Made by a program: the position numbers and the translations under genes
Shown here: positions 1 through 64,000 of the stretch, piece after piece
How positions within the stretch are numbered: position 1 is the first letter of the stretch
Layout: the number at the start of each line of letters is the position of its first letter
Assembly (NCBI GenBank): GCA_021774575.1
Contig: JAJFIX010000007.1
Coordinates: forward strand, 1-64,000
Direction: 5' to 3'
Length of the DNA stretch: 64,000 nucleotides
Source: Alphaproteobacteria bacterium
GTDB lineage: Bacteria; Pseudomonadota; Alphaproteobacteria; UBA6615
Notes under the pieces: generated by a model
Told to the model about the DNA's origin: nothing
Seen by the model: only the letters and a program-made list of their open reading frames with translations
Database searches by the model: none

Positions 1-66
1 CGCGAAAGGATCAAACTCAAAACGATGGAGAACCGGCGCTTGCAATACCGCAAATACGCCGCTTAA
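1..66 (+). other. possible 3' end of a gene entering from the left edge
   Basis: A reading frame is open from the first base to a TAA at 64-66 and encodes a strongly Lys/Arg-rich tail ending in Tyr-Ala-Ala. It runs antisense to the odd tail of the metallo-beta-lactamase-fold gene. It is too short to identify; it may be the end of an accessory gene outside the window or chance. Confidence 0.2.
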
Positions 67-961
67 TATCTTGAACCAGATGGGCCAGATCCTCCTTTAG
101 ATCAGGCCGTTGTTTGTTCCATTTTATATGATGACGGACACCCAACGAGTCCGCATTGTTTGCTGCCCAGGTCAAACCGTTGATGCCGGCGTCGCCCGTG
201 AGCAGCACGTTACCCATTTCAAAGGAGCCGTACAGCACGACGCTCGATTCATTGCTCGGGCTCGTGATGCCACCGTCCTTCAGCCGTTCGTTGCCCCAGT
301 TTTCGGTAGTCCACTTCTGAATGGCTGCTCTCGTTGCCTCGACCAGCCTGTTTGACAGAGTTTCCTTGCCGAGCCACATGTTCGCCGCCTCGATGGCCTC
401 GTGGTCGGGATCGGGCGTCTTGTCAAACTGCGGCAGGAGATATCGATAGGATTTGCGGTCTGGAGACAAGATTCTGAACGGCCCAATATCGAAGCCGGCG
501 AACGGGTAATGGATTTTGCAGTCGGCCGCCTGTGCGAGATCGAAGATTTCAGAAACGATGTCGTATTCGGCCTTGATCTTCTGGCGCAGCCCGTCCTGCG
601 TCCACCGATTGTCCTTGAACAGATCGCGGGCCTCTTCGGCGAGCAGCCAAGGCACATGGAGCCAGAGATTATTGACCTTAATCTCATGCAGGACGGTGCG
701 CAGACCGGACGCATGGTCCGCATCGGAATGCGTCAGCACGACATGTTCAAGGACCGGGTTTGGACCGAATTGCTCTTTCAAATGCGCGACGATGTTCTCG
801 CCGGTTTTGGCATGGCCGCCGTCGACAAGCATCAGTTGATAAGCGTTGACGTCGCCATAGCGGACGACGATCGCGTCGCCGGCCTTGGTACCCTCGCCCA
901 CGGCCATGAATTCAATTTCGCATCTCAACCGCCTGCCCTCCGGCCCACTTATCGTCACCAA
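17..961 (-). CDS. ComEC-like metallo-beta-lactamase-fold hydrolase, C-terminally truncated
   Basis: 314 residues from a GTG start with an AAGGGA ribosome site about nine bases upstream. The N-terminal half carries the metal-binding motif T-H-S-D-A-D-H (His78, Asp80, Asp82, His83), the HxDxDH variant of ComEC-type MBL-fold proteins. A later Leu-Leu-Thr-Gly-Asp-Ala-Gly motif supplies another metal ligand. No membrane domain is present, so this is a soluble hydrolase and not the DNA-uptake channel. Relatives normally continue to a Pro-His-His-Gly-Ser motif after the stretch reached near residue 270. Here the sequence instead changes to a short basic tail and stops, so the gene is probably truncated or fused to foreign sequence. 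It sits beyond the 3' end of tRNA-Ala, a usual island insertion point. Substrate unknown. Confidence 0.7.
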   Translation of the reverse strand: MVTISGPEGRRLRCEIEFMAVGEGTKAGDAIVVRYGDVNAYQLMLVDGGHAKTGENIVAHLKEQFGPNPVLEHVVLTHSDADHASGLRTVLHEIKVNNLWLHVPWLLAEEARDLFKDNRWTQDGLRQKIKAEYDIVSEIFDLAQAADCKIHYPFAGFDIGPFRILSPDRKSYRYLLPQFDKTPDPDHEAIEAANMWLGKETLSNRLVEATRAAIQKWTTENWGNERLKDGGITSPSNESSVVLYGSFEMGNVLLTGDAGINGLTWAANNADSLGVRHHIKWNKQRPDLKEDLAHLVQDIKRRICGIASAGSPSF

Positions 962-1137
962 AGAAGTCCCTTTCGGACAGAGATGTGTAACACTTATTGA
1001 TAGTAGTTTAGTATAATATCTATTGGCAGTTGTTTATATGTGGTTTTTAGAACGCATGCATACTTGGCATCTTCGCGATATCTGCATTTGCATAAATTCT
1101 TTTCGGCCCAAAGATAGGCGCAGATGGACGAAAAATG

Positions 1138-1157
1138 GTGCTTACTATGTGCTTACT
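1138..1157. repeat. two direct copies of GTGCTTACT
   Basis: GTGCTTACT occurs at 1138-1146 and again at 1149-1157, a start-to-start distance of 11 bp, about one helical turn. The pair lies just beyond the tRNA-Ala terminator. Closely spaced short direct repeats beside a tRNA 3' end resemble arm-type binding sites of tyrosine integrases, but no integrase gene is visible in the window. Confidence 0.4.
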
Positions 1158-1162
1158 GGCAT

Positions 1163-1194
1163 AAAAAAAGACCCAGCCGTTTCCAGCTAAGTCC
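1163..1194 (-). terminator. rho-independent terminator of tRNA-Ala
   Basis: On the - strand, GGACTTAGC (1194-1186) pairs with GCTGGGTCT (1177-1169) over nine positions including G-U pairs, around an eight-base loop. It is followed by a run of T residues. It begins 11 bases after the tRNA 3' CCA. Confidence 0.7.
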
Positions 1195-1204
1195 TTGAAA
1201 TCAT

Positions 1205-1280
<76 letters not shown>

Positions 1281-1413
1281 ATCCATCGGACCCCGTCGGC
1301 GCGGTGGGCGCGTTGGGGCGGGAAATATTTTGCGGCACAATAGCGGCTTGGGCGGCTGCTGCAAGGGATTTCTCACCTCCACCAGACGGTCGCCCGGTTG
1401 TTGCCCGGTGCTG

Positions 1414-1809
1414 TTAGGTGTCGCCGCCTTCGGTAATCTTCACGCCGGCCTCGCCGAGGCCGCCATCGTCTTCGCCGCCGAGGTCGGAGGTATCTTGGAT
1501 GACGCTGTCATCGTCGGCGTCATTCGTCGTCTCGCTGTTGCCGTCTTCGATGGCGACGAGCTCGTCCTCGGCCATGTCGGCCCCGTCTTTCGGCGTTTCC
1601 GTTTTGGCCTCTTCTTCGACCGCCGGTGCCGCTGCCTCCGGTTTGGGAGCTGCCGCAGGCGCGGCGCGTGCGCGTCTCGGTTTTAAGGCGGCATCGGGCA
1701 GAAACTCCGCGCCGCAGCTTGGGCACAGGATCGGCTTCTTGCTGAAATCGTAAAAGCGCGCCGTACAGGCTGCACAGGTGCGCTTGACGCCCCATTCCGG
1801 TTTAGCCAC
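1414..1809 (-). CDS. TIGR02300 (FYDLN-acid) family protein
   Basis: 131 residues. The N-terminus has a four-cysteine zinc ribbon (Cys12, Cys15, Cys29, Cys32) around the F-Y-D-F-S signature that names the FYDLN-acid family. An Ala/Pro-rich linker follows, then a long Glu/Asp-rich tail that is probably disordered. The family is largely alphaproteobacterial and has no established biochemical role. It is divergent from aroA and upstream of tRNA-Ala, an arrangement common in the class. The zinc ribbon is seen directly; any nucleic-acid or protein binding role would be inference. Confidence 0.9.
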   Translation of the reverse strand: MAKPEWGVKRTCAACTARFYDFSKKPILCPSCGAEFLPDAALKPRRARAAPAAAPKPEAAAPAVEEEAKTETPKDGADMAEDELVAIEDGNSETTNDADDDSVIQDTSDLGGEDDGGLGEAGVKITEGGDT

Positions 1810-2024
1810 GTCTTTTCCTCCAGAAACTCAAACTAATTTGGATGTATTTGGATGCAAGTGCCACGTTCGCTTAGATCTGTCAAAAGCAAAATATGGTGAT
1901 TGGCAAAAACTCGTCGAAGAGTGGTTTAACCGTGGAGCTTATGTTAGAGCAAGTGCGGCTTGGTTTCGACACCAGAACCGAGAACATATCTTCAGCAATT
2001 TAGCTCAAAATTAATCGGATTCTC

Positions 2025-3455
2025 ATGATTGAAAAAGTGCCAAATCACCAGGCTGGTCAACAATTTGGCGAACAAGCGAAATCGGCGGCGAGCGGTAAAA
2101 TGCCTCTCCGGGCGGCGCGGTGCGGTGCTCTAAAGGGGCGGGTGACACCGCCGGGCGATAAGTCGATTTCCCATCGTGCCTTGATGTTGTCGGCAATATC
2201 CATGGGCGAGGCCCGGGTGACCGGCCTGCTGGAAAGCGAAGATGTTGTCGCCACGGCACAGGCGTTGCGCCAGTGCGGCGTTTTGATCGACCAGGTGGGA
2301 CCCGGCGAGTGGTTGATCGGCGGGGTTGGCGTCCACGGGCTGGATCAACCGGGCAATATTATCGATATGGGCAACTCGGGCACCAGTGCCCGCCTGTTCT
2401 CTGGGCTGGCAGCGGCCCATCCTTTTGCTTTTCACATGACCGGCGATGCGTCTTTACGCAAACGGCCGATGGGCCGGGTGATCGAACCCCTAAGCCGGAT
2501 GGGCGCACAATTCATCGGCGCTGCCGGTGGGCGGATGCCGATGACCGTGATCGGCGCCGAGACATTGCTGGCGATAGAGTATGAAGTGCCCGTGCCGTCG
2601 GCCCAGGTGAAATCTGCGGTATTGCTCGCCGCGTTGCACGCCAAGGGTCGATCGCAAGTTATTGAGCGGGTGGCGACCCGTGACCATACCGAGCGGATGC
2701 TGCGTTATCTCGGTGCCGACCTCGAAAGCGTGACCGGCACCGACGGTGAGACGATCATTACCATTGATGGTTTTCCGGACCTGCTGGCCCGGGATATGAC
2801 CGTGCCGGGGGATCCCAGCTCGGCCGCCTTTGCCGCCGTGGCGGCGGCGATTGTTCCGGGATCGGAAATCGAAATTACCGGCATTGGCCGGAACCCCCAA
2901 CGGGCCGGACTTTATCAGACCCTAGAGGAGATGGGGGCCGACTTGACTTGGCAGGGAGACCGTCAGGCCGGAGGCGAAACGGTGGGCGACCTTATGGTGC
3001 GGGCAGGGCCGCTGAAAGGCGTCGACGTGCCGGCGGCGCGCGCGCCCTCGATGATCGATGAATATCCGATCTTGGCCGTGGCCGCATCTTGCGCCGTTGG
3101 CCGGACCGTGATGCGCGGGCTTGGCGAATTGCGGGTGAAGGAAAGCGACCGGCTGGCCGGTATCGCCACCGGACTTGCGGCTTGCGGCGTCGAGGTCGCG
3201 ATTGAGGGAGATACTTTGATTGTTGAGGGCATTGGAAACAAAAATGGCGGAAACGGGACAAAGGGCGGGGCCCCAATGGGCGGGGCCAATGTGGCGACGG
3301 CCCTCGATCATCGCATGGCGATGAGCTTTCTCGTGCTCGGGCTTGTCGCCGATGCGCCGGTCACCATTGACGATGCGACGCCCATTTCGACCAGCTATCC
3401 TGGATTTGTTGAGAGTTTCACCGCGCTGGGCGCAGATATATCGGCCCCTTCGTGA
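2025..3455 (+). CDS. aroA: 3-phosphoshikimate 1-carboxyvinyltransferase (EPSP synthase)
   Basis: Joins phosphoenolpyruvate to shikimate-3-phosphate in the sixth step of the shikimate pathway (cytoplasm). The substrate-binding signature P-G-D-K-S-I-S-H-R-A-L lies near residues 43-53. Other conserved elements are the G-N-S-G-T-S-A-R loop and the late K-E-S-D-R-L motif. The reading frame is 476 residues; an internal ATG at 2100 gives 451, closer to the usual length, and neither start has a strong ribosome site. The stop overlaps the GTG start of cmk by GTGA, so the two are translationally coupled. A Gly/Asn/Lys-rich insertion near residue 410 is unusual. Confidence 0.95.
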   Translation: MIEKVPNHQAGQQFGEQAKSAASGKMPLRAARCGALKGRVTPPGDKSISHRALMLSAISMGEARVTGLLESEDVVATAQALRQCGVLIDQVGPGEWLIGGVGVHGLDQPGNIIDMGNSGTSARLFSGLAAAHPFAFHMTGDASLRKRPMGRVIEPLSRMGAQFIGAAGGRMPMTVIGAETLLAIEYEVPVPSAQVKSAVLLAALHAKGRSQVIERVATRDHTERMLRYLGADLESVTGTDGETIITIDGFPDLLARDMTVPGDPSSAAFAAVAAAIVPGSEIEITGIGRNPQRAGLYQTLEEMGADLTWQGDRQAGGETVGDLMVRAGPLKGVDVPAARAPSMIDEYPILAVAASCAVGRTVMRGLGELRVKESDRLAGIATGLAACGVEVAIEGDTLIVEGIGNKNGGNGTKGGAPMGGANVATALDHRMAMSFLVLGLVADAPVTIDDATPISTSYPGFVESFTALGADISAPS

Positions 3456-4117
3456 TCGGCGCGTTTGAAAAAGTCATTGCCGTTGACGGCCCGGCAGCCG
3501 CCGGCAAGGGGACCCTCGCCCGCCGCCTGGCGGATCAGTTCGGCTATGCCCATCTCGATACCGGCAAGCTCTATCGCGCTGTTGCCCTGGATCTTATCGC
3601 TAAAGGCATGTCCCTTGAAGATATGGACCAAGCCACCGCTGCGGCGCGGACGCTCACCCCGGATCGGCTGGCGGATGGCCTGTTGGGGGCAAGCGATTTA
3701 ACTCGCGAAGATGTTGGCGAGGGCGCATCGATAATCGCCCGGTTTCAGCCGGTTCGCGACGCGCTATTCACCTTGCAGCGCGATTTTGCCACTCACCCGC
3801 CCAAGGGGGCCGGTGGGGCTGTTTTGGATGGTCGCGATATCGGCACCGTCATTTGCCCCGAGGCAGCGGTGAAGTTCTTTATCACCGCCTCGCCCGAGGC
3901 CCGCGCTGACCGGCGTTATAAGGAGTTGCTGGATCGCGGCGAGGCGAGTATACATGCCCAGATTTTGGAAGATATCGTTGCTCGGGACCGTCGCGATGCG
4001 ACCCGGGCGGTTGCCCCGACACGGGCGGCAGACGATGCCATCGAAATCGATACATCGGATTTGGACGCCGACGCGGTTTACGCTGCGGCGCTCGCAGTAA
4101 TTTCGGCCCGCCCCTAG
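3452..4117 (+). CDS. cmk: cytidylate kinase
   Basis: Phosphorylates CMP and dCMP to the diphosphates. 221 residues from a GTG start that overlaps the aroA stop codon. The P-loop G-P-A-A-A-G-K-G-T covers residues 13-21 with Lys19. The D-T-G-K-L-Y-R motif and the D-G-R-D-I-G-T motif bind the nucleotide monophosphate. The LID-region arginines (D-R-R-Y and D-R-R-D) are present. The aroA-cmk-rpsA order is a widespread proteobacterial arrangement. Confidence 0.96.
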   Translation: MIGAFEKVIAVDGPAAAGKGTLARRLADQFGYAHLDTGKLYRAVALDLIAKGMSLEDMDQATAAARTLTPDRLADGLLGASDLTREDVGEGASIIARFQPVRDALFTLQRDFATHPPKGAGGAVLDGRDIGTVICPEAAVKFFITASPEARADRRYKELLDRGEASIHAQILEDIVARDRRDATRAVAPTRAADDAIEIDTSDLDADAVYAAALAVISARP

Positions 4118-4237
4118 AACCGGCGTGCCCGAGGCATAAAACGACCCGTAACCCAAAGGCCCGACAAGCGCTTGCTTAAAAGGCCAGACCGCCGGAACCA
4201 ACCGGACGGCCCGTATCAAACATTAAAGGAATAAATT

Positions 4238-6076
4238 ATGAGTAACACCGTTGATGCCGGCATGCCGGAAATAGAAGATTTTGCCGCCCTGCTCGAAGAG
4301 AGCCTCCAAGGAAAACCCTCCCTCGAACGATCCGTCGCCACCGGCCGCATTCTGGCCATCGAAAACGACATCGTTCTGGTTGATGTTGGGTTGAAATCCG
4401 AAGGCCGAATTCCATTACGCGAATTCATTGATGAGGGCGATGCGCCGAATTTGCATGTCGGCGATGAAGTTGAAGTTTATGTCGAGCGGCTTGAAGACAA
4501 TAACGGCGAAGCCGTTCTCAGCCGTGAAAAGGCCCGTCGCGAGGAAGCTTGGGAAAATCTCGAGCAAGCCTTCAAAAAAGACGAGCGCGTCACCGGCGTC
4601 ATTTTCGGCCGGGTCAAGGGTGGCTTTACCGTCGATTTGTCCGGCGCCGTCGCTTTCCTACCGGGCAGCCAGGTCGATATCCGCCCCGTGCGCGATATCA
4701 CGCCGCTATTGGGAACACCCCAGCCTTTCATGATTCTGAAAATGGATCGCAATCGCGGCAATATCGTTGTCTCGCGCCGGTCGGTGCTTGAAGAGACACG
4801 AGCTGCCGAGCGGACCGAGCTGATCGCCAACTTGAAAGAAGGCCAGGTCCTTCAGGGTGTGGTTAAAAACATCACCGATTACGGCGCCTTCGTCGATCTC
4901 GGCGGTGTCGATGGTTTGTTGCACGTCACCGATATTTCATGGCGCCGCATCAACCACCCGACCGAAGCCTTGCAAGTTGGGCAAAGCGTCGAAGTGCAGG
5001 TCATTCGCTTTAATGCCGAGACCCAACGTATCAGCCTGGGCATGAAACAGCTTGAGGCCGATCCGTGGGAAGGCGTCGAAGCCAAATATCCGCAGACGAC
5101 TAGGTTCAATGGCCGGGTCACAAACATCACCGACTATGGTGCTTTTGTTGAGCTGGAAGCCGGCATCGAAGGCCTGGTTCATGTCTCAGAAATGAGTTGG
5201 ACCAAAAAGAACATCCATCCGGGCAAAATCGTTTCGACCAGCCAGGAAGTGGAAGTTATGGTGCTCGATGTTGACCCGACAAAACGTCGGATCAGCCTGG
5301 GTCTGAAACAATGCCTGTCCAATCCTTGGGAAGCGTTCGCCGAAACCCACACGGTCGGTGCGGAACTTGAAGGCGAGATCCGCAACATCACCGAGTTCGG
5401 ACTGTTTGTCGGACTGCCCGGCGATATTGACGGCATGGTCCATCTCTCCGACCTCGACTGGTCGCGTCCCGGAGAAGAAGCTCTCGCTGACTTCACCAAG
5501 GGTGACAATGTGAAGGTCAAAGTGCTCGACGTCGATCTGGAAAAAGAACGGGTCAGCCTGGGCATCAAGCAGCTCACCAGCGATCCGATGGAATCGGCAA
5601 CCGGTGGATCGGCGGTCAAAAAGGGTTCTGTGACCACGTGTATCGTTGCCGCAATCACCGATGGCGGTATCGAAGTGACGTTGGCCGGCGGCGACCTGAA
5701 GGGCTTTATCAAGCGCAGCGACCTATCCCGGGATCGGTCCGAACAGCGTCCCGATCGCTTCGCGGTTGGCGACAAGGTCGACGCCAAGGTAACCCAAGTC
5801 GATAAAGCCTCGCGGCGGATCACCCTGTCGGTCAAGGCGCGCGAAATGGAAGAAGAAAAGCAGGCGATGAAGGCCTACGGCTCTTCCGACAGTGGTGCGT
5901 CCCTTGGCGACATTCTCGGTGCAGCGCTGGCAGAAAAAGAAGCTGCCAAAGAGGGTGGCGAAGACGAGGCTGCCCCTGCGGAGGCCGCTACAGCTGAGGC
6001 TGCGCCTGAGGAAGAAGCAGAAGCGGCTGCCGAAGAGCCTAGTGAGAGTGGCGATGAGGACAAAAAAGACAGCTAA
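4238..6076 (+). CDS. rpsA: 30S ribosomal protein S1
   Basis: 612 residues containing six OB-fold S1 domains. Repeats of the pattern I-T-D-Y-G-A-F-V...G-L-V/L-H-V-S/T are clear in domains three to five. The first two domains, which bind the ribosome, are more divergent, as expected. It recruits mRNA to the 30S subunit. The start is an ATG preceded by AAAGGA with a seven- to eight-base gap. The C-terminus after about residue 560 is an Ala/Glu-rich acidic tail, probably disordered. The 120-bp gap after cmk holds an untranslated leader; no clear S1 autoregulatory structure was identified by eye. Confidence 0.97.
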   Translation: MSNTVDAGMPEIEDFAALLEESLQGKPSLERSVATGRILAIENDIVLVDVGLKSEGRIPLREFIDEGDAPNLHVGDEVEVYVERLEDNNGEAVLSREKARREEAWENLEQAFKKDERVTGVIFGRVKGGFTVDLSGAVAFLPGSQVDIRPVRDITPLLGTPQPFMILKMDRNRGNIVVSRRSVLEETRAAERTELIANLKEGQVLQGVVKNITDYGAFVDLGGVDGLLHVTDISWRRINHPTEALQVGQSVEVQVIRFNAETQRISLGMKQLEADPWEGVEAKYPQTTRFNGRVTNITDYGAFVELEAGIEGLVHVSEMSWTKKNIHPGKIVSTSQEVEVMVLDVDPTKRRISLGLKQCLSNPWEAFAETHTVGAELEGEIRNITEFGLFVGLPGDIDGMVHLSDLDWSRPGEEALADFTKGDNVKVKVLDVDLEKERVSLGIKQLTSDPMESATGGSAVKKGSVTTCIVAAITDGGIEVTLAGGDLKGFIKRSDLSRDRSEQRPDRFAVGDKVDAKVTQVDKASRRITLSVKAREMEEEKQAMKAYGSSDSGASLGDILGAALAEKEAAKEGGEDEAAPAEAATAEAAPEEEAEAAAEEPSESGDEDKKDS

Positions 6077-6127
6077 GGTTTGGCTGATGTCCTCAAACCA
6101 CTGGGTAGCTCCACGAGGTAGCTGCAA

Positions 6128-7039
6128 ATGAGCTATGTCGCAGACAATGATACGCGGCGATTGCGCCGGAAGCTTCGCTTCTGGCGTGTCGCCGCGTCTG
6201 TCTTTGTGGTGGGGCTGATCATTACATTGTTTACCGGCGGCCAGTCCGTGCGTAGCGCCCATGTTGCCCGGCTAAGCGTTGAAGGCATCATTGTCGAAGA
6301 TGCCGCCCGCGATCAGGCCCTAATAGAGCTGGCAGATAGCGGCGCGCGGGCCCTCATTGTCCGTATTAACAGTCCTGGCGGGACTGTTGTCGGGGGTGAA
6401 GACCTATTGCGGGCGCTGGATCGGCTACGCGACAAAATGCCGGTGGTCACGGTCATGGGAACCCTCGCGACCTCGGGCGGCTATATGGCGGCGATTGGTG
6501 GCGATCGGATTTTCGCCCGGGAGGGAACCCTGACCGGTTCGATCGGCGTTATCATGCAGACGACCGATGTCACAGGGTTGCTCGAGCGCGTCGGGATAGT
6601 CTCCGAAGCGATAAAATCGTCTCCGCTCAAAGCCCAACCCTCACCCTTCGAGCCTCTAACCGAGGAAGGACGCGCCGCCGCTCAACTGGTGATCGACGAC
6701 ATGTATGGGTTTTTTGTCGATCTCGTTGCCGCGCGCCGCCAGTTGAATAGAGACGAAGTTCTGCAATTGGCCGATGGGCGGGTTTATACAGGTCGCCAAT
6801 CCCTCGCCAACGGACTAATCGATGAAATCGGCGGTGAAGTGGAAGCGCTGACATGGCTGGTGGGGAGCCACAATATTGACCCGGATCTGCCGATCATGGA
6901 TGTCGAGATCGAGGAAGAAGGCGGGCTCATTGCTCGAATATTCGGCGGCCTGGCCAAGGGGCTTTCAGGAAAATCCTTAATTTCCAACGCTTTAACACTT
7001 GACGGGCTGATATCGCTTTGGCACCCTGAGCTGGGCTAG
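6128..7039 (+). CDS. sppA: signal peptide peptidase SppA (short form)
   Basis: 303-residue inner-membrane serine protease that degrades released signal peptides. A single transmembrane segment lies at about residues 19-36. The Clp-like domain has N-S-P-G-G near 81-85, the nucleophile Ser116 in A-T-S-G-G-Y, and a candidate catalytic Lys168 in S-S-P-L-K-A-Q. The spacing of 52 residues matches the Ser-Lys dyad of Bacillus SppA, which fits the half-size form and not the double-length E. coli enzyme. It lies between rpsA and ihfB, its usual place in alphaproteobacteria. Confidence 0.93.
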   Translation: MSYVADNDTRRLRRKLRFWRVAASVFVVGLIITLFTGGQSVRSAHVARLSVEGIIVEDAARDQALIELADSGARALIVRINSPGGTVVGGEDLLRALDRLRDKMPVVTVMGTLATSGGYMAAIGGDRIFAREGTLTGSIGVIMQTTDVTGLLERVGIVSEAIKSSPLKAQPSPFEPLTEEGRAAAQLVIDDMYGFFVDLVAARRQLNRDEVLQLADGRVYTGRQSLANGLIDEIGGEVEALTWLVGSHNIDPDLPIMDVEIEEEGGLIARIFGGLAKGLSGKSLISNALTLDGLISLWHPELG

Positions 7040-7103
7040 CGCTGGCATTTGGCGCGTGATGCCCTGACGGGTGAGAGAACAAAAGTATGACGGGAAACGG
7101 GCC

Positions 7104-7406
7104 ATGACGAAGTCGGAGCTCATATTGCAGCTTGCAGAACAGAATCCGCATCTCTATCAGCGCGATGTCGAACGGATTGTGGCCACCGTCTTTGATGTCA
7201 TCACCGATGCCTTGGCCCAGGGAAATAGGGTGGAATTGCGCGGATTTGGCGCCTTTTCGGTCAAGGAGCGCCGGGCCAGGGCCGGACGCAATCCACGGAC
7301 CGGGGAATCGGTCAATGTGGCGGCAAAGCGTGTGCCCTATTTCAAGACCGGCAAGGAGCTGCGCGAGCGGCTGAATGCCGACGACACATCTCAATCGGCC
7401 ACCTGA
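7104..7406 (+). CDS. ihfB: integration host factor subunit beta
   Basis: 100 residues from the ATG at 7104; an upstream in-frame start at 7071 would add 11 residues not typical of the family. It is a DNA-bending protein of the HU/IHF fold that works as a heterodimer with IHF-alpha in transcription, replication and recombination. The signature [11 protein letters not shown] and the beta-arm R-N-P-R-T-G with its intercalating proline are present. IHF-alpha is not in this window. Confidence 0.95.
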
Positions 7407-7477
7407 GTGCCGCCATGGCGCGTGCCTTTGTCGTAAGGGGCGCGCACGAGAGAGCGTCGTAAGGAACGGGTGGTCAC

Positions 7478-7843
7478 ATGAGAGTCGTTGCTCCAATATT
7501 TTTTGTCGCATTTAGCGCCATCGTCATCGCGTTCTCGGTCAAAAACCTCGGCAATATCGAAATCAATCCTTGGCCATTTGCCGAACCGGTTCAGGTCCCG
7601 ACATATTTGGTCGTGTTTGCGGCATTCATAGTCGGCTTTTTTTCCGGTGCCGTTGTCGCCTGGGTATCGGGTATTCAAGGCCGACGTCGGCGCAAACAGC
7701 GCAAGGCCGAACGTGACGCGCAAAAAGCGCAACCACATCCGTCAGCTAAGGTGGTTCCCAGCGTGGCGCTTTCGACCCAATCCGGTGCGCCAGTCGCTGC
7801 CGGGGCCGAGCGCGCCATCGATATGGCGCCGGAAAAAGAGTAA
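7478..7843 (+). CDS. lapA: LapA-domain (DUF1049) membrane protein
   Basis: 121 residues with two predicted transmembrane helices, about residues 5-22 and 43-65, joined by a loop containing N-P-W-P-F. A basic, probably cytoplasmic tail begins R-R-R-R-K-Q-R-K. This matches LapA, which in E. coli works with LapB in lipopolysaccharide assembly control. It lies directly after ihfB, as in many proteobacteria. No lapB is adjacent here; the next gene is an epimerase-family gene nine bases on. The lapA symbol is by domain and context. Confidence 0.8.
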   Translation: MRVVAPIFFVAFSAIVIAFSVKNLGNIEINPWPFAEPVQVPTYLVVFAAFIVGFFSGAVVAWVSGIQGRRRRKQRKAERDAQKAQPHPSAKVVPSVALSTQSGAPVAAGAERAIDMAPEKE

Positions 7844-7851
7844 ATTCCGAC

Positions 7852-9009
7852 ATGGCGATCGACCTGGCCCGGATCGAAAACTGGCTTTGCCGGCGTGCCT
7901 TGCCGCTCTGGACAACCGTCGGCTGGGACGAAGTGCATGGCGGCTTTCATGATCGTATCGCGCGGGCCGATGGCACCGCTGTCTTAGTCGGCGACGATGG
8001 TAGCCCGATGCCTAAGCGTGCGCGCGTGCAAGCGCGCCAGATCTATGTCTACAGCCATGCGGCCATGATCGGTCTCGATGAAAAAGCGCGCGACCGTGCC
8101 GCGGCTGGATTTGCCTTCTTGACCGGCCATTATTGGCACAAGTCGGGTGGATGGATTTATTCCTGTGGCCGGGATGGTCAGCCGCTGGTGTCCGACCGTG
8201 ATCTTTACGAGCAGGCATTCGCCCTGTTCTCGCTCGCTTGGTATTTCCGTGTCAGCGGTGATGCGAGCGCCCTTGAATGGGCTGTTCGCACAGCGGCATT
8301 TCTTGATGAAAGCAAACTTGATACAGACCATGGCGGCTATTGGGACGAAAAAACGGGGGCTCTGCCGCGCTGCCAAAACCCCCATATGCATCTTCTTGAA
8401 GCATGGCTCGCACTTTATGCGGCCACCGGCGAGCAAGTTTGGCTCGACCGCGCAACGACAATAATCGAGCTCTTTGAACGAAGCTTTTTCGACGAAAAAA
8501 GCGCCACACTCGGCGAGTTTTTTGATTGGACATGGGCCCCTGCAGCCGGTGTCACTGGCCAGATAATTGAACCGGGTCATCATTACGAATGGGTCTGGCT
8601 CCTGGCGCAATATAGCGCCGCGTCGGGCCGTGACATGGATCAGCTTGGTGAGCGCCTATATAATTTTGCCGGTACCTACGGCATTGATTCCGACGGGCTG
8701 GTTTTTGACGCAGTGCTGCGAGATGGGACTTTGCACGACGACAAAAAACGACTTTGGGTGCAGACCGAAGCCCTAAAAGCCGCAACAGCACGCTACGAGG
8801 CGACCGGCGATATGGCGACGGCCCGCCGGGTAGATGGCCTGCTTGGACAATTGTTCGGCCACTATCTCGACGAAGCAAATGGTGGGTATGAAGAGCATCT
8901 GTCCCGTGATCGCATGGGGCTTAAAGATTTTGCGCCTGCATCCAGCTTCTATCATGTGTTTTTGGCGCTGGCCGAAATATTGCGGGTATTCGGTGCAAAT
9001 GGTGAATGA
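7852..9009 (+). CDS. AGE (N-acylglucosamine 2-epimerase) family sugar isomerase
   Basis: 385 residues, the usual size for the (alpha/alpha)6-barrel AGE family, which includes N-acetylglucosamine 2-epimerase, mannose isomerase and cellobiose 2-epimerase. Conserved elements are an H-M-H-L-L-E-A motif mid-protein, G-H-H-Y-E-W-V-W-L-L later, and a C-terminal Y-E-E-H; their histidines line the active site in the family. The opening D-E-V-H-G-G-F-H-D is also typical. Sequence alone cannot give the sugar. It follows lapA by nine bases and precedes pyrF by 57, so it is probably cotranscribed with housekeeping genes unrelated to its function. Confidence 0.82.
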   Translation: MAIDLARIENWLCRRALPLWTTVGWDEVHGGFHDRIARADGTAVLVGDDGSPMPKRARVQARQIYVYSHAAMIGLDEKARDRAAAGFAFLTGHYWHKSGGWIYSCGRDGQPLVSDRDLYEQAFALFSLAWYFRVSGDASALEWAVRTAAFLDESKLDTDHGGYWDEKTGALPRCQNPHMHLLEAWLALYAATGEQVWLDRATTIIELFERSFFDEKSATLGEFFDWTWAPAAGVTGQIIEPGHHYEWVWLLAQYSAASGRDMDQLGERLYNFAGTYGIDSDGLVFDAVLRDGTLHDDKKRLWVQTEALKAATARYEATGDMATARRVDGLLGQLFGHYLDEANGGYEEHLSRDRMGLKDFAPASSFYHVFLALAEILRVFGANGE

Positions 9010-9066
9010 TACAAAGCGTCGAGTTCACCCAAAAGTCGCGTATCAGCTAACCTCAGGAAATCTAGA

Positions 9067-9783
9067 ATGACCAATCCAATTTATGTTGCCCTCGATACCA
9101 CTGATCTTGAGGTGGCACTTGGTTTGGCAAATGCGGTGCGCGATCATGTCGGTGGGGTAAAACTTGGTCTTGAGTTTTTCAATGCTAACGGACCCGACGG
9201 TGTCGCGAAAATTGCCGAGACCGGCTTGCCGATATTTCTCGACCTTAAACTTCACGATATACCAAACACAGTTGCCGGTGCTGTGCGAGCGGTTGCGCCG
9301 CTGGGAGTGGCCATACTCAACGTACATGCGTCGGGTGGCCCGGCGATGATGCGCGCGGCTCAAGAAGCCGCTCAAGAGGCGGCGGCCAAGGCTGGGACCA
9401 CAGCGCCGCTGCTTATTGCTGTCACTGTGCTCACCAGCTTTGATGAAAATGATCTGCGCTCGGTTGGCCAGCACCGGCCAGCCTCCGAACAAGTGATCCG
9501 ACTGGCCCAATTGACCCAAGTCTGCGGCCTGGGTGGCGTTGTCTGTAGCCCGAAAGAAACAGCGCTACTGCGATACGCATGCAGCCCGGATTTCAAACTT
9601 ATCGTGCCGGGCATTCGGCCCGCCGGAAGCGACACCCAAGATCAAAAACGCGTCGCGACCCCGGTTCAAGCCAAGGCCGATGGGGCTGATATTTTGGTCA
9701 TTGGCCGCGCAATCACGGCAGCCGACGATCCGGCGGCCGCTGCTGCGGCAATAATTGGCGAACTCAACGAGGCGTCGGCGTGA
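9067..9783 (+). CDS. pyrF: orotidine 5'-phosphate decarboxylase
   Basis: Final step of UMP synthesis. 238 residues forming a TIM barrel. The catalytic motif F-L-D-L-K-L-H-D-I-P-N-T-V places Asp59, Lys61 and Asp64 in the DxKxxD signature. The C-terminal phosphate-binding loop reads V-P-G-I-R-P. The stop codon overlaps the GTG of trpF in GTGA. pyrF next to trpF, both ribose-phosphate-binding barrels, is common in alphaproteobacteria. Confidence 0.97.
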   Translation: MTNPIYVALDTTDLEVALGLANAVRDHVGGVKLGLEFFNANGPDGVAKIAETGLPIFLDLKLHDIPNTVAGAVRAVAPLGVAILNVHASGGPAMMRAAQEAAQEAAAKAGTTAPLLIAVTVLTSFDENDLRSVGQHRPASEQVIRLAQLTQVCGLGGVVCSPKETALLRYACSPDFKLIVPGIRPAGSDTQDQKRVATPVQAKADGADILVIGRAITAADDPAAAAAAIIGELNEASA

Positions 9784-10421
9784 CGGCTCAGGCCAAAATA
9801 TGCGGGATCAATAGTAGAGAAGCGATGGACGCCGCCGTGACCGGTGGTGCGGCCTATATTGGGCTGGTGTTTTTCCCCCCAAGCCCGCGATCCGTAACCC
9901 CTGACCAAGCAACGGCGTTGGCCGAAGGGTCGCCCAAGACGATCAAAAATGTCGGTTTATTTGTCGAGCCCGATGATGTCTTGTTGGCGGCGGCGGTTGG
10001 CACGGGCGTCCTCGATATGATCCAATTGCATGGCAACGAGACGCCCGCCCGGGTGCGTGAAATCAAAGAACTTCATGGATTGCCGGTAATGAAGGCCTTT
10101 GGGCTTAAATCGAAGGCTGATTTAGCCAGTCCGGCGGACTATTTTGACGCGGCTGATTTACTTTTATTTGATGGGCTTGGCGATCCGGACAGTCCAAACC
10201 CAGGCGGAAATGCAGCTTTATTCGATTGGCGCCTACTGGCCGATCATTCTTGGCCGCTGCCATGGATGCTGGCAGGAGGTCTCACCCCGGAAAATGTTGG
10301 TCGGGCGATCGCGGCCACCGGGGCACCGATTGTCGACGTCTCATCGGGGGTTGAGGCGCAGCGCGGCGAAAAGGATCCGGCGCTCATTCATTCGTTTCTC
10401 GAGGCTGTTGCTGCCACCTGA
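9780..10421 (+). CDS. trpF: phosphoribosylanthranilate isomerase
   Basis: Converts N-(5-phosphoribosyl)anthranilate to the carboxyphenylamino-deoxyribulose phosphate in tryptophan synthesis. 213 residues from a GTG that overlaps the pyrF stop. The N-terminal K-I-C-G-I motif carries catalytic Cys8, and F-F-P-P-S-P-R-S-V follows. A late D-V-S-S-G-V-E motif matches the phosphate-binding end of the barrel. It is monofunctional, not fused to trpC. No Trp-rich leader peptide was seen upstream. Confidence 0.96.
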   Translation: MTAQAKICGINSREAMDAAVTGGAAYIGLVFFPPSPRSVTPDQATALAEGSPKTIKNVGLFVEPDDVLLAAAVGTGVLDMIQLHGNETPARVREIKELHGLPVMKAFGLKSKADLASPADYFDAADLLLFDGLGDPDSPNPGGNAALFDWRLLADHSWPLPWMLAGGLTPENVGRAIAATGAPIVDVSSGVEAQRGEKDPALIHSFLEAVAAT

Positions 10422-10485
10422 ATTTGCCCGCCAAATGTGGTATAGGGGTATATCGAGCCGCAATGTGCGAGATTAAGGAGTGCCA

Positions 10486-10827
10486 ATGCGTCGGTTCATG
10501 TTTGTCGCGTTTTTATTGCTGCTGCCTGCCGGGCCGAGCTGGGCACAAGGCCGGGAGTCTGTTTCGGCCGGGGTAGAAGCACTGCGCGCCGGCCAAAATC
10601 AAGAAGCGGTTGATCAATTTGGCTTGGCGATCGGCAGTCTCGATCACAGCGATACTGCATTGCCCGACGCCTATCTAGGCCGGTCATGTGCCTATGAAAA
10701 ACTCGGTGAAAATACACTATCATCGGACGATTTCGATAAGTTTTTGAATATCGTGCGACAGGATTTCACCGACCCGATAGAGGCCCTGACCATCGCCATA
10801 CAAGTGCGCTCGGTAATGTGTGGTTAG
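10486..10827 (+). CDS. small secreted TPR-like protein
   Basis: 113 residues from the ATG at 10486, chosen because AAGGAG lies five bases upstream; a GTG two codons earlier is the alternative. Residues 1-20 form a signal peptide ending Ser-Trp-Ala-Gln. The mature part resembles one or two tetratricopeptide units (A-L-R-A-G-Q-N-Q-E-A-V-D-Q-F, then A-Y-L-G-R-S-C-A-Y-E-K-L-G). Two cysteines could form a disulfide. It sits between trpF and trpB, a position often occupied by an unrelated small gene. No specific function is recognised. Confidence 0.75.
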   Translation: MRRFMFVAFLLLLPAGPSWAQGRESVSAGVEALRAGQNQEAVDQFGLAIGSLDHSDTALPDAYLGRSCAYEKLGENTLSSDDFDKFLNIVRQDFTDPIEALTIAIQVRSVMCG

Positions 10828-10870
10828 CACGCTGGCGGTCGGCGGAAAAATGCTCTAGAACCCCATTCCC

Positions 10871-12085
10871 ATGAGCGAACGACTAAACACATATCGGTGC
10901 GGCCCCGACGCGGACGGGCATTTCGGCATTCACGGCGGACGGTTTGTCGCCGAGACCCTGATGCCGCTGGTTCTGGCTGTCGACGCGGCCTATGAGGCGG
11001 CCAAGGCGGACCCTAGCTTTGCTGCTGAGTTAGATGATTTGCTGCAAAATTATGTCGGCCGTCCGAGCCCGCTTTATCACGCCAAGCGCTTAACCGAGCG
11101 TTTCGGTGGCGCCAAAATCTATCTCAAGCGAGATGAGCTTAATCATACAGGCGCCCATAAGATTAATAACTGCCTCGGCCAGATCCTGCTGGCCAGACGC
11201 ATGGGCAAGTCACGCATCATTGCCGAAACCGGGGCGGGTCAGCATGGGGTAGCGACGGCAACGGTTTGCGCGCTCTTCGGGCTGCCCTGCGTCGTTTATA
11301 TGGGTGAGGCCGATATCGAACGGCAAAAGCCGAATGTATTTCGGATGCGGCTTCTCGGGGCGGAAGTGCGCGGGGTATCCAGCGGCACGGCGACCTTAAA
11401 AGACGCCATGAACGACGCCATGCGCGACTGGGTCGCCAATGTCGAAGACACATTTTATATCATTGGTACGGTGGCAGGCCCGCATCCCTATCCGGCTATG
11501 GTTCGCGATTTCCAATCGGTTATTGGAATTGAAACCCGCAACCAAATGATGGAAGCCGAGGGGCGTCTGCCCGATACGCTGGTGGCGTGCATCGGCGGCG
11601 GTTCGAACGCCATGGGATTATTCCATCCGTTTTTAGATGAGGACGGGATTGATATTATCGGCGTTGAGGCGGCTGGACTTGGGGTCGAGACGGGCAAACA
11701 TGCGGCCTCAATTACCGGAGGGAGGCCGGGGGTTTTACACGGTAACCGCACCTATTTGTTGCAAGACGATGACGGCCAAATCATCGATGCTCATTCGATT
11801 TCCGCCGGTCTCGATTATCCGGGTATTGGCCCGGAACATGCGTGGCTACATGATGTCGGCCGGGTCACCTATACAAGTGTAACCGATGCCGAGGCGCTGA
11901 GCGCCTTCCAACTCTGCGCCGAGCTGGAGGGAATAATTCCGGCACTGGAGCCGAGCCACGCTCTGGCCCATGTCGAAAAAATCGCGCCATCCCTACCAAA
12001 AGATCATCTGTTAGTGATGAATATGTGTGGTCGTGGGGACAAAGATATTTTCTCGGTCGCCGACGCCTTGGGCGTGGAGCTTTAA
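10871..12085 (+). CDS. trpB: tryptophan synthase beta subunit
   Basis: 404 residues; condenses indole with serine using pyridoxal phosphate. The cofactor lysine is Lys97 in [10 protein letters not shown]. The [10 protein letters not shown] motif and the phosphate-binding [10 protein letters not shown] loop are intact. The length and N-terminus fit the classic TrpB1 type that partners TrpA, whose gene follows four bases after the stop. Confidence 0.98.
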
Positions 12086-12089
12086 AGTT

Positions 12090-12929
12090 ATGGCTGGATC
12101 GGGGCGAATAGCAGCGCGGTTTGCCGAATTGCGTCAATCGGGGCGCGGCGGCCTGGTAACTTTTCTAACCGCTGGCGACCCGGACCCGGAGACCAGTTGG
12201 GACTTGCTGGCCGGTCTGGCTAACGCCGGCGCTGATCTCATTGAGCTGGGCATGCCTTTTTCCGATCCGATGGCCGATGGACCGGCGATTCAGGCGTCAT
12301 CGTTGCGGGCGTTGAAAGCCGGGATGAATATGGTCGGGACCCTAGACTTGGTGCGCCGTTTCCGCGCAACCGACCAGACGACGCCGATCGTGCTAATGGG
12401 CTATTATAATCCAATATATTCATACGGCACCGACCGCTTTTTGGCCGACGCATTGGAGGCCGGTGTTGATGGGACAATTGTCGTCGACCTGCCGCCCGAA
12501 GAAGATGCGGAGTTTTGTTTACCGGCCTCTGCCGCTGGGCTCGATTTTATCCGGTTGGCAACACCAACATCCGATGATAAACGCTTGCCGAAAGTACTCA
12601 AGAATAGCTCGGGATTCGTCTATTATGTCTCTGTCGCCGGGATCACCGGCACAAAATCGGCGGGACAGGCGGATATTGCCGGAGCCGTCGGACGGTTAAA
12701 ACGGCACACCGACCTGCCGGTTGCAGTGGGATTTGGAATAAAAACAGCTGCCCAGGTCGGCGAGATAACTAAGGTTGCCGATGCAGCCGTTGTCGGGTCG
12801 GCGCTGATCAATACGGTTGCCGCCAATTTGGACGAGGGCGGCCGAGCAAAAAATGGTCTGGTGCAGGCAGTTTTGGATGACGTGACGGCACTTGCCGCAG
12901 GACTGACTTCTATCGGCGAAGCCGGGTAA
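12090..12929 (+). CDS. trpA: tryptophan synthase alpha subunit
   Basis: 279 residues from the ATG at 12090, four bases after trpB; the frame is open further upstream inside trpB, but that extension is not family-like. It cleaves indole-3-glycerol phosphate and channels indole to TrpB. The signature [16 protein letters not shown] holds the catalytic pair Glu52 and Asp63, matching Glu49 and Asp60 of the enteric enzyme. It precedes accD by ten bases. Confidence 0.97.
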
Positions 12930-12939
12930 GGAGAGACCG

Positions 12940-13926
12940 ATGAACTGGTTGACCAAAGTTGTGCGGCCAAAGATTAGAGCTCTGGTGGGCAAAAAAGATG
13001 TGCCCGACGATCTTTGGTATAAATGCGCCAAATGCGCCCAGATGCTGTTCCATAAGGAACTCGAAGAAAACCTGCATGTCTGCCATCATTGCGGCCATCA
13101 TTTGCGTCTGAGCGCGGTGCGACGGCTTGATATGCTGTTTGATGACGGTGCCTATAATCGCATTGAGTTGCCAGAGGTCGCGGTCGATCCGCTAAAATTC
13201 AAAGATCGCAAGCGCTATACGGATCGCCTGCGTGACGCGCAGGCAAATGCAGTCAAACAGAATGGCGGCGCCGATGCGGTGATTGTTGCCCACGGTACGA
13301 TCGGTGGTCAGAAATCGGTTATCGCGGCGTTTGATTTCGGTTTCCTCGGCGGTTCCATGGGGCAGGCGGTGGGCGAAGCTCTCATCGCCGCAGCGCAGCT
13401 TGCCATCGTGCAGCGTGCGCCTCTGATCGTTATTCCATCCACCGGTGGTGCGCGCATGCAGGAAGGCATTTTGAGCCTCATGCAATTGCCGCGCACCGTG
13501 TTGGCGGTCGAAGAAGTGCGCGAGGCCGGGCTGCCCTATATCGTCGTGCTGACCGATCCGACCACCGGCGGCGTCACTGCTTCCTTTGCCATGCTCGGCG
13601 ATATTCATATTGCCGAAAAAGGGGCAACGATCGGATTTGCCGGCAAACGGGTTATTAAAGACACGATCCGGACCGAGCTGCCCGAAGGCTTTCAGCGGGC
13701 CGAATATATGCTTGAGCACGGCATGGTCGACATTGTCGTTCACCGCAAAGATTTGCGCGGCACCCTGGGCCGGATTATTGACCTGCTGGTGCGCCGCACC
13801 CCAAGCGCCGAAATCGTGCCGTTGGATGCCGTTGCCAACTTGGGCGCTGAAAATTTCAAAGGCAAGACGCCCACGGTTGGCTCAGCGCTGACACCAGTCA
13901 GCCAAGATCTTGCGGCTGACGATTGA
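12940..13926 (+). CDS. accD: acetyl-CoA carboxylase carboxyltransferase subunit beta
   Basis: 328 residues. The N-terminal zinc ribbon has Cys29, Cys32, Cys48 and Cys51. A crotonase-fold carboxyltransferase domain follows, with G-S-M-G-Q-A-V-G-E and the S-T-G-G-A-R-M-Q-E-G oxyanion-hole region. It forms the malonyl-CoA-producing heterotetramer with AccA, whose gene is elsewhere. The trpA-accD-folC order is conserved widely in proteobacteria. A strong AGGAGAG ribosome site precedes the ATG. Confidence 0.97.
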   Translation: MNWLTKVVRPKIRALVGKKDVPDDLWYKCAKCAQMLFHKELEENLHVCHHCGHHLRLSAVRRLDMLFDDGAYNRIELPEVAVDPLKFKDRKRYTDRLRDAQANAVKQNGGADAVIVAHGTIGGQKSVIAAFDFGFLGGSMGQAVGEALIAAAQLAIVQRAPLIVIPSTGGARMQEGILSLMQLPRTVLAVEEVREAGLPYIVVLTDPTTGGVTASFAMLGDIHIAEKGATIGFAGKRVIKDTIRTELPEGFQRAEYMLEHGMVDIVVHRKDLRGTLGRIIDLLVRRTPSAEIVPLDAVANLGAENFKGKTPTVGSALTPVSQDLAADD

Positions 13927-15217
13927 CGTAAACGACTTGAAGACACGTATTGCCGACACGTTGCAGCGTCTTGAGGCGCTGCATCCAAAATTGATTGATC
14001 TTGAGCTTGGGCGCACCCAAAGGCTGCTGGCCAAGCTTGGTGATCCTCACCAAAAATTGCCGCCGACCATTCATATTGCCGGTACTAATGGCAAAGGGTC
14101 GTTGCTGGCATTTTTGCGTTCAATTCTGAGTGCTAGCGGCAAACGAGTTCACGCCTATAGTTCACCGCACTTGATCCGGTTTAACGAGCGGATTGAGCTG
14201 GCGGGCAGGCCGATATCCGATGAGGACTTGGCCGACTTGCTCGACGAAATTGAAATCGTCAACCAAGGCGACCCGATCACAATTTTCGAGACGATCACCT
14301 GTGCCGCTTTTCTAGCTTTTTCGCGGGTTGCGGCTGACTGGCTGATATTGGAAACGGGATTGGGTGGACGTTTTGATGCAACGAACGTAATTGAAGCACC
14401 GGCACTCACGGCGATTACGCCGATTTCACTGGATCACCAAAATTTTCTGGGCGAAACATTGGCCGAAATAGCCAAAGAAAAAGCCGGTATTTTAAAGACC
14501 GGTGTCCCAGCGGTGATCGGCCGCCAAGACAGTGCTGCGCTCGCTGAAATTAAGGCGCGGGGGACCGAAATTGGAGCCCCCGTTAAACTATGTGGGCGTG
14601 ATTGGCGCGTCGAAACTATCGGTAATACGCCCCGATATCGAAGCGCAAAACTTGATATATCTCTGTCGAATTTGGGCCTATACGGTCGTCATCAAGTCGA
14701 CAATGCGGCCTTGGCCATCGCCACTGGCGAAGAAGTGCTGGCCCTGGATATAGAGGCAACCGAGCGCGGCCTGGCGGCGGCCCATTGGCCGGGTCGGTTG
14801 CAGCGCCTCGGACAGGGTGAGCTAACTTCATTGGTTCCTACTGATTGGCAGGTCTGGGTCGACGGTGGTCACAACCCTGCAGCTGGTGCAGCCCTTGCCG
14901 ATGTTGCTCGCAACTGGGGCCTGGACGGAAAACCGCTCAATTTAATTTGCGGCATGCTGAGCAGCAAAGATGTTGCCGGCTTCCTTGGACCTCTCGCCCC
15001 AATGATAAATGTTTTGCAGGCGGTTCCGGTGCCCGATGAGGAGGCCGGACTCTCAACAGGGGAAATCGCAACAATTGCCGCTGACCTAGGCATAAAAAAC
15101 CGTTGTGCGCCGTCGGTCGCTTCCGCCATGAAAAATTTAGCAAATAATGACCGGCGTCCGGCCCGAGTTTTGATCTGCGGATCGCTCTATCTCGCGGGCG
15201 CCGTTCTTGCTGCCTGA
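13910..15217 (+). CDS. folC: bifunctional folylpolyglutamate/dihydrofolate synthase
   Basis: 435 residues of the Mur-ligase family; adds glutamate to folates and may make dihydrofolate from dihydropteroate. The ATP-binding loop is G-T-N-G-K-G-S. The E-T-G-L-G-G-R-F-D-A-T-N motif and the later V-D-G-G-H-N-P loop are present. There is no ATG near the N-terminus: the frame opens with TTG at 13910, overlapping accD by 17 bases, and another TTG at 13937 is a possible start. The overlap implies coupled translation. Confidence 0.92.
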   Translation: MRLTIDVNDLKTRIADTLQRLEALHPKLIDLELGRTQRLLAKLGDPHQKLPPTIHIAGTNGKGSLLAFLRSILSASGKRVHAYSSPHLIRFNERIELAGRPISDEDLADLLDEIEIVNQGDPITIFETITCAAFLAFSRVAADWLILETGLGGRFDATNVIEAPALTAITPISLDHQNFLGETLAEIAKEKAGILKTGVPAVIGRQDSAALAEIKARGTEIGAPVKLCGRDWRVETIGNTPRYRSAKLDISLSNLGLYGRHQVDNAALAIATGEEVLALDIEATERGLAAAHWPGRLQRLGQGELTSLVPTDWQVWVDGGHNPAAGAALADVARNWGLDGKPLNLICGMLSSKDVAGFLGPLAPMINVLQAVPVPDEEAGLSTGEIATIAADLGIKNRCAPSVASAMKNLANNDRRPARVLICGSLYLAGAVLAA

Positions 15218-15231
15218 GATTTAGCTATTGG

Positions 15232-15759
15232 CTAATTATAGTTGGCGGTAACCGAGAACAACCCACCATATTCTGCTGCCGCTTGCCGGGCTTCAATATC
15301 TATTGAAGCATAGACATCGAAAATCGATCCACTCTCACCGATCGTCATTTGGCCGACGGCAACAAAGTCATGCGCGGTCATGGTGGCGTCGCCGGAACTG
15401 GTCAAGATCAGCGGGTCGGGAGCGACCGATACCGTAAAGGTTCGACCGACCTCACCGATAACCAAAAACTGAGCGCCATGGCCACCACCAAGATACTGTG
15501 CATCGCCCGTTATCATGAGGGTCTCGGCCCCCGACATGGTTATTGTGCTGAATGTTGTTCCAGGGGCCAGTCCGCCAAAATCCATATCTTGAATTTTTGT
15601 TATGGAGATTTTCTGGCTAACGGTAACTCGCGCGGTGCCATTGCCAACAGCCTGGGCAATGACCGTCTGGGCAATGCTGAGTGCACCAGCAAACAAGGCA
15701 GCTAACAGCATAAGCCAAACGGGTCGGTAAGAAAAATTAAGTACTGATATGGCCTGCAT
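15232..15759 (-). CDS. DUF4402-type secreted protein
   Basis: 175 residues. An N-terminal hydrophobic segment at about 14-36 acts as a signal peptide with cleavage near Val-Ile-Ala-Gln. The mature part starts with a pattern typical of DUF4402: alternating Thr/Val, I-S-I-T-K-I-Q-D-M-D-F-G-G-L-A-P-G, then beta-rich sequence and a terminal V-T-A-N-Y-N. DUF4402 proteins are beta-sandwich, surface- or pilus-associated proteins of uncertain role. It is a single gene, convergent with folC, with no fimbrial usher or chaperone near. The family assignment is by pattern. Confidence 0.7.
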   Translation of the reverse strand: MQAISVLNFSYRPVWLMLLAALFAGALSIAQTVIAQAVGNGTARVTVSQKISITKIQDMDFGGLAPGTTFSTITMSGAETLMITGDAQYLGGGHGAQFLVIGEVGRTFTVSVAPDPLILTSSGDATMTAHDFVAVGQMTIGESGSIFDVYASIDIEARQAAAEYGGLFSVTANYN

Positions 15760-15851
15760 TACGTCTTCCGAAAGTACTTAGCTCGTTTTTTACAGTCTGT
15801 GTCCGGGCTATCTTCCTGTGGATTTTCGCATATCAGCTAGTTTATTGCCAT

Positions 15852-15882
15852 AAAAAAACTGCCGGCAACTTTTTTCCGGCAG
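15852..15882 (-). terminator. terminator downstream of trxA
   Basis: CCGGCAG/CTGCCGG arms (15876-15882 and 15859-15865) form a seven-base-pair stem with a ten-base loop. On the - strand the stem is followed by seven T residues (15858-15852). It lies about 40 bases past the trxA stop. Confidence 0.8.
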
Positions 15883-15920
15883 CTTTTACGAAATTTAGTC
15901 AAAACATCTGCAATCGAAAT

Positions 15921-16241
15921 TTAGAGATTGGATTCGACCCAATCATAAATCTGGCTTTTGGGCAGGCTGCCGACTTTCATTGAGGCAACCTGGCCATCCT
16001 TGAACAGCATCATCGTCGGAATGCCCCGGACGCCATATTTGGACGGTGTCATCGGGTTATCGTCGATATTGATTTTGGCCACGGTCAGAGTACCGGTTTT
16101 ATCCTCGGAAAGCTCTTCAAGAGTCGGGCCGATTTGCTTACACGGACCGCACCATTCGGCCCAGAAATCGACCAAAACAGGCCCTTCTGCTTGTAAAACA
16201 TCGGCCTCGAAGGAGTCGTCTGAAATTTTGATGCTAGGCAT
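15921..16241 (-). CDS. trxA: thioredoxin
   Basis: 106 residues, standard length. The active site W-C-G-P-C-K has Cys31 and Cys34, and the cis-proline is in R-G-I-P-T-M. It is the general cytoplasmic disulfide reductant, recharged by thioredoxin reductase. It lies downstream of addA on the same strand, with its own 126-bp upstream gap and a strong terminator after it, so it may be transcribed separately. The addB-addA-trxA order is common in alphaproteobacteria. Confidence 0.97.
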   Translation of the reverse strand: MPSIKISDDSFEADVLQAEGPVLVDFWAEWCGPCKQIGPTLEELSEDKTGTLTVAKINIDDNPMTPSKYGVRGIPTMMLFKDGQVASMKVGSLPKSQIYDWVESNL

Positions 16242-16366
16242 ACGCCAATCCTTGATCCGGTTGAAAACGGTTCGGCAGTAAAACTTTCTACTGCCGGAAA
16301 CAAAAATGTAGGTAGCCGCCGGAGGCGCGTCAAGGCCCTCGGGGAAATTTGACTATATAGTGAATT

Positions 16367-19300
16367 CTACGCGGTTATAGAGAAGCCCACCTTATCCAGA
16401 GCTGCCGAATCGAGAGACGTCCAATAAGGGCCAACGGTCCAAAGGAGGGCACAGTCGATCTGTTTACCTGGATAGATATCGGCCAATAGAGTCCGATAAG
16501 CGGCCATTTGTTCGAGATAAATAGGCGGTACATCGGATGGGTCAATGGGCGGTGGCCTGTTGGTCTTAAAATCGACCACCAAGACCCGCTTTTCTTCGAC
16601 GAGAAGGCGGTCGATCCGGCCGGACACAACCAGCGACCGTCGCTTCTTTCCACTGACGGCCTCGCCAGTGACTTCGACGAGACCGGTAACGGGCAACTCG
16701 GCATGGGAACCCGGACCAAATAGAGCGCCATAGACCGGATGATCCAGAATAGCCAGGACCTCGCTTACCAGCTCGGTGCGTCCGTTTTGGTCGAGCCCAA
16801 GGGCCGTCGTGACGAGAAAAGATTTTGCCGCGGCCAAGCGATCTGGCCTGGCAATATTTGGTAGATGCTGCAGCAATGCGTGGATCAACCGACCGCGCCG
16901 GAAACCAGCCTCAACGTCATACCCGCCGTCCTTTGATTTACCAAGTGGTGATAGGGGGGCGGGGGCCTCGATAGCGGGGCGCGAAGGCGCAAGGGGGCGC
17001 CGCGGTGTTGGTTCAGGTGGGGGCGGCCCCTTGGCCCAGCCCGGTAGGGCCCCGCCTATCGCCAGCGTCTCTCCCTGTTCCTTAATGGTCGGTGGGTCAA
17101 TTTGGTCTTTGGCAATGCGCTTGACCATTGGATCAATCTCAATTGGGCTGTCGGCAAGTACCGGGTCGACGGTTTCATGAACGAAATTTTCCAGGCCCAA
17201 GGAAATCAATTCGTACCAGCAGTCCTGGGGCGGCTGGTTGGTGCCGCGCCACCCGCAAATATAGAGCCGATCCTCGGCCCGGGTCATGGCGACATAGAGC
17301 AGCCGGTTTTGTTCGCGCATGATGTCGGCCCGTGCGACCTCGGCAGCAAGGGTGCAGACCGGATCCCGGTCTTCGGCCCGAGGCGCCCACAATAATACGT
17401 CCTTGTCTGGCGAGCGGAATAGTTGATCGCGAGCGCGCGGGATTTGGCAGGTATCGGGCAGGATAACAATTGGTGCCTGCAGGCCTTTGGCACCATGAAC
17501 GGTCATTATCCTGACCATGCTCGTTGCACGATCGAGGTCGCGCTTTATTTCGGCGCCACCCGCATCCAGCCAGTGCAGAAACCCCTGTAGGGATGGTGTG
17601 TTGGTTCGTTCATATTCGAGTGCAAGGGAGAGAAACTCATCAATTGCATCGAGCACTTCCGCCCCCAATCGGGCAATAATTTTTGCCCGTCCACCGCGCG
17701 CAAGTAGCGTTGCATAAAACTCGTAGGGTCGGCTAAAATCAACCTTGGCGAGTAACTCCGTGAGGTAAGCATGGGCGCCGGCATAGGGGGCGCCCGATTT
17801 GGCGTGAAGGCCCAACGCTTGCCATAGCCCCGCTTTTCTATCGTGGGCGACGGTGAATAAATCCTCCTCGTCAAAGCCGACCAATGGCCCCTTCAAGACT
17901 GTGGCGAGGGTAAGGTCATCTTCCGGCAGTAAGACGAATTGGCCGAGTGCCATCAAATCTTCGACGGCTAGTTGCTCGGTCAATACCATGCGGTCAACGC
18001 CGCTTACCGGGACATCGAGCTCCTTTAAAGCTCGTACGGTTTCGGTCACCAATGCATCGCGCCGCCGCACCAAAATCATGATGTCGCCGGGCTCAATTGG
18101 GCGGCCCTTCGATTCGAGAATTTCTCCAGAGCTCAGCCACGCCTTGATACGGATGGCTAGCAGCCGCGCAAGGCGAGATTTCGGGCTGTCGGCTTCAACG
18201 CTCTCGACCGGCGGTTTCCAGCTCGCTTCCACATCGCGACTCTGGGGCTCAACTAGATTCCACAGCTCGGTCATGCCGCCAGCGCCGGCCCGAAAGGCGT
18301 GATGCTGCAAATCTATTCCAGGTTCGGTAACGCCGTCCCGCGCCGAAGCTTTGCTGAATACGGCGTCGACCGCATGCAGCACCGGTTCGGTCGAACGAAA
18401 AGAAACATCAAGCTCGACATCGGCAAACGGTCGCTCTGCGCCGTTTGCCAAGCTCATAAAATGAGCTTTGTTTTCGCCAAATAGGCGCGGTTCGGCATCT
18501 TGAAAACTGAAAATCGATTGCTTGATATCGCCGACAGCAAACATGGTGCGAGGCACGGGGCGTACGTCGTCACCGGCTCCAAGGCCAGAATAGAATTCGT
18601 CGGCAAGGGCGCGCACCAATTGCCATTGGACCGCGCTGGTATCTTGTGCCTCATCGATCAAAATATGATCGATCCCTCCATCGAGCTTATAGAGTACCCA
18701 GGCAGCGGCCCCCGAACGTGATAACAAATGGTTGGTGTCGAGTATTAGGTCATCGTAATCCTTTAAGGCGAGTGCCTCCTTTCGCGCATGATAGGCATCA
18801 AGTATAGCCGCGCCGAGTGTCAACAAAGCGGCCGTTGACCGGCCTATCCCCAGCGCTTTGATTTGCCCAACTGTCGCATAGAGTCGCGCCTGTTCGGCCG
18901 CCATGATGTCCGGCAACGCGGCCATTTTCTCCGTCATTTTTTTTGTATGAAGTTTGCTCGGCGCAAGAGGTGTGCTCTTTTTGGTTAAGAAAACGCCGGT
19001 ATAGTCGTTGAACGTGGCGCAGCGGTCGGTCGGGGATTGCTCCAACCAGCGGCTAATCAAAAGGGCCTTCGGCTGATCTGTTTTTTCGCTGCCTTGGGAA
19101 AGCACTGCGCCGACCCGCAACAGGCCTTCCCGGTCAAAGGCATCATCGGCGCAGGCCGCAGCGATCAAATTATCTTGGGTATCGTCGGGCTCAACACCGA
19201 GCGCATGGTAGGTGTGGTTAATGAGCCCGGTCAGCCCGTTATGGCGCGCCAGCAAGCTGCCCAGCAACGCCCGCTCATTGCGCAGACTAGAGAGTAAGGC

Positions 19301-19882
19301 GGGGAAATTTTGCTGATGAACTTTGCTGGTAATCTCATCAATTGCTTGCGCCAATTCCGGATGGCTCGCTGCTGGGGTCCCCAAAACATGAGCTGTTGCA
19401 AAATCGAGCGCCTCGGCACTGTCGCGCTCGGTCATGACTTCGAAATGCGGTGCGATACCGGCCTCAATGGGAAACCGGCGCAGGATCGACTGGCAAAAGG
19501 CGTGAATAGTCATGATTTTGGTGCCGCCGGGAATATCGAGCACTTGTGCAAATAGGCGGCGGGCGGCGCGCATTCGGCCCCCGTCGGCCGGATGTCCGAG
19601 CAGTTTTTCGAGGTCGGCCAGAAGGACCGCGTCGCTCGCGGTTGCCCATTTGCTCAATTCATTGTTAATGCGGATCGCCATTTCCGTGGCGGCGGCCTTG
19701 GTATAGGTCAGGCACAAAATTGCGCTTGGGCGTGTCCCGGCGAGCATGAGGTTGAGAACCCGCTCGGTCAGAACCTTGGTTTTTCCCGAACCTGCCGATG
19801 CCGTGACCCAGGCGGATTTATCGAACGACGATGCTTGAGCTTGGCGGCGATTGGCCCGCTCTAGAATTGCATTGCCTGCCAT
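16367..19882 (-). CDS. addA: double-strand break repair helicase-nuclease AddA
   Basis: 1171 residues. The ATG at 19882 overlaps the addB stop in TAATG; an in-frame extension upstream is not needed. The N-terminal UvrD-type helicase has Walker A T-A-S-A-G-S-G-K-T (Lys34) and the DEAQD-type Walker B I-D-E-A-Q-D-T-S. Helicase motifs continue through R-L-L-Y-V-A-M-T-R-A-E-D-R-L. The C-terminal RecB-like nuclease has V-V-D-F-K-T-N-R. With AddB it resects DNA ends and loads RecA in homologous recombination, the alphaproteobacterial replacement for RecBCD. Confidence 0.96.
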   Translation of the reverse strand: MAGNAILERANRRQAQASSFDKSAWVTASAGSGKTKVLTERVLNLMLAGTRPSAILCLTYTKAAATEMAIRINNELSKWATASDAVLLADLEKLLGHPADGGRMRAARRLFAQVLDIPGGTKIMTIHAFCQSILRRFPIEAGIAPHFEVMTERDSAEALDFATAHVLGTPAASHPELAQAIDEITSKVHQQNFPALLSSLRNERALLGSLLARHNGLTGLINHTYHALGVEPDDTQDNLIAAACADDAFDREGLLRVGAVLSQGSEKTDQPKALLISRWLEQSPTDRCATFNDYTGVFLTKKSTPLAPSKLHTKKMTEKMAALPDIMAAEQARLYATVGQIKALGIGRSTAALLTLGAAILDAYHARKEALALKDYDDLILDTNHLLSRSGAAAWVLYKLDGGIDHILIDEAQDTSAVQWQLVRALADEFYSGLGAGDDVRPVPRTMFAVGDIKQSIFSFQDAEPRLFGENKAHFMSLANGAERPFADVELDVSFRSTEPVLHAVDAVFSKASARDGVTEPGIDLQHHAFRAGAGGMTELWNLVEPQSRDVEASWKPPVESVEADSPKSRLARLLAIRIKAWLSSGEILESKGRPIEPGDIMILVRRRDALVTETVRALKELDVPVSGVDRMVLTEQLAVEDLMALGQFVLLPEDDLTLATVLKGPLVGFDEEDLFTVAHDRKAGLWQALGLHAKSGAPYAGAHAYLTELLAKVDFSRPYEFYATLLARGGRAKIIARLGAEVLDAIDEFLSLALEYERTNTPSLQGFLHWLDAGGAEIKRDLDRATSMVRIMTVHGAKGLQAPIVILPDTCQIPRARDQLFRSPDKDVLLWAPRAEDRDPVCTLAAEVARADIMREQNRLLYVAMTRAEDRLYICGWRGTNQPPQDCWYELISLGLENFVHETVDPVLADSPIEIDPMVKRIAKDQIDPPTIKEQGETLAIGGALPGWAKGPPPPEPTPRRPLAPSRPAIEAPAPLSPLGKSKDGGYDVEAGFRRGRLIHALLQHLPNIARPDRLAAAKSFLVTTALGLDQNGRTELVSEVLAILDHPVYGALFGPGSHAELPVTGLVEVTGEAVSGKKRRSLVVSGRIDRLLVEEKRVLVVDFKTNRPPPIDPSDVPPIYLEQMAAYRTLLADIYPGKQIDCALLWTVGPYWTSLDSAALDKVGFSITA

Positions 19883-22872
19883 TATTGGGCGCCTCCGCCG
19901 TTGTCGCCGCTCCACTCTTTGACTCGGGCGAGATGCTCGAAATCTGAATAGCGTGGCGCGAATTCCGGACGGGGTCGGCTGAGATACGGCGTTTCAGGAT
20001 CATCGAATTTGGCGATTAGGTCCGTTAGACCGGTCAGGGCTTGGGCCGCCAGGTCGGCGGCGTCGGCCTTCAGGTTTTTGATTTCGCCGGGCACTCTGCC
20101 GCCTGAAATTAACCAATAACTCAAGGCGCCGATCGGCGCATTCGGTAAGTCGGCGAACCCGCCAGCGGTGGCAATTGCCGCTTCCAGTGGGAGCTGCGGG
20201 GAGTATCCGGCGGCGACTTCTTTTTCTGTTGGTACGGTACCGGTCTTATAGTCGATTATCTCCAGTGTAGCGTTATTTGTCAGGTCTATCCGGTCGGCTC
20301 GGGCCGACAGGGTAAAGGGTCCGGCCGGGCCAGCAAGAACGATACTGCCCTGGCGTTCGGTATAGGCTTTTTTTATAATTTCCCGTCGGGCGGTTTCGTG
20401 GTTGGCGAACCAAATTGCGATGCGTTCAAATCGCGGCCACCAGAATGCTTTGATGCTGGGTTGGGCGTCGTAGGGCGCGAATGCTTTACGGCCCAGCGCC
20501 AGCAATTGATCCAAAGCGTCTGCAGGGAACGGACCCTGGGAATGGTCTTCGATCAAGCTATCCAAAGAATTGTGAATGAGGGTGCCGTAGTCGGCTTGAT
20601 TGGGGCTGGCGTCGATCGGTTCGAGGGCGCGTAGGCGAAGTATATGTTTGGCGTAGATCGCGTATGGGTCCCGCATCCAGCGCTCGATATCGGTAACCGC
20701 CATTTTTCGCGGCCGACATGCGACCGGTGGCCGTGGTGCCGGTGGCAACACCGGCTGGACCAGTGAGCTCGCATTGTTATCCGGCTGGTCGAGCGCTTCG
20801 GTCCAATGCTTCCAAGGGTCGTCCGGGGTTAGCTGTGATGTCTCACCGGTGACTTCCAGAACCGTTTCGATCCGCGCCAACCAACGCGATGGGACGGTCG
20901 GCGACCCGTCTACTCTGTCGGCGCGGGTCCAATATACCCGGCCTGCCGAGCCGGCCTGTACGAAATCATGCGCGGCCAAGCCGACTTGCCGCTCTGGCGG
21001 CTGTAAGCCAAATGCTGATCTCATATGCCGCCCCATCCAGGGATCGATGTTGGGCTCCGACGGCCATGTGCCCTCGTTCAGTCCACCCAAGATCAGCACG
21101 TCATGGTGCTGCAACCTCGCCTCCAAAGGCCCCAAAATGGCCAGCCGAGGATGAGCACCATAGCGCGGTCGCACAACTTGGTTGGCAATCAGTTCTTCGA
21201 ACAACGCCTGATATCGGGGTGCTGGTATGAGACCGGCAATATCCGATGCGTCGAGAAGGTCGGCGATAAAATCTGCTGCGGTTTCTCCATCTTCGCCAGC
21301 CCATAACAGGGGGCCAGACCCATCATGTGGTACCGCCAAATTCTCGGCAAAGCCAATATGGGCGCGCACCAATTCGTCGAGCCGGACGTTGCCGCCTGCC
21401 AGAATTTTTTCGAACGGTGCGATAAGGTTCTGTACCGTTCCGATCCAGGCCAAAAGGTCCGTGGCCGTGTCGCCCCGAACTTCCTCGAGCGCTGCGATGA
21501 CCCCGGCCAAGCCGGGGGCCGGGCGCGGGCCGCGCAAAATACGTTGTTCGAGCAGACGTGTCATTGACCGAAATTCAGCCGGGTTTTGCCCGCACAATGC
21601 GAACGGGTGCTTAAAGAGCGCGAGTAGCGGTAGCGGCGCCGCGCGCTCGGTTGCAAATTCAAGCACTAGACGCATGAATGTCCCGGCTGGGGTGTCACGC
21701 AGAGGACGGCCTGCGGAATCGTCGACAGTGATGCGCCAGCGACCAAGCGCAGCCGCCACCCGACGGGCAAGGTTTCGGTCAGGGGTTACCAAGGCGCATG
21801 TTTTTCCCGGGCCGTCAGCTAGACATTTGCGCATGATCAAAGAAATGACCGAGGCCTCTTCGGCGGCGTCGGCACAATCGATACGGGTCAATCCGCTTAA
21901 GGCGATAGGGTCGATCGTCGTTCCGGTCACCCACTGGTCCGTCGTTCCTGCTGGCCGTAGGGCTTGGCTCAGAAAATTTTCTCGCGCGACGCTGTCTTTT
22001 GTTAGCCCGCCGGGAGAAAATTCAGCAATTCCATCGCGGTCGCGACCCAATCGGGATAATAGGCGTTTCAGGCCATATTGCGGATGGGTTGGTTCCAGCG
22101 TTTCCCAACTTTTGGCATCGAGGTTTTGGTCGAGACCTGGGAGGATGACCGCGCCCTTGGGTAGCTCGGCGATGAGTGCCATGAGGTCGGCGGTTGCCGG
22201 CACGCTGCCGGTACTGCCCGCTGCAATTACAGGATGGGAAGGGGGCTTTTTTCGCCAGCGTTCTATCTGATCGGCGACAGCGAGGTTGCGGCGTTTGGCT
22301 GGATCCATCATGCCGAGCTCGGCTAGTCTTTCCGGCCATTGGTCAGTGACCAGTTCGAGAAACTCCAAGGTCATTTGCCAATGTTGCGCATATTCCTCAG
22401 GCACCAAATTGGCGAGACTGTCGAAGGTAAGATTCTCTGTTTGTATTTGATCAAGCAAACGGGAAAGTTCGCTGGCCAGTTTCGCCGCATGGTCAATAGA
22501 CAGTTTCGGTTGATCGGCAAGGGTCTGGGACCGGCCTTCAATCAGTGTTGCCAGAGCCAATTGGCGTTGCAATTCAGGGATGGCGGGCGGCAATGAAACA
22601 GAGCTGGCCAGTGGATCGAACAAATGCTCGTCCTCGCCCTCAATATCGCCGAGGGGCACCATGCGTGGCAATATCAGGGCTCGTCCATTCGAATGCCGCA
22701 AAAACGCATCTTGCAAAGAACGAACAGCGCGGCGGGTCGGCAGAAATATCAAGGCCTCGGCCATTGTCTCTGGGGCCGGTCCAAGATGGTCCAGCAGGCC
22801 GGTTGCCAGCGTGTCGACAAAAGAGCGCGCCGCCCGGATCGAATAGACGCCTAGCAGCCGCACCCCGGTCAC
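19882..22872 (-). CDS. addB: double-strand break repair protein AddB
   Basis: 996 residues from a GTG that overlaps the tsaE stop in GTGA; an ATG 37 codons upstream lies inside tsaE and is unlikely. It is the partner of AddA. The N-terminal part resembles an inactivated helicase: the P-loop region reads L-P-T-R-R-A-V-R without a lysine, as usual for alphaproteobacterial AddB. The C-terminal nuclease domain has V-T-D-I-E-R-W-M and E-I-I-D-Y-K-T-G-T. Tight coupling to tsaE upstream and addA downstream indicates one transcript. Confidence 0.94.
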   Translation of the reverse strand: MTGVRLLGVYSIRAARSFVDTLATGLLDHLGPAPETMAEALIFLPTRRAVRSLQDAFLRHSNGRALILPRMVPLGDIEGEDEHLFDPLASSVSLPPAIPELQRQLALATLIEGRSQTLADQPKLSIDHAAKLASELSRLLDQIQTENLTFDSLANLVPEEYAQHWQMTLEFLELVTDQWPERLAELGMMDPAKRRNLAVADQIERWRKKPPSHPVIAAGSTGSVPATADLMALIAELPKGAVILPGLDQNLDAKSWETLEPTHPQYGLKRLLSRLGRDRDGIAEFSPGGLTKDSVARENFLSQALRPAGTTDQWVTGTTIDPIALSGLTRIDCADAAEEASVISLIMRKCLADGPGKTCALVTPDRNLARRVAAALGRWRITVDDSAGRPLRDTPAGTFMRLVLEFATERAAPLPLLALFKHPFALCGQNPAEFRSMTRLLEQRILRGPRPAPGLAGVIAALEEVRGDTATDLLAWIGTVQNLIAPFEKILAGGNVRLDELVRAHIGFAENLAVPHDGSGPLLWAGEDGETAADFIADLLDASDIAGLIPAPRYQALFEELIANQVVRPRYGAHPRLAILGPLEARLQHHDVLILGGLNEGTWPSEPNIDPWMGRHMRSAFGLQPPERQVGLAAHDFVQAGSAGRVYWTRADRVDGSPTVPSRWLARIETVLEVTGETSQLTPDDPWKHWTEALDQPDNNASSLVQPVLPPAPRPPVACRPRKMAVTDIERWMRDPYAIYAKHILRLRALEPIDASPNQADYGTLIHNSLDSLIEDHSQGPFPADALDQLLALGRKAFAPYDAQPSIKAFWWPRFERIAIWFANHETARREIIKKAYTERQGSIVLAGPAGPFTLSARADRIDLTNNATLEIIDYKTGTVPTEKEVAAGYSPQLPLEAAIATAGGFADLPNAPIGALSYWLISGGRVPGEIKNLKADAADLAAQALTGLTDLIAKFDDPETPYLSRPRPEFAPRYSDFEHLARVKEWSGDNGGGAQ

Positions 22873-23333
22873 GGCACCAATTTCCCAATGGTGTCGAGCC
22901 GGGGTTTCCAACTGCCGTGTCCGGTCAAACTGAGCAAACGGTGCTCGGGCGACGAAGTATGGCTGAAATGTATCTCCAACCAATCAGGAGGTAGTCGACC
23001 AGTCAGCCGGTCCGGCCATTCAATAAGGGAGATGGCGGAAGCGAAAGCATCTTCAATACCCAATTCATAGGCATCGTCGGGTCCGGTCAGTCGGTAAAGA
23101 TCGAAATGCCAGATTTCATAGTCGAGTATCGGATAGGTCTGGACAAGTGTGAAAGTTGGGCTCGGAACTTCGATTTGCTTTCCGTTTGCGGCGCGAATAA
23201 GGGCGCGGGCGAACGCTGTTTTTCCCGCACCGAGATCGCCTTCAAGGGCGATTATATCGGGTGGTGAGAGATGGGAGGCCAATGCGGCCGCTAGAACACC
23301 GGTTTCCTGTTCGGATTTTGAAATATAGTCCAT
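22869..23333 (-). CDS. tsaE: tRNA threonylcarbamoyladenosine biosynthesis ATPase TsaE
   Basis: 154 residues. Walker A reads E-G-D-L-G-A-G-K-T with Lys38, then the family motif V-P-S-P-T-F-T-L-V-Q-T-Y and H-F-D-L-Y-R-L. It provides the ATPase needed by TsaBD in making the t6A37 modification of ANN-decoding tRNAs. It lies between divL and addB, the Caulobacter-like order, although the phosphotransferase and nucleotidyltransferase genes often found after tsaE are absent here. Confidence 0.95.
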   Translation of the reverse strand: MDYISKSEQETGVLAAALASHLSPPDIIALEGDLGAGKTAFARALIRAANGKQIEVPSPTFTLVQTYPILDYEIWHFDLYRLTGPDDAYELGIEDAFASAISLIEWPDRLTGRLPPDWLEIHFSHTSSPEHRLLSLTGHGSWKPRLDTIGKLVP

Positions 23334-23351
23334 TGGCTGCTGGTATAGGAG

Positions 23352-25670
23352 TCAGGCTGTGCCGATATCGGAAATATTTTGCCGGTCCGGCCCGCCGGAC
23401 GGGATCCGGCAGGTTACGACCGTGCCCTCGTTTTGTTCGGATGTGATGCTCACTTCTCCTCCATGCAAATCGACGAAAGATTGAACCAAACTCAGTCCGA
23501 GGCCGGCCCCAGTATCGGATTGTCGCACCATGGCATCCGAGCCGCGCTCGAATTTATCAAAGACCCGTTTTATCTGGTTCTCGGCAATTCCGATGCCGGT
23601 ATCGCTAACCGAAAAAATAATATCGTCGCCGTCACGATCTGCATTGAGTGTGACCGCGCCACCGGGTGGGGTGAAGTTTATGGCATTGGAGGCAAGGTTA
23701 AACATGACCTGCTTGATACGTTTTTCGTCGGCGCGCATTGTACCGAGTTTATCCGGGTAATCGACCGTCAACGACAGCTCCTTACTCCCGGCGCGCTGGC
23801 GGACGAGTGCATGCACGCTTTCCATCAGCTTGTCGATTTCAAATATTTCCGGGGTGAGCTCCATATAGCCCGCCTCAAGGGTCGCCAAATCAAGAATATC
23901 GTTTATTAAATTAAGCAGTTCGTTGCTCGACAATAATATTGAATCCAGATAATCGATTTGGGTTTCGCTAAATTCATCGACGCCACCATGCTTCAGCATT
24001 TGGGTGAAGCCAATGACCGAACTTAAGGGCGTTCGCAATTCATAAGACACATTGGCAATAAATTGTGTTTTGAGTTCGTCAGCGGCTTCGAGCGCCTGGG
24101 CGCGCTCGCGTAAAGCCTGCTCAACCCGCAGTCGGTCGGATATATCGATGAATGTTCTAAGCACCATTCCGTCGGGTAATGGCACCGTCGAATATTGAAG
24201 CACAACATTATTGGTCAAACTAATTTGGCCGGAATGCGGCGTTCGCGTAGTCGACTCGGCGACAAGTCTGGCGCGCTGATCCTTCCAGTCGCCATCGGCA
24301 GGAATAAGAGATCGTGCATTATCCAGCAGTTCGGTGACATGGGGTTCGCCGGAAATCTGATCGTCGCTATAATTCCAAATTCGTTTATAGGCAGCGTTGC
24401 TGAGTTTGAGTTTTCCGTCACCGCCAATTAAGGCGATTGCCTCATAGAGATTGTCGAGAGACTGCCGTTGAACCTCGATCAACGTATTATATTCAGCCTC
24501 CAGGGAGAGGCGGTCGGTCACGTCTTCGTAGGTAAAAATTAGCCCGCCGAATGGATGGGGGGAAACACGATTACGAAGCGTTCTGCCATCGGGCAAATGC
24601 ATCAGATTCTCGCGCGGCCCGATTTGCGAGGTGAACAACGCAATTTCTCCATCGCTCCATACACGGAAATCCGATTGCTCGGGCAGCCGTCGCCGGGCCC
24701 GTAAATGTTCCAGCTCTTCGCCCAGGGTTGGGTGGCTGTCGAGCCATTTGGCGTCACTGTCCCAAAGTCGCGCATAGGCTTGGTTATAAAAGGTCAGCTT
24801 AGTATCGGGGCCATAAATTGCAATGGCGACGGCCAAGGTTTCGAGCACATCGGAATGGGCGGCAATGTGGCGATCAAGTTCTTTTTCCAGGTCCCTGACC
24901 TGGCTGATATCCATCGCTTGACCGACGAAACCGATATTTTCTACTGGCGTGAGAGTGATCGAAAGTAGCCGTCGATCGCCCTCGATCACAACATGGCGGC
25001 GTTCTTGCTGCTGCCTGCCGCTGGCCAGGGCGCGGCTGGTCAAATTGGCGATTGCATCCATGTCGGGGTTATTGGCGCCGGCGCTAAATATATTTTGAAA
25101 GGCTTGGCTCGACTGAGCTGGCGTTGTTGAGCCGGCGGGTATCACCCACGCTGGAACGGCCAAATTGTCGATCATCGCTTGCAATTGATCGCGGTCGCGT
25201 TCGGCATTAGCGAGGCGGAAATTCGTGTTGGCGCTGGTTTTCAGCTCTTTCGTAACATCTGCTATCCACAAAATGTCGAGGGCGGCGCCAGGCGACCGTT
25301 GGCCAGTAATATGGAAACTCCCCCCGGGCACCCCTTCGGTCGCAATAAGGTCAATGGTGAATTGAAAACTTTCGCCGCGATTGCGCAAGGCAGTGGTCAG
25401 ATCGTCGAACCGTTGCCGATCGGTCGCATTCATCATTTGGCGTAAAGTTTGGCAATCAGCTCGGTCTAGACCTAGTAATTCAGCCAGTACCGGCGAAACC
25501 GTTTCGATGTCGCCGGGTCCCCAAAATATATAAGCGGCAGGATTTTCGCGCAGCAAGGCGTCGGTAAGTCTGGCGTGGGTCAAAATCCGGGCGCGCCGAC
25601 GGTCGGCAAGAAACCACAGAAATGTGGCTATGACGGCAAGAAGGAATGCGAGGGTCAGCGTCGGGAACAT
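23352..25670 (-). CDS. divL: DivL-type PAS sensor kinase-like regulator with tyrosine at the phosphorylation site
   Basis: 772 residues, nearly the length of Caulobacter DivL (769). A single transmembrane helix at residues 3-21 is followed by several PAS-like domains to about residue 520, then a HisKA domain and an HATPase domain. The H-box reads N-V-S-Y-E-L-R-T-P-L: Tyr543 stands where kinases have histidine, as Tyr550 does in DivL. The ATPase boxes (N-L-A-S-N-A-I-N-F-T, D-T-G-I-G-I, G-A-G-L-G-L-S-L) look intact. DivL controls CckA and hence CtrA phosphorylation at the cell pole. The neighbouring tsaE and ahcY support the assignment. Function as a phosphotransfer enzyme is doubtful; a regulatory role is inferred. 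Confidence 0.85.
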   Translation of the reverse strand: MFPTLTLAFLLAVIATFLWFLADRRRARILTHARLTDALLRENPAAYIFWGPGDIETVSPVLAELLGLDRADCQTLRQMMNATDRQRFDDLTTALRNRGESFQFTIDLIATEGVPGGSFHITGQRSPGAALDILWIADVTKELKTSANTNFRLANAERDRDQLQAMIDNLAVPAWVIPAGSTTPAQSSQAFQNIFSAGANNPDMDAIANLTSRALASGRQQQERRHVVIEGDRRLLSITLTPVENIGFVGQAMDISQVRDLEKELDRHIAAHSDVLETLAVAIAIYGPDTKLTFYNQAYARLWDSDAKWLDSHPTLGEELEHLRARRRLPEQSDFRVWSDGEIALFTSQIGPRENLMHLPDGRTLRNRVSPHPFGGLIFTYEDVTDRLSLEAEYNTLIEVQRQSLDNLYEAIALIGGDGKLKLSNAAYKRIWNYSDDQISGEPHVTELLDNARSLIPADGDWKDQRARLVAESTTRTPHSGQISLTNNVVLQYSTVPLPDGMVLRTFIDISDRLRVEQALRERAQALEAADELKTQFIANVSYELRTPLSSVIGFTQMLKHGGVDEFSETQIDYLDSILLSSNELLNLINDILDLATLEAGYMELTPEIFEIDKLMESVHALVRQRAGSKELSLTVDYPDKLGTMRADEKRIKQVMFNLASNAINFTPPGGAVTLNADRDGDDIIFSVSDTGIGIAENQIKRVFDKFERGSDAMVRQSDTGAGLGLSLVQSFVDLHGGEVSITSEQNEGTVVTCRIPSGGPDRQNISDIGTA

Positions 25671-25707
25671 CGTCTAGTCATTAGACCCGAAAATCGGAGC
25701 GAGTCAA

Positions 25708-25739
25708 TGAAGGCCGCGACGATAACGCCGCGGCCTTCA
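25708..25739 (-). terminator. strong GC-rich hairpin after ahcY
   Basis: TGAAGGCCGCG (25708-25718) and CGCGGCCTTCA (25729-25739) form a perfect 11-bp stem with a 10-base loop. It lies about 40 bases past the ahcY stop and before the divL start. No T-run follows on the - strand, so termination may be incomplete or factor-assisted. Confidence 0.6.
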
Positions 25740-25780
25740 ATATCGAACAATTGTAATAATCTTGCTCGAGCGCTTTTTGC

Positions 25781-27085
25781 TTAGTAGCGGTACATCTCCG
25801 GCTTGAACGGACCGTCTTGTTTTAGCCCAAGATAGGATGCTTGCTCCGTCGACAATTGGGTCAATTTAGCGTCTAGTCGGCTCAGATGCAGCATTGCGAC
25901 CTTCTCGTCTAAATGTTTGGGCAACACGTAGACTTTATTTTCATATTTTTCAGATTTCGTCCAAAGCTCGATCTGGGCGAGGACCTGATTGGTGAACGAG
26001 GCGCTCATGACGAAACTCGGATGGCCGGTGGCGCAGCCGAGATTAACCAGCCGTCCCTCTGCCAAGACGATGAGGCGCTTGCCGTCGGGAAATTCGACCT
26101 CATCGACCTGAGGTTTGACATTATCCCATTTGTAATTGCGCAGGGCGCCGATCTGGATCTCACTATCGAAATGACCGATATTGCAAACAATGGCTCGGTC
26201 TTTCATTTCCCGCATATGGTCGAGGGTGATGACATCGATATTACCGGTACATGTGACGAAAATATCGCCCTTAGCCGCCGCCGAATCCATGGTTACGACT
26301 TCGTAGCCCTCCATCGCCGCCTGTAAAGCACAGATTGGGTCGATTTCCGTCACCAGGACTTTTGCGCCCTGGCTGCGGAGAGAGGCGGCAGAACCCTTAC
26401 CGACATCACCGAAGCCGGCGACCACGGCAGTTTTACCGGCAACCATAACGTCGGTCGCGCGCTTGATACCGTCGACCAGACTTTCGCGGCAGCCATAGAG
26501 ATTGTCGAATTTTGACTTGGTTACGGAATCATTCACATTGATCGCCGGAACCTTAAGCGATCCGTCCCGCTCCATCTCGTAGAGCCGATGGACCCCGGTC
26601 GTGGTTTCTTCCGAAAGACCCTTAACATCAGCTAGCAGTTCGGGAGTTTTCTCGTGCATGACTTGGGTTAGGTCACCGCCATCGTCCAAAATCAAGTTGG
26701 GGCGCCAGCCATCAGGCCCTTCAATTGTTTGGTCGATGCACCACCAGAATTCTTCGTCGGATTCGCCTTTCCAGGCGTAAACCGGAACGCCGGTTACGGC
26801 GATCGCCGCCGCTGCTTGATCCTGGGTCGAGAAAATATTACACGAGCTCCAGCGTACTTCGGCGCCAAGCGCGGTAAGAGTCTCGATTAGCACCGCCGTT
26901 TGGATGGTCATATGCAGGCAACCGACAATACGTGCCCCGGCGAGGGGTTTTTGTTCGCCATATTCGCTGCGCAAGGCCATCAAGCCGGGCATCTCGGTTT
27001 CTGCAATATTGATCTCTTTGCGGCCCCAATCGGCCAAACTTAAATCAGCGACTTTATAATCGCCGCCAGATGCGGTCGTTGACAT
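25781..27085 (-). CDS. ahcY: S-adenosylhomocysteine hydrolase
   Basis: 434 residues. Splits S-adenosylhomocysteine into adenosine and homocysteine, keeping the methylation cycle running. Visible features are [16 protein letters not shown] near the N-terminus, the NAD-binding [11 protein letters not shown], and the C-terminal K-P-E-M-Y-R-Y that reaches the partner subunit's NAD site. AAGGAG lies seven bases before the ATG. The promoter at 27163-27190 is overlapped by a palindrome, so the gene is probably repressed by a methionine-cycle regulator. Confidence 0.98.
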
Positions 27086-27148
27086 TCGTTCTGCTCCTTC
27101 GAACTTCCCAGTAAGACAGGTGGGTTGCCGCCCGTCTCTTCATTTAAT

Positions 27149-27170
27149 GATATAAAGATGTCTTTATATC
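27149..27170. promoter_or_regulatory. palindromic operator over the ahcY -10 region
   Basis: GATATAAAGA and TCTTTATATC form perfect ten-base arms around a two-base centre. The -10 hexamer of the ahcY promoter lies within it, a position suited to repression. An operator of this type is expected for an ArsR-family regulator of the SahR kind, which controls methionine-cycle genes in proteobacteria; that identity is inference. No such regulator gene is in the window. Confidence 0.7.
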
Positions 27171-27190
27171 TTGATGTTTTGGTGTGTCAA
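27163..27190 (-). promoter_or_regulatory. sigma-70 type promoter of ahcY
   Basis: On the - strand, a consensus -35 TTGACA (27190-27185) is followed after 16 bases by TATAAA (27168-27163). Transcription would start about 70 bases before the ahcY ATG. It begins immediately after the end of ptsP, giving ahcY its own promoter. Confidence 0.75.
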
Positions 27191-27211
27191 CCGAATCTTG
27201 TCTTGGGTGGC

Positions 27212-29035
27212 TCAACTGGCCTTGTTGCCAGCCTTGTTGCCAGCCTTGTTGAATGCCGACAATAGGTCGGCGACCTTTTCCGGGCTTCCCTGAATTTTGA
27301 GATGATCGGCGAGCCTTTGTGCGTCGGAAAGGGCCATGTGGCGGATTTTATCTTTGACCCGGGGCAGGGCGCTGGATGACATCGAAAGTTCCCGCACACC
27401 GAGGCCGAGCAACAGAGGGGTAAATTCCGGATCACCTGCGATTTCCCCGCAAACACTAACCGGGATACGCGCGTGTAGGGCGGCTTCGGTCGCCATTTTG
27501 ATCAAACGCAGGACCGCCGGGTGCAGAGGGTTGTAGAGATGGGCAACTGCCTCGTCGCTGCGATCAATCGCCAGCGTATACATAGTGAGATCGTTGGTGC
27601 CAATGGCAAAAAAATCTGCAACTTGCGCCAGCGCGTCGGCGATGAGCGCCGCAGCAGGCACTTCGATCATGACCCCGAGCGGCGGCAACGGATCGGCAAT
27701 CGCCACATCCTTTCGTTTCAGGCGACGGGCAATGCGCGAAATATGGGCACGAACGGTCGTAACGTCCGAAGGCGTCGACGCCATGGGCAGTAGGATGCGG
27801 ATGGACCCAAGTGCACTGGCGCGCAACATGGCGGCGAGCTGGGTGTCGAGCAATTCGGGCGTACGTAGCGACAGGCGCAAGGCTCGCAGTCCCAGGGCCG
27901 GGTTTGGGCCAGGCACAATTTCATTTTCCAACGGCATGACCATTTTATCGCCGCCGATATCAAGCGTGCGGACCGTCACCGGTCGGTTTCCCATGCCGCG
28001 CACAAACCGGGCCAGCATTTTAAACTGCTCGTCTTCTCCTGGGAGTGTCTCGCGGTTCATATACATAAATTCGGTGCGGAGCAGGCCGATCCCTTGGGCG
28101 CCATTGGCCTTGGCACCCTCTATTTCTCGTGGCAGTTCGAGGTTGGCGTGCAGGGCGATGTCGCGATCATCTTGAGTTCGCGCGGGCAATCTCTTCAGTT
28201 TGGCCAAGCGCTTCGTGTCTTGTCGTTGAACCCGCTGGCGTGCGCGGTATTCGGAAATTTGTTTTTTTGATGGGTCAATTAATACGAGGCCCTGGTCGCC
28301 GTCGACAATGATCGTTACGCCGGGGCGGACCGTATCAACTAGGTTTTCCGCTCCAAGTACGGTTGGCAAGTCCAATGCCCGCGCCATGATTGCGGCGTGC
28401 CCTTCTGCGCCTCCGGCCTCGCTGGCGATCCCGGTAACTGCCTTTGGGTCGAGCAATGCGGCGTCTGAAGGAGTGAGTTCAGCAGCGACAACGATACTAC
28501 CCTCGGGCACGCCCGCCTCTAAAGGGTGCAGGGCGGCGGCCAAGTTGCGCAGCAGACGATTGCCGAGTTCGCGTATTTCCGCCCCTCGGGCGGCCAGATA
28601 GGGGTCGTCCATGGCGTGAAATTTATCGACCAACTCGCTGACTTCGGCGGCGACAGCGGATTCGGCATTGGTCTTCGATTTTTCGATGCGCTTTTGAACC
28701 CCCCGCACCAGCCGGCTATCTTTTAGCATTTGGCGATGGGCATCGAGAAGATTAACCATTTCGTCCCGGGTTTCGGTCGGGAGTGAAGCGGTTTTTTTGC
28801 TGAGCGTCGCGATTTGGCGACGCGATCGGGCCACACATCTTGTGAAGCGTTTACATTCGTCGGGGACTTGTTTGGCCTTGATCGAATATTCCGGGACTGG
28901 GGCTGTGCCAATATCGGCAATAAATGCCGGGCCGATGGCAATGCCCGGTGCGATCGCAAGGCCCTGCAGCATATTGGTTATGGGCTTTGTGCGGCGCCGG
29001 TTTTGACTGGTTTTGGTCTTTTTTTCAGTCCTCAT
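27212..29035 (-). CDS. ptsP: phosphoenolpyruvate-protein phosphotransferase (PTS enzyme I)
   Basis: 607 residues from an ATG at 29035 that overlaps the HPr stop; a TTG six codons upstream is the alternative. It moves phosphate from phosphoenolpyruvate to HPr. The swivelling domain has G-G-A-E-G-H-A-A-I-M-A-R with phospho-accepting His213. The PEP-binding barrel contains G-L-L-R-T-E-F and the C-terminal catalytic Cys in S-V-C-G-E. There is no N-terminal GAF domain, so it is plain enzyme I in architecture and not the EI-Ntr form; the symbol ptsI would also fit. The C-terminus carries a small N-K-A-G repeat. Confidence 0.92.
   Translation of the reverse strand: MRTEKKTKTSQNRRRTKPITNMLQGLAIAPGIAIGPAFIADIGTAPVPEYSIKAKQVPDECKRFTRCVARSRRQIATLSKKTASLPTETRDEMVNLLDAHRQMLKDSRLVRGVQKRIEKSKTNAESAVAAEVSELVDKFHAMDDPYLAARGAEIRELGNRLLRNLAAALHPLEAGVPEGSIVVAAELTPSDAALLDPKAVTGIASEAGGAEGHAAIMARALDLPTVLGAENLVDTVRPGVTIIVDGDQGLVLIDPSKKQISEYRARQRVQRQDTKRLAKLKRLPARTQDDRDIALHANLELPREIEGAKANGAQGIGLLRTEFMYMNRETLPGEDEQFKMLARFVRGMGNRPVTVRTLDIGGDKMVMPLENEIVPGPNPALGLRALRLSLRTPELLDTQLAAMLRASALGSIRILLPMASTPSDVTTVRAHISRIARRLKRKDVAIADPLPPLGVMIEVPAAALIADALAQVADFFAIGTNDLTMYTLAIDRSDEAVAHLYNPLHPAVLRLIKMATEAALHARIPVSVCGEIAGDPEFTPLLLGLGVRELSMSSSALPRVKDKIRHMALSDAQRLADHLKIQGSPEKVADLLSAFNKAGNKAGNKAS
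27220..27251. repeat. 12-bp tandem repeat in the 3' end of ptsP
   Basis: The unit CCTTGTTGCCAG occurs twice in full (27220-27231 and 27232-27243) and a third time for eight bases. It encodes repeated Asn-Lys-Ala-Gly at the very C-terminus of enzyme I, outside the conserved domains. It looks like a replication-slippage extension. Confidence 0.8.
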
Positions 29036-29309
29036 CGAACTTGTCCCTAACAAGCTCGGTCAATGCGGCAAGGGCGGCCTTGGCTTGCCTGCCGGAAACT
29101 GTCAATTTTATTTCATGACCTTTTGCTGCGGCCAACATCATCAACCCCATGATCGATGTTCCAACGACGCAAAGTTCGCCTTTTTTGACTTCAATTTCGG
29201 CGTCAAACCGCTCGGCGGTTTTAACAAATTTTGCCGCCGCTCTGGCGTGCAATCCACGCCTATTGGAAATCCGCAGGGTCGTCTTGAGAGCGCCGCTTTT
29301 TTCGACCAT
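29025..29309 (-). CDS. ptsH: HPr family phosphocarrier protein
   Basis: 94 residues from the ATG that overlaps the EIIA stop. The phosphorylation site is His21 in G-L-H-A-R-A-A-A-K-F-V. The regulatory serine region T-S-I-M-G-L-M-M-L-A-A is present and is the expected target of the HPr kinase encoded five genes along. It carries phosphate between enzyme I and the EIIA protein. In alphaproteobacteria without sugar permeases this relay acts as a regulatory sensor, which is the likely role here because no EIIB/EIIC gene is seen. Confidence 0.95.
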   Translation of the reverse strand: MVEKSGALKTTLRISNRRGLHARAAAKFVKTAERFDAEIEVKKGELCVVGTSIMGLMMLAAAKGHEIKLTVSGRQAKAALAALTELVRDKFDED

Positions 29310-29713
29310 CAATCTTGCTCGGCGAGCAAGGCCGACGCGACGTTAATATATTGGCGCCCGGCGGCCTGTGCGGTAGCCACAGCTTGCGCTAAGGATTGTT
29401 CATTGCGCACACTGGCGAGCTTAATCAGCATTGGCAAATTGACCCCGGCGATGACCTCAATCTCCGACTGGTTCATGATCGATATGGCAAGGTTAGACGG
29501 GGTTCCGCCAAACATGTCGGTTAACAAAACAACGCCTTTGCCGCTATCGGTTTTTTTTACGGCGTCGAGAATTTCCTGTCGCCGCCGCTCCATATCGTCG
29601 TCGGGGCCGATGCAGACGGTGGCAATCCGGTCCTGTGGGCCGACGACATGCTCAAGGGCTGAGAGAAATTCGATCGCCAGGCGACCATGGGTGACAAGCA
29701 CGATGCCGATCAT
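29309..29713 (-). CDS. PTS EIIA component, mannose family
   Basis: 134 residues, a single EIIA-Man domain. His9 in V-L-V-T-H-G-R-L-A is the phospho-acceptor, and the L-T-D-M-F-G-G-T-P-S-N motif is intact. It overlaps the HPr gene by one base. No EIIB, EIIC or EIID is near, so it is probably a regulatory phosphate acceptor and not part of a mannose transporter. In related alphaproteobacteria such a stand-alone EIIA affects ChvG/ChvI or general metabolism; that link is inference. Confidence 0.92.
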   Translation of the reverse strand: MIGIVLVTHGRLAIEFLSALEHVVGPQDRIATVCIGPDDDMERRRQEILDAVKKTDSGKGVVLLTDMFGGTPSNLAISIMNQSEIEVIAGVNLPMLIKLASVRNEQSLAQAVATAQAAGRQYINVASALLAEQD

Positions 29714-29722
29714 TACGGCTCC

Positions 29723-30664
29723 TTATAATTTTTCGGTATTATGATCATCTACCTGATGTAAGGCGATCCTATCTTCGGCGCTGCGATCAGCCAATTCCCG
29801 GTGGTGCGTGGAGGCCGAAAAGCCCCATCCAGATACCTCTTTGGTCATGCGCTCGGCCATATATACTGAACGGTGTCGCCCTCCGGTACAGCCAAACGCT
29901 ATGGTGAGATAGCTTTTGCCCTCGCGCGCGTAACGGGGCAAGAGTTGATGGCAGAGGGCGACTAGATTTCGGTTTATCGCGGCAAAATCCGGATCGCTTT
30001 CGATGAATGCGCCGACGGCTGAATTTTGTCCCGTCAGTTCGCGCAATTCATTTACATAATGGGGGTTTTTCAAAAATCGCATGTCAAAGACGAGATCGGC
30101 GCCCCGCGGTATGCCGTTGCGGTAGGCGAACGACTGGACGAAAACCGAAAGTCCCATTCGGTCGGGACCGGAAAAGAGATCGACGACTTGGCGCCCAAAA
30201 TCCCTGGGGGTTAGTTGGCTGGTATCGATGGTCATGTCGGCATGATCCTGCAATCCGACCAGCAATGACCGCTCCCGGGCAATTCCGTCGGTTACCTGCC
30301 GGTCCCCGGCGAGCGGGTGTCGGCGCCGGGTTTCGGTAAAACGGCGGCGCAACACTTCGTCATCGCAATCAATAAAGAGGATTTCGATGGGAAAGGGTGT
30401 TTGGCGCCGCAATTTATCGAATTCTTCGACAAAACGTTTGACCGAAAAATCGCGGGTGCGTGCGTCGATACCAATTGCCAGGCTTTGGCCCGACCCAGGG
30501 CCTTGTGCGACCAATGTTGGCAGCAGCCGCAGCGGCAGATTGTCGACCGCTTCAAAACCATGATCTTCAAGGGCCTTTAGCGCAGTTGTATGCCCGCCGC
30601 CCGAAAGGCCTGTGACAAGAATAATTCGACCGTTTTTACTCTCTGGTGTGGCGTTTTCGGTCAT
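29723..30664 (-). CDS. rapZ: RapZ family nucleotide-binding protein
   Basis: 313 residues. In enterics RapZ guides degradation of the GlmZ small RNA to tune glucosamine-6-phosphate synthesis; in alphaproteobacteria the role is not well fixed. The N-terminal P-loop reads G-L-S-G-G-G-H-T-T, with His where E. coli has Lys. The family motifs A-L-K-A-L-E-D-H-G-F-E-A-V-D-N-L-P, L-F-I-D-C-D-D-E and the C-terminal G-C-T-G-G-R-H-R-S-V are clear. It lies between hprK and EIIA-Man, the normal alphaproteobacterial order. Confidence 0.93.
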   Translation of the reverse strand: MTENATPESKNGRIILVTGLSGGGHTTALKALEDHGFEAVDNLPLRLLPTLVAQGPGSGQSLAIGIDARTRDFSVKRFVEEFDKLRRQTPFPIEILFIDCDDEVLRRRFTETRRRHPLAGDRQVTDGIARERSLLVGLQDHADMTIDTSQLTPRDFGRQVVDLFSGPDRMGLSVFVQSFAYRNGIPRGADLVFDMRFLKNPHYVNELRELTGQNSAVGAFIESDPDFAAINRNLVALCHQLLPRYAREGKSYLTIAFGCTGGRHRSVYMAERMTKEVSGWGFSASTHHRELADRSAEDRIALHQVDDHNTEKL

Positions 30665-30671
30665 AAAGCTC

Positions 30672-31106
30672 TCAAATGCCGCAGTTGCGAACGGCGGCGC
30701 GAAGTTTTGCCGTGGCGGAAATTTCGAACGGCGCGAGATTAATACGCGGCACAGAAATATCGGCTATTTTGCACCAATCCGGTTCGGGCATTCGCTCAAT
30801 TTCCCCAGGTGATACCAAATCGACTACGAGTGCAAGCGGCGCGGACTCAGTCCGGTCGAAGGTAAGAATGCCCAGACCTCGGACCTCCATTTTTCCCTTT
30901 ATCTCGTCTGGGGCCGAAACATGAACCACGCCATCGCGGACTGCAACCTTGACATAATCGTCGGCGATCAGGGAGGCCGTTTCATCGATTAGACGGAGGG
31001 TTATGTCGGATTTCCCAGCCCCAGAGGCGCCCCGCAACAAGACGGCCCGACCGTCTAGGACGATGGCGGATGCATGCAGCAACTGGTCGACATTTTTGGG
31101 GGGCAC
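30672..31106 (-). CDS. hprK: HPr kinase/phosphorylase, short alphaproteobacterial form
   Basis: 144 residues from a GTG with a GAGGGAG ribosome site. It holds only the catalytic C-terminal half of the Firmicutes enzyme, as usual in alphaproteobacteria. The P-loop is R-G-A-S-G-A-G-K-S-D with Lys32, followed by L-I-A-D-D-Y-V and the E-V-R-G-L-G-I signature. It phosphorylates the regulatory serine of HPr. It heads the hprK-rapZ-EIIA-HPr-EI run on the - strand. Confidence 0.94.
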   Translation of the reverse strand: MPPKNVDQLLHASAIVLDGRAVLLRGASGAGKSDITLRLIDETASLIADDYVKVAVRDGVVHVSAPDEIKGKMEVRGLGILTFDRTESAPLALVVDLVSPGEIERMPEPDWCKIADISVPRINLAPFEISATAKLRAAVRNCGI

Positions 31107-31180
31107 CCAGCTTCTCCCTCTCGTAATGTCAGAATATTATACGGGAATCACTTCGATTCTCTGGTGCCTAACGGGTCACC

Positions 31181-32116
31181 ATGCTATCAGCCGTCCCTTT
31201 GCTTGCATGTCGGCATGGAGTAGACGCCGTGGTCCAAGACCTGTTCGTTATCATTGCGCCGGTGTTTTTGCCGGTGTTTTTGATTGTCGCGCTGGGCTTT
31301 GGTTGGGGCCGGAGTGCTTGGCGATTTGAGGCGGAATTTGTCTCCCGCCTGGTCACCCGAATTGCCACGCCGGCTTTGATTTTTTCGACTCTCGTTGGGC
31401 TCGAAATGGGGCTTGCCGCCTTCGGTGAAATGGCTTTTGCCGGGTTGATTGCCATGTTCTCTTTTGCCGCCACTGGCTTCATTGCCTTTAAAGCATTGGG
31501 GATGAATTTACGAACCTATATGCCGACAATGATATTCCCTAATGGCGGCAATCTTGGATTGCCCTTGTGCTTGTTTGCCTTTGGTGAAACGGGGATGGCC
31601 CTGGCAATTGCCTATTTCACGCTGATGGCGGTCGGCCAGTTCACGGTCGGTCAATGGATCGTCTCGGGTCGGGTCTCATTTCGTCAGGCGTCTAGGGAAC
31701 CGATCCTATATGCGGTTGGTGCGGCGATTGTCTTTATGGGATTGGAGATGACGCCGCCTCAATGGATTTCCAATACCGTCGAACTGCTTGCCGGCGCGTC
31801 GATACCCTTGCTGCTGTTATCCCTGGGTGTGGCGCTTTCCCGGTTCAAGGTGGCCTCGATAAGGCCAGCCCTGGCCGCCAGTTTCTTGCGGCTCGGATTG
31901 GGGTTTTCCATCGGCTATGGCGTAGCTGAATTGTTGGAACTGGAGGGGCTTGTGCGGAATGTACTGATTTTGCAAAGCGCTACTCCGGCAGCGGTGTTTA
32001 ATTATCTGTTTGCCGAACGATTTGGTCAGGCGCCCGAAGAAGTTGCGGGTACAATCATCGTTTCGACATTGCTCTTTTTTCTTGCCTTGCCGGGCCTGCT
32101 GCTCTTTCTAATGTAG
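31181..32116 (+). CDS. AEC (auxin efflux carrier) family transporter
   Basis: 311 residues, strongly hydrophobic, with about eight to ten transmembrane helices. N-terminal helices contain P-V-F-L-P-V-F-L-I-V-A-L-G-F, and the central N-G-G-N-L-G-L-P-L motif is typical of the AEC/PIN-like fold. The C-terminal half has S-I-P-L-L-L-L-S-L-G-V-A-L. Substrates in bacteria include malonate and other small carboxylates; none can be assigned here. A GTG at 31229 is a possible later start. Together with the next gene it separates hprK from chvG. Confidence 0.88.
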   Translation: MLSAVPLLACRHGVDAVVQDLFVIIAPVFLPVFLIVALGFGWGRSAWRFEAEFVSRLVTRIATPALIFSTLVGLEMGLAAFGEMAFAGLIAMFSFAATGFIAFKALGMNLRTYMPTMIFPNGGNLGLPLCLFAFGETGMALAIAYFTLMAVGQFTVGQWIVSGRVSFRQASREPILYAVGAAIVFMGLEMTPPQWISNTVELLAGASIPLLLLSLGVALSRFKVASIRPALAASFLRLGLGFSIGYGVAELLELEGLVRNVLILQSATPAAVFNYLFAERFGQAPEEVAGTIIVSTLLFFLALPGLLLFLM

Positions 32117-32421
32117 CCTTAAAATTATTTGATGATTTATGCCCCTGGGCGCGATTTGTCTTGACTTCCGAATGGCGAAGGCGCCATTGAGGCCGCAACG
32201 GCACTCCCATTAAGATCGAATTTTGATCGCTCGTCGGCCCTGGTTATGATCGGGACCGGCCACGTTTCTCTCCGATAGTTGCGGGCGTTTCGTTAGACCG
32301 GCCACTGCCACCTTTTAGAGCCATTGGGCATGCCGCGTCGGAAAAGCTTGCATTGTGCCAGCGCACTCGCGTCCCGTTTGGGGCGGGGGTCATAGCGATA
32401 TATCGAGAAAGAAACTAATTT
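32117..32421 (+). other. 305-bp intergenic leader before the DEAD-box helicase
   Basis: No credible gene is present. The region has several GC-rich short inverted repeats, for example CCCG/CGGG around 32372-32386, and the ten-base palindrome CGATATATCG at 32396-32405, 16 bases before the helicase ATG. Cold-inducible DEAD-box genes often have long, structured leaders, so a regulated 5' UTR is possible. Confidence 0.35.
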
Positions 32422-33681
32422 ATGACCGATTTTTCGGGCCTTAATCTGGCCCAGCCGATCCTTCGTGCGATTGCCGACGAAGGCTATACAACCCCTACCC
32501 CCATCCAGTTGAAATCCATTCCGCCATTGTGTGAGGGCCGCGATTTGCTTGGCGTCGCTCAAACCGGCACCGGCAAGACAGCCGCATTTGCCCTGCCAGC
32601 GTTGCATCGGTTGGCAGAAGATGGGGGAAAAAACCTTGGTAAGCCCCAAAGCCTGAAGCCACGCGTATTGATCTTGGCGCCGACACGCGAATTGGCGGGC
32701 CAGATCGGTGACAGCTTGCGCAGCTACGGTCGTCATATGCGCTTGCGCCTGGCAGTGGTTTTTGGCGGCACGCCTATCCGCCCGCAAATTCGCACAATAA
32801 CTCAAGGCGTCCATGTTTTGGTTGCCACACCGGGTCGACTTTTGGACCTGATGAACCGGGGGCAATTGCGGCTTGATGGGGTCGAGACTTTCATTCTTGA
32901 CGAAGCTGACCGTATGCTCGACATGGGGTTCATTCACGATGTAAAAAAAATCTCAGCCGCCGTTTCTGCGAACCGTCAGACGGTGTTGTTTTCGGCCACA
33001 ATGCCGAAATCGGTAGCCGGCCTTGCCGGAAACCTACTCAATGACCCTGTCCGTGTTGAAGTCGCGCCGACGGCGACAACGGCCGAAAAGGTCGAGCAGC
33101 GCGTTTTATTCGTTCAAAAGAGCAAAAAGCGGGCTCTGCTCGACGAGTTACTGAACGATAAAAGTATCAAGCGTGTGCTGATATTTACCCGAACCAAGCA
33201 CGGCGCCGATCGCGTTGCTCGCAATTTGCATGATAGCGGCGTTCGGTCCGATGCCATACACGGCAACAAGGCCCAAAATGCCCGGCAAAAAGCTCTGCGG
33301 GGTTTTCGTTCGGGAAATATTCGCGCCCTTGTCGCGACCGATATTGCGGCCCGTGGTATTGATGTCGAAGGCGTTACCCATGTCATAAATTTCGAGCTGC
33401 CGAATGATCCCGAGAGCTACGTGCATCGAATTGGGCGCACGGCACGTGCCGGCGCCGATGGGATCGCAATCTCGTTCTGTGATCGCGACGAGCGTGCTTA
33501 TTTGCGCGACATCGAAAAAACCATTCGACAAAATGTGCCGGTCTTTGAAGACCATTCTTTCCATGCGGCCGAAATTGCAAATGACCCCGGCCCGGCCAAG
33601 CGGCCTCAGCAGCAGCGAAGAAAGAAACGCCCAAACCAGCAGCGACGGAAAAATCCGCAGCGTTCAAGGCGGGCAGCCTAG
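32422..33681 (+). CDS. DEAD-box ATP-dependent RNA helicase (RhlE-like)
   Basis: 419 residues. Motifs in order: Q-motif P-T-P-I-Q-L, Walker A A-Q-T-G-T-G-K-T, P-T-R-E-L-A, T-P-G-R, D-E-A-D, S-A-T, then in the second domain H-G-N-K, A-T-D-I-A-A-R-G-I-D and H-R-I-G-R-T-A-R. A basic Gln/Arg/Lys-rich tail at the C-terminus probably binds RNA. It unwinds structured RNA in ribosome assembly or mRNA decay. The compact size and tail suggest the RhlE branch; the paralogue cannot be fixed by eye. Confidence 0.94.
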   Translation: MTDFSGLNLAQPILRAIADEGYTTPTPIQLKSIPPLCEGRDLLGVAQTGTGKTAAFALPALHRLAEDGGKNLGKPQSLKPRVLILAPTRELAGQIGDSLRSYGRHMRLRLAVVFGGTPIRPQIRTITQGVHVLVATPGRLLDLMNRGQLRLDGVETFILDEADRMLDMGFIHDVKKISAAVSANRQTVLFSATMPKSVAGLAGNLLNDPVRVEVAPTATTAEKVEQRVLFVQKSKKRALLDELLNDKSIKRVLIFTRTKHGADRVARNLHDSGVRSDAIHGNKAQNARQKALRGFRSGNIRALVATDIAARGIDVEGVTHVINFELPNDPESYVHRIGRTARAGADGIAISFCDRDERAYLRDIEKTIRQNVPVFEDHSFHAAEIANDPGPAKRPQQQRRKKRPNQQRRKNPQRSRRAA

Positions 33682-33717
33682 ATACGCAAAAGGCGGAACG
33701 AAGGCTGGCTAAATCGG

Positions 33718-35445
33718 CTAGTCTTCGTCCTCGCCGCGTCGTTTTGAACCTGGCGCGGCGATTGGTAGAGCAACGTTAAATCGGGCGCCTAGAGTTTTGC
33801 CTGTTTCATCGACCCGATTGGTCGCCCAGATCCGGCCACCGGCGGATTCGACAATTTGGCGCGAAATATTGAGGCCGAGGCCCGAATGGGTGCCGAATTT
33901 TTCGCCGGTATTGCGTGGCCGGTCCGAGTAAAATCGGTCGAAAATTGAGTCCAGGTTTTTTTGCGGAATGCCCGGACCCGTATCGTCGATGGTGACCAGC
34001 AGTTCTTGGCCCCGTTGCTGGACGCGGCAGGTAATCAGACCGTTCTTCGGGGAAAACGACTGGGCATTCGTGAAGATATTTGAAAAAACCTGCCCCAACC
34101 GCGTTTCGATGCTGACCACGGCAAGCTCTTGTGAGCTGCCGGGAAGATCTAGGGAAATTTCCGCCCGCCCGTGATCGGTTGCTTGGTCGTTCGTTATGCC
34201 GACGACGGTTTGCAAGACATGGCCTAAATCGACCGGCCCGGCCTCGACGCGACTTAACTCCGCGTCTAGACGCGAAACGTCGGAGATATCGGAAATCAGC
34301 CGGTCAAGCCGGTCGACATCCTCCAAAATTACGGTAAATAGGCGCTCTTGTTGTTTTGGGTCGGTGACCCGGGAAACTGTTTCCACTGCGCTGCGCAAAG
34401 AGGTCAGCGGATTTTTGATCTCGTGAGCGACATCTGCGGCGAAATTTTCGATGGCATCCAGTCGTTGCCACAAGGCTTCGGTCATATCGCGCATATTTTG
34501 GCTGAGGTCGCCAATTTCGTCGCCACGATGTGTGAGGTCGGGGATTTCGATGGTCCGGCCTCTCGCGTGCCGGACCCGTTGTGCCGCAGTCGCGAGACGG
34601 CTCAACGGCCGGGCAATTGTACCGGCTAAATAGAGTGAGAGCAGCGCCGTTGCTGCCAGGGCGATGCCGAATACCCGCAATATGCCAAGGCGCACTTCAC
34701 GCATGCTTTGTTCAATTTTTTTGGCATCCGTCGACAGCATGACCGCCCCGACAACTTGCCTGAACCGTTGGACCGGGACGGCGACCGAAAGCACCAACTC
34801 GTCATCTATGTCGATCCGCATGGCGCCATAAGTTTGGCCGATCAGGGCGCGCCCGACTTCCTCGTAATCCGATGCAGACTGGAATTCGAGCTCCCTATAG
34901 AGCGGAAGATCACGTTGGCTCGGACTCCAATTTATCAGCCGGTTTAACCAGTCGAGGGCCTCATCGGTGCGCTCATACCACGGTTTGGGTTTTGGCAATT
35001 CTTCGATTTGCACAACGCCACGGGGCGAGGAAAGTGACAGAGAATCGGCTAGTAGCCCTCCTTTATCATCGAATAATCGGGCCCGAGTTTCGGTTGGTGC
35101 GGACAGACGTCGTATGAGGTCAGCCGACCGAACCTCGTGTAATGACTGCCCCCGCTGGGTATCGGTGACGACGGCACTGGCGCCAAGTGCGCCGGCAAAA
35201 ACCTCGGCCTGTTCACGCAAGGCGCGGATTTCCTGGTCGATGAGGTTGCGTTCAATCTGGTTGAGAAAGAAAAAGCCGCCGACTGGTATAGCCAGGACCA
35301 GCAAGTTGATAGCAAGTATGCGTCTTGTGAGTGAGCGGGACGGCAAGGTTCGTGGGCGGGTAAGCCCATCGTCGCCGAACTCATCATCGTCGACGGTCTG
35401 GTCAAGTTGGCTGCTAATCGCCTGCTCGGGACGGTTGGAAGACAT
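33718..35445 (-). CDS. chvG: ChvG-type membrane sensor histidine kinase
   Basis: 575 residues from the ATG at 35445; a TTG at 35466 overlapping the chvI stop is the alternative. Two transmembrane helices flank a periplasmic sensing domain, then HAMP, HisKA with D-V-A-H-E-I-K-N-P-L (His341) and HATPase with D-T-G-P-G-I-P and G-L-G-L-N-I-S. ChvG/ExoS senses acid and envelope stress and phosphorylates ChvI. It follows chvI on the same strand. In many relatives hprK comes next; here two opposite-strand genes intervene. Confidence 0.92.
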   Translation of the reverse strand: MSSNRPEQAISSQLDQTVDDDEFGDDGLTRPRTLPSRSLTRRILAINLLVLAIPVGGFFFLNQIERNLIDQEIRALREQAEVFAGALGASAVVTDTQRGQSLHEVRSADLIRRLSAPTETRARLFDDKGGLLADSLSLSSPRGVVQIEELPKPKPWYERTDEALDWLNRLINWSPSQRDLPLYRELEFQSASDYEEVGRALIGQTYGAMRIDIDDELVLSVAVPVQRFRQVVGAVMLSTDAKKIEQSMREVRLGILRVFGIALAATALLSLYLAGTIARPLSRLATAAQRVRHARGRTIEIPDLTHRGDEIGDLSQNMRDMTEALWQRLDAIENFAADVAHEIKNPLTSLRSAVETVSRVTDPKQQERLFTVILEDVDRLDRLISDISDVSRLDAELSRVEAGPVDLGHVLQTVVGITNDQATDHGRAEISLDLPGSSQELAVVSIETRLGQVFSNIFTNAQSFSPKNGLITCRVQQRGQELLVTIDDTGPGIPQKNLDSIFDRFYSDRPRNTGEKFGTHSGLGLNISRQIVESAGGRIWATNRVDETGKTLGARFNVALPIAAPGSKRRGEDED

Positions 35446-35462
35446 TTGGGTGCGCGACCTCG

Positions 35463-36164
35463 TCAATCGTCCTTATAGCGATACCCGATTCCATAGAGAG
35501 TTTCGATTTGAGAAAACTCTTTGTCGACCGCCTTAAATTTTCGCCGGAGGCGCTTAATGTGGCTGTCGACGGTGCGATCATCGACATAGATATTTTCGCC
35601 ATACGCCGTATCCATCAATTGCTCCCGACTTTTGACATGACCTGGACGTTGAGCCAATGCGTGAAGGATTAGAAATTCGGTCACGGTCAGGCTGATTTCG
35701 CTACCGTCCCAGGCGCAAAGATGCCGCCTCGGGTCTAAGACCAGCTTGCCGCGCACGCTGACTTCACTATCATCACCTTCCGCCGCCGGCGCGGCGCGAA
35801 ATTCCTGGCGGCGCAGGACGGCCCGAATACGTTCGACAAGCAGGCGCTGGGAAAATGGCTTGGTAATATAGTCGTCGGCGCCCATGCGCAGGCCAATCAT
35901 CTCGTCAACTTCTTCGTCTTTGGATGTCAGAAAAATCACCGGTATCTGGATCTGTTGGCGCATGCGATTGAGCAACTCGATCCCATCCATGCGGGGCATT
36001 TTTATGTCGAGCACCGCAAGATCTGTCGGCTTGGCAATTATCGCGTCCAAAGCCTCTTCACTATCGGAATAGGTGCGGACGGCAAAACCCTCCGCCTCCA
36101 AGGCAATTGAGATTGACGTCAGTATGTTTTGGTCATCGTCGACCAAGGCGATCGATTTTTGCAA
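35463..36164 (-). CDS. chvI: ChvI-type response regulator, OmpR family
   Basis: 233 residues. The receiver domain has the acidic pocket at D-D-D (residues 9-11), phospho-acceptor Asp53 in [11 protein letters not shown], and the switch Lys in T-K-P-F-S. A winged-helix DNA-binding domain follows, ending in the Y-G-I-G-Y-R-Y signature. It is the partner of ChvG and in alphaproteobacteria controls acid-induced, exopolysaccharide and envelope genes. An ortholog-level call is supported by pairing and proximity to hprK. Confidence 0.94.
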
Positions 36165-36348
36165 GCTCGCTCTCCGCTTGTTGGCCCCCTTTGGAACGCA
36201 TCCTTATACCGGGGCGAAAATGTTAGGGGACGGTGATCTTCAATTATGGTCATTTTAGGACAGCTTATCTTAGCATATGCGCTGGAATCTGGCCTCCTCG
36301 ATATTGATGTCTCTCTGGTCGCTGGCCTTGTGTCATACTAGCAGTATC

Positions 36349-37029
36349 ATGTCTCCAGCAACGGTCAAGCGCACCCTTATTTTCCTGATCTTGGTCCTGG
36401 CTCTGTGCCTGGGGGCCCTCATTGCCCTGTGGTCGACGCGACAACAGCCGGCCAGACTGGCTTTGGCCCCCCCGGGTGCACCAACATTGCGATCGGGCGA
36501 ACCAATGCAGCTAGCCGAAGGCTTTGTTCCCGGCGGCCCCTTTTCCTTGATCGATCATGATGGCGTCCCGGCAACTCTAGAACGGTTCGCCGGCTCATAT
36601 ATCTGGATGTTCTTTGGCTACACATTTTGTCCCGATGTTTGCCCAACGGCGCTGGGCAATATGGCGGTTGCGCTGGATGCTCTTGGTGATCTAGACCCAG
36701 ACAAGGCAGCCAGGGTGATCCCGGTTTTTGTCACCGTCGACCCGACCCGCGATACGGTTGAGGTCCTGCATGATTATGTCGGTCTGTTTCACTCGCGTTT
36801 AATAGGACTGACCGGCAGCGACATGGAGATTGACGCTATAAAACAGGCCTATCGGGTGTTTTCGGCGCGAGGAGAGGATATAGGTGAAGGCTTTTACCTC
36901 GTTGATCATAGCGCATTTACCTATCTGATGGGTCCCGAGGGTGGTTTTGTCGCGATGTATCCGAATGAATTTGAGCCGCAAGGTGCCGCCGCTTCGATAG
37001 CCAAACTGATGGATGAGAATGATCAATAG
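36349..37029 (+). CDS. SCO family copper/redox protein
   Basis: 226 residues from the ATG at 36349; the frame is open 24 codons further but that part lacks family features. One N-terminal transmembrane segment (about 8-28) anchors a periplasmic thioredoxin-fold domain with F-C-P-D-V-C-P (Cys94, Cys98) and the distal copper-ligand histidine in V-D-H-S-A-F. SCO proteins deliver copper to the CuA site of cytochrome oxidase or keep it reduced. A PCuAC chaperone gene follows with an overlap, supporting that role, although no oxidase genes are in the window. Confidence 0.92.
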   Translation: MSPATVKRTLIFLILVLALCLGALIALWSTRQQPARLALAPPGAPTLRSGEPMQLAEGFVPGGPFSLIDHDGVPATLERFAGSYIWMFFGYTFCPDVCPTALGNMAVALDALGDLDPDKAARVIPVFVTVDPTRDTVEVLHDYVGLFHSRLIGLTGSDMEIDAIKQAYRVFSARGEDIGEGFYLVDHSAFTYLMGPEGGFVAMYPNEFEPQGAAASIAKLMDENDQ

Positions 37030-37546
37030 GGCTGGCACAGTTGGTCTCCTGCTGGCCATTTTGCTCGCAGCTTGTGGTGGTGAAGAGACCGAGCAAGCTG
37101 GGCAAAACGGCAGTCTCACAGTGACGGACGGTTGGGCGCGTGAGACAAGCCGCGATCAAATCGCCGGTGTTGCCTATTTTGTCATCGAAAATGGCGGTCC
37201 GGTCGATCGTTTAGTTGGGTTTGAAACCTCGATCGCCGACCGGGCGATGCTTCATTTGAGCGAGACGGTGGATGGGGTGTCGCGCATGCATCCCATGGCA
37301 GCGCTGGCAATCCCCAGCGGCGTGCCGGTCATACTGGCGCCTGGTGGCCTCCATGTAATGATGGTCGGATTGACGGGGCAATTGCATATTGGCGACAGGT
37401 TCGAGCTGGTCCTGATTTTCGAAAGTGCCGGGCGTGTCCCTGTTGAAATTGAGGTGCAGGCTGGCGACACGTGGCATTTTGGACGCGCCGAAGAGCCCGA
37501 GCCCGAACTTGACGCAGAGGGAAACGGCGGCGATGACCCAGAATGA
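37013..37546 (+). CDS. PCu(A)C copper chaperone lipoprotein
   Basis: 177 residues. A lipoprotein signal ends L-L-A-A-C with Cys21. The copper-binding pattern of the family is exact: His81, ten residues, Met92, twenty-one residues, His114, one residue, Met116. A Glu/Asp-rich tail ends the protein. PCuAC delivers Cu(I) to the CuA centre together with SCO. The start overlaps the SCO gene by 17 bases (a second ATG at 37019 by 11), so the two are coupled. Confidence 0.93.
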   Translation: MRMINRAGTVGLLLAILLAACGGEETEQAGQNGSLTVTDGWARETSRDQIAGVAYFVIENGGPVDRLVGFETSIADRAMLHLSETVDGVSRMHPMAALAIPSGVPVILAPGGLHVMMVGLTGQLHIGDRFELVLIFESAGRVPVEIEVQAGDTWHFGRAEEPEPELDAEGNGGDDPE

Positions 37547-38219
37547 TGATCCGGCTCTAACCATACGCCGCCTTATGCGTACCGGGACAAAAGCGGTGAT
37601 GTCGACCCATCATCAGGGGCGCGATAGCTGGCCTTACGGGTCACTGGTCTTAACAACCGCGGCACTCGACGGATCGCCCTTGCTGCTGTTGTCGGATTTG
37701 GCCGATCACGTCAAAAACTTGCGCCTGGATCCTCGGGCTTCGCTGTTATTCGATGGAACCGGCGGCCTAAAAGATCCATTGGCGGGCGCGCGCACCAGCG
37801 TTTTAGGTCGACTGAAAAAGGTCAAGGATCCAGCTTTGTTGGCGCGTTATCTCAGATTTCAGCCAGCGGCCGAACTTTATGCTTCATTCGGCGATTTCAA
37901 CCTCTATCGCATGCGTATCGAAGCGGCCCATTTGGTAGCTGGGTTCGGCAAAATCCATTGGTTGTCACGAGCTCAATTGCAGCCCAAAGACGTCGATGTT
38001 AAGGCCTGGGATGCCGGGGAGGCGGCCTTGGTTGACCGCCTTAATTGGGGGCGGAGCTCTCTGGTCTCGAAAGCCCTTGGCGTCAAAAAACAGCGGGTTA
38101 TCGGCGCTGATCCCGAAGGCCTCGACGTGCAGGCCGGATCTCGTCGCCGACGCCTTGAATTCGGCGCATGTCTGCGCACGCCACGAGGGGTGACCGGCGC
38201 CCTAAAGCGAATGAGCTAG
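37533..38219 (+). CDS. HugZ-like pyridoxamine 5'-phosphate oxidase-fold protein
   Basis: 228 residues from the ATG at 37533, overlapping the PCuAC gene by 14 bases; the longer frame to 37425 is not needed. The split-barrel domain has the pattern T-G-T-K-A-V-M-S-T...G-W-P-Y-G-S-L-V and L-L-L-L-S-D-L-A-D-H-V-K-N-L, typical of the HugZ/heme-utilisation branch of flavin-binding split barrels. A C-terminal helical DUF2470-like part follows. Heme degradation is the known role of some members; here it is inference. Linked to copper-handling genes by overlap. Confidence 0.8.
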   Translation: MTQNDDPALTIRRLMRTGTKAVMSTHHQGRDSWPYGSLVLTTAALDGSPLLLLSDLADHVKNLRLDPRASLLFDGTGGLKDPLAGARTSVLGRLKKVKDPALLARYLRFQPAAELYASFGDFNLYRMRIEAAHLVAGFGKIHWLSRAQLQPKDVDVKAWDAGEAALVDRLNWGRSSLVSKALGVKKQRVIGADPEGLDVQAGSRRRRLEFGACLRTPRGVTGALKRMS

Positions 38220-38226
38220 GATTTAG

Positions 38227-39450
38227 ATGAGCAGTACGTCCGTTGGCGGGTCGAAATGGGTGGCGATTGCGCTGCTTTGCTATGCCGAGGTCGCGGCGAT
38301 GGCGCTTTGGTTTTCGGCGACGGCGGTGGTTCCGGTTTTGTCGCTGGAATATGAGTTGAGCGGATTTCAGCAGTCGCTCTTTACCAGTGCGGTGCAAATT
38401 GGGTTTGTCGTCGCCAGTCTATTAAGCGCCCTATTGAGCCTGGCCGACCGGTTGGAGCCGCGCCGATTTTTCATCGTTTCTGTATTGGTTGCAGCGGCGG
38501 CCAACGCCGCCATCTTGGTTTTGGAGCCGACTTCGTACCTGGTTATTGTCGCGCGATTTGCAACGGGCATGTGCATGGCGGGCATCTATCCGGTCGGCAT
38601 GAAATTGGCCGCCGGTTGGGCAAAATCGGATATGGGATTATTGGTCGGCATTCTTGTCGGCGCCCTTACCTTAGGGTCGGCAAGCCCACATCTCTTTAAT
38701 GCGCTGGGCGGAATTGATTGGCGTCTGACCTTATCTGTTGCCAGTTCTGTCGCGGTGACCGGGGCCATTGCCGTCGCCTTTGTCCGCCTCGGGCCAAATC
38801 AGGCGCCAGCGCCGAAATTTGATCCGGGGCTGATCCTGGCCGCCTGGCGGATCAAATCGCTACGGCTCGCAAATTTTGGATATCTTGGCCATATGTGGGA
38901 GCTATATGCGATGTGGGCCTGGATTGGCGCCTTTTTGCAGGCAAGTTTTGCCCTGCGCTTGATCCCAGGTGTTGCCGAGAGCGCCGCATCTTATGCGACA
39001 TTTGCGGTCATTGGTGTTGGTGCGCTGGGGTGCCTGGCGGGCGGCGTCTTTGCCGATAGGCTGGGGCGAACGACACTGACCATATTGGCGCTGAGTGTGA
39101 GCGGGATTTGCGCCCTTTTTGTAGGGTTTCTATTCGGCGCAAATCCTTGGCTGCTGACTGCTTTATGTCTCGTTTGGGGGGTGGCGGTGATTGCCGATTC
39201 GGCGCAGTTTTCTGCATCCATCGCCGAGCTCAGCGACAAAAAGGTCGTCGGCACCATGCTGACTTTGCAGACGGCACTTGGCTTTACCCTGACCCTTGTC
39301 ACTATCCATCTCATGCCGGTCTGGATTGAGGCGATCGGCTGGCGATATGCCTTTGCGCCATTGGCCCTCGGCCCGCTATTCGGCGTCATCGCAATGGCGC
39401 GCTTACGCGCCCATCCTGATGCCGTCAAATTGGCGGGCGGGCGACGCTAA
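38227..39450 (+). CDS. MFS transporter
   Basis: 407 residues with about twelve hydrophobic helices. N-terminal helix 1 contains L-C-Y-A-E-V-A-A-M-A-L-W-F-S, and the A-like motif between helices 2 and 3 is L-S-L-A-D-R-L-E-P-R-R. A second half starts after a central loop near residue 200 and repeats G-G-V-F-A-D-R-L-G-R. The family call is secure, but the substrate cannot be predicted. It starts seven bases after the HugZ-like gene, so it is probably in the same transcript. Its stop overlaps the end of the reductase gene on the other strand by four bases. Confidence 0.9.
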   Translation: MSSTSVGGSKWVAIALLCYAEVAAMALWFSATAVVPVLSLEYELSGFQQSLFTSAVQIGFVVASLLSALLSLADRLEPRRFFIVSVLVAAAANAAILVLEPTSYLVIVARFATGMCMAGIYPVGMKLAAGWAKSDMGLLVGILVGALTLGSASPHLFNALGGIDWRLTLSVASSVAVTGAIAVAFVRLGPNQAPAPKFDPGLILAAWRIKSLRLANFGYLGHMWELYAMWAWIGAFLQASFALRLIPGVAESAASYATFAVIGVGALGCLAGGVFADRLGRTTLTILALSVSGICALFVGFLFGANPWLLTALCLVWGVAVIADSAQFSASIAELSDKKVVGTMLTLQTALGFTLTLVTIHLMPVWIEAIGWRYAFAPLALGPLFGVIAMARLRAHPDAVKLAGGRR

Positions 39451-40796
39451 ACCAGAAACTTGATGTCGGAAGCGAATGTCGGGTAGGCATAAAGTGTACT
39501 GGCGAGATCACCGGCGTTCAGGCCGTGTTTCATCGCCAAAGCGAAAATATGGATGGTTTCTTCCGAACCATGACCGACCATATGGGCACCAATAATGCGG
39601 CCGGTTCCCACTTCAACCAATATTTTCGCCCAGGCAACGGACTCGGCATAGGTTTTGGCCGACCGCCAGTCGCGCATGTCATTGACCTTGGCCTCGAATT
39701 TAAGGCCTTTGGCGCTCGCCTCGGCCTCCGTCAAGCCGACTGTGGCCAGTGCGGGCACCGTATAGACATTTGCCGGCACATGAGAATAGTCGGGGCTCTG
39801 CTTGTTACCCTCGACAATATTTGACCCGACCATACGGCCTTCGTAAGAGGCGACCGGTGATAATTGCGGCGCCGTGCCGACGGCATCGCCTGCGACATAG
39901 ACGCTTGGGTTCGACCGCGATTGCAAATACTCATTAAGATCGATCGTGTACCCTTTATGGTCGATACCGCCCGCTGTCAGGTCAAGCTCGTCGACATCGG
40001 CGACCCGTCCAGCACCGTTAGCAATCGTTTCCGCCGTCAGGGTTTTCGATGCCCCCTCATGATCAAATGCGATTTCAAGGCCGTTAGCGGCTTTGGTTAT
40101 GCTGTTAACCGCGACCCCGGTCAGGATGTCGATGCCGATGCGCGCTGTTTCGCCATGGATTTGAGCCACGGCGTCTTCGTCCATGCGCGGCAATAATCGG
40201 TCCATGACCTCAAGAATGGTCACTTTACAACCCGCGCGTGCCATGACGTGGCCAAGCTCCAAGGCGATGACGCCGCCGCCGATAAAAATCAGTGAGCTGG
40301 GCAATTTCGTGTTGGTCAAAAGATCGTCCGAGATGGTCAGAAACTCGGCGCCATCAAATGACAGGGGTCTGGGTTTTGAGCCGGTGGCAATGACGATTTT
40401 GTCGGCTTCGATGGTTGTTCCGCCAATATCGACACTATTTGGCCCAGTGAATTTTGCCCGTCCCTCAAATTGGGCAATACCGCGATTGTCCAGGCTGGAC
40501 TTGAACATATCCGGGACGCCCTCGACAAAGGTTTGCTCGCGAGTGATGAGCTTGGCCCAATCTAGGTTCGGTTTGCCGACGGTAATCGCATGCTGTTCGG
40601 CTAGATCGATCTGGTGAAGCACTTGTGCGGCAGCGACCAGAACTTTCTTTGGCACACAGCCACGTACGGGACAAGTCCCGCCAAAAGTGTAACTTTCGGC
40701 AATGGCGACGCTTTTTTCCGCCGTGTGGCAGACGCCAGCGGCACCAAACCCTGCATTGCCGGTGCCAAGCACCAAGACGTCGAACTTTTCGGACAT
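39447..40796 (-). CDS. class I pyridine nucleotide-disulfide oxidoreductase (glutathione reductase-like)
   Basis: 449 residues. FAD-binding G-T-G-N-A-G near the N-terminus (one Gly short of GxGxxG); redox pair Cys42 and Cys47 in G-G-T-C-P-V-R-G-C-V-P-K-K; NAD(P)-binding G-G-G-V-I-A-L-E-L; second FAD motif Y-V-A-G-D-A. The C-terminal catalytic region reads H-G-S-E-E. The motif between the cysteines (P-V-R-G) differs from the V-N-V-G of glutathione reductase and lipoamide dehydrogenase, so the substrate is uncertain; it may be a mercuric-reductase-like or low-molecular-weight disulfide enzyme. Confidence 0.88.
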   Translation of the reverse strand: MSEKFDVLVLGTGNAGFGAAGVCHTAEKSVAIAESYTFGGTCPVRGCVPKKVLVAAAQVLHQIDLAEQHAITVGKPNLDWAKLITREQTFVEGVPDMFKSSLDNRGIAQFEGRAKFTGPNSVDIGGTTIEADKIVIATGSKPRPLSFDGAEFLTISDDLLTNTKLPSSLIFIGGGVIALELGHVMARAGCKVTILEVMDRLLPRMDEDAVAQIHGETARIGIDILTGVAVNSITKAANGLEIAFDHEGASKTLTAETIANGAGRVADVDELDLTAGGIDHKGYTIDLNEYLQSRSNPSVYVAGDAVGTAPQLSPVASYEGRMVGSNIVEGNKQSPDYSHVPANVYTVPALATVGLTEAEASAKGLKFEAKVNDMRDWRSAKTYAESVAWAKILVEVGTGRIIGAHMVGHGSEETIHIFALAMKHGLNAGDLASTLYAYPTFASDIKFLV

Positions 40797-40963
40797 GGAT
40801 CCCTCTTTAAGGTTAGGCTATTGATCGGATGCGGCGACCATACAAGGTCGCGACCCGTCCTCAAAGAGGGTGTAGGTGAATTTTGGGGACAAAAGCGGGG
40901 CCGCGCGTCCCCCAGACCGAATATTTCGGACGCGCGTCCGCCTCTTGAAAAAGCAAGTCGGCC

Positions 40964-41461
40964 TTAAATCAACTCCAGGCTATCTGCGAGCGGGCCTTTT
41001 TGGCCGGCGCGCATCGACATCCTAACTCGTTGATCGGGTTCGACCGAATCCACACCTGAACGCTCCAGCGCTCGTGTGGAAAAAAAGACATCTTGGCTTT
41101 CGTCGTCGGGAATAATGAAGCCAAAACCTTTTGCTTCATCGAAAAATTTAATTCGTCCTTCATGAATCTCAGCTTCGGAATCCTCTTCGGGGATTGCCAA
41201 GCCGGGGACCGGCGGAACAATTTCCGAGATCGCGGTGACTTGCGGTCCCTTTGGACTCTGAATGATGGTGCAAACAGCCGTTGATGCATCGGGAACGTCC
41301 CGTCGTCCGGCTGTTTCCAGCACCGAGACATGCAAAAAAGCATCCGCGGACCCGTCGGACGGTTGCACAAACCCGAAACCTTTTGCTGGATTGAACCACT
41401 TGACCACGGCATCCATCTCTACGCCTACCGCGTCTTCGGAAACATCGACCAACTCACTCAT
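40964..41461 (-). CDS. double cold-shock-domain protein
   Basis: 165 residues with two cold-shock domains, about 17-82 and 98-163. Both carry RNP1-like cores: W-F-N-P-A-K-G-F-G-F-V in the first, F-F-D-E-A-K-G-F-G-F-I in the second. RNP2 in the first domain is A-F-L-H-V-S and in the second D-V-F-F-S-T, so single-strand nucleic acid binding may be stronger in the first. Double-domain Csp proteins are typical of alphaproteobacteria and act in stationary phase or cold as RNA chaperones. The long upstream region with two palindromes suggests tight control. Confidence 0.93.
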   Translation of the reverse strand: MSELVDVSEDAVGVEMDAVVKWFNPAKGFGFVQPSDGSADAFLHVSVLETAGRRDVPDASTAVCTIIQSPKGPQVTAISEIVPPVPGLAIPEEDSEAEIHEGRIKFFDEAKGFGFIIPDDESQDVFFSTRALERSGVDSVEPDQRVRMSMRAGQKGPLADSLELI

Positions 41462-41505
41462 TTTAAATCCTTTCTACTGACGCCAAAGAATGTCACAAGC
41501 CAGCC

Positions 41506-41526
41506 TCATTTGGCCCGGCCAAATGA
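41506..41526. promoter_or_regulatory. palindrome upstream of the cold-shock gene
   Basis: TCATTTGGCC and GGCCAAATGA are perfect ten-base arms around one C. It lies 45 bases upstream of the cold-shock ATG in its leader or promoter. A hairpin without a loop is unlikely to terminate transcription, so a protein-binding site is more probable. Confidence 0.5.
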
Positions 41527-41532
41527 ACTAAC

Positions 41533-41549
41533 CCATATATACTATATGG
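41533..41549. promoter_or_regulatory. second palindrome upstream of the cold-shock gene
   Basis: CCATATA and TATATGG form perfect seven-base arms around TAC, only six bases from the first palindrome. The AT-rich core could include a -10 element. The rest of the gap to the phosphofructokinase stop is AT-rich with no gene. Confidence 0.4.
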
Positions 41550-41711
41550 TAGCATTGGTATCTCATATGACAAGTCTTAAGATAGCGCTAATAGGCTATA
41601 ACAATCTATTACATGCGCCGGAATACGAATTTTTATTGCCAAAATCAGCCATTTTTGCCGAAAATTGACGAGATGCCCGATTCTAGAATTTATTGTGAAA
41701 TATGAAGGGGG

Positions 41712-42779
41712 CTAATTGTCGCCGAGACAAATATCCAAACCGCGGGCTGTGCGGATCATTAAGCCATTTGGGTCGACGGCACCAGGCGCTTTGATCGCGT
41801 CTGAGAGGGGCACATCGATGATATCCCGGTTTTGCCAGATCACCAGCCGGTCGGATTTTCCAGCGGCCAGCGTATCGACAGCGGCGACGCCGAGCGCCTG
41901 CCCGACAAGGCGATCTTGGGGACTGGGCGGGGCGCCCCGCTGCACATGGCCGAGTACGGTGACCCGTGATTCGGCGCCGGTTGCCTCTTCGATTAACTGA
42001 GCAAAATATCGACCTATTCCGCCGAATCGCCCGGTTGCGGTTTCCGCAGCAGTTCCTTCAATACGCGGCACTGCTTCGGCGACGATGGCCAGGGCAAAAT
42101 TGCGGCCCAGGTCGCGGAGTCGTGAAATTTTCGCTGCTATGCGCTCCATTTTGTATGGAATTTCGGGAATGAGGACGATATCGGCGCCACCGGCAATACC
42201 GGCTGCGATCGCAATATGTCCTGCATCGCGACCCATTACCTCCAATACCATTACCCGGCTATGGCTTGCGGCCGTGGGTTGCAAATTATCGAGGGCTTGG
42301 GTGGCGACATCAACGGCGGTTGCGTAGCCAACGGAAAATTCGGTGGCGCCGACATCGTTATCAATGGTTTTGGGAATGCCAACAAATTTGATGCCGCCTT
42401 GGGCGGCGAGTTTTTGCAGAATGGCTAGAGATCCATCACCGCCCACGCCAATGAGGGCGTCGAGGCCTAGGGATTTATAGGCCTCGATAATTTCACCGGA
42501 CCTATCCTTTTTAGTGCCGTCCTCCATCGGAAAAGCAAAGGGATTACCTTTGTTCGTTGTGCCCAATAAGGTCCCGCCTCGGCGCAGGATATCACCGTCG
42601 AACATGCTCGTGGTCAGTGGTTGAATGGCCGGCGGGCGGGCCAACAGGCCATGGGTCCCCTCTTCAATTCCGATGACCTCCCAGCCGAGCATGCCAGCAC
42701 GGCTGACAACTGCGCGTATGACTGCATTCAGCCCACCGCAATCGCCGCCGCTCGTCAGCAGCCCAATTTTCTTTGCCAT
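41712..42779 (-). CDS. 6-phosphofructokinase, mixed ATP/PPi signature
   Basis: 355 residues of the PFKA superfamily. The phosphate-donor motif G-G-D-G-S has Gly116, matching Gly104 of E. coli PfkA (ATP type; PPi enzymes have Asp). In P-K-T-I-D-N-D, Lys137 stands where E. coli has Gly124, as in PPi enzymes. Catalytic Asp140 is present. This Gly/Lys pair is known from group III ATP-dependent kinases, so ATP use is more likely but not certain. The M-G-R-D-A-G-H motif binds fructose 6-phosphate. It gives the organism a glycolytic or gluconeogenic step at this position. Confidence 0.9.
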   Translation of the reverse strand: MAKKIGLLTSGGDCGGLNAVIRAVVSRAGMLGWEVIGIEEGTHGLLARPPAIQPLTTSMFDGDILRRGGTLLGTTNKGNPFAFPMEDGTKKDRSGEIIEAYKSLGLDALIGVGGDGSLAILQKLAAQGGIKFVGIPKTIDNDVGATEFSVGYATAVDVATQALDNLQPTAASHSRVMVLEVMGRDAGHIAIAAGIAGGADIVLIPEIPYKMERIAAKISRLRDLGRNFALAIVAEAVPRIEGTAAETATGRFGGIGRYFAQLIEEATGAESRVTVLGHVQRGAPPSPQDRLVGQALGVAAVDTLAAGKSDRLVIWQNRDIIDVPLSDAIKAPGAVDPNGLMIRTARGLDICLGDN

Positions 42780-42956
42780 ATCGTCCCGCCCCTATAAATC
42801 GTGTTTCGAGTTGAACCATAGCAAGTCGTGTCTTCTTTGGGCAGTCGAGAAATTGGGTGAGAAATACAGTGATAAAAATGGGGTGCAGGACATGGTCTTT
42901 TATGCATGTTAGGCCTAGTCTGTCGCGAGCAACTTTAGTGCGCTTGGCGACGTCGT

Positions 42957-42980
42957 TGGGAGTGCGTGTGGGAGTGCGTG
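42957..42980. repeat. tandem 12-bp repeat at the DUF465 ribosome site
   Basis: TGGGAGTGCGTG occurs twice back to back just before the DUF465 start codon (42982). Each copy contains GGAG, so two ribosome-binding sites are offered, the second about ten bases from the ATG. Confidence 0.6.
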
Positions 42981-42981
42981 A

Positions 42982-43200
42982 ATGAGCGATGAAGAGCAGA
43001 ACGGCGATGTTGAAACGCGGCGACAACGCCTCGACTTTCTGCGGAGTGAACATCGTGACCTTAATGATGTCATCGAGCGACTCGAGGACGCCCCGATACT
43101 TGATCGATTGCAAATGCAAAGGCTGAAAAAACGTAAATTGCGCTTGAAGGATGAAATCGGCCGGCTCGAGGCGCTTGTCGTGCCCGATATCATTGCGTAA
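42982..43200 (+). CDS. YdcH/DUF465 family small protein
   Basis: 72 residues, predicted to be two alpha helices forming a short coiled coil. The family pattern L-R-S-E-H-R-D-L-N-D-V-I-E-R-L then L-Q-M-Q-R-L-K-K-R-K-L-R-L-K-D-E-I matches DUF465. Its function is unknown. It lies directly upstream of purE in many alphaproteobacteria, as here with a 33-bp gap. Confidence 0.9.
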   Translation: MSDEEQNGDVETRRQRLDFLRSEHRDLNDVIERLEDAPILDRLQMQRLKKRKLRLKDEIGRLEALVVPDIIA

Positions 43201-43233
43201 AACCGTCAACACGCGAAAAACAGTAGCAGCCAA

Positions 43234-43725
43234 ATGACCTCTCCATTCGTCAGCATTATCATGGGCAGCCGGTCCGACTGGCCGACTATGTCGTTGGCGG
43301 CAGACCTTTTGACTGACCTTGAAATTCCATTTGAGACAAAGGTGGTTTCGGCCCACCGTACGCCCAAGCGACTGGTCGATTTTGCCGAAAAAGCCAAAGA
43401 ACGCGGCATAAAAATAATTATAGCCGGGGCTGGCGGGGCGGCCCACTTGCCTGGAATGACCGCGTCAATGACACCGTTACCGGTGCTAGGTGTTCCGATT
43501 CAAAGCAAGGCCTTGGCCGGTGTCGACAGTGCCTTATCTATTTTGCAGATGCCCGGCGGTGTACCTGTGGCGACATTGGCGATCGGCGCGCCGGGGGCAA
43601 AAAATGCGGGACTATTAGCGGCGGCAATCCTCGCCTTAAGCGACCAAAGTTTGGCCGAGCGCCTTGACGCTTGGCGTGCCAACCAGACCGCCGATGTTCC
43701 CGAGACACCGATAGATACGGTCTAA
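43234..43725 (+). CDS. purE: N5-carboxyaminoimidazole ribonucleotide mutase
   Basis: 163 residues, class I PurE. It moves the carboxyl group from N5 to C4 of the aminoimidazole ribonucleotide in purine synthesis. Signature elements are [10 protein letters not shown] at the N-terminus, the S-A-H-R-T-P catalytic histidine loop, and [10 protein letters not shown]. The stop codon is immediately followed by the ATG of purK, so the two products, used in consecutive steps, are cotranslated. Confidence 0.98.
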
Positions 43726-44832
43726 ATGGTCGTGCCCGCAGTAAGTTCTGCTCTTCGGCCAGGCGGAACCATCGGCGTTCTCGGCGGAGGGCAGCTTGGC
43801 CGCATGATCGCCATTTCCGCCGCACAGCTTGGCTATCGGACCCATATATTTTGCCAGCATGAAGATGATCCGGCGGCGCAAGTTGCCGGCATCGTGACCA
43901 TCGCGCCTTATGACGATAAGGGTGCGATCGATAGATTTGCCCAAAATTGTGATGTGGTAACTCTCGAATTTGAAAATATTCCGACTTGGGTGGTCAATCA
44001 GATTGCCCAAATAAGGCCAATGCGGCCCGGTAGCCGCGTGCTTGAGGTCGCCCAAGACCGGGTTCGGGAAAAAGATTTCATCAATTGGTTGGACATCGAG
44101 ACGGCCGCATATCGAAGCGTCGACAGTAAAGCCGAACTTCACGCGGCCCATCTCGCCTTGGGCGGTCGGATGGTCGTAAAGACCCGGCGGCTGGGCTATG
44201 ACGGCAAGGGCCAAAAATGGATTGAACATTCTGGTGAAATTTCCGAGGCTTGGAAGCAACTGGCAGGCGCGCCGTCAATTGCCGAAGCAGCGGTTGATTT
44301 CACGGCCGAAATCTCGGTGATCGCGGCGCGGGGCATTGACGGTGCTGTGGCGGCCTATGTGCCGGTGGAAAATAGGCATATAGACGGTATTCTCGACCGC
44401 ACAATTGCACCAGCCTTGATCGACGACACGTTGGCGGACAAGGCCGTGGCGATTGCCGAGAAAATTGTCACCGCACTGGATCTGGTTGGGGTTTTGGCGG
44501 TCGAAATGTTTGTCACGGAGGGTGGTCGATTGCTGGTCAACGAGATCGCGCCCCGCCCGCATAATTCAGGGCACTGGACAATTGATGCCTGCGCTGTCAG
44601 CCAATTTGAGCAAGTGGTGCGTGCCGTTGCCGGACTACCCCTTGGTAACCCTGCCAGGCACAGCGACGCCGACATGCGTAACTTGATTGGCGGCGATGCG
44701 GATAAATGGGCCGAATTTGTGTCCGAGCCCGGTGCTTGCCTGCATCTTTATGGAAAAAACGAAACCCGACCGGGACGCAAGATGGGCCATGTCACCTATT
44801 TGAAGCGGGTCTCTGAAAGAGGGCGGGGATAA
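43726..44832 (+). CDS. purK: N5-carboxyaminoimidazole ribonucleotide synthase
   Basis: 368-residue ATP-grasp enzyme making the PurE substrate from aminoimidazole ribonucleotide, bicarbonate and ATP. The N-terminus has G-V-L-G-G-G-Q-L-G-R-M. The grasp domain shows V-K-T-R-R-L-G-Y-D-G-K-G-Q and the metal-binding N-E-I-A-P-R-P-H-N-S-G-H. It starts directly after purE and ends 12 bases from the convergent COQ9 gene. Confidence 0.97.
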   Translation: MVVPAVSSALRPGGTIGVLGGGQLGRMIAISAAQLGYRTHIFCQHEDDPAAQVAGIVTIAPYDDKGAIDRFAQNCDVVTLEFENIPTWVVNQIAQIRPMRPGSRVLEVAQDRVREKDFINWLDIETAAYRSVDSKAELHAAHLALGGRMVVKTRRLGYDGKGQKWIEHSGEISEAWKQLAGAPSIAEAAVDFTAEISVIAARGIDGAVAAYVPVENRHIDGILDRTIAPALIDDTLADKAVAIAEKIVTALDLVGVLAVEMFVTEGGRLLVNEIAPRPHNSGHWTIDACAVSQFEQVVRAVAGLPLGNPARHSDADMRNLIGGDADKWAEFVSEPGACLHLYGKNETRPGRKMGHVTYLKRVSERGRG

Positions 44833-44844
44833 TTAACTCATCTG

Positions 44845-45513
44845 CTATCGCGCAAATCGGCGCAAAATTTTCTCGGCGTCCGGCAGGCGGGCGGCGAAAT
44901 TTTTAAATCGTCCGATGGCGCCGGGCACTTTCATAACATCGGCGATGCGTCGATCTAGAAAGCCCCAACTTTCGACGGCGTTTTCCGAATTGTCATTGAG
45001 CCAGTATAGGGTGGTTGAACTGATTACCCCGGCCAGCAGCAGCCGTTTGGTATAAAAATTATAGTCGGTTGATTGGTCTCCGGCGGCCCGCCATATCGCG
45101 TCGACTGTATGATAAAGGCATTTGATGCCGAGGGGACCGTTCTGTGGCCGTGCCAAGAATGCAAGGCCGCGCCGAATAGCTTCACGGTGGGCATCACCCA
45201 TTTCAATCCGGCAACGCACCGCTGTGGTTATTCGGTCACGGATACGCATGTCACCTATTTTTAGGGTCTCTAGGGTCGCTATCATTTGGCGGTCGCAATC
45301 GTGGCTGAACCACTCGAATGCCTCGGCGATGCCGCCGGGAAATGCACGGGTTACTTCTGTCCGGTCCAGGCTGGCGTCCGCCGCACCTTGATGAAATGCG
45401 ACCAAACACCAACCGTCAAAGGCGATATGTGGGAGGGCGGCGGCGAGCAATGTCGCCCGCAACTGGTCGATAGCGAGACTTGGTTTTCTCTTGGTCTTTT
45501 TGGGGTCAGCCAT
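44845..45513 (-). CDS. COQ9 family protein
   Basis: 222 residues. The central V-T-R-A-F-P-G-G, then L-Y-H-T-V-D-A-I-W-R-A-A-G-D-Q-S-T-D-Y-N and the Y-W-L-N-D-N-S motif match COQ9, a TetR-like lipid-binding protein that supports ubiquinone synthesis in mitochondria and alphaproteobacteria. It is typical of this class. The ATG overlaps the deformylase stop by eight bases. An N-terminal lysine-rich extension is present. Confidence 0.93.
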   Translation of the reverse strand: MADPKKTKRKPSLAIDQLRATLLAAALPHIAFDGWCLVAFHQGAADASLDRTEVTRAFPGGIAEAFEWFSHDCDRQMIATLETLKIGDMRIRDRITTAVRCRIEMGDAHREAIRRGLAFLARPQNGPLGIKCLYHTVDAIWRAAGDQSTDYNFYTKRLLLAGVISSTTLYWLNDNSENAVESWGFLDRRIADVMKVPGAIGRFKNFAARLPDAEKILRRFAR

Positions 45514-46096
45514 CTGTCCCGGTTCTCATCTGTTCTTCTGCTACCCGTGCTTTGTTGATATCTTCGGAGAACCCGAAATTGCTCATATCTTCCATGCGTT
45601 GAACATAGAGAATTCCATCAAGGTGGTCGCATTCATGTTGGATAACCCTGGCATGAAAATCCCTTGCCTCAAATTCTTTGGCAGTGCCATCAAGGTCTAA
45701 ATGACTGACTCGGATATGTCGGTAACGGGGAACCTCCCCGGCCAACCCCGGTAAGGACAGGCAGGATTCCCAGCCGAGTTCCATTTCATCACCGACCGAT
45801 TCAATTTTGGGATTGACCATGATCGTCAACTGGGTTTCCGGTGGCGGAGCCCCGGCCTCGGCCCCGTCATTGTCCCCGATCTCGTCGTCCAGTCTCTCGT
45901 TAGGAATGTGCAGAATGACCAGGCGAGCGGGGATATGAATTTGTGGTGCCGCCAATCCAATACCATCGGCATCGGCAAGTGTGTCGATCATGTTCCGCAC
46001 GACATTTTTCCAGTGCGGCGCCGTTGGTTCAGCAATTGCGTTGGCGGGCATGCTGAGTACCGGGTGTCCCATGCGGGCTATTTTGAAAATTGGCAT
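45506..46096 (-). CDS. def: peptide deformylase
   Basis: 196 residues. The three metal-site motifs are G-I-G-L-A-A-P-Q (residues 45-52), W-E-S-C-L-S-L-P-G with Cys112, and Q-H-E-C-D-H-L-D-G with His154, Glu155 and His158. It removes the N-terminal formyl group from new proteins. Motif II reads E-S-C-L-S instead of E-G-C-L-S, a known variant. An acidic insertion near residues 69-85 lengthens the protein. The usual fmt partner is not adjacent; COQ9 follows instead. Confidence 0.95.
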   Translation of the reverse strand: MPIFKIARMGHPVLSMPANAIAEPTAPHWKNVVRNMIDTLADADGIGLAAPQIHIPARLVILHIPNERLDDEIGDNDGAEAGAPPPETQLTIMVNPKIESVGDEMELGWESCLSLPGLAGEVPRYRHIRVSHLDLDGTAKEFEARDFHARVIQHECDHLDGILYVQRMEDMSNFGFSEDINKARVAEEQMRTGTDG

Positions 46097-46135
46097 ATTT
46101 TGAATATGGGTCCAGGGTGGCGGTGGGTAAAGGGT

Positions 46136-46657
46136 TTAAGTAAGCGCGTCGATTTGCTCTTCGGATAGTGCGCCTGGGACGATGGTCACCGGCACCCGCA
46201 ACTTACCAACGACCTTTTTGGTCAGAAAACTGATCAACGGGCCCGGGCCTTTGGTGCCGCTAGCGGCGCCGAGCAATAGAATGCGAACTGCCGGTTCTTC
46301 TTCAATCAACTTCAATAACGCGTCTTGACGGCTTCCTTCTCGGATATAAAGGATCGGCATGCGGTCATGGATGCCTTCAATTGTCGCGGCACATTCCTGC
46401 AATAGCTGTTCGGCCTCGACCCGAGCCTCTTCGCGCATCAGATTGCCGACCGCCGACCAATGTTGAAAATCAGAGGGTTCGATAACCCGTAAAATTCCGA
46501 CCACCCCGCCGGTGCGTTTGGCGCGCCCCGCGGCAAAACGCAGAGCGTTTCTCATTTCCGGCGTTTTATCGGCGACTACCAGAAAAATCCGGTCGGAGAG
46601 GGCAATATCGCTCTTGCTTCCGTCAGCCGAGGTCTCGGTTTTTGTATTGTCAGTCAT
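46136..46657 (-). CDS. universal stress protein
   Basis: 173 residues from the ATG at 46657, four bases after the TIGR02186 stop; an in-frame extension upstream is excluded by that overlap. It is a single UspA-type Rossmann domain: V-V-A-D-K-T-P-E-M near the N-terminus, then L-L-L-G-A-A-S-G-T-K-G and the L-R-V-P-V-T-I-V-P-G terminal strand. The ATP-binding G-x2-G-x9-G pattern is only partly kept. It is last in a run TSUP-TIGR02186-USP. Confidence 0.88.
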   Translation of the reverse strand: MTDNTKTETSADGSKSDIALSDRIFLVVADKTPEMRNALRFAAGRAKRTGGVVGILRVIEPSDFQHWSAVGNLMREEARVEAEQLLQECAATIEGIHDRMPILYIREGSRQDALLKLIEEEPAVRILLLGAASGTKGPGPLISFLTKKVVGKLRVPVTIVPGALSEEQIDALT

Positions 46658-46661
46658 CCCA

Positions 46662-47417
46662 CTAGATCTTTCTGAATGCGAAGCCAGCAAACCATCCTGC
46701 TATCAAGGCAATCAAAATAGCAAATAGACCGTACACCATCGGTCGGACATGGGCGAAACTGAACACGAGCGCCTCAAAACCGCGCCGGTCAACCACCAAT
46801 GGTGTCAGGGTCACTTCGACGATTTTGTCGTCACGCAACAATATGACCTCGACAGTATAAATACCTGTCGGCACATTTGAGGGAAAGGTAACATTGGTGC
46901 GAAAAAGTCGACCCGATTGCAATTCAACGCTGCCCGGCATGGCAGCGTAGAGACCCTGGCGTTGTTTGTTGCGGATGAGGGCGGCGCGAAATGCTTCGCT
47001 TTCTTCTTGGGTGATATCTTCCGTCGGATCGAGAGAAAGCATATCAAGGCCGAGTTCTTTATTTCGTCGGATCTCGAGCGGAACGGTTTCGTTGATCGGT
47101 CCCGTTGAAGCAATCAGATAAAACCCCGGCACCTCGTCAAAGGTTGCGTGATCGCGGTTAACCCAAATTCCGCCGATCCGCTCTTTCCGTCGAACCGTCA
47201 CATTGCCGGTTGGCCCTCGCACTACAACGACGATATCGCCGATCTCATCGGTGGCGCCAAACAGCAAAAGATCAGTGCCGCTGAAGCCCAGGGTAATTGA
47301 AACCTGTTCTTCGATCAGGTCGGCAACCAACGGCGGCCCGGATTGACCTTGGGCGCTTCCGGAAAAGAACAGCGCCAGCAGGCACACGGCGATCGAGCGA
47401 GAGGCAAGCCCGGCCAT
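46662..47417 (-). CDS. TIGR02186 family membrane-anchored protein
   Basis: 251 residues from the ATG that overlaps the TSUP stop in TGATG. A signal peptide ends near S-A-Q-G-Q, a beta-rich periplasmic domain follows with I-T-L-G-F-S-G-T-D-L-L-L-F-G, and one C-terminal transmembrane helix (about 225-247) anchors it. The family accompanies TSUP permeases in alphaproteobacteria and has no known activity. Coupling suggests it works with the permease at the periplasmic face. Confidence 0.88.
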   Translation of the reverse strand: MAGLASRSIAVCLLALFFSGSAQGQSGPPLVADLIEEQVSITLGFSGTDLLLFGATDEIGDIVVVVRGPTGNVTVRRKERIGGIWVNRDHATFDEVPGFYLIASTGPINETVPLEIRRNKELGLDMLSLDPTEDITQEESEAFRAALIRNKQRQGLYAAMPGSVELQSGRLFRTNVTFPSNVPTGIYTVEVILLRDDKIVEVTLTPLVVDRRGFEALVFSFAHVRPMVYGLFAILIALIAGWFAGFAFRKI

Positions 47418-48349
47418 CAGTGCCCCCCGCCGGCGAGGCCTTCGCTGATTGAGTACACATCTTCGGGGGTGGCCACCAGATCCCACCCCATTTTAGAGCA
47501 AGCGGCAAGGACAATACCGGCAAGCAAACCGCGAAGATATTCGGCCCGCAGCCGGGTTCCCATCTTCGTGCCGATTTGGGCCCCAATGACCGCCCCGGTC
47601 AACAGGATTAGCGCGAGTAATATATCGACGGTCTGATTGTTGATCGCCTGCAGCAGCGTGACATTGGCCGTGACGAAAATAATCTGAAAAAGTGAGGTGC
47701 CGACAACGACGGCGGTCGGCATGCCGAGAATATAAATCATCGCCGGGACCATGATAAAACCGCCGCCAACCCCCATAATCGCGGCGAGAACGCCGACAAA
47801 GATGCCGATAATGATCGGCAACAAGGCGCTGACATAAAGTCGCGAGCGACGGAAACGGACTTTAAACGGCAATCCATGCAGCCAATTATGCTGATGTAAT
47901 TTGCCGCGGCTTGCCGTGCCTGTCTTGCGCAGGCGAATAATCGAGCGCAGACTTTCAAACAGCATCAACGAGCCGACAGTGCCGAGGAACACAACATAGC
48001 TCAATGAAATCAGCAGATCTACTTGGCCCAGCTTATTTAAAAACGTGAACAAAATAACGCCAGCGCTCGAGCCAATAAAGCCGCCGATGGTCAGAAAAAA
48101 CCCCATCTTAAAATCAACATTGCGCCGCCGCATATGGGCAATCACCCCCGAGACCGAAGAGGCGACGATTTGATTGGCTTCCGTGCCGACGGCAACGGCC
48201 GGTGGAACGCCGATAAAGATGAGCAGGGGTGTCATCAAAAAACCGCCACCGACGCCGAATAGGCCGGACAAAAATCCAACTGCTCCGCCCATGCTCAAGA
48301 GCAAGAAGGCGTTTACGGACAATTCGGCAATTGGCAGGTAGAGGTTCAT
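47417..48349 (-). CDS. TSUP (TauE/SafE) family anion exporter
   Basis: 310 residues, eight or nine predicted helices in two repeats. Each half has the G-x-G-G-G-F motif: F-G-V-G-G-G-F-L-M-T-P near residue 32 and M-G-V-G-G-G-F-I-M-V-P near 196. Members export sulfite, sulfonates or other sulfur anions. The divergent neighbour is a TusA sulfur carrier, which favours a sulfur substrate; this is inference from context. First gene of a coupled three-gene run. Confidence 0.92.
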   Translation of the reverse strand: MNLYLPIAELSVNAFLLLSMGGAVGFLSGLFGVGGGFLMTPLLIFIGVPPAVAVGTEANQIVASSVSGVIAHMRRRNVDFKMGFFLTIGGFIGSSAGVILFTFLNKLGQVDLLISLSYVVFLGTVGSLMLFESLRSIIRLRKTGTASRGKLHQHNWLHGLPFKVRFRRSRLYVSALLPIIIGIFVGVLAAIMGVGGGFIMVPAMIYILGMPTAVVVGTSLFQIIFVTANVTLLQAINNQTVDILLALILLTGAVIGAQIGTKMGTRLRAEYLRGLLAGIVLAACSKMGWDLVATPEDVYSISEGLAGGGH

Positions 48350-48520
48350 TGGTCGTTATTGCGCCGCTTAAATCCAAGTCTCTTTCGGACCGTTTATCGT
48401 AAGGGGGCGGAAAGTATGTGAAGAGTAGAGTGGAGCATCCGTCCAAGGCGCACTATGTTCCCCCCTGTGGCCAAGGGTCAATAGTCAAAACAGCTTGCAG
48501 TCTTAACTTAGGTGTTGGAA

Positions 48521-48739
48521 ATGGAAATTTTGGATACAAAAGGACTGCGATGTCCGCTACCGGTCTTGAAAGCCAAGAAGGCGATGAAGGCACTTACAAT
48601 CGGTGAGGAGCTGACAATTTTGGCCACGGACCCTAAATCTTTACAGGATTTTCAAGCCTTTTGCGGCATGACCGGCGACGAGTTGACCGCATGGTCGGAG
48701 GCTGATGGCGTCTTCACTTATCGGCTAAAAAAATCCTAA
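48521..48739 (+). CDS. tusA: TusA family sulfurtransferase
   Basis: 72 residues from the ATG at 48521; a GTG three codons earlier is an alternative. The active-site motif is L-D-T-K-G-L-R-C-P-L-P-V-L-K-A with Cys11. TusA carries persulfide sulfur for tRNA 2-thiouridine and molybdenum cofactor, or in sulfur oxidation. It is divergent from the TSUP run, with a 170-bp shared upstream region. Confidence 0.93.
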   Translation: MEILDTKGLRCPLPVLKAKKAMKALTIGEELTILATDPKSLQDFQAFCGMTGDELTAWSEADGVFTYRLKKS

Positions 48740-48752
48740 TTTCCAAAGAACC

Positions 48753-49964
48753 CTAATTTATCGTGCCATAAAAGACTTCACCGGTGAGGGAGGGTGATCT
48801 GGGTTCACTGCCCGTTGCCTCAAAATAGACGAGGTGGGGCCGATCGTTGGGGTCGAGATCAAATTCGACAAGCTGGCCCAGAGGCGTTGCATCGGCGCTG
48901 ACGATCTGGGTGGGCGACCAGCCTTCGTCGCCCTTAACGGTGTATATGATTTCGGCCCGGTCGCCATAGATGATGTGCGGCGTGCCGTCGGAACTGAGTT
49001 CGATAGCGGTAATTTTCCGCGCGCCGGTAAATCCGCCCTGGACGTCGGATAAAGTCCCAACATCTTCCACCGCCCAGCTTCCGCTGGCATCACGGGTCGC
49101 ATATCTGACCCGGCCGGCATTCGCACCGTCGAACACCCAAAAGGAAATATGGGGCTGACCGGCCGTGTCATAGGCGAGATCGGAATAGCGGCCGACCCGA
49201 CCGTCGGTATCCACTGTGGTTTGTGTCCAGCTGCCGTCCGGTCCGGCCCCTCGCTCGGCAAACATCAAATCGTCGGCGCCGTCCTTATAATAGCTGATCC
49301 CGACTTGACCATTGATCGAGGTCTCGACGCTCACGCCGAATTCATAGGCAATTGGGCCGGATCCAACACTCTCCACTCGAATTTCGCCAAAGGCGTTGGT
49401 GGCATATTCAAGCCCGTCGGAGCTGCCGAATTGGGAGGGGTCAATGCCCGCCACGTGCCAGACACCATCTGCGCCGGCGGCAATATCGGCGTCCCACTGG
49501 TCGTGGCCGGGATGGTCGATTTTTATTTGTTCGACGCCGTCATCGCCAATGATGACCACAACTCCCGAGCCGAGACGGGGGTTAAACGAATTACTTTCGT
49601 GATCGTGATAGGTGATCTTGGGAACATCGTCCGGGCCAACGGCGATATCGACCGGGCCATAAAAATAGCCTTCGGCCACGGTGTCGGTTGTCCAAGCGCC
49701 GCTTTTATTGGTGGCATAATAGGTGGCAGCGGGAATGGCTTCACGCAGGAAACTAACATGGGGGACCCCCTGCCCATCGACAGCGATCGCTGGCTTGATG
49801 CCAGTGCCGATGGCCTCAAAACGCCAAGATGCTTGCTCTTGAGCTTGGGACGCTCCGACCAGGTCGGTGTCGAAGCCGAATTGCGACGTTTCAACCCATG
49901 ACATCACAACGCCGCCGATCAGCAGGGCGGAGGTGGATAAAAGAAGTTTGCGGCGAAATGTCAT
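48753..49964 (-). CDS. secreted seven-repeat beta-propeller-like protein
   Basis: 403 residues. A signal anchor at about 7-24 is followed by a processed-looking A-S-Q-A-Q region. Seven short repeats recur about every 45-55 residues: V-P-H-V-S-F, V-P-K-I-T-Y, V-W-H-V-A-G, Q-V-G-I-S-Y, Q-P-H-I-S-F, T-P-H-I-I-Y, R-P-H-L-V-Y. Each is preceded by an Asp/Gly turn. Seven such units fit a seven-bladed propeller. No catalytic residues are recognised and the function is unknown. It is divergent from the DUF3179 gene. Confidence 0.7.
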   Translation of the reverse strand: MTFRRKLLLSTSALLIGGVVMSWVETSQFGFDTDLVGASQAQEQASWRFEAIGTGIKPAIAVDGQGVPHVSFLREAIPAATYYATNKSGAWTTDTVAEGYFYGPVDIAVGPDDVPKITYHDHESNSFNPRLGSGVVVIIGDDGVEQIKIDHPGHDQWDADIAAGADGVWHVAGIDPSQFGSSDGLEYATNAFGEIRVESVGSGPIAYEFGVSVETSINGQVGISYYKDGADDLMFAERGAGPDGSWTQTTVDTDGRVGRYSDLAYDTAGQPHISFWVFDGANAGRVRYATRDASGSWAVEDVGTLSDVQGGFTGARKITAIELSSDGTPHIIYGDRAEIIYTVKGDEGWSPTQIVSADATPLGQLVEFDLDPNDRPHLVYFEATGSEPRSPSLTGEVFYGTIN

Positions 49965-50153
49965 GAAAGCACCTGTTTCATTAATTCAATAATTTGCCAA
50001 TGATACAGAAGAAACTGGTCGCGGCGGTCCGGAAAAGTCCGAATACACTGGAAATTGAACGGATTTGACCGCGCGGTCGTTTTGAACGAATTGCACATGC
50101 CGCAAACCCGCCTTACCCTCCTTTGTCGAAACTATGCAAATAGAGGGTTCGTG

Positions 50154-51611
50154 ATGGCGCGTCGAATAGGGGTTTTTTCGGTATTAGCCGTATTAATCTT
50201 GGTGATCTCTTGGTTTGTGATCGGTGGCGATAAAGGCTTGCCGGAGCCCGATACCGTCGCCCAGCGTGATCAGTCAACCGACATATCGCCGACAGGCGCC
50301 GAGCTGGGTCAGCCGGACGAAGCATTGGTCGAGCACGGGCGCAATCTATTCACGAATGACTTCGCCACCCGCAATGCGGCCCTCGAAGCTATCCGGGCGC
50401 GGGGTAATATCGACATGGTTCCGGCCCTGGTCATGGCCATGCGCTACCGTGAAGATGCGCGTTACGAATATATATCTGTGCTTAAGGATTTGACCGGTGA
50501 CGATGCCGGAACCGACTGGCCAGCCTGGATGCTGTGGCAGGAATCGCATCCGGATGTCATGCCGTTTGCCGGTTTCGATCTCTTTAAGTCCGATATTTTG
50601 GCGACCGTAGATCCCGGTTATCGAGATTTTATTTATCAAGGTGTGGCCCATAATATCCGCCTCGAAGAGGCGGTCTGGGGTGGTGTGCGGGCCGGAAGCA
50701 ACGGGATACCGCCACTTAATTTTTCGGCCCAGATTTCGGCCGATGAGGCGACCTACCTCAATGACGATGATCTGGTTTTCGGCATTTCCATCGACGGCGA
50801 TACCAGGGCCTATCCGCTGCGGCTGATGAACTGGCACGAGATGTTCAATGATACCATCGGCGGTGTCGATCTCGCCCTGGCCTATTGTACTTTGTGCGGG
50901 TCGGGCATTCTTTATGAAACCAAGCTGGACGGGCGCGCTGAGCCGATGATTTTTGGCTCCTCGGGCTTGCTCTACCGGTCCAACAAGTTGATGTATGATT
51001 ACGCCACCAACTCCCTATGGAACCAGTTCACCGGGCGGCCGGTGGTTGGTGAATTAACGGGCTCGGGCATCGAGCTCAAAACGCGTCCTGTTCTCATCAC
51101 CAGTTGGGCGGCTTGGTCGGAAAAACATCCTGAAACCACGGTACTCTCTCTCGAAACAGGCCATACTCGCGACTATTCACCCGGCGCGATTTATGCGGAT
51201 TATTTCGACAGCCCCGACCTCATGTTCCCAGCCCAGGTCAAAGACGGCCCTCAAGAGGCCAAAGATTTCGTCTTCGGCATGACGGTGCCCGGCGCTGAAA
51301 AAGCCTGGCCGCTCACGCTGTTTGAAGGGGGGGCCGTGGTCAATGACACGGTCGGCGGCCATGACGTCGTGCTGATCGGCGACGCCGCAACCCGGACCGT
51401 GCGCGCCTATGAGGGCGGTGACCTCGATTTCGAGTTTTTCGAAGGAAACGATGAGCTTCTAGCAGCCGATAACGGCAGCCAATGGACCCTCACCGAGGAT
51501 CAGTTGACCGGCCCCGACGGCCAGGCCCTAATCCGCCAACCCGGCCATATAGCCTATTGGTTTGCCTGGACCAGCTTCCGGTCTCAAGCCCCGGTTTTTG
51601 AGGTCGAATAG
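50154..51611 (+). CDS. DUF3179-domain protein
   Basis: 485 residues from the ATG at 50154; the frame is open 33 codons further, but the signal anchor I-G-V-F-S-V-L-A-V-L-I-L starts right after this ATG. The DUF3179 region begins G-I-S-I-D-G-D-T-R-A-Y-P-L and contains A-Y-C-T-L-C-G-S-G, with a cysteine pair, then F-G-S-S-G-L-L-Y-R-S-N. The family is secreted, of unknown activity and common in marine bacteria. The Cys pair and conserved His (N-W-H-E) suggest redox or metal binding; that is inference. Confidence 0.85.
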   Translation: MARRIGVFSVLAVLILVISWFVIGGDKGLPEPDTVAQRDQSTDISPTGAELGQPDEALVEHGRNLFTNDFATRNAALEAIRARGNIDMVPALVMAMRYREDARYEYISVLKDLTGDDAGTDWPAWMLWQESHPDVMPFAGFDLFKSDILATVDPGYRDFIYQGVAHNIRLEEAVWGGVRAGSNGIPPLNFSAQISADEATYLNDDDLVFGISIDGDTRAYPLRLMNWHEMFNDTIGGVDLALAYCTLCGSGILYETKLDGRAEPMIFGSSGLLYRSNKLMYDYATNSLWNQFTGRPVVGELTGSGIELKTRPVLITSWAAWSEKHPETTVLSLETGHTRDYSPGAIYADYFDSPDLMFPAQVKDGPQEAKDFVFGMTVPGAEKAWPLTLFEGGAVVNDTVGGHDVVLIGDAATRTVRAYEGGDLDFEFFEGNDELLAADNGSQWTLTEDQLTGPDGQALIRQPGHIAYWFAWTSFRSQAPVFEVE

Positions 51612-51689
51612 TCTGCCGCCCACCCGCTGACGCACCGGCACTTGCGTTCTAGGTCCCGGATGTGGCAAGAAGGCGCCCTCACCTCATAT

Positions 51690-51764
51690 GCCGTCGTAGC
51701 TCAGGGGTAGAGCACACCCTTGGTAAGGGTGGGGCCGGAGGTTCGATTCCTCCCGACGGCACCA
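51690..51764 (+). tRNA. tRNA-Thr(GGT)
   Basis: 75 nt. The acceptor stem GCCGTCG pairs with CGACGGC, the anticodon stem CACCC/GGGTG encloses TTGGTAA with anticodon GGT, the T-arm has GGTTCGATTCC, and CCA is encoded. It reads ACC/ACU codons. Its 3' end borders the AT-rich fic region. Confidence 0.96.
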
Positions 51765-52076
51765 GAGTTCAGCAGATGACCGACCTTTTTCGCGGGCATA
51801 GATTTTGTCTGCTGTACGGGTTTGTCCGCGTGAAATTAGAACAATCTGCGAACGTCCGGGGGAAGGGCGAGGGGAAAGTTGGTAGAGCAATAACCATATA
51901 TAGTGGCAATTAGGGTTTTGCTACTATTCCATGTGTTTTGTTATGTGCGCTGGGCGAACATTTCTCGAAAACATGTTCAAGTTTCATGAAAAAATGAACA
52001 TATTACAGTGACATATTCATGGCATGTACATAGCTCAAAATGTGCTCAAGAATCGAAAAAAATGGACATATGATCA
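51765..52076. other. AT-rich gap between tRNA-Thr and fic
   Basis: 312 bases without a credible gene. The first half is of mixed composition; the second half is AT-rich and holds the GAACAT inverted repeats. No integrase, copy of the tRNA 3' end or antitoxin-sized gene was found. Confidence 0.6.
51956..52001. promoter_or_regulatory. overlapping GAACAT inverted repeats upstream of fic
   Basis: GAACAT (51956-51961) pairs with ATGTTC (51973-51978) around 11 bases. The same ATGTTCA (51973-51979) pairs with TGAACAT (51995-52001) around 15 bases. The three half-sites are spaced 17 and 22 bases start to start. They lie 76 bases before the fic ATG, where a repressor, possibly the winged-helix C-terminus of Fic itself, could bind. 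Confidence 0.5.
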
Positions 52077-53198
52077 ATGTCAGGTTTTTCCCCAACCCAG
52101 CCATTCAACGGTCTGCCAGCATTACCACCGAACACCGAAATCGAAACCCGAGCCATCTTAAAGAAATGCATCGAAGCACGTAGCGCACTTGCCGAACTGA
52201 AACAAGCAGGAGAACTGATTCCCAATCAGACAGTCATGATCAATACTATTCCATTGCGCGAAGCAATGGATAGCTCGGCAATCGAGAACATTGTCACCAC
52301 AGACGAAAAATTATTTAGATACGCAGCATTAGACGGCGGTGGTGCCGACCCTGATACAAAGGAAACCTTACGTTACCGAACAGCCCTATTCGAGGGGTAT
52401 AAAAGTCTCGGCCAACGCCCCCTTACAACAGCAACTGCTGTAAAAATATGCCAAACCATTCGGGGAGTAGATATCGGCATTAGAAACACTCAGGGCATCG
52501 CATTGAAAAATGCGGAAACTGAAAGAATCATATGCACGCCGCCCGAGGGAGGACTCATTCTTCAAGAAAAACTTAGCAATTGGGAATTTTTCATGCACGA
52601 ACAAACAGAGGCTGATCCTCTGGTGCGCATGGCAGTAGGACACTACCAGTTCGAGGCAATCCATCCATTTACCGACGGAAATGGACGCACAGGACGCGTT
52701 CTAAATATTCTTTATCTAATTAGTGAAAAACTTCTTAAAATCCCAGTCCTCTATCTCAGTCGTTACATAATAGAAAACAAGGATGCCTATTACCGCCTAT
52801 TAATGGAGGTAACCACGAAACACCAGTGGGAGCCCTGGATCCTATATATGTTGGATGCCGTTGAAAGTACGGCGAAGTGGACCACTGAAAAAATCCGCGC
52901 CATCCGGAATTTGATGGACCACACCCGTGATTATGTCAGCACTACGAGGCCCAGTGTTTACAGCCAGGAGATGATCGATCTCACATTTTTACAACCTTAT
53001 GCACGTATTGGCCATGTAATCGACGAAGGCATCGCAAAACGTGCCACAGCATCCAAATACCTCAAGGAACTAAACGCCATAAATGTACTTGATGAAATAC
53101 AGATTGGACGAGACAAATTATTTTTTCACCCAAAATTTCTGACATTGCTGATGGGTAAAGAAAACCATTTCTCTCATTACAAGCCCCAACAGCTATAA
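52077..53198 (+). CDS. fic: Fic family protein AMP-transferase (class II)
   Basis: 373 residues, close in length and sequence pattern to Shewanella SoFic (372). The core motif is H-P-F-T-D-G-N-G-R-T-G-R with catalytic His196. The N-terminal inhibitory helix has S-S-A-I-E-N with Glu70, the [S/T]xxxE[G/N] motif that blocks ATP binding, so it is class II, self-inhibited. A winged-helix-like C-terminal part follows after about residue 285. Fic proteins transfer AMP to Tyr/Thr/Ser hydroxyls. The gene is visibly more AT-rich than its neighbours and sits beside tRNA-Thr, so it is probably acquired. No separate antitoxin gene is seen. Target unknown. Confidence 0.92.
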   Translation: MSGFSPTQPFNGLPALPPNTEIETRAILKKCIEARSALAELKQAGELIPNQTVMINTIPLREAMDSSAIENIVTTDEKLFRYAALDGGGADPDTKETLRYRTALFEGYKSLGQRPLTTATAVKICQTIRGVDIGIRNTQGIALKNAETERIICTPPEGGLILQEKLSNWEFFMHEQTEADPLVRMAVGHYQFEAIHPFTDGNGRTGRVLNILYLISEKLLKIPVLYLSRYIIENKDAYYRLLMEVTTKHQWEPWILYMLDAVESTAKWTTEKIRAIRNLMDHTRDYVSTTRPSVYSQEMIDLTFLQPYARIGHVIDEGIAKRATASKYLKELNAINVLDEIQIGRDKLFFHPKFLTLLMGKENHFSHYKPQQL

Positions 53199-53271
53199 AC
53201 CGGATATGCTTAGCTCCCTTTCGGGTATAAAATTAGCGATCAAAGCGTCTACAAATCCAGGGTAACCCACA

Positions 53272-54306
53272 TTACTGATCGAGTGCCGTCAGTGCCAAAA
53301 TGCGATCCTCAGTGGTCGGATGGGTCAATGCGAACGCAACTTGGTCGGGGTCTTGGGCGCCAATACGTTGCCAGAATTCCGCTGCGCCGGAAATGTCGTG
53401 GCCAGCCTCAGTCAACATGGTGAGGGCGGCGGTATCGGCGTCGCTCTCAAAGGCTTGGGTAAACGACCATGTCGTGACCCCGTCCTTGATCTCGGAGACG
53501 GTGCCCCCGGCGTTAACTCGGCCGAGTATGGAGGCAAAGTCGCGGGCGAGGCCGCGACCGGCATCTCCTAGGGTGCTCGCGTTTTTTGAGTCCACATGTC
53601 CCAAGGCCCGGTGGGCCATCTCGTGGGCGAGCACTTGGACAAGTTCGTCGTCGCTTTGCGCAAAATTCATCATGCCGCTGGTGACGAAAATGTCTATGCC
53701 GTCGGTATAGGCGTTTATCGACGGGTCTTGGGCGACGTATCTTATTTGGGCCGCGCAAACGAGCTCGGGTGCGAGTGTGGCGGTTACGCTTTCGTCACCA
53801 CGTGCGACTGTTATGTCGACATTTCCACCGGTCTCGGCTGCTGCTGCCAATCTCCATTTAATGTCGTCCATGGCCCAGCGCCCCGACTGCACGTCGCGGC
53901 CGGCGACGGCCATTATTCTGTCGCCCATTTTCAGTCCGCCGGTGGCAGATGCGCCATCGGGGGCTTGGGCGATTATCTGTGGTTGCGGGCCGAGACCGGG
54001 GATCATGCGCTTTGCGGTCTCTTGGGAGCTACGGCTAAAGTTGATAATATTGGCCAAGGTGAAACCGTAGCCATATTCAGCACCGCCGCCGCAGGTTTCC
54101 CCATTGGATCGTCGTAACCCATAGGCGAGCGCTGTCAGTCGTTGGCTGTCTTCGAGATAGGTCGTGATATTCTGCTCATATTGATTTTGCCTCTCGGTCT
54201 CATCGAGTGTGGCGTCGAAATTTGTTCTCACGGCTGTTGGCGCCGCGCAGGCCGCCAGTCCAAAACCGAGCCCCAGTACCAATATCCCGCCGCTAATCCG
54301 TTTCAC
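53272..54306 (-). CDS. M48 family metalloprotease lipoprotein with PDZ-like domain
   Basis: 344 residues from the GTG at 54306, preceded by GAGGTGGA; the upstream frame to 54372 is less likely. A lipoprotein signal ends L-A-A-C with Cys20. A PDZ-like segment (G-G-L-K-M-G-D-R-I-M-A-V-A-G) lies at about residues 120-170. The zinc motif H-E-M-A-H has His228 and His232, with the third ligand probably in F-E-S-D-A-D. The combination of PDZ and M48 is less common than plain BepA/LoiP-type proteases. It probably acts in periplasmic protein quality control. Confidence 0.88.
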   Translation of the reverse strand: MKRISGGILVLGLGFGLAACAAPTAVRTNFDATLDETERQNQYEQNITTYLEDSQRLTALAYGLRRSNGETCGGGAEYGYGFTLANIINFSRSSQETAKRMIPGLGPQPQIIAQAPDGASATGGLKMGDRIMAVAGRDVQSGRWAMDDIKWRLAAAAETGGNVDITVARGDESVTATLAPELVCAAQIRYVAQDPSINAYTDGIDIFVTSGMMNFAQSDDELVQVLAHEMAHRALGHVDSKNASTLGDAGRGLARDFASILGRVNAGGTVSEIKDGVTTWSFTQAFESDADTAALTMLTEAGHDISGAAEFWQRIGAQDPDQVAFALTHPTTEDRILALTALDQ

Positions 54307-54494
54307 ATTCCACCTCGATATGTCATGACAGTGCACAAAGGCACGAAAATTAGATCGCACCTTATATAACATTGTCTATCCCGATGGCGGAGTCATGGGA
54401 TTACCGTTTCTGCATCCAGTTGAATAATAAGGATGTTTTATCGGCCAGGGATAGGGATTGCGGCGCGGATGTCATTTTGGAGTCGCGCCGTGAC

Positions 54495-55640
54495 CTACCG
54501 CACATTCGTCTCGGCAATGGCCCCGTCGAGGGCTTTTTCAAGGCGTGCAACGGCGCCGTCGACATCGTGCAATTTGTCGAGGCCGAATAATCCCAAACGG
54601 AAGGTCTGGAAATCGTCGGGCTCGTCGCATTTGAGTGGCACACCGGCGGCTATTTGCATGCCCTGGGCGGCAAATTTTTTGCCGTTTTGGATGTCGGCAT
54701 CGGCGGTATAGCTGACGACGACGCCCGGTGCGGTAAAGCCCGGTGCGGCCAAACTCTTGAAGCCGCGTGCGGCCAGCAGCGCTCTTACTTTTTCGCCCAG
54801 CTCTTGCTGTTCGGCGCGGACTTTGTCAAAACCGTATTCCTCGGTTTCTTTCATTGCGGCATGGAATTTTACCAACGCGTCGGTCGGCATGGTCGCGTGA
54901 TAGGCGTGGCCGCCGCCTTCATAGGCCTCCATGATTTGCAGCCATTTTTTCAGGTCGCAGGCAAAGCTCGTACTTGTCGTGTCTTCGATCACGGTTCTTG
55001 CCTGTTCGCTCAGCATCACCAGGGCACAGCAGGGCGAGGCGCTCCAGCCCTTTTGCGGTGCACTGATCAGCACGTCGACACCGATGTCGCGCATATCGAC
55101 CCAGATCGTACCCGAGGCGATGCAGTCGAGCACAAAAAGCCCACCGACCTCGTGCACGGCCTCGCCAATGGCGCGCATATAGTCGTCGGGTAGGATCATT
55201 CCCGATGCGGTTTCGACATGGGGCGCAAAGACGATGTCGGGACGGTCTGACCGGATCGCGGCAACCACTTCGTCAATAGGGGCCGGCGCAAAGGCGGGGC
55301 GGCTGCCCTCTTCAACTGGCCGTGCCATGCAAACCGTAATCTCTGAAGAAATATTCCCCGTTTCGAGGATTTGGCTCCAGCGAAAGCTGAACCAGCCATT
55401 GCGGATGACCAGGCATTTTTTATCATTGGCAAATTGGCGCGCCACAGCCTCCATGCCATATGTGCCGCCGCCCGGAACCAAGGCAACCGAATGGGCGCCA
55501 TATACCGTTTTCAGTGTTCCCGAGATTTCGTTCATTACTTGCTGGAAAGTTTGCGACATGTGATTGAGCGAACGATCGGTGAAAACGACGGAATATTCCA
55601 ACAGGCCATCGGGATCTATATTGGGCAGCAGGGCGGTCAT
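54495..55640 (-). CDS. class V pyridoxal-phosphate aminotransferase
   Basis: 381 residues from the ATG at 55640, with GGAGA five bases upstream. The cofactor lysine is Lys197 in S-A-P-Q-K-G-W-S-A. The small-domain region V-L-D-C-I-A-S and G-G-G-T-Y-G-M-E match the alanine-glyoxylate/serine-glyoxylate branch. The donor and acceptor cannot be fixed. It may belong to the same transcript as the membrane protein 90 bp upstream, but its function does not obviously fit the envelope genes. Confidence 0.88.
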   Translation of the reverse strand: MTALLPNIDPDGLLEYSVVFTDRSLNHMSQTFQQVMNEISGTLKTVYGAHSVALVPGGGTYGMEAVARQFANDKKCLVIRNGWFSFRWSQILETGNISSEITVCMARPVEEGSRPAFAPAPIDEVVAAIRSDRPDIVFAPHVETASGMILPDDYMRAIGEAVHEVGGLFVLDCIASGTIWVDMRDIGVDVLISAPQKGWSASPCCALVMLSEQARTVIEDTTSTSFACDLKKWLQIMEAYEGGGHAYHATMPTDALVKFHAAMKETEEYGFDKVRAEQQELGEKVRALLAARGFKSLAAPGFTAPGVVVSYTADADIQNGKKFAAQGMQIAAGVPLKCDEPDDFQTFRLGLFGLDKLHDVDGAVARLEKALDGAIAETNVR

Positions 55641-55729
55641 AATGTTCTCCAAATTGGGCAGCGTGATTTAGTCTGAACCCCTATTGGGTTTCGTGCTGCT
55701 AGACAAGGGCTGAGTGGTGCCAGCTGGCC

Positions 55730-56146
55730 CTATTCTTCTATTGCCTCCGGCGCCGCTGCGCTGCCCCGATCCATCAGCTGCCCGATGAGTGAGAGGGCGA
55801 TGCGAACAACCGTAATACCGAAGGCGACGATGGCGACCGCAAGGATGAGGGTGGTAAAGCTCGCCAAATCGGTAAAAAAGGCAAAACAGTAGCGGGCGAC
55901 AATCAGCCCGGCGATCAGAAATTGAACAAGATTGAGGACCGGTGCGAGCCGCGCGCTGCCAAGCCCGATGGTCTTCCAGATCACCAGCCCGATTGAGATC
56001 ACCACGAGGGCTAACAGAAAAATATCCAGCCGCCCCATCTCAACCCGGCTTGAGAGCAGGACAAAGGCAACCAGGAATAAGATATCGGCGGCCCCCACAA
56101 TACGGTCGGTGGGGTCGATCTTTGATAGGAATGCGACTTCTGCCAT
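55730..56146 (-). CDS. small four-helix membrane protein
   Basis: 138 residues with four hydrophobic helices (about 17-33, 42-60, 69-87, 95-117) and short charged ends. No family is recognised. It follows the PPC-repeat protein gene by 31 bases on the same strand, so it is probably cotranscribed and may anchor or accompany the secreted proteins; that is inference. Confidence 0.65.
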   Translation of the reverse strand: MAEVAFLSKIDPTDRIVGAADILFLVAFVLLSSRVEMGRLDIFLLALVVISIGLVIWKTIGLGSARLAPVLNLVQFLIAGLIVARYCFAFFTDLASFTTLILAVAIVAFGITVVRIALSLIGQLMDRGSAAAPEAIEE

Positions 56147-56177
56147 TTTCTTCCTCGTAAGTTCGTTACTGGAATAT

Positions 56178-57773
56178 CTATTTGGGGCCGAGAAGAACCG
56201 TTTTGAGCTGGTCTATCAGGGCGCGGCTGCCGAGGCTGGGTTGGCGACGCGCGGCCGTCATATTTCTCTCAAATGTTGCGGTCAGTCCGCCGACAAAAAG
56301 GGCGGAGCTCATGGGTTGGCGGGACGGGCGACCCTGATTGGCGTCAACCCAAACCGCGGTTAGAGCGGCGGCAAAGGTACCGGTGTCGAATTTGGCTTCG
56401 GGTGGCCGGTAAGACCGTTCAAAAATTTGGGTCAGCGTAACCATCATGAAATCGTCGGGGCCGAAGATCTCCCCACGGCTGGCTGCGATGATACGGCCGA
56501 AAGACGCGGCGAGTTCGCTTTCATCGGCGGGCACCACAACCACCTCGCCACCGCCCGCCTCGGCAATGTGATCAAGTTCGTCGAGGATTTCTGCCGATGA
56601 ATCGAGGCCGATCATAAAAAACGAATTGGCGTCGTCCGATGGGTCTGGGGTCGATGGCGCCGCGGGTAAAACAAAATGGGTCGCCAAGCGATAGGGGCGG
56701 CGGTCGCCGTCGTGATAGGGGCGCAAGCGCAAATAATATAGACCGGGCGTGAGCTCGGCCTCGGCCCGGTCGGCTTGGGCGACGGCAAAGGGAAGAGGGG
56801 CTGTGACGTCCTTGGCCGCGAACAATTCAAGATAGGGGTAATTGCCGTCGGCGCTCGGGTCGAAGGTCAATTCGAGACGACCGGCCTCGGTTAATTCCAT
56901 GGCCACCCAATCGACGTCGCCGCGAAACATGACGAAACTCAAGGCCTCGCCGGGCTCAATAACACGTGCCATTTCGGCCGTGTCGTTGGGTTCGAAGGGA
57001 TCGTCTTGGGCGCCAACGTTGAATTTGACCCAAGCATAGGACCTGGCCGGGTCGCTGAAGAGCCGCACATAATGGGTGCCCGGCAGCAGGTTGAGATTGC
57101 TCCGCTGGACATCTCCCCCGGAGGGGGACTTAGACCAGTAGAGCTCCAGCGGCACCGGGTCTTGCGCCCCGTCCAGAAGAATTTCAGCGCCATAATAGGG
57201 TGCGTTCGCATCTTCACGTTCGATGTCGACGGTCAGGACCGAAAGCGTATCGGCGGGGACGGCAAACCAATCCGCGTCGCCACCGGGGAAACTGCGGATG
57301 CGGGTTTCGCCAAACCCGGTACCAGCGGTTACGGGGCGATCATTGGGTTCTTCCAAATCGCTGTCGGTCTCGAAGTCCAGGAGTAACGTGTAGGTATCGG
57401 CCGCACCGGAGGCTGCGATCAGATAAATTCCGGCTTCGACACGGGCAACAAAGTTGCGATCTTCTCCCTCCCAAAGCTCTGTGCCGAGGGCAATTTCCGC
57501 CTCGGTCTCGCTATTGTGTAGCGTGAACGAAAGATGGCTCGCATTGGTGCCCGCACCGATTTGAGACAGGGTGAGCAGACCGTCGGCAGGGACCAGAAAG
57601 CGCAGCCAGTCAATATCGTCCTCGGTTGAAATATTGACCTCTGATTGCCAATGCAAGGGAACGATGTCGGCAAATCGTGGATCGTCGTTGAGTTCGTCGG
57701 CCCACGAAAAAGTGGTGCCGACCATCGCGATCAGCGGCCCGGCAAGAGCTGCCATGAGGACGCGGCCGGTCAT
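56178..57773 (-). CDS. secreted protein with three PPC-like repeats
   Basis: 531 residues from the ATG that overlaps the vWA-gene stop in ATGA; the longer frame inside that gene is excluded. A signal peptide ends near S-W-A-D. Three repeats of the pre-peptidase C-terminal type follow, each with an acidic turn and a D-W/D-D-W core: D-D-I-D-W-L-R-F, E-P-N-D...G-D-A-D-W-F-A-V, and E-P-N-D...G-D-V-D-W-V-A-M. No protease domain is present. A C-terminal helical region of about 170 residues is unrecognised. Its coupling to the vWA gene implies a shared complex. Confidence 0.75.
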   Translation of the reverse strand: MTGRVLMAALAGPLIAMVGTTFSWADELNDDPRFADIVPLHWQSEVNISTEDDIDWLRFLVPADGLLTLSQIGAGTNASHLSFTLHNSETEAEIALGTELWEGEDRNFVARVEAGIYLIAASGAADTYTLLLDFETDSDLEEPNDRPVTAGTGFGETRIRSFPGGDADWFAVPADTLSVLTVDIEREDANAPYYGAEILLDGAQDPVPLELYWSKSPSGGDVQRSNLNLLPGTHYVRLFSDPARSYAWVKFNVGAQDDPFEPNDTAEMARVIEPGEALSFVMFRGDVDWVAMELTEAGRLELTFDPSADGNYPYLELFAAKDVTAPLPFAVAQADRAEAELTPGLYYLRLRPYHDGDRRPYRLATHFVLPAAPSTPDPSDDANSFFMIGLDSSAEILDELDHIAEAGGGEVVVVPADESELAASFGRIIAASRGEIFGPDDFMMVTLTQIFERSYRPPEAKFDTGTFAAALTAVWVDANQGRPSRQPMSSALFVGGLTATFERNMTAARRQPSLGSRALIDQLKTVLLGPK

Positions 57774-60772
57774 CGGACTATTCCTTCGACCCGGCCTTGG
57801 ATATCGGCGTCGGCAGTGCTTCTGTCGGTACCCGGCGGTGATCCCCAGCGCTGGCGAATGCCATCCATTGCCACCTGACCTTGGCGGCATTGCGCCGCTG
57901 CCCGTGTCTGGGCGGAAAAGGGTTGGGAGTTTACGCCCCAGGAGGCGTTGTTGGCGCCCGCAACTGCGCCGTAATAGATATAAAATTTCTGTTGGGTGAC
58001 CAGGACGTTGCAGGCCCCATCGCGTCCCCATTCGTGAAAGCGGTTTTTGGTCAGAACGATTGTCGGCAGGGTCATCGACCCCCGTTGGCTGACCTCCCAG
58101 GTGATCCGGTCGGCGGGCTGCACGGTGACAGGGGGCTCTTCCTCGGCGGCGAGATCATCTTCCGGGACTTCCGTTTCAGTTGTGGGTTCGTCGTCTTCGT
58201 CTTCGGCTTGTGGGTCGGGACTTGAACTGCCGATATCGCCGCGCAAGGCAACTCGGGACCGGTAGCGCCCAGCCGCCGCTGCTGGGTCGCCGTCACAGCT
58301 CTCTTCGCCGTCAGTCAAAACCACCAGCGTCTTGCGGTCGTAACGGCCTTCGGCGATCAGATAATCTCCGCCGGACGCGATCGCAGCGGCGAGGGGGGTT
58401 CCGTCTCGGGGTTCGATCCCGCGCAAGACGGTGAGAAAATTTTGCTTGTCGCGGGTGAAAGGCAGTGCCAGCTGGATATTGCCGCAATCGAAGAAGGCCC
58501 AAAGGGCAACCTCGTCGCCGGGCTCCATCGCTTGGACGAAGGCGTTGGCCGACTGCTTGACCCGCACCATGCGGCTATTATCCCCCATCGAGCCCGAGGC
58601 ATCGACGACGAAGCTATAAGAGGTGCCATTTTCGGATTTGAAATTGAGCAGGTGCCAGCGATCCTGGCCGCCGCGCCCGGACCCGGCAAAGGATTTTGTT
58701 TCCTCCCAATATGTCCAATTCCCATCGGTGAGAGAAGCCGAAGTCCCAGGGTTTGCATCAAGGGCCTTGCCGGCAAAATCAGTGCCCGAGACTTGGACGA
58801 CAATATCGTCTTGGTCGGCAAAGGCCTCCAGCGGCCCGGTGTCGAAACTGCCGCTCCAACTCGTCCCGCTTCCCGAAACCTGCACCAACACCGCCCCGTC
58901 ATCGGGGCCGGGCAAAGGCAAGCCGACGCCATCGCCGGGGCCCGGCGGGCGGGCGATCGTACCGTTACCAATGACCGTCAGTGGTGCTTGGTTGAGTGCG
59001 GCAGAAAATGTCAGTTCGATCGATGCCTGTTCGCCGTCGCCGATCTCGAGTTGTTCGTTGGTTGTGATATCCAGTCGTCGGGTTGGCGCCAGGGCCAGCT
59101 CATTTTGCAGCGCGGCAATGCGTTGGCGGCGCGTCTCGATTTCGGCCTCCAGCATGTCGCGTTCTTCGCGGGCAATCCTGATCAGCCCGTTATGGGCGTT
59201 TACATAGGCGTCAAGATAGGCCATCCCGGCATTCGCCAAGGCAAGAGCGATCATTGTATCGGGTGTCCAGATTTTCCCAATCAAGACGGTGCGCCAAAAT
59301 CCGGAATCTACGTCGGCGATATCGTTCTGCTGCTCCTGATAGAGCCGGTTGATCTCGTGCAGCATCACCGTTTCGAAGCTCTTGCGCGAGGCCCGCCGCC
59401 CAGCGAGATCCGAGCGTGTTTCATCATAATCGGCGATTGAACGGCCTGCCTGATCAATGGCGCCGGTAAAGCGTGCCATATCAACCTGGTTGATTTGATA
59501 ACGGCTTTGGTCAAATGCCTTGCTCAATTTATTTGGCACGTCGTAGATCGTGTAGATCGCCGCGCCGCGAACGATCCAGGGAGAGTTCAGGGCGATTTGG
59601 CGTGCCTGAATGGCGATCATGTTGCGCGCGACCTGGCCGCGCAGCCATTGGGCGCGGGCCATATGGGTTGTTGCCCGGACAATAGCGTTTTGCACCAGCA
59701 CTTCTCCGGCAACCCCCGATGCGGTGGCGGCGGCGGTTCCCTCGACGACCGCAAGTCGGACAGCCGTGGCGACTTGGGCGACGCCGGTCACCGCCAGAAT
59801 GAGATTGCCCCAACGGTAGAGCGCGACCGATGTCGCGTTGACCATTTCGTTATGTTCGATCTCGTCGATCAGCGGGCGCTGCAGGGATAGAGACGTCCTT
59901 GCCTCGCGCGAATAACGGGCGATATCGGCATTGGTCGTTGCGACATGGGGTTCGAGGTCGGCGATTTGGCGCTGTAATTCGGTAATCATCTCCCGGAGCG
60001 CCCGCTGAATGCTCAAGTCTTCGGACCATGCAGCCTGATAGATTTTCTGCCCGTTCTGGGTGACGGTAATCGTTTCGAGATAGGGCGGGTGTTCGCTGAT
60101 CGTTGCCTCGGCGAGGCGCGCCCGTTCGGCTTCGGCGGTCTCGCGCGCCGTGGCAAGAGCAGCGTTGGCAGTTTCCAAATCCTGCTCGGCCCGGTCGATC
60201 TGAGTGCGTAGCTGGTCTCGTGCTTGGGACGCGCTTCGCCAAACTTGCCTGGCGGCAGCGACATCGCGCATATGGGATGAAGATTGTCTGCCATAGCGCG
60301 CGGTGTCGCGGTTGAGCACTTCGCGGTAGGTGCGAATGGTGAGCTCCATGTCGGCTCGGCCGGCATCATTGGGCGGCAGGGCGGCAAGTTGGCGCTGCAG
60401 GGCCGAAATTTCCTCGGCTTGCTGGGTGAGCAGGGCCAGGGCCGACGAGAGCCCATCGCTTCGGCCTGAGGCGATATCAAGATCGACCTTGGCGACAAAT
60501 ACCGCCGATTCCGCGGCGCCGAGAGTTGCCTGCAATTCGTCACGATGGGCCTTGGCGGCATTGACCTGGGCCAGGGCTGCCTCGGCCTGTTGATCGGCGG
60601 CAGCGACGGTTGCCAGTAGCACGTCAACGTTGCCGCCGTTTTGCGAATGCAGGGGGGCGACGAAAATTATCACGCCAGCCAAGGTGGCCGAAATCAGCCT
60701 TATCAAACGGCGTCGACGATTGCCGAGTGTATCAATATATTGCGGTGTAGACTCAGCATGGCGATGCAGCAT
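57770..60772 (-). CDS. coiled-coil and von Willebrand A domain protein
   Basis: 1000 residues with GAGGT seven bases before the ATG. A basic start and one hydrophobic segment (about 25-43) give a signal anchor. Long alpha-helical coiled coil covers about 50-290 and again about 440-580. The vWA domain begins near residue 720: the metal site D-A-S-G-S has Asp724, Ser726 and Ser728, and V-V-L-T-D-G-E-E provides the later ligands. The C-terminus has Cys-containing sequence after an acidic stretch. vWA domains bind partners through Mg2+. It starts the vWA-PPC-membrane run. Function unknown. Confidence 0.75.
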   Translation of the reverse strand: MLHRHAESTPQYIDTLGNRRRRLIRLISATLAGVIIFVAPLHSQNGGNVDVLLATVAAADQQAEAALAQVNAAKAHRDELQATLGAAESAVFVAKVDLDIASGRSDGLSSALALLTQQAEEISALQRQLAALPPNDAGRADMELTIRTYREVLNRDTARYGRQSSSHMRDVAAARQVWRSASQARDQLRTQIDRAEQDLETANAALATARETAEAERARLAEATISEHPPYLETITVTQNGQKIYQAAWSEDLSIQRALREMITELQRQIADLEPHVATTNADIARYSREARTSLSLQRPLIDEIEHNEMVNATSVALYRWGNLILAVTGVAQVATAVRLAVVEGTAAATASGVAGEVLVQNAIVRATTHMARAQWLRGQVARNMIAIQARQIALNSPWIVRGAAIYTIYDVPNKLSKAFDQSRYQINQVDMARFTGAIDQAGRSIADYDETRSDLAGRRASRKSFETVMLHEINRLYQEQQNDIADVDSGFWRTVLIGKIWTPDTMIALALANAGMAYLDAYVNAHNGLIRIAREERDMLEAEIETRRQRIAALQNELALAPTRRLDITTNEQLEIGDGEQASIELTFSAALNQAPLTVIGNGTIARPPGPGDGVGLPLPGPDDGAVLVQVSGSGTSWSGSFDTGPLEAFADQDDIVVQVSGTDFAGKALDANPGTSASLTDGNWTYWEETKSFAGSGRGGQDRWHLLNFKSENGTSYSFVVDASGSMGDNSRMVRVKQSANAFVQAMEPGDEVALWAFFDCGNIQLALPFTRDKQNFLTVLRGIEPRDGTPLAAAIASGGDYLIAEGRYDRKTLVVLTDGEESCDGDPAAAAGRYRSRVALRGDIGSSSPDPQAEDEDDEPTTETEVPEDDLAAEEEPPVTVQPADRITWEVSQRGSMTLPTIVLTKNRFHEWGRDGACNVLVTQQKFYIYYGAVAGANNASWGVNSQPFSAQTRAAAQCRQGQVAMDGIRQRWGSPPGTDRSTADADIQGRVEGIVR

Positions 60773-60832
60773 GGCAAGACCTCATGAATGACCCGCCACC
60801 ATGGCCGCCGATTTCGAATCGTGACAAGCGGT

Positions 60833-61945
60833 TTAACTGTGGGCGACGCTCCATGCCCTGCTATTCTCGATGGTAGCAACGGGTTGGGTCATGCCGGGGT
60901 CGAAGGGTATCGGCATTCCTCTTGCCTCTACTTTTTTTGGCCAGGCGGGGTCGGCTAGGGCGCCTCTTGCCAAGGCGATAAAATCCGCGCCGCCCCGGAC
61001 GATAAAATTTTCTGCTGTTTCCGGGTCCTGGAGTGCGCCACAGGCAATGATCGGACCGTCAAAATAGTCGCGCGCGTGACCGACCAAAGTCTTTGTTCCG
61101 CCAAAGACAGGTGCGGTTGCTGGAACACTGTTGATATGAAGAAAATCCACCCCGGCACACCCGAGGGCGGAAAACAGCATTTTTGCGTCTCTTGCACCTC
61201 CGGCCCATTGGTCGGTAAAATCGTTGACCGCCATTTGCGAAAGACGCATTCCGACGGGGATATCGGGCCCAACAGCGTCCTTTATTGCCGTCAGAATTTC
61301 AACATGAAGCCGTGCCCGGTTGTCGGCTGGCCCACCATAGGAATCGTCGCGCTGATTTGCCGTGGTCGAAAAGAATTGGTGCAGCAGATATCCGTTAGCC
61401 CCGTGTATTTCAATGCCGTCGAAGCCGGCGGCGACGGATCGGGTTGCCGCTGAAGCAAACCCTTCCGTGATCGCCCCGATCTCGGATAATGAAAGCGCGC
61501 GTGGTGTTTTATAGGGTCCACTGCCAAAATAGTTGGTGGCCATTTGGCCCATTGGCTGTACGGTTGACGGCCCAGCCACCTCATTAACATAATCATTATG
61601 TTGGCTGAGCGCGCCGGCATGCATGAATTGCTGGAATATTTTCGCTCCGGCATGATGGACGGTCTCGACGATCGCCTGCCAGCCATTCTGTTGCGCATCG
61701 TCGGTCATGCCTGGTTGATGACGATAGCCTTGTGCATAGGCACGGTCGGGATAGGTGCCTTCGGAGATGATTAGCCCAAACCCACCTTCGGCATAGTTCC
61801 GGTAATAGTCGCGCATCAGCGCATTAGGGATGCCGCCGGGATCGGCGCTGACCCTGGTCATTGGTGCAACGACGGTGCGTGAGGCAAGATCTACGGTGCC
61901 GATGCGGCCCGGTCGAAAAATATGGCTTATGTCAGCGTCGGTCAT
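60833..61945 (-). CDS. NADH:flavin oxidoreductase, Old Yellow Enzyme family
   Basis: 370 residues, a TIM-barrel FMN enzyme. Conserved features are R-T-V-V-A-P-M-T-R near the N-terminus, the substrate-site I-H-G-A-N-G-Y-L-L-H-Q-F-F, and the C-terminal phosphate loop F-I-A-L-A-R-G-A-L-A-D-P. It reduces activated C=C bonds of enones or nitro compounds. It is divergent from the RidA gene; with the following enzymes it suggests a role in breakdown of an unsaturated ring product. Confidence 0.92.
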   Translation of the reverse strand: MTDADISHIFRPGRIGTVDLASRTVVAPMTRVSADPGGIPNALMRDYYRNYAEGGFGLIISEGTYPDRAYAQGYRHQPGMTDDAQQNGWQAIVETVHHAGAKIFQQFMHAGALSQHNDYVNEVAGPSTVQPMGQMATNYFGSGPYKTPRALSLSEIGAITEGFASAATRSVAAGFDGIEIHGANGYLLHQFFSTTANQRDDSYGGPADNRARLHVEILTAIKDAVGPDIPVGMRLSQMAVNDFTDQWAGGARDAKMLFSALGCAGVDFLHINSVPATAPVFGGTKTLVGHARDYFDGPIIACGALQDPETAENFIVRGGADFIALARGALADPAWPKKVEARGMPIPFDPGMTQPVATIENSRAWSVAHS

Positions 61946-62171
61946 GAAAGTTACATGTCCCCAATTTAGAGCGGCGAGATGATGGCACGATAATTCATGC
62001 AGGTTTATACATCTTTTATGAGAAATAATTGCAATCTAATCACGCATAGCGATATTATAATTGGGCGTGCGATATTTGGTAAGGCGGCGCTTGCACATTC
62101 GGCACGCATCGGAAATGATATCGTTCCATAATTTGCTAATCATACCCCAATTCAGATCGAAAGAGGCCACA

Positions 62172-62564
62172 ATGTCGCTGAAACTTTATGTCCCCGACAC
62201 CATTGCACCACCCGCTGCTCATTATGTGCACGGTATCGAAGTTCCCGCCAATGCAAGATGGCTCTATACGGCGGGCCAGGTCGGCCTGACTCCGGATGGC
62301 GAAATGCCCGAAGGGTTTGTTGCGCAATCGCATCAAGTTTGGAAGAACACCATTGAAATCCTCAACGCTGCCAATATGGGTGTCGAGGATATTGTCAAGC
62401 TCGTCGTTTATGCCCGTGATCCGGCGGACGTGAAACATCTTTCCGGCATCCGAAAGGAATATATGGGCGACCATATTCCTACATCGACATTTATCGGCAG
62501 CATCGCGCTGGCCAATCCAACCTGGCTTGTCGAAATGGAGACGATTGCAGCCAAGGTGGATTAG
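62172..62564 (+). CDS. RidA family protein
   Basis: 130 residues from the ATG at 62172, with AGAGG seven bases upstream. The YjgF/RidA fold signature is clear: L-Y-T-A-G-Q-V-G near residues 35-42, then K-L-V-V-Y-A-R-D and a C-terminal V-E-M-E-T-I-A-A-K-V. The usual catalytic arginine region differs from housekeeping RidA, so a pathway-specific deaminase is possible, for example of 2-aminomuconate. It is convergent with the amidohydrolase gene. Confidence 0.88.
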   Translation: MSLKLYVPDTIAPPAAHYVHGIEVPANARWLYTAGQVGLTPDGEMPEGFVAQSHQVWKNTIEILNAANMGVEDIVKLVVYARDPADVKHLSGIRKEYMGDHIPTSTFIGSIALANPTWLVEMETIAAKVD

Positions 62565-62585
62565 ACATGCGCCGGAATTAGGCCG

Positions 62586-63650
62586 CTACAACCCTAGCAA
62601 TGCGGCTGCGTTGAGACCTTTAATCTTAGCGCGGTCGCCGTCGCTCAGGCCTTCGACCCGGTCGACGAGGCCGTTCGGATCGTCTTCTCCCATGTCGTAG
62701 GGATAATCGGTGCCGAGGCAGATATGGTCGGAGCCGTATTTGCCGATCAGATAGCCGAGCTGGTCGGGTTCGAAAACCATCGTGTCGAAATAGAGTTTTT
62801 GCAGATAGTGGCTCGGCGGATGAGGCAAGCCGGGCCCGGCGTCGGGGCGGGCGTTAAATCCGTGATCGTAGCGACCATGATAGGCGGGCATGAAACCGCC
62901 GCCATGGGCGACGCAGATTTTCAAGCCCTGGTGGCGTTCCAGAACACCGTCGAAAATCAGATGTGCCACGGCAATCGTCGATTCCAGCGGATTACCGATC
63001 AAATTGATTAGGTAATGGTCGGTGAGCCGCTGGGGCTGAGTAAAATGGTCGGGGTGGATGAAGATCATAACGCCGAGTTCTTCGACCCGTTGATAGAATT
63101 TCTCCAGCCGCGGGGCGGAGATCTGTTCATCATTGATGTGGGTTGAAATTTCGATACCCTTGAATCCGAGCTCATTGACGCAGCGTTCAAGTTCGGCAAT
63201 TGCCAGCTCAGTGTTTTGCAGGGGCACCGTTCCAAGACCGACAAAGCGGTCCGGGTTCGATCCTACAATACCGGCGATATGATCATTTAGCTGACCCGAT
63301 ACTTCGCGGCCCAAATCGGGGTCGGCCCAATAAAAATATTGATATGGCGGCACCGACAAGGCGGCGATATCAACTCCGGACTTGTCCATATCGGCGAGAC
63401 GCTGCTCGACCGAGCTCATCTTGGCTTCAATGGTCGCGATCTGGTCTTGATTGACCTGACGCGTATGGTCATTGCCGCCGCCCAGGGCTTGAATGCCAAC
63501 CTTGTCGCGCTCTGCCTGCATTTTCTCGGCAATCGCGGACGAAGAAGCATGGGCATGAATATCAATGGTCAAATGTTTCGCGCCGTTCGATACGGTCGCC
63601 GCACCGTGGTCGCTGGCGGGGGCGGCGTGGGGTGTGCAGCTATATATCAT
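62586..63650 (-). CDS. ACMSD-like amidohydrolase-family decarboxylase
   Basis: 354 residues. Metal motifs are I-D-I-H-A-H with His32 and His34, I-H-P-D-H in the middle, A-H-G-G-G-F and the late G-T-D-Y-P-Y-D-M-G aspartate. This pattern is that of the amidohydrolase_2/ACMSD group, which decarboxylates 2-amino-3-carboxymuconate semialdehyde or related acids. The first 25 residues are non-conserved and the start may lie later. Neighbouring RidA and oxidoreductase genes fit ring-cleavage catabolism. Confidence 0.85.
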   Translation of the reverse strand: MIYSCTPHAAPASDHGAATVSNGAKHLTIDIHAHASSSAIAEKMQAERDKVGIQALGGGNDHTRQVNQDQIATIEAKMSSVEQRLADMDKSGVDIAALSVPPYQYFYWADPDLGREVSGQLNDHIAGIVGSNPDRFVGLGTVPLQNTELAIAELERCVNELGFKGIEISTHINDEQISAPRLEKFYQRVEELGVMIFIHPDHFTQPQRLTDHYLINLIGNPLESTIAVAHLIFDGVLERHQGLKICVAHGGGFMPAYHGRYDHGFNARPDAGPGLPHPPSHYLQKLYFDTMVFEPDQLGYLIGKYGSDHICLGTDYPYDMGEDDPNGLVDRVEGLSDGDRAKIKGLNAAALLGL

Positions 63651-63691
63651 TGGGTCAGGGTCCTTCGGGCATGATGAATTGATTGGAAGAG

Positions 63692-64000
63692 TTATTTACC
63701 GGTCTCTTGGATGGCGCGCCAGACCCTTTCCGGGCTTAGCGGCATATCGATGCTGGTAACGCCATATGGGGCGAGCGCGTCGAGGACCGCGCTGACGATT
63801 GCCGGTGGGGCGCCGCAGGTACCGCCTTCGCCGGCCCCCTTAACACCCAAATCATTTGTCGTGCAGGCAACTTCGTTTGCCGCGAGGGTCATTTGTGCCG
63901 GGATATCGTAGGCATGCGGCATGGCGTAATCCATGAAGGTCGCCGCCATCAGCTGGCCGGTATCCGGATCATAGGCCGCTGTCTCCATCAAGGCTTGGCC
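63692..64000 (-). CDS. xanthine dehydrogenase/CoxL-family molybdopterin large subunit, C-terminal fragment
   Basis: At least 102 residues, continuing off the right edge. The terminal catalytic region has G-V-K-G-A-G-E-G-G-T, whose Glu is the active-site base in this family, followed by A-P-P-A-I-V-S-A-V-L-D-A-L. The Gly-Glu-Gly-Gly form is that of the CO dehydrogenase large-subunit group, not of xanthine dehydrogenase (Glu-Pro-Pro). It hydroxylates a heterocycle or oxidises an aldehyde in the family; substrate unknown. It follows the same strand as the amidohydrolase. Confidence 0.88.
   Translation of the reverse strand, partial: GQALMETAAYDPDTGQLMAATFMDYAMPHAYDIPAQMTLAANEVACTTNDLGVKGAGEGGTCGAPPAIVSAVLDALAPYGVTSIDMPLSPERVWRAIQETGK

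Follow-up and report, generated by a model that had tools for sequence, protein, structure and literature searches.

The window analysed here is a 64,000-nucleotide stretch of an alphaproteobacterial contig, in which three minus-strand genes that follow one another encode the proteins P0001, P0002 and P0003 (Table 1). On one side of them lies a gene for an FMN oxidoreductase and on the other a gene for a class V aminotransferase. A preliminary description of this DNA had proposed a run of three genes at this place, with the second translationally coupled to the first and the third encoding a four-helix membrane protein. All three same-strand open reading frames were present, the first two overlap in an ATGA, and P0003 contains four hydrophobic segments, in agreement with that description.

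Table 1. Genes and protein features of the three-gene unit (window coordinates; aa, amino acid residues of the protein named).
Feature	Coordinates	Strand	Protein	Remarks
Gene 1	57770..60772	-	P0001	1000 aa; signal-like segment, long helical region, β-rich domain, N-terminal two-thirds of vWA, acidic linker, C-terminal domain
N-terminal hydrophobic segment, aa 23-43	60644..60706	-	P0001	probable signal peptide
Helical/coiled-coil region, aa 46-565	59078..60637	-	P0001	conserved in Ponticaulis and Robiginitomaculum relatives, 25-30% identity
β-rich domain, aa 578-705	58658..59041	-	P0001	precedes vWA; common to the variant with another N terminus
vWA N-terminal part, aa 716-842	58247..58627	-	P0001	β1 up to the helix before β5
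MIDAS D724-x-S726-x-S728	58589..58603	-	P0001	
MIDAS T792	58397..58399	-	P0001	
MIDAS D821	58310..58312	-	P0001	
Acidic linker, aa 850-885	58118..58225	-	P0001	low model confidence
C-terminal domain, aa 887-1000	57773..58114	-	P0001	five strands, two helices; pLDDT about 72-91
ATGA stop/start overlap	57770..57773	-	P0001/P0002	translational coupling; P0002 counted from its ATG
Gene 2	56178..57773	-	P0002	531 aa; signal-like segment, PPC-like β domains, vWA C-terminal third, tail
PPC-like β-sandwich repeats, aa 27-375	56649..57695	-	P0002	
vWA C-terminal third, aa 381-434	56472..56633	-	P0002	β5-α6-β6-α7, SFFMIGL...IIAAS
Tail, aa 435-531	56181..56471	-	P0002	partly conserved; L036 counterpart modelled mostly helical, low pLDDT
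Gene 3	55730..56146	-	P0003	138 aa; four hydrophobic segments

A Pfam scan of the nine flanking genes gave matches to TauE, DUF3179, Fic, M48 peptidase, aminotransferase, Oxidored_FMN, RidA-like and amidohydrolase families, with one gene giving no match, and no AAA+ (MoxR) or secretion family was found among the nine. The claimed absence of MoxR and secretion genes was right for these genes, but the claimed absence of a protease was not, as an M48 peptidase gene (53272-54372, minus strand; Pfam PF01435, E 2.5e-18, with a weak PDZ match) lies one gene away from the unit. A tblastn search of the loci with related units did not detect this peptidase. A SoFic-like Fic/DOC protein is encoded at 52077-53198 (plus strand), near a tRNA-Thr gene (51690-51764), and a DUF3179 protein at 50055-51611 (plus strand). 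Comparison of P0001 with the PADLOC anti-phage defence models gave a weak and partial match to TerY (E 0.0026), as any vWA protein would give.

P0001 scored above the curated Pfam cut-offs for VWA_2 (59.9 bits, cut-off 27) and VWA (39.3 bits, cut-off 23.8), and the MIDAS columns (D724, S726, S728, T792 and D821) were invariant across a 12-sequence alignment, which upholds the intact metal site of the preliminary description. The vWA domain as a whole had also been taken to be intact, and this was not borne out: the Pfam VWA match begins at position 4 of the 174-position profile and goes no further than position 130, everything from strand β5 to helix α7 is absent, and the chain continues as a helix, the acidic linker and the C-terminal domain. 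P0001 does not hold a complete α/β vWA fold in one polypeptide, and the remainder was found in P0002. As for the "anchored coiled-coil protein" of that description, the 1000-residue length and the helical region stand, whereas the anchoring is uncertain because the N-terminal stretch resembles a signal peptide in relatives. A short motif similar to I.V...G..IY.A.W is common to P0001 (aa 233-249) and to P0004, a protein of a variant unit described below (aa ~958-974); it precedes the β-rich/vWA part at a distance that differs between the variants.

Near the C terminus of P0002, the sequence SFFMIGLDSSAEILDELDHIAEAGGGEVVVVPADESELAASFGRIIAAS reads by eye as a typical end of a vWA fold. A Pfam scan of P0002 itself gave nothing at E<=10, and the PPC (PF04151) cut-off was not reached, whereas the relatives to which it is homologous by alignment had PPC matches with E values of 1e-26 (L045), 2e-23 (L040) and 3.5e-4 (L034), the first two above the cut-off. 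The best Foldseek match of a model from one relative (L036, see below) was the collagen-binding domain 5iku (E 1.8e-8). The PPC-like repeats assigned to P0002 in the preliminary description are therefore supported through its relatives rather than by P0002 itself. When seven partner proteins were scanned, six passed the hydropathy threshold for an N-terminal signal-like segment, the L033 partner being the one that failed.

A gene of genome G026 encodes a distant relative of residues 626-973 of P0001 (29% identity over 375 columns) and is likewise followed by an ATGA-coupled PPC-type gene; a profile made from these two sequences (A1) led to further loci. Co-occurrence of the genes, which had been suggested as a check in the preliminary description, was found: the vWA-partner pair is present at 14 loci besides the window, and the entire three-gene unit is kept in order in four other genomes, namely Ponticaulis koreensis (L034), UBA1849 (L035), a Robiginitomaculum MAG (L036) and a Ponticaulis MAG (L037). 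In each of these four, a P0003 homologue is the third gene (phmmer E 7e-17 in L036 and 4e-7 in L034).

A variant with another large N terminus was found at L032/L039, L038, L041-L044 and L046; its partner ends in a transmembrane helix, and in L041, L042 and others the vWA third passes at α7 directly into this helix. In P0004, which belongs to this variant, the large N terminus carries an HFLQD...GH motif that by eye looks zinc-phospholipase-like; Pfam and NCBIfam searches of P0004 returned vWA models only, and a PDB sequence search gave one match (E 0.33). At L033:9193-12561 (minus strand; genome G102), an N terminus resembling the MXAN_6640 metalloprotease (NF045524, E 8e-28, 97.9 bits, below the cut-off of 140) is fused to the N-terminal part of a split vWA, with the partner gene adjoining. 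Two loci are clean splits, L040 of Jannaschia seohaensis and L045 of a Trueperaceae MAG: here gene 1 stops right after the DGxExC helix, past the MIDAS aspartate, with no counterpart of the P0001 C-terminal domain, and the second gene encodes a signal-like segment, then the missing vWA third and then the PPC repeats. A 4-base gene overlap occurs in 9 of the 15 pairs (the window and 8 of the 14 related loci), and the remaining pairs are +1 to +28 bp apart. In a tree of the vWA N-terminal parts, the split label needs 2 changes, compared to a mean of 12.8 for shuffled labels; the split may have had a single origin (40% of bootstrap trees).

The unit is rare. A search of 385 genomes of the class with the A1 profile gave a convincing match in 3 besides the window (G026, G259 and G102); single-sequence searches with P0002 and P0003 in 60 genomes (the window genome and 59 relatives, 23 of the same family) found none besides the window, and a scan of genome contigs with P0001 alone found no relatives. 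Viral contigs scanned with the A1 profile and with a profile of the clean-split thirds (A4) gave no match, on plasmids P0001 had only generic vWA matches and the L040 partner had none, and A4 at E<=1e-10 had no match in a phylum sample of 299 genomes, which shows little. No natural one-chain vWA-PPC fusion was seen among the A4 matches; both of the two proteins matched have an intact vWA domain, and neither shows an evident PPC region.

The division of the vWA domain was evaluated with a reference HMM made from 14 intact vWA domains and 196 columns long. The matches of all 15 vWA proteins were confined to columns ~2-5 to 125-133, and all 15 adjacent partners matched best from columns 129-143 on, to ~190; between 0 and 5 of 200 shuffled versions of each partner equalled the observed score. 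When the 626 open reading frames of the loci were searched, the best matches confined to the C-terminal third were all these partners. When the halves were joined in silico, each of the 10 pairs tested gained between 10 and 43 bits, and none of 200 shuffled thirds reached any of these gains. For the window, the joined halves rose from 86.3 to 103.6 bits with this HMM, and with the curated Pfam VWA model from 40.3 bits (4-129/174) for P0001 alone to 46.0 bits (4-168/174); the corresponding Pfam increase for the Trueperaceae pair was from 36.6 to 57.7 bits. The C-terminal third of the window by itself is a weak match (E 0.012, 5.6-6.3 bits). In the opposite direction, the profile of the two clean-split thirds (L040 and L045) matched intact vWA proteins with E values of 8e-10 and 8e-9. 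Whole partner alignments compared by hhalign gave E values of 5e-9 (clean splits), 1e-3 (the type with the other N terminus), 0.01 (Ponticaulis type) and 0.0095 (L033), the second and third being weak, and all four groups matched the same template region. The alignments used in this analysis contained only 10-12 sequences. The loci are also related to each other, so the tests do not amount to independent evidence.

Since P0001 and P0002 of the window are encoded in different frames, the homologous pair of the Robiginitomaculum MAG (L036), in which both genes are in one frame, was used for a joint AlphaFold2 model. The intervening TAG was read as Ser to give a single 1027-residue chain of the vWA gene C terminus and the partner; the read-through is a modelling device and not a claim that read-through occurs. 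The model was obtained from 10 sequences (mean pLDDT 60, pTM 0.33, no inter-domain error estimate), and the partner contributes a strand (877-883), a helix (888-900), a strand (904-907) and a helix (912-926). VIA-align found a complete vWA fold over residues 137-930 (6tnj, Z 22.4, 178 residues aligned, rmsd 2.4), and 171 of the 189 residues of 9c4f_I aligned at 2.0 Å. The vWA N-terminal part has only about 135 residues, and therefore the partner third must contribute to the 178 aligned residues in this model. Residues 578-1000 of P0001 modelled alone (pLDDT 70) gave a best Z of 17.3, with 134 residues aligned over 138-274, and the fold was incomplete.

An alternative is that P0001 completes its vWA fold in cis, with the C-terminal domain of the same chain, that the P0002 segment is decayed or an unrelated α/β element, and that the separate PPC protein is a ligand, as the preliminary description held. 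The C-terminal domain, of ~110 residues, is conserved among relatives in the 12-sequence alignment, and in some VIA alignments of the isolated P0001 model a strand of this domain joins the fold, extending the range to about residue 348, which keeps cis completion alive at a low level. However, the chains of L040 and L045 end at the break without such a domain, the fold in the L036 model is completed by the partner third although both were available, and all partner matches to the intact-vWA HMM sit on the missing third; we regard cis completion as quite unlikely. That the break is a frameshift, a sequencing artefact or a pseudogene of one vWA-PPC gene was rejected as highly improbable. Draft genomes commonly contain decay or assembly errors, and several of the relatives are MAGs, but the same breakpoint is present in 15 pairs, including those of the isolates Ponticaulis koreensis DSM 19734, Jannaschia seohaensis DSM 25227 and Hyphobacterium indicum 2ED5. 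Furthermore, the second genes open with their own hydrophobic, signal-like segment, and in most loci the C-terminal third follows the PPC region, an order that a single frameshift cannot yield.

A different question is what a split vWA complex would do. Instead of acting as an adhesin or sensor, it could be a structural or assembly factor (for example, an envelope scaffold or a chaperone for gene 3), with a MIDAS that is only structural. The N-terminal modules vary widely, from a coiled coil to the large N terminus of the other type and the MXAN_6640 metalloprotease-like domain, and because of this diversity the vWA-PPC core may serve as a docking module of a general kind. The invariance of the MIDAS columns argues against a structural role, and the collagen-binding-domain match of the L036 model fits binding roles; we consider the structural role somewhat unlikely.

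The joined halves resemble the vWA family (PF00092/PF13519: integrin alpha-I, ANTXR2, Mfa5 and BatB) in fold (Z about 19-22) and in the DxSxS-T-D MIDAS, and differ in that the fold is divided just before β5 between two separately secreted proteins; to our knowledge, the fold of known family members is always in one chain. The MoxR/vWA systems (NorQD, RavA-ViaA and Bat) are similar in having a bacterial vWA protein, and BatB is among the structural matches, whereas the window unit has no AAA+ gene in its nine flanking genes, would be secreted and has a PPC partner. Alphaproteobacteria also have secreted DxSxSMW vWA proteins made as a single chain (for example, L012, L013 and L033:6022-7494), which were among the one-chain sequences compared here. 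These have the DGxExC motif in common with the unit, but they hold the whole domain, including a VHVVGF-type C-terminal third, and P0001 does not. The collagen-binding (PPC) domains of clostridial collagenases resemble the L036 model and the PPC matches of the relatives; here, there is no collagenase catalytic domain, and the repeats accompany a vWA third. In PilY1/PilB-type proteins, envelope MIDAS vWA domains function in adhesion and surface sensing (PMC8806160, PMC8179133). PilB structures (7ba2/7b7p) were among the VIA matches, and the pilin part of these adhesins was not seen here. We know of no split in a vWA domain of this type. No description of a split vWA, or of pre-peptidase C-terminal and VWA domains together, was found in the open-access papers searched, and no described system that matches the run was found in them either.

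We think it likely that P0001 and P0002 are the two components of a split vWA complex in the cell envelope, in which the halves dock to make one vWA domain. The split, the conserved breakpoint, the gene coupling, the MIDAS conservation and the modelled joint fold of a homologous pair are supported in silico. What happens in the cell (reassembly, binding of metal, location, switching, ligand and biological role) we infer as follows. Gene 1 would export the vWA core with the MIDAS metal ligands but minus β5-α6-β6-α7, and gene 2, coupled in translation, would be exported separately, carrying the missing third behind PPC/collagen-binding-like domains. The two proteins would dock outside the cytoplasm to give one complete vWA Rossmann fold, and P0003, a candidate anchor, probably fixes this complex to the inner membrane. 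The preliminary description had proposed that the vWA domain binds the PPC protein outside the membrane; a physical association is supported, but by domain completion (β5 to α7 on the partner) rather than by an intact vWA domain with a PPC ligand. In integrin vWA domains, ligand binding is accompanied by a 10 Å shift of α7 (PMC5054827). Because α7 is on the partner here, ligand binding would depend on the partner; without a bound partner there would be no metal-dependent binding, and forces on the partner or changes in its conformation could tune such binding.

More tentatively, the unit may represent an undescribed class of obligate two-protein vWA switch, with the MIDAS half and the α7 half encoded by coupled genes and exported apart, in which docking of the partner licenses binding and tension on the partner may set it. 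Such a class would be distributed in Alphaproteobacteria and one Trueperaceae genome, with interchangeable N-terminal modules. If this is true, annotation pipelines label one half "a vWA protein" and the other half unknown or a PPC protein. The vWA/I domains are textbook examples of allosteric, metal-dependent adhesion, in which movement of α7 is coupled to the metal site, and the presence of α7 on a second protein would provide a ready-made test of α7-metal coupling in a natural split-protein pair.
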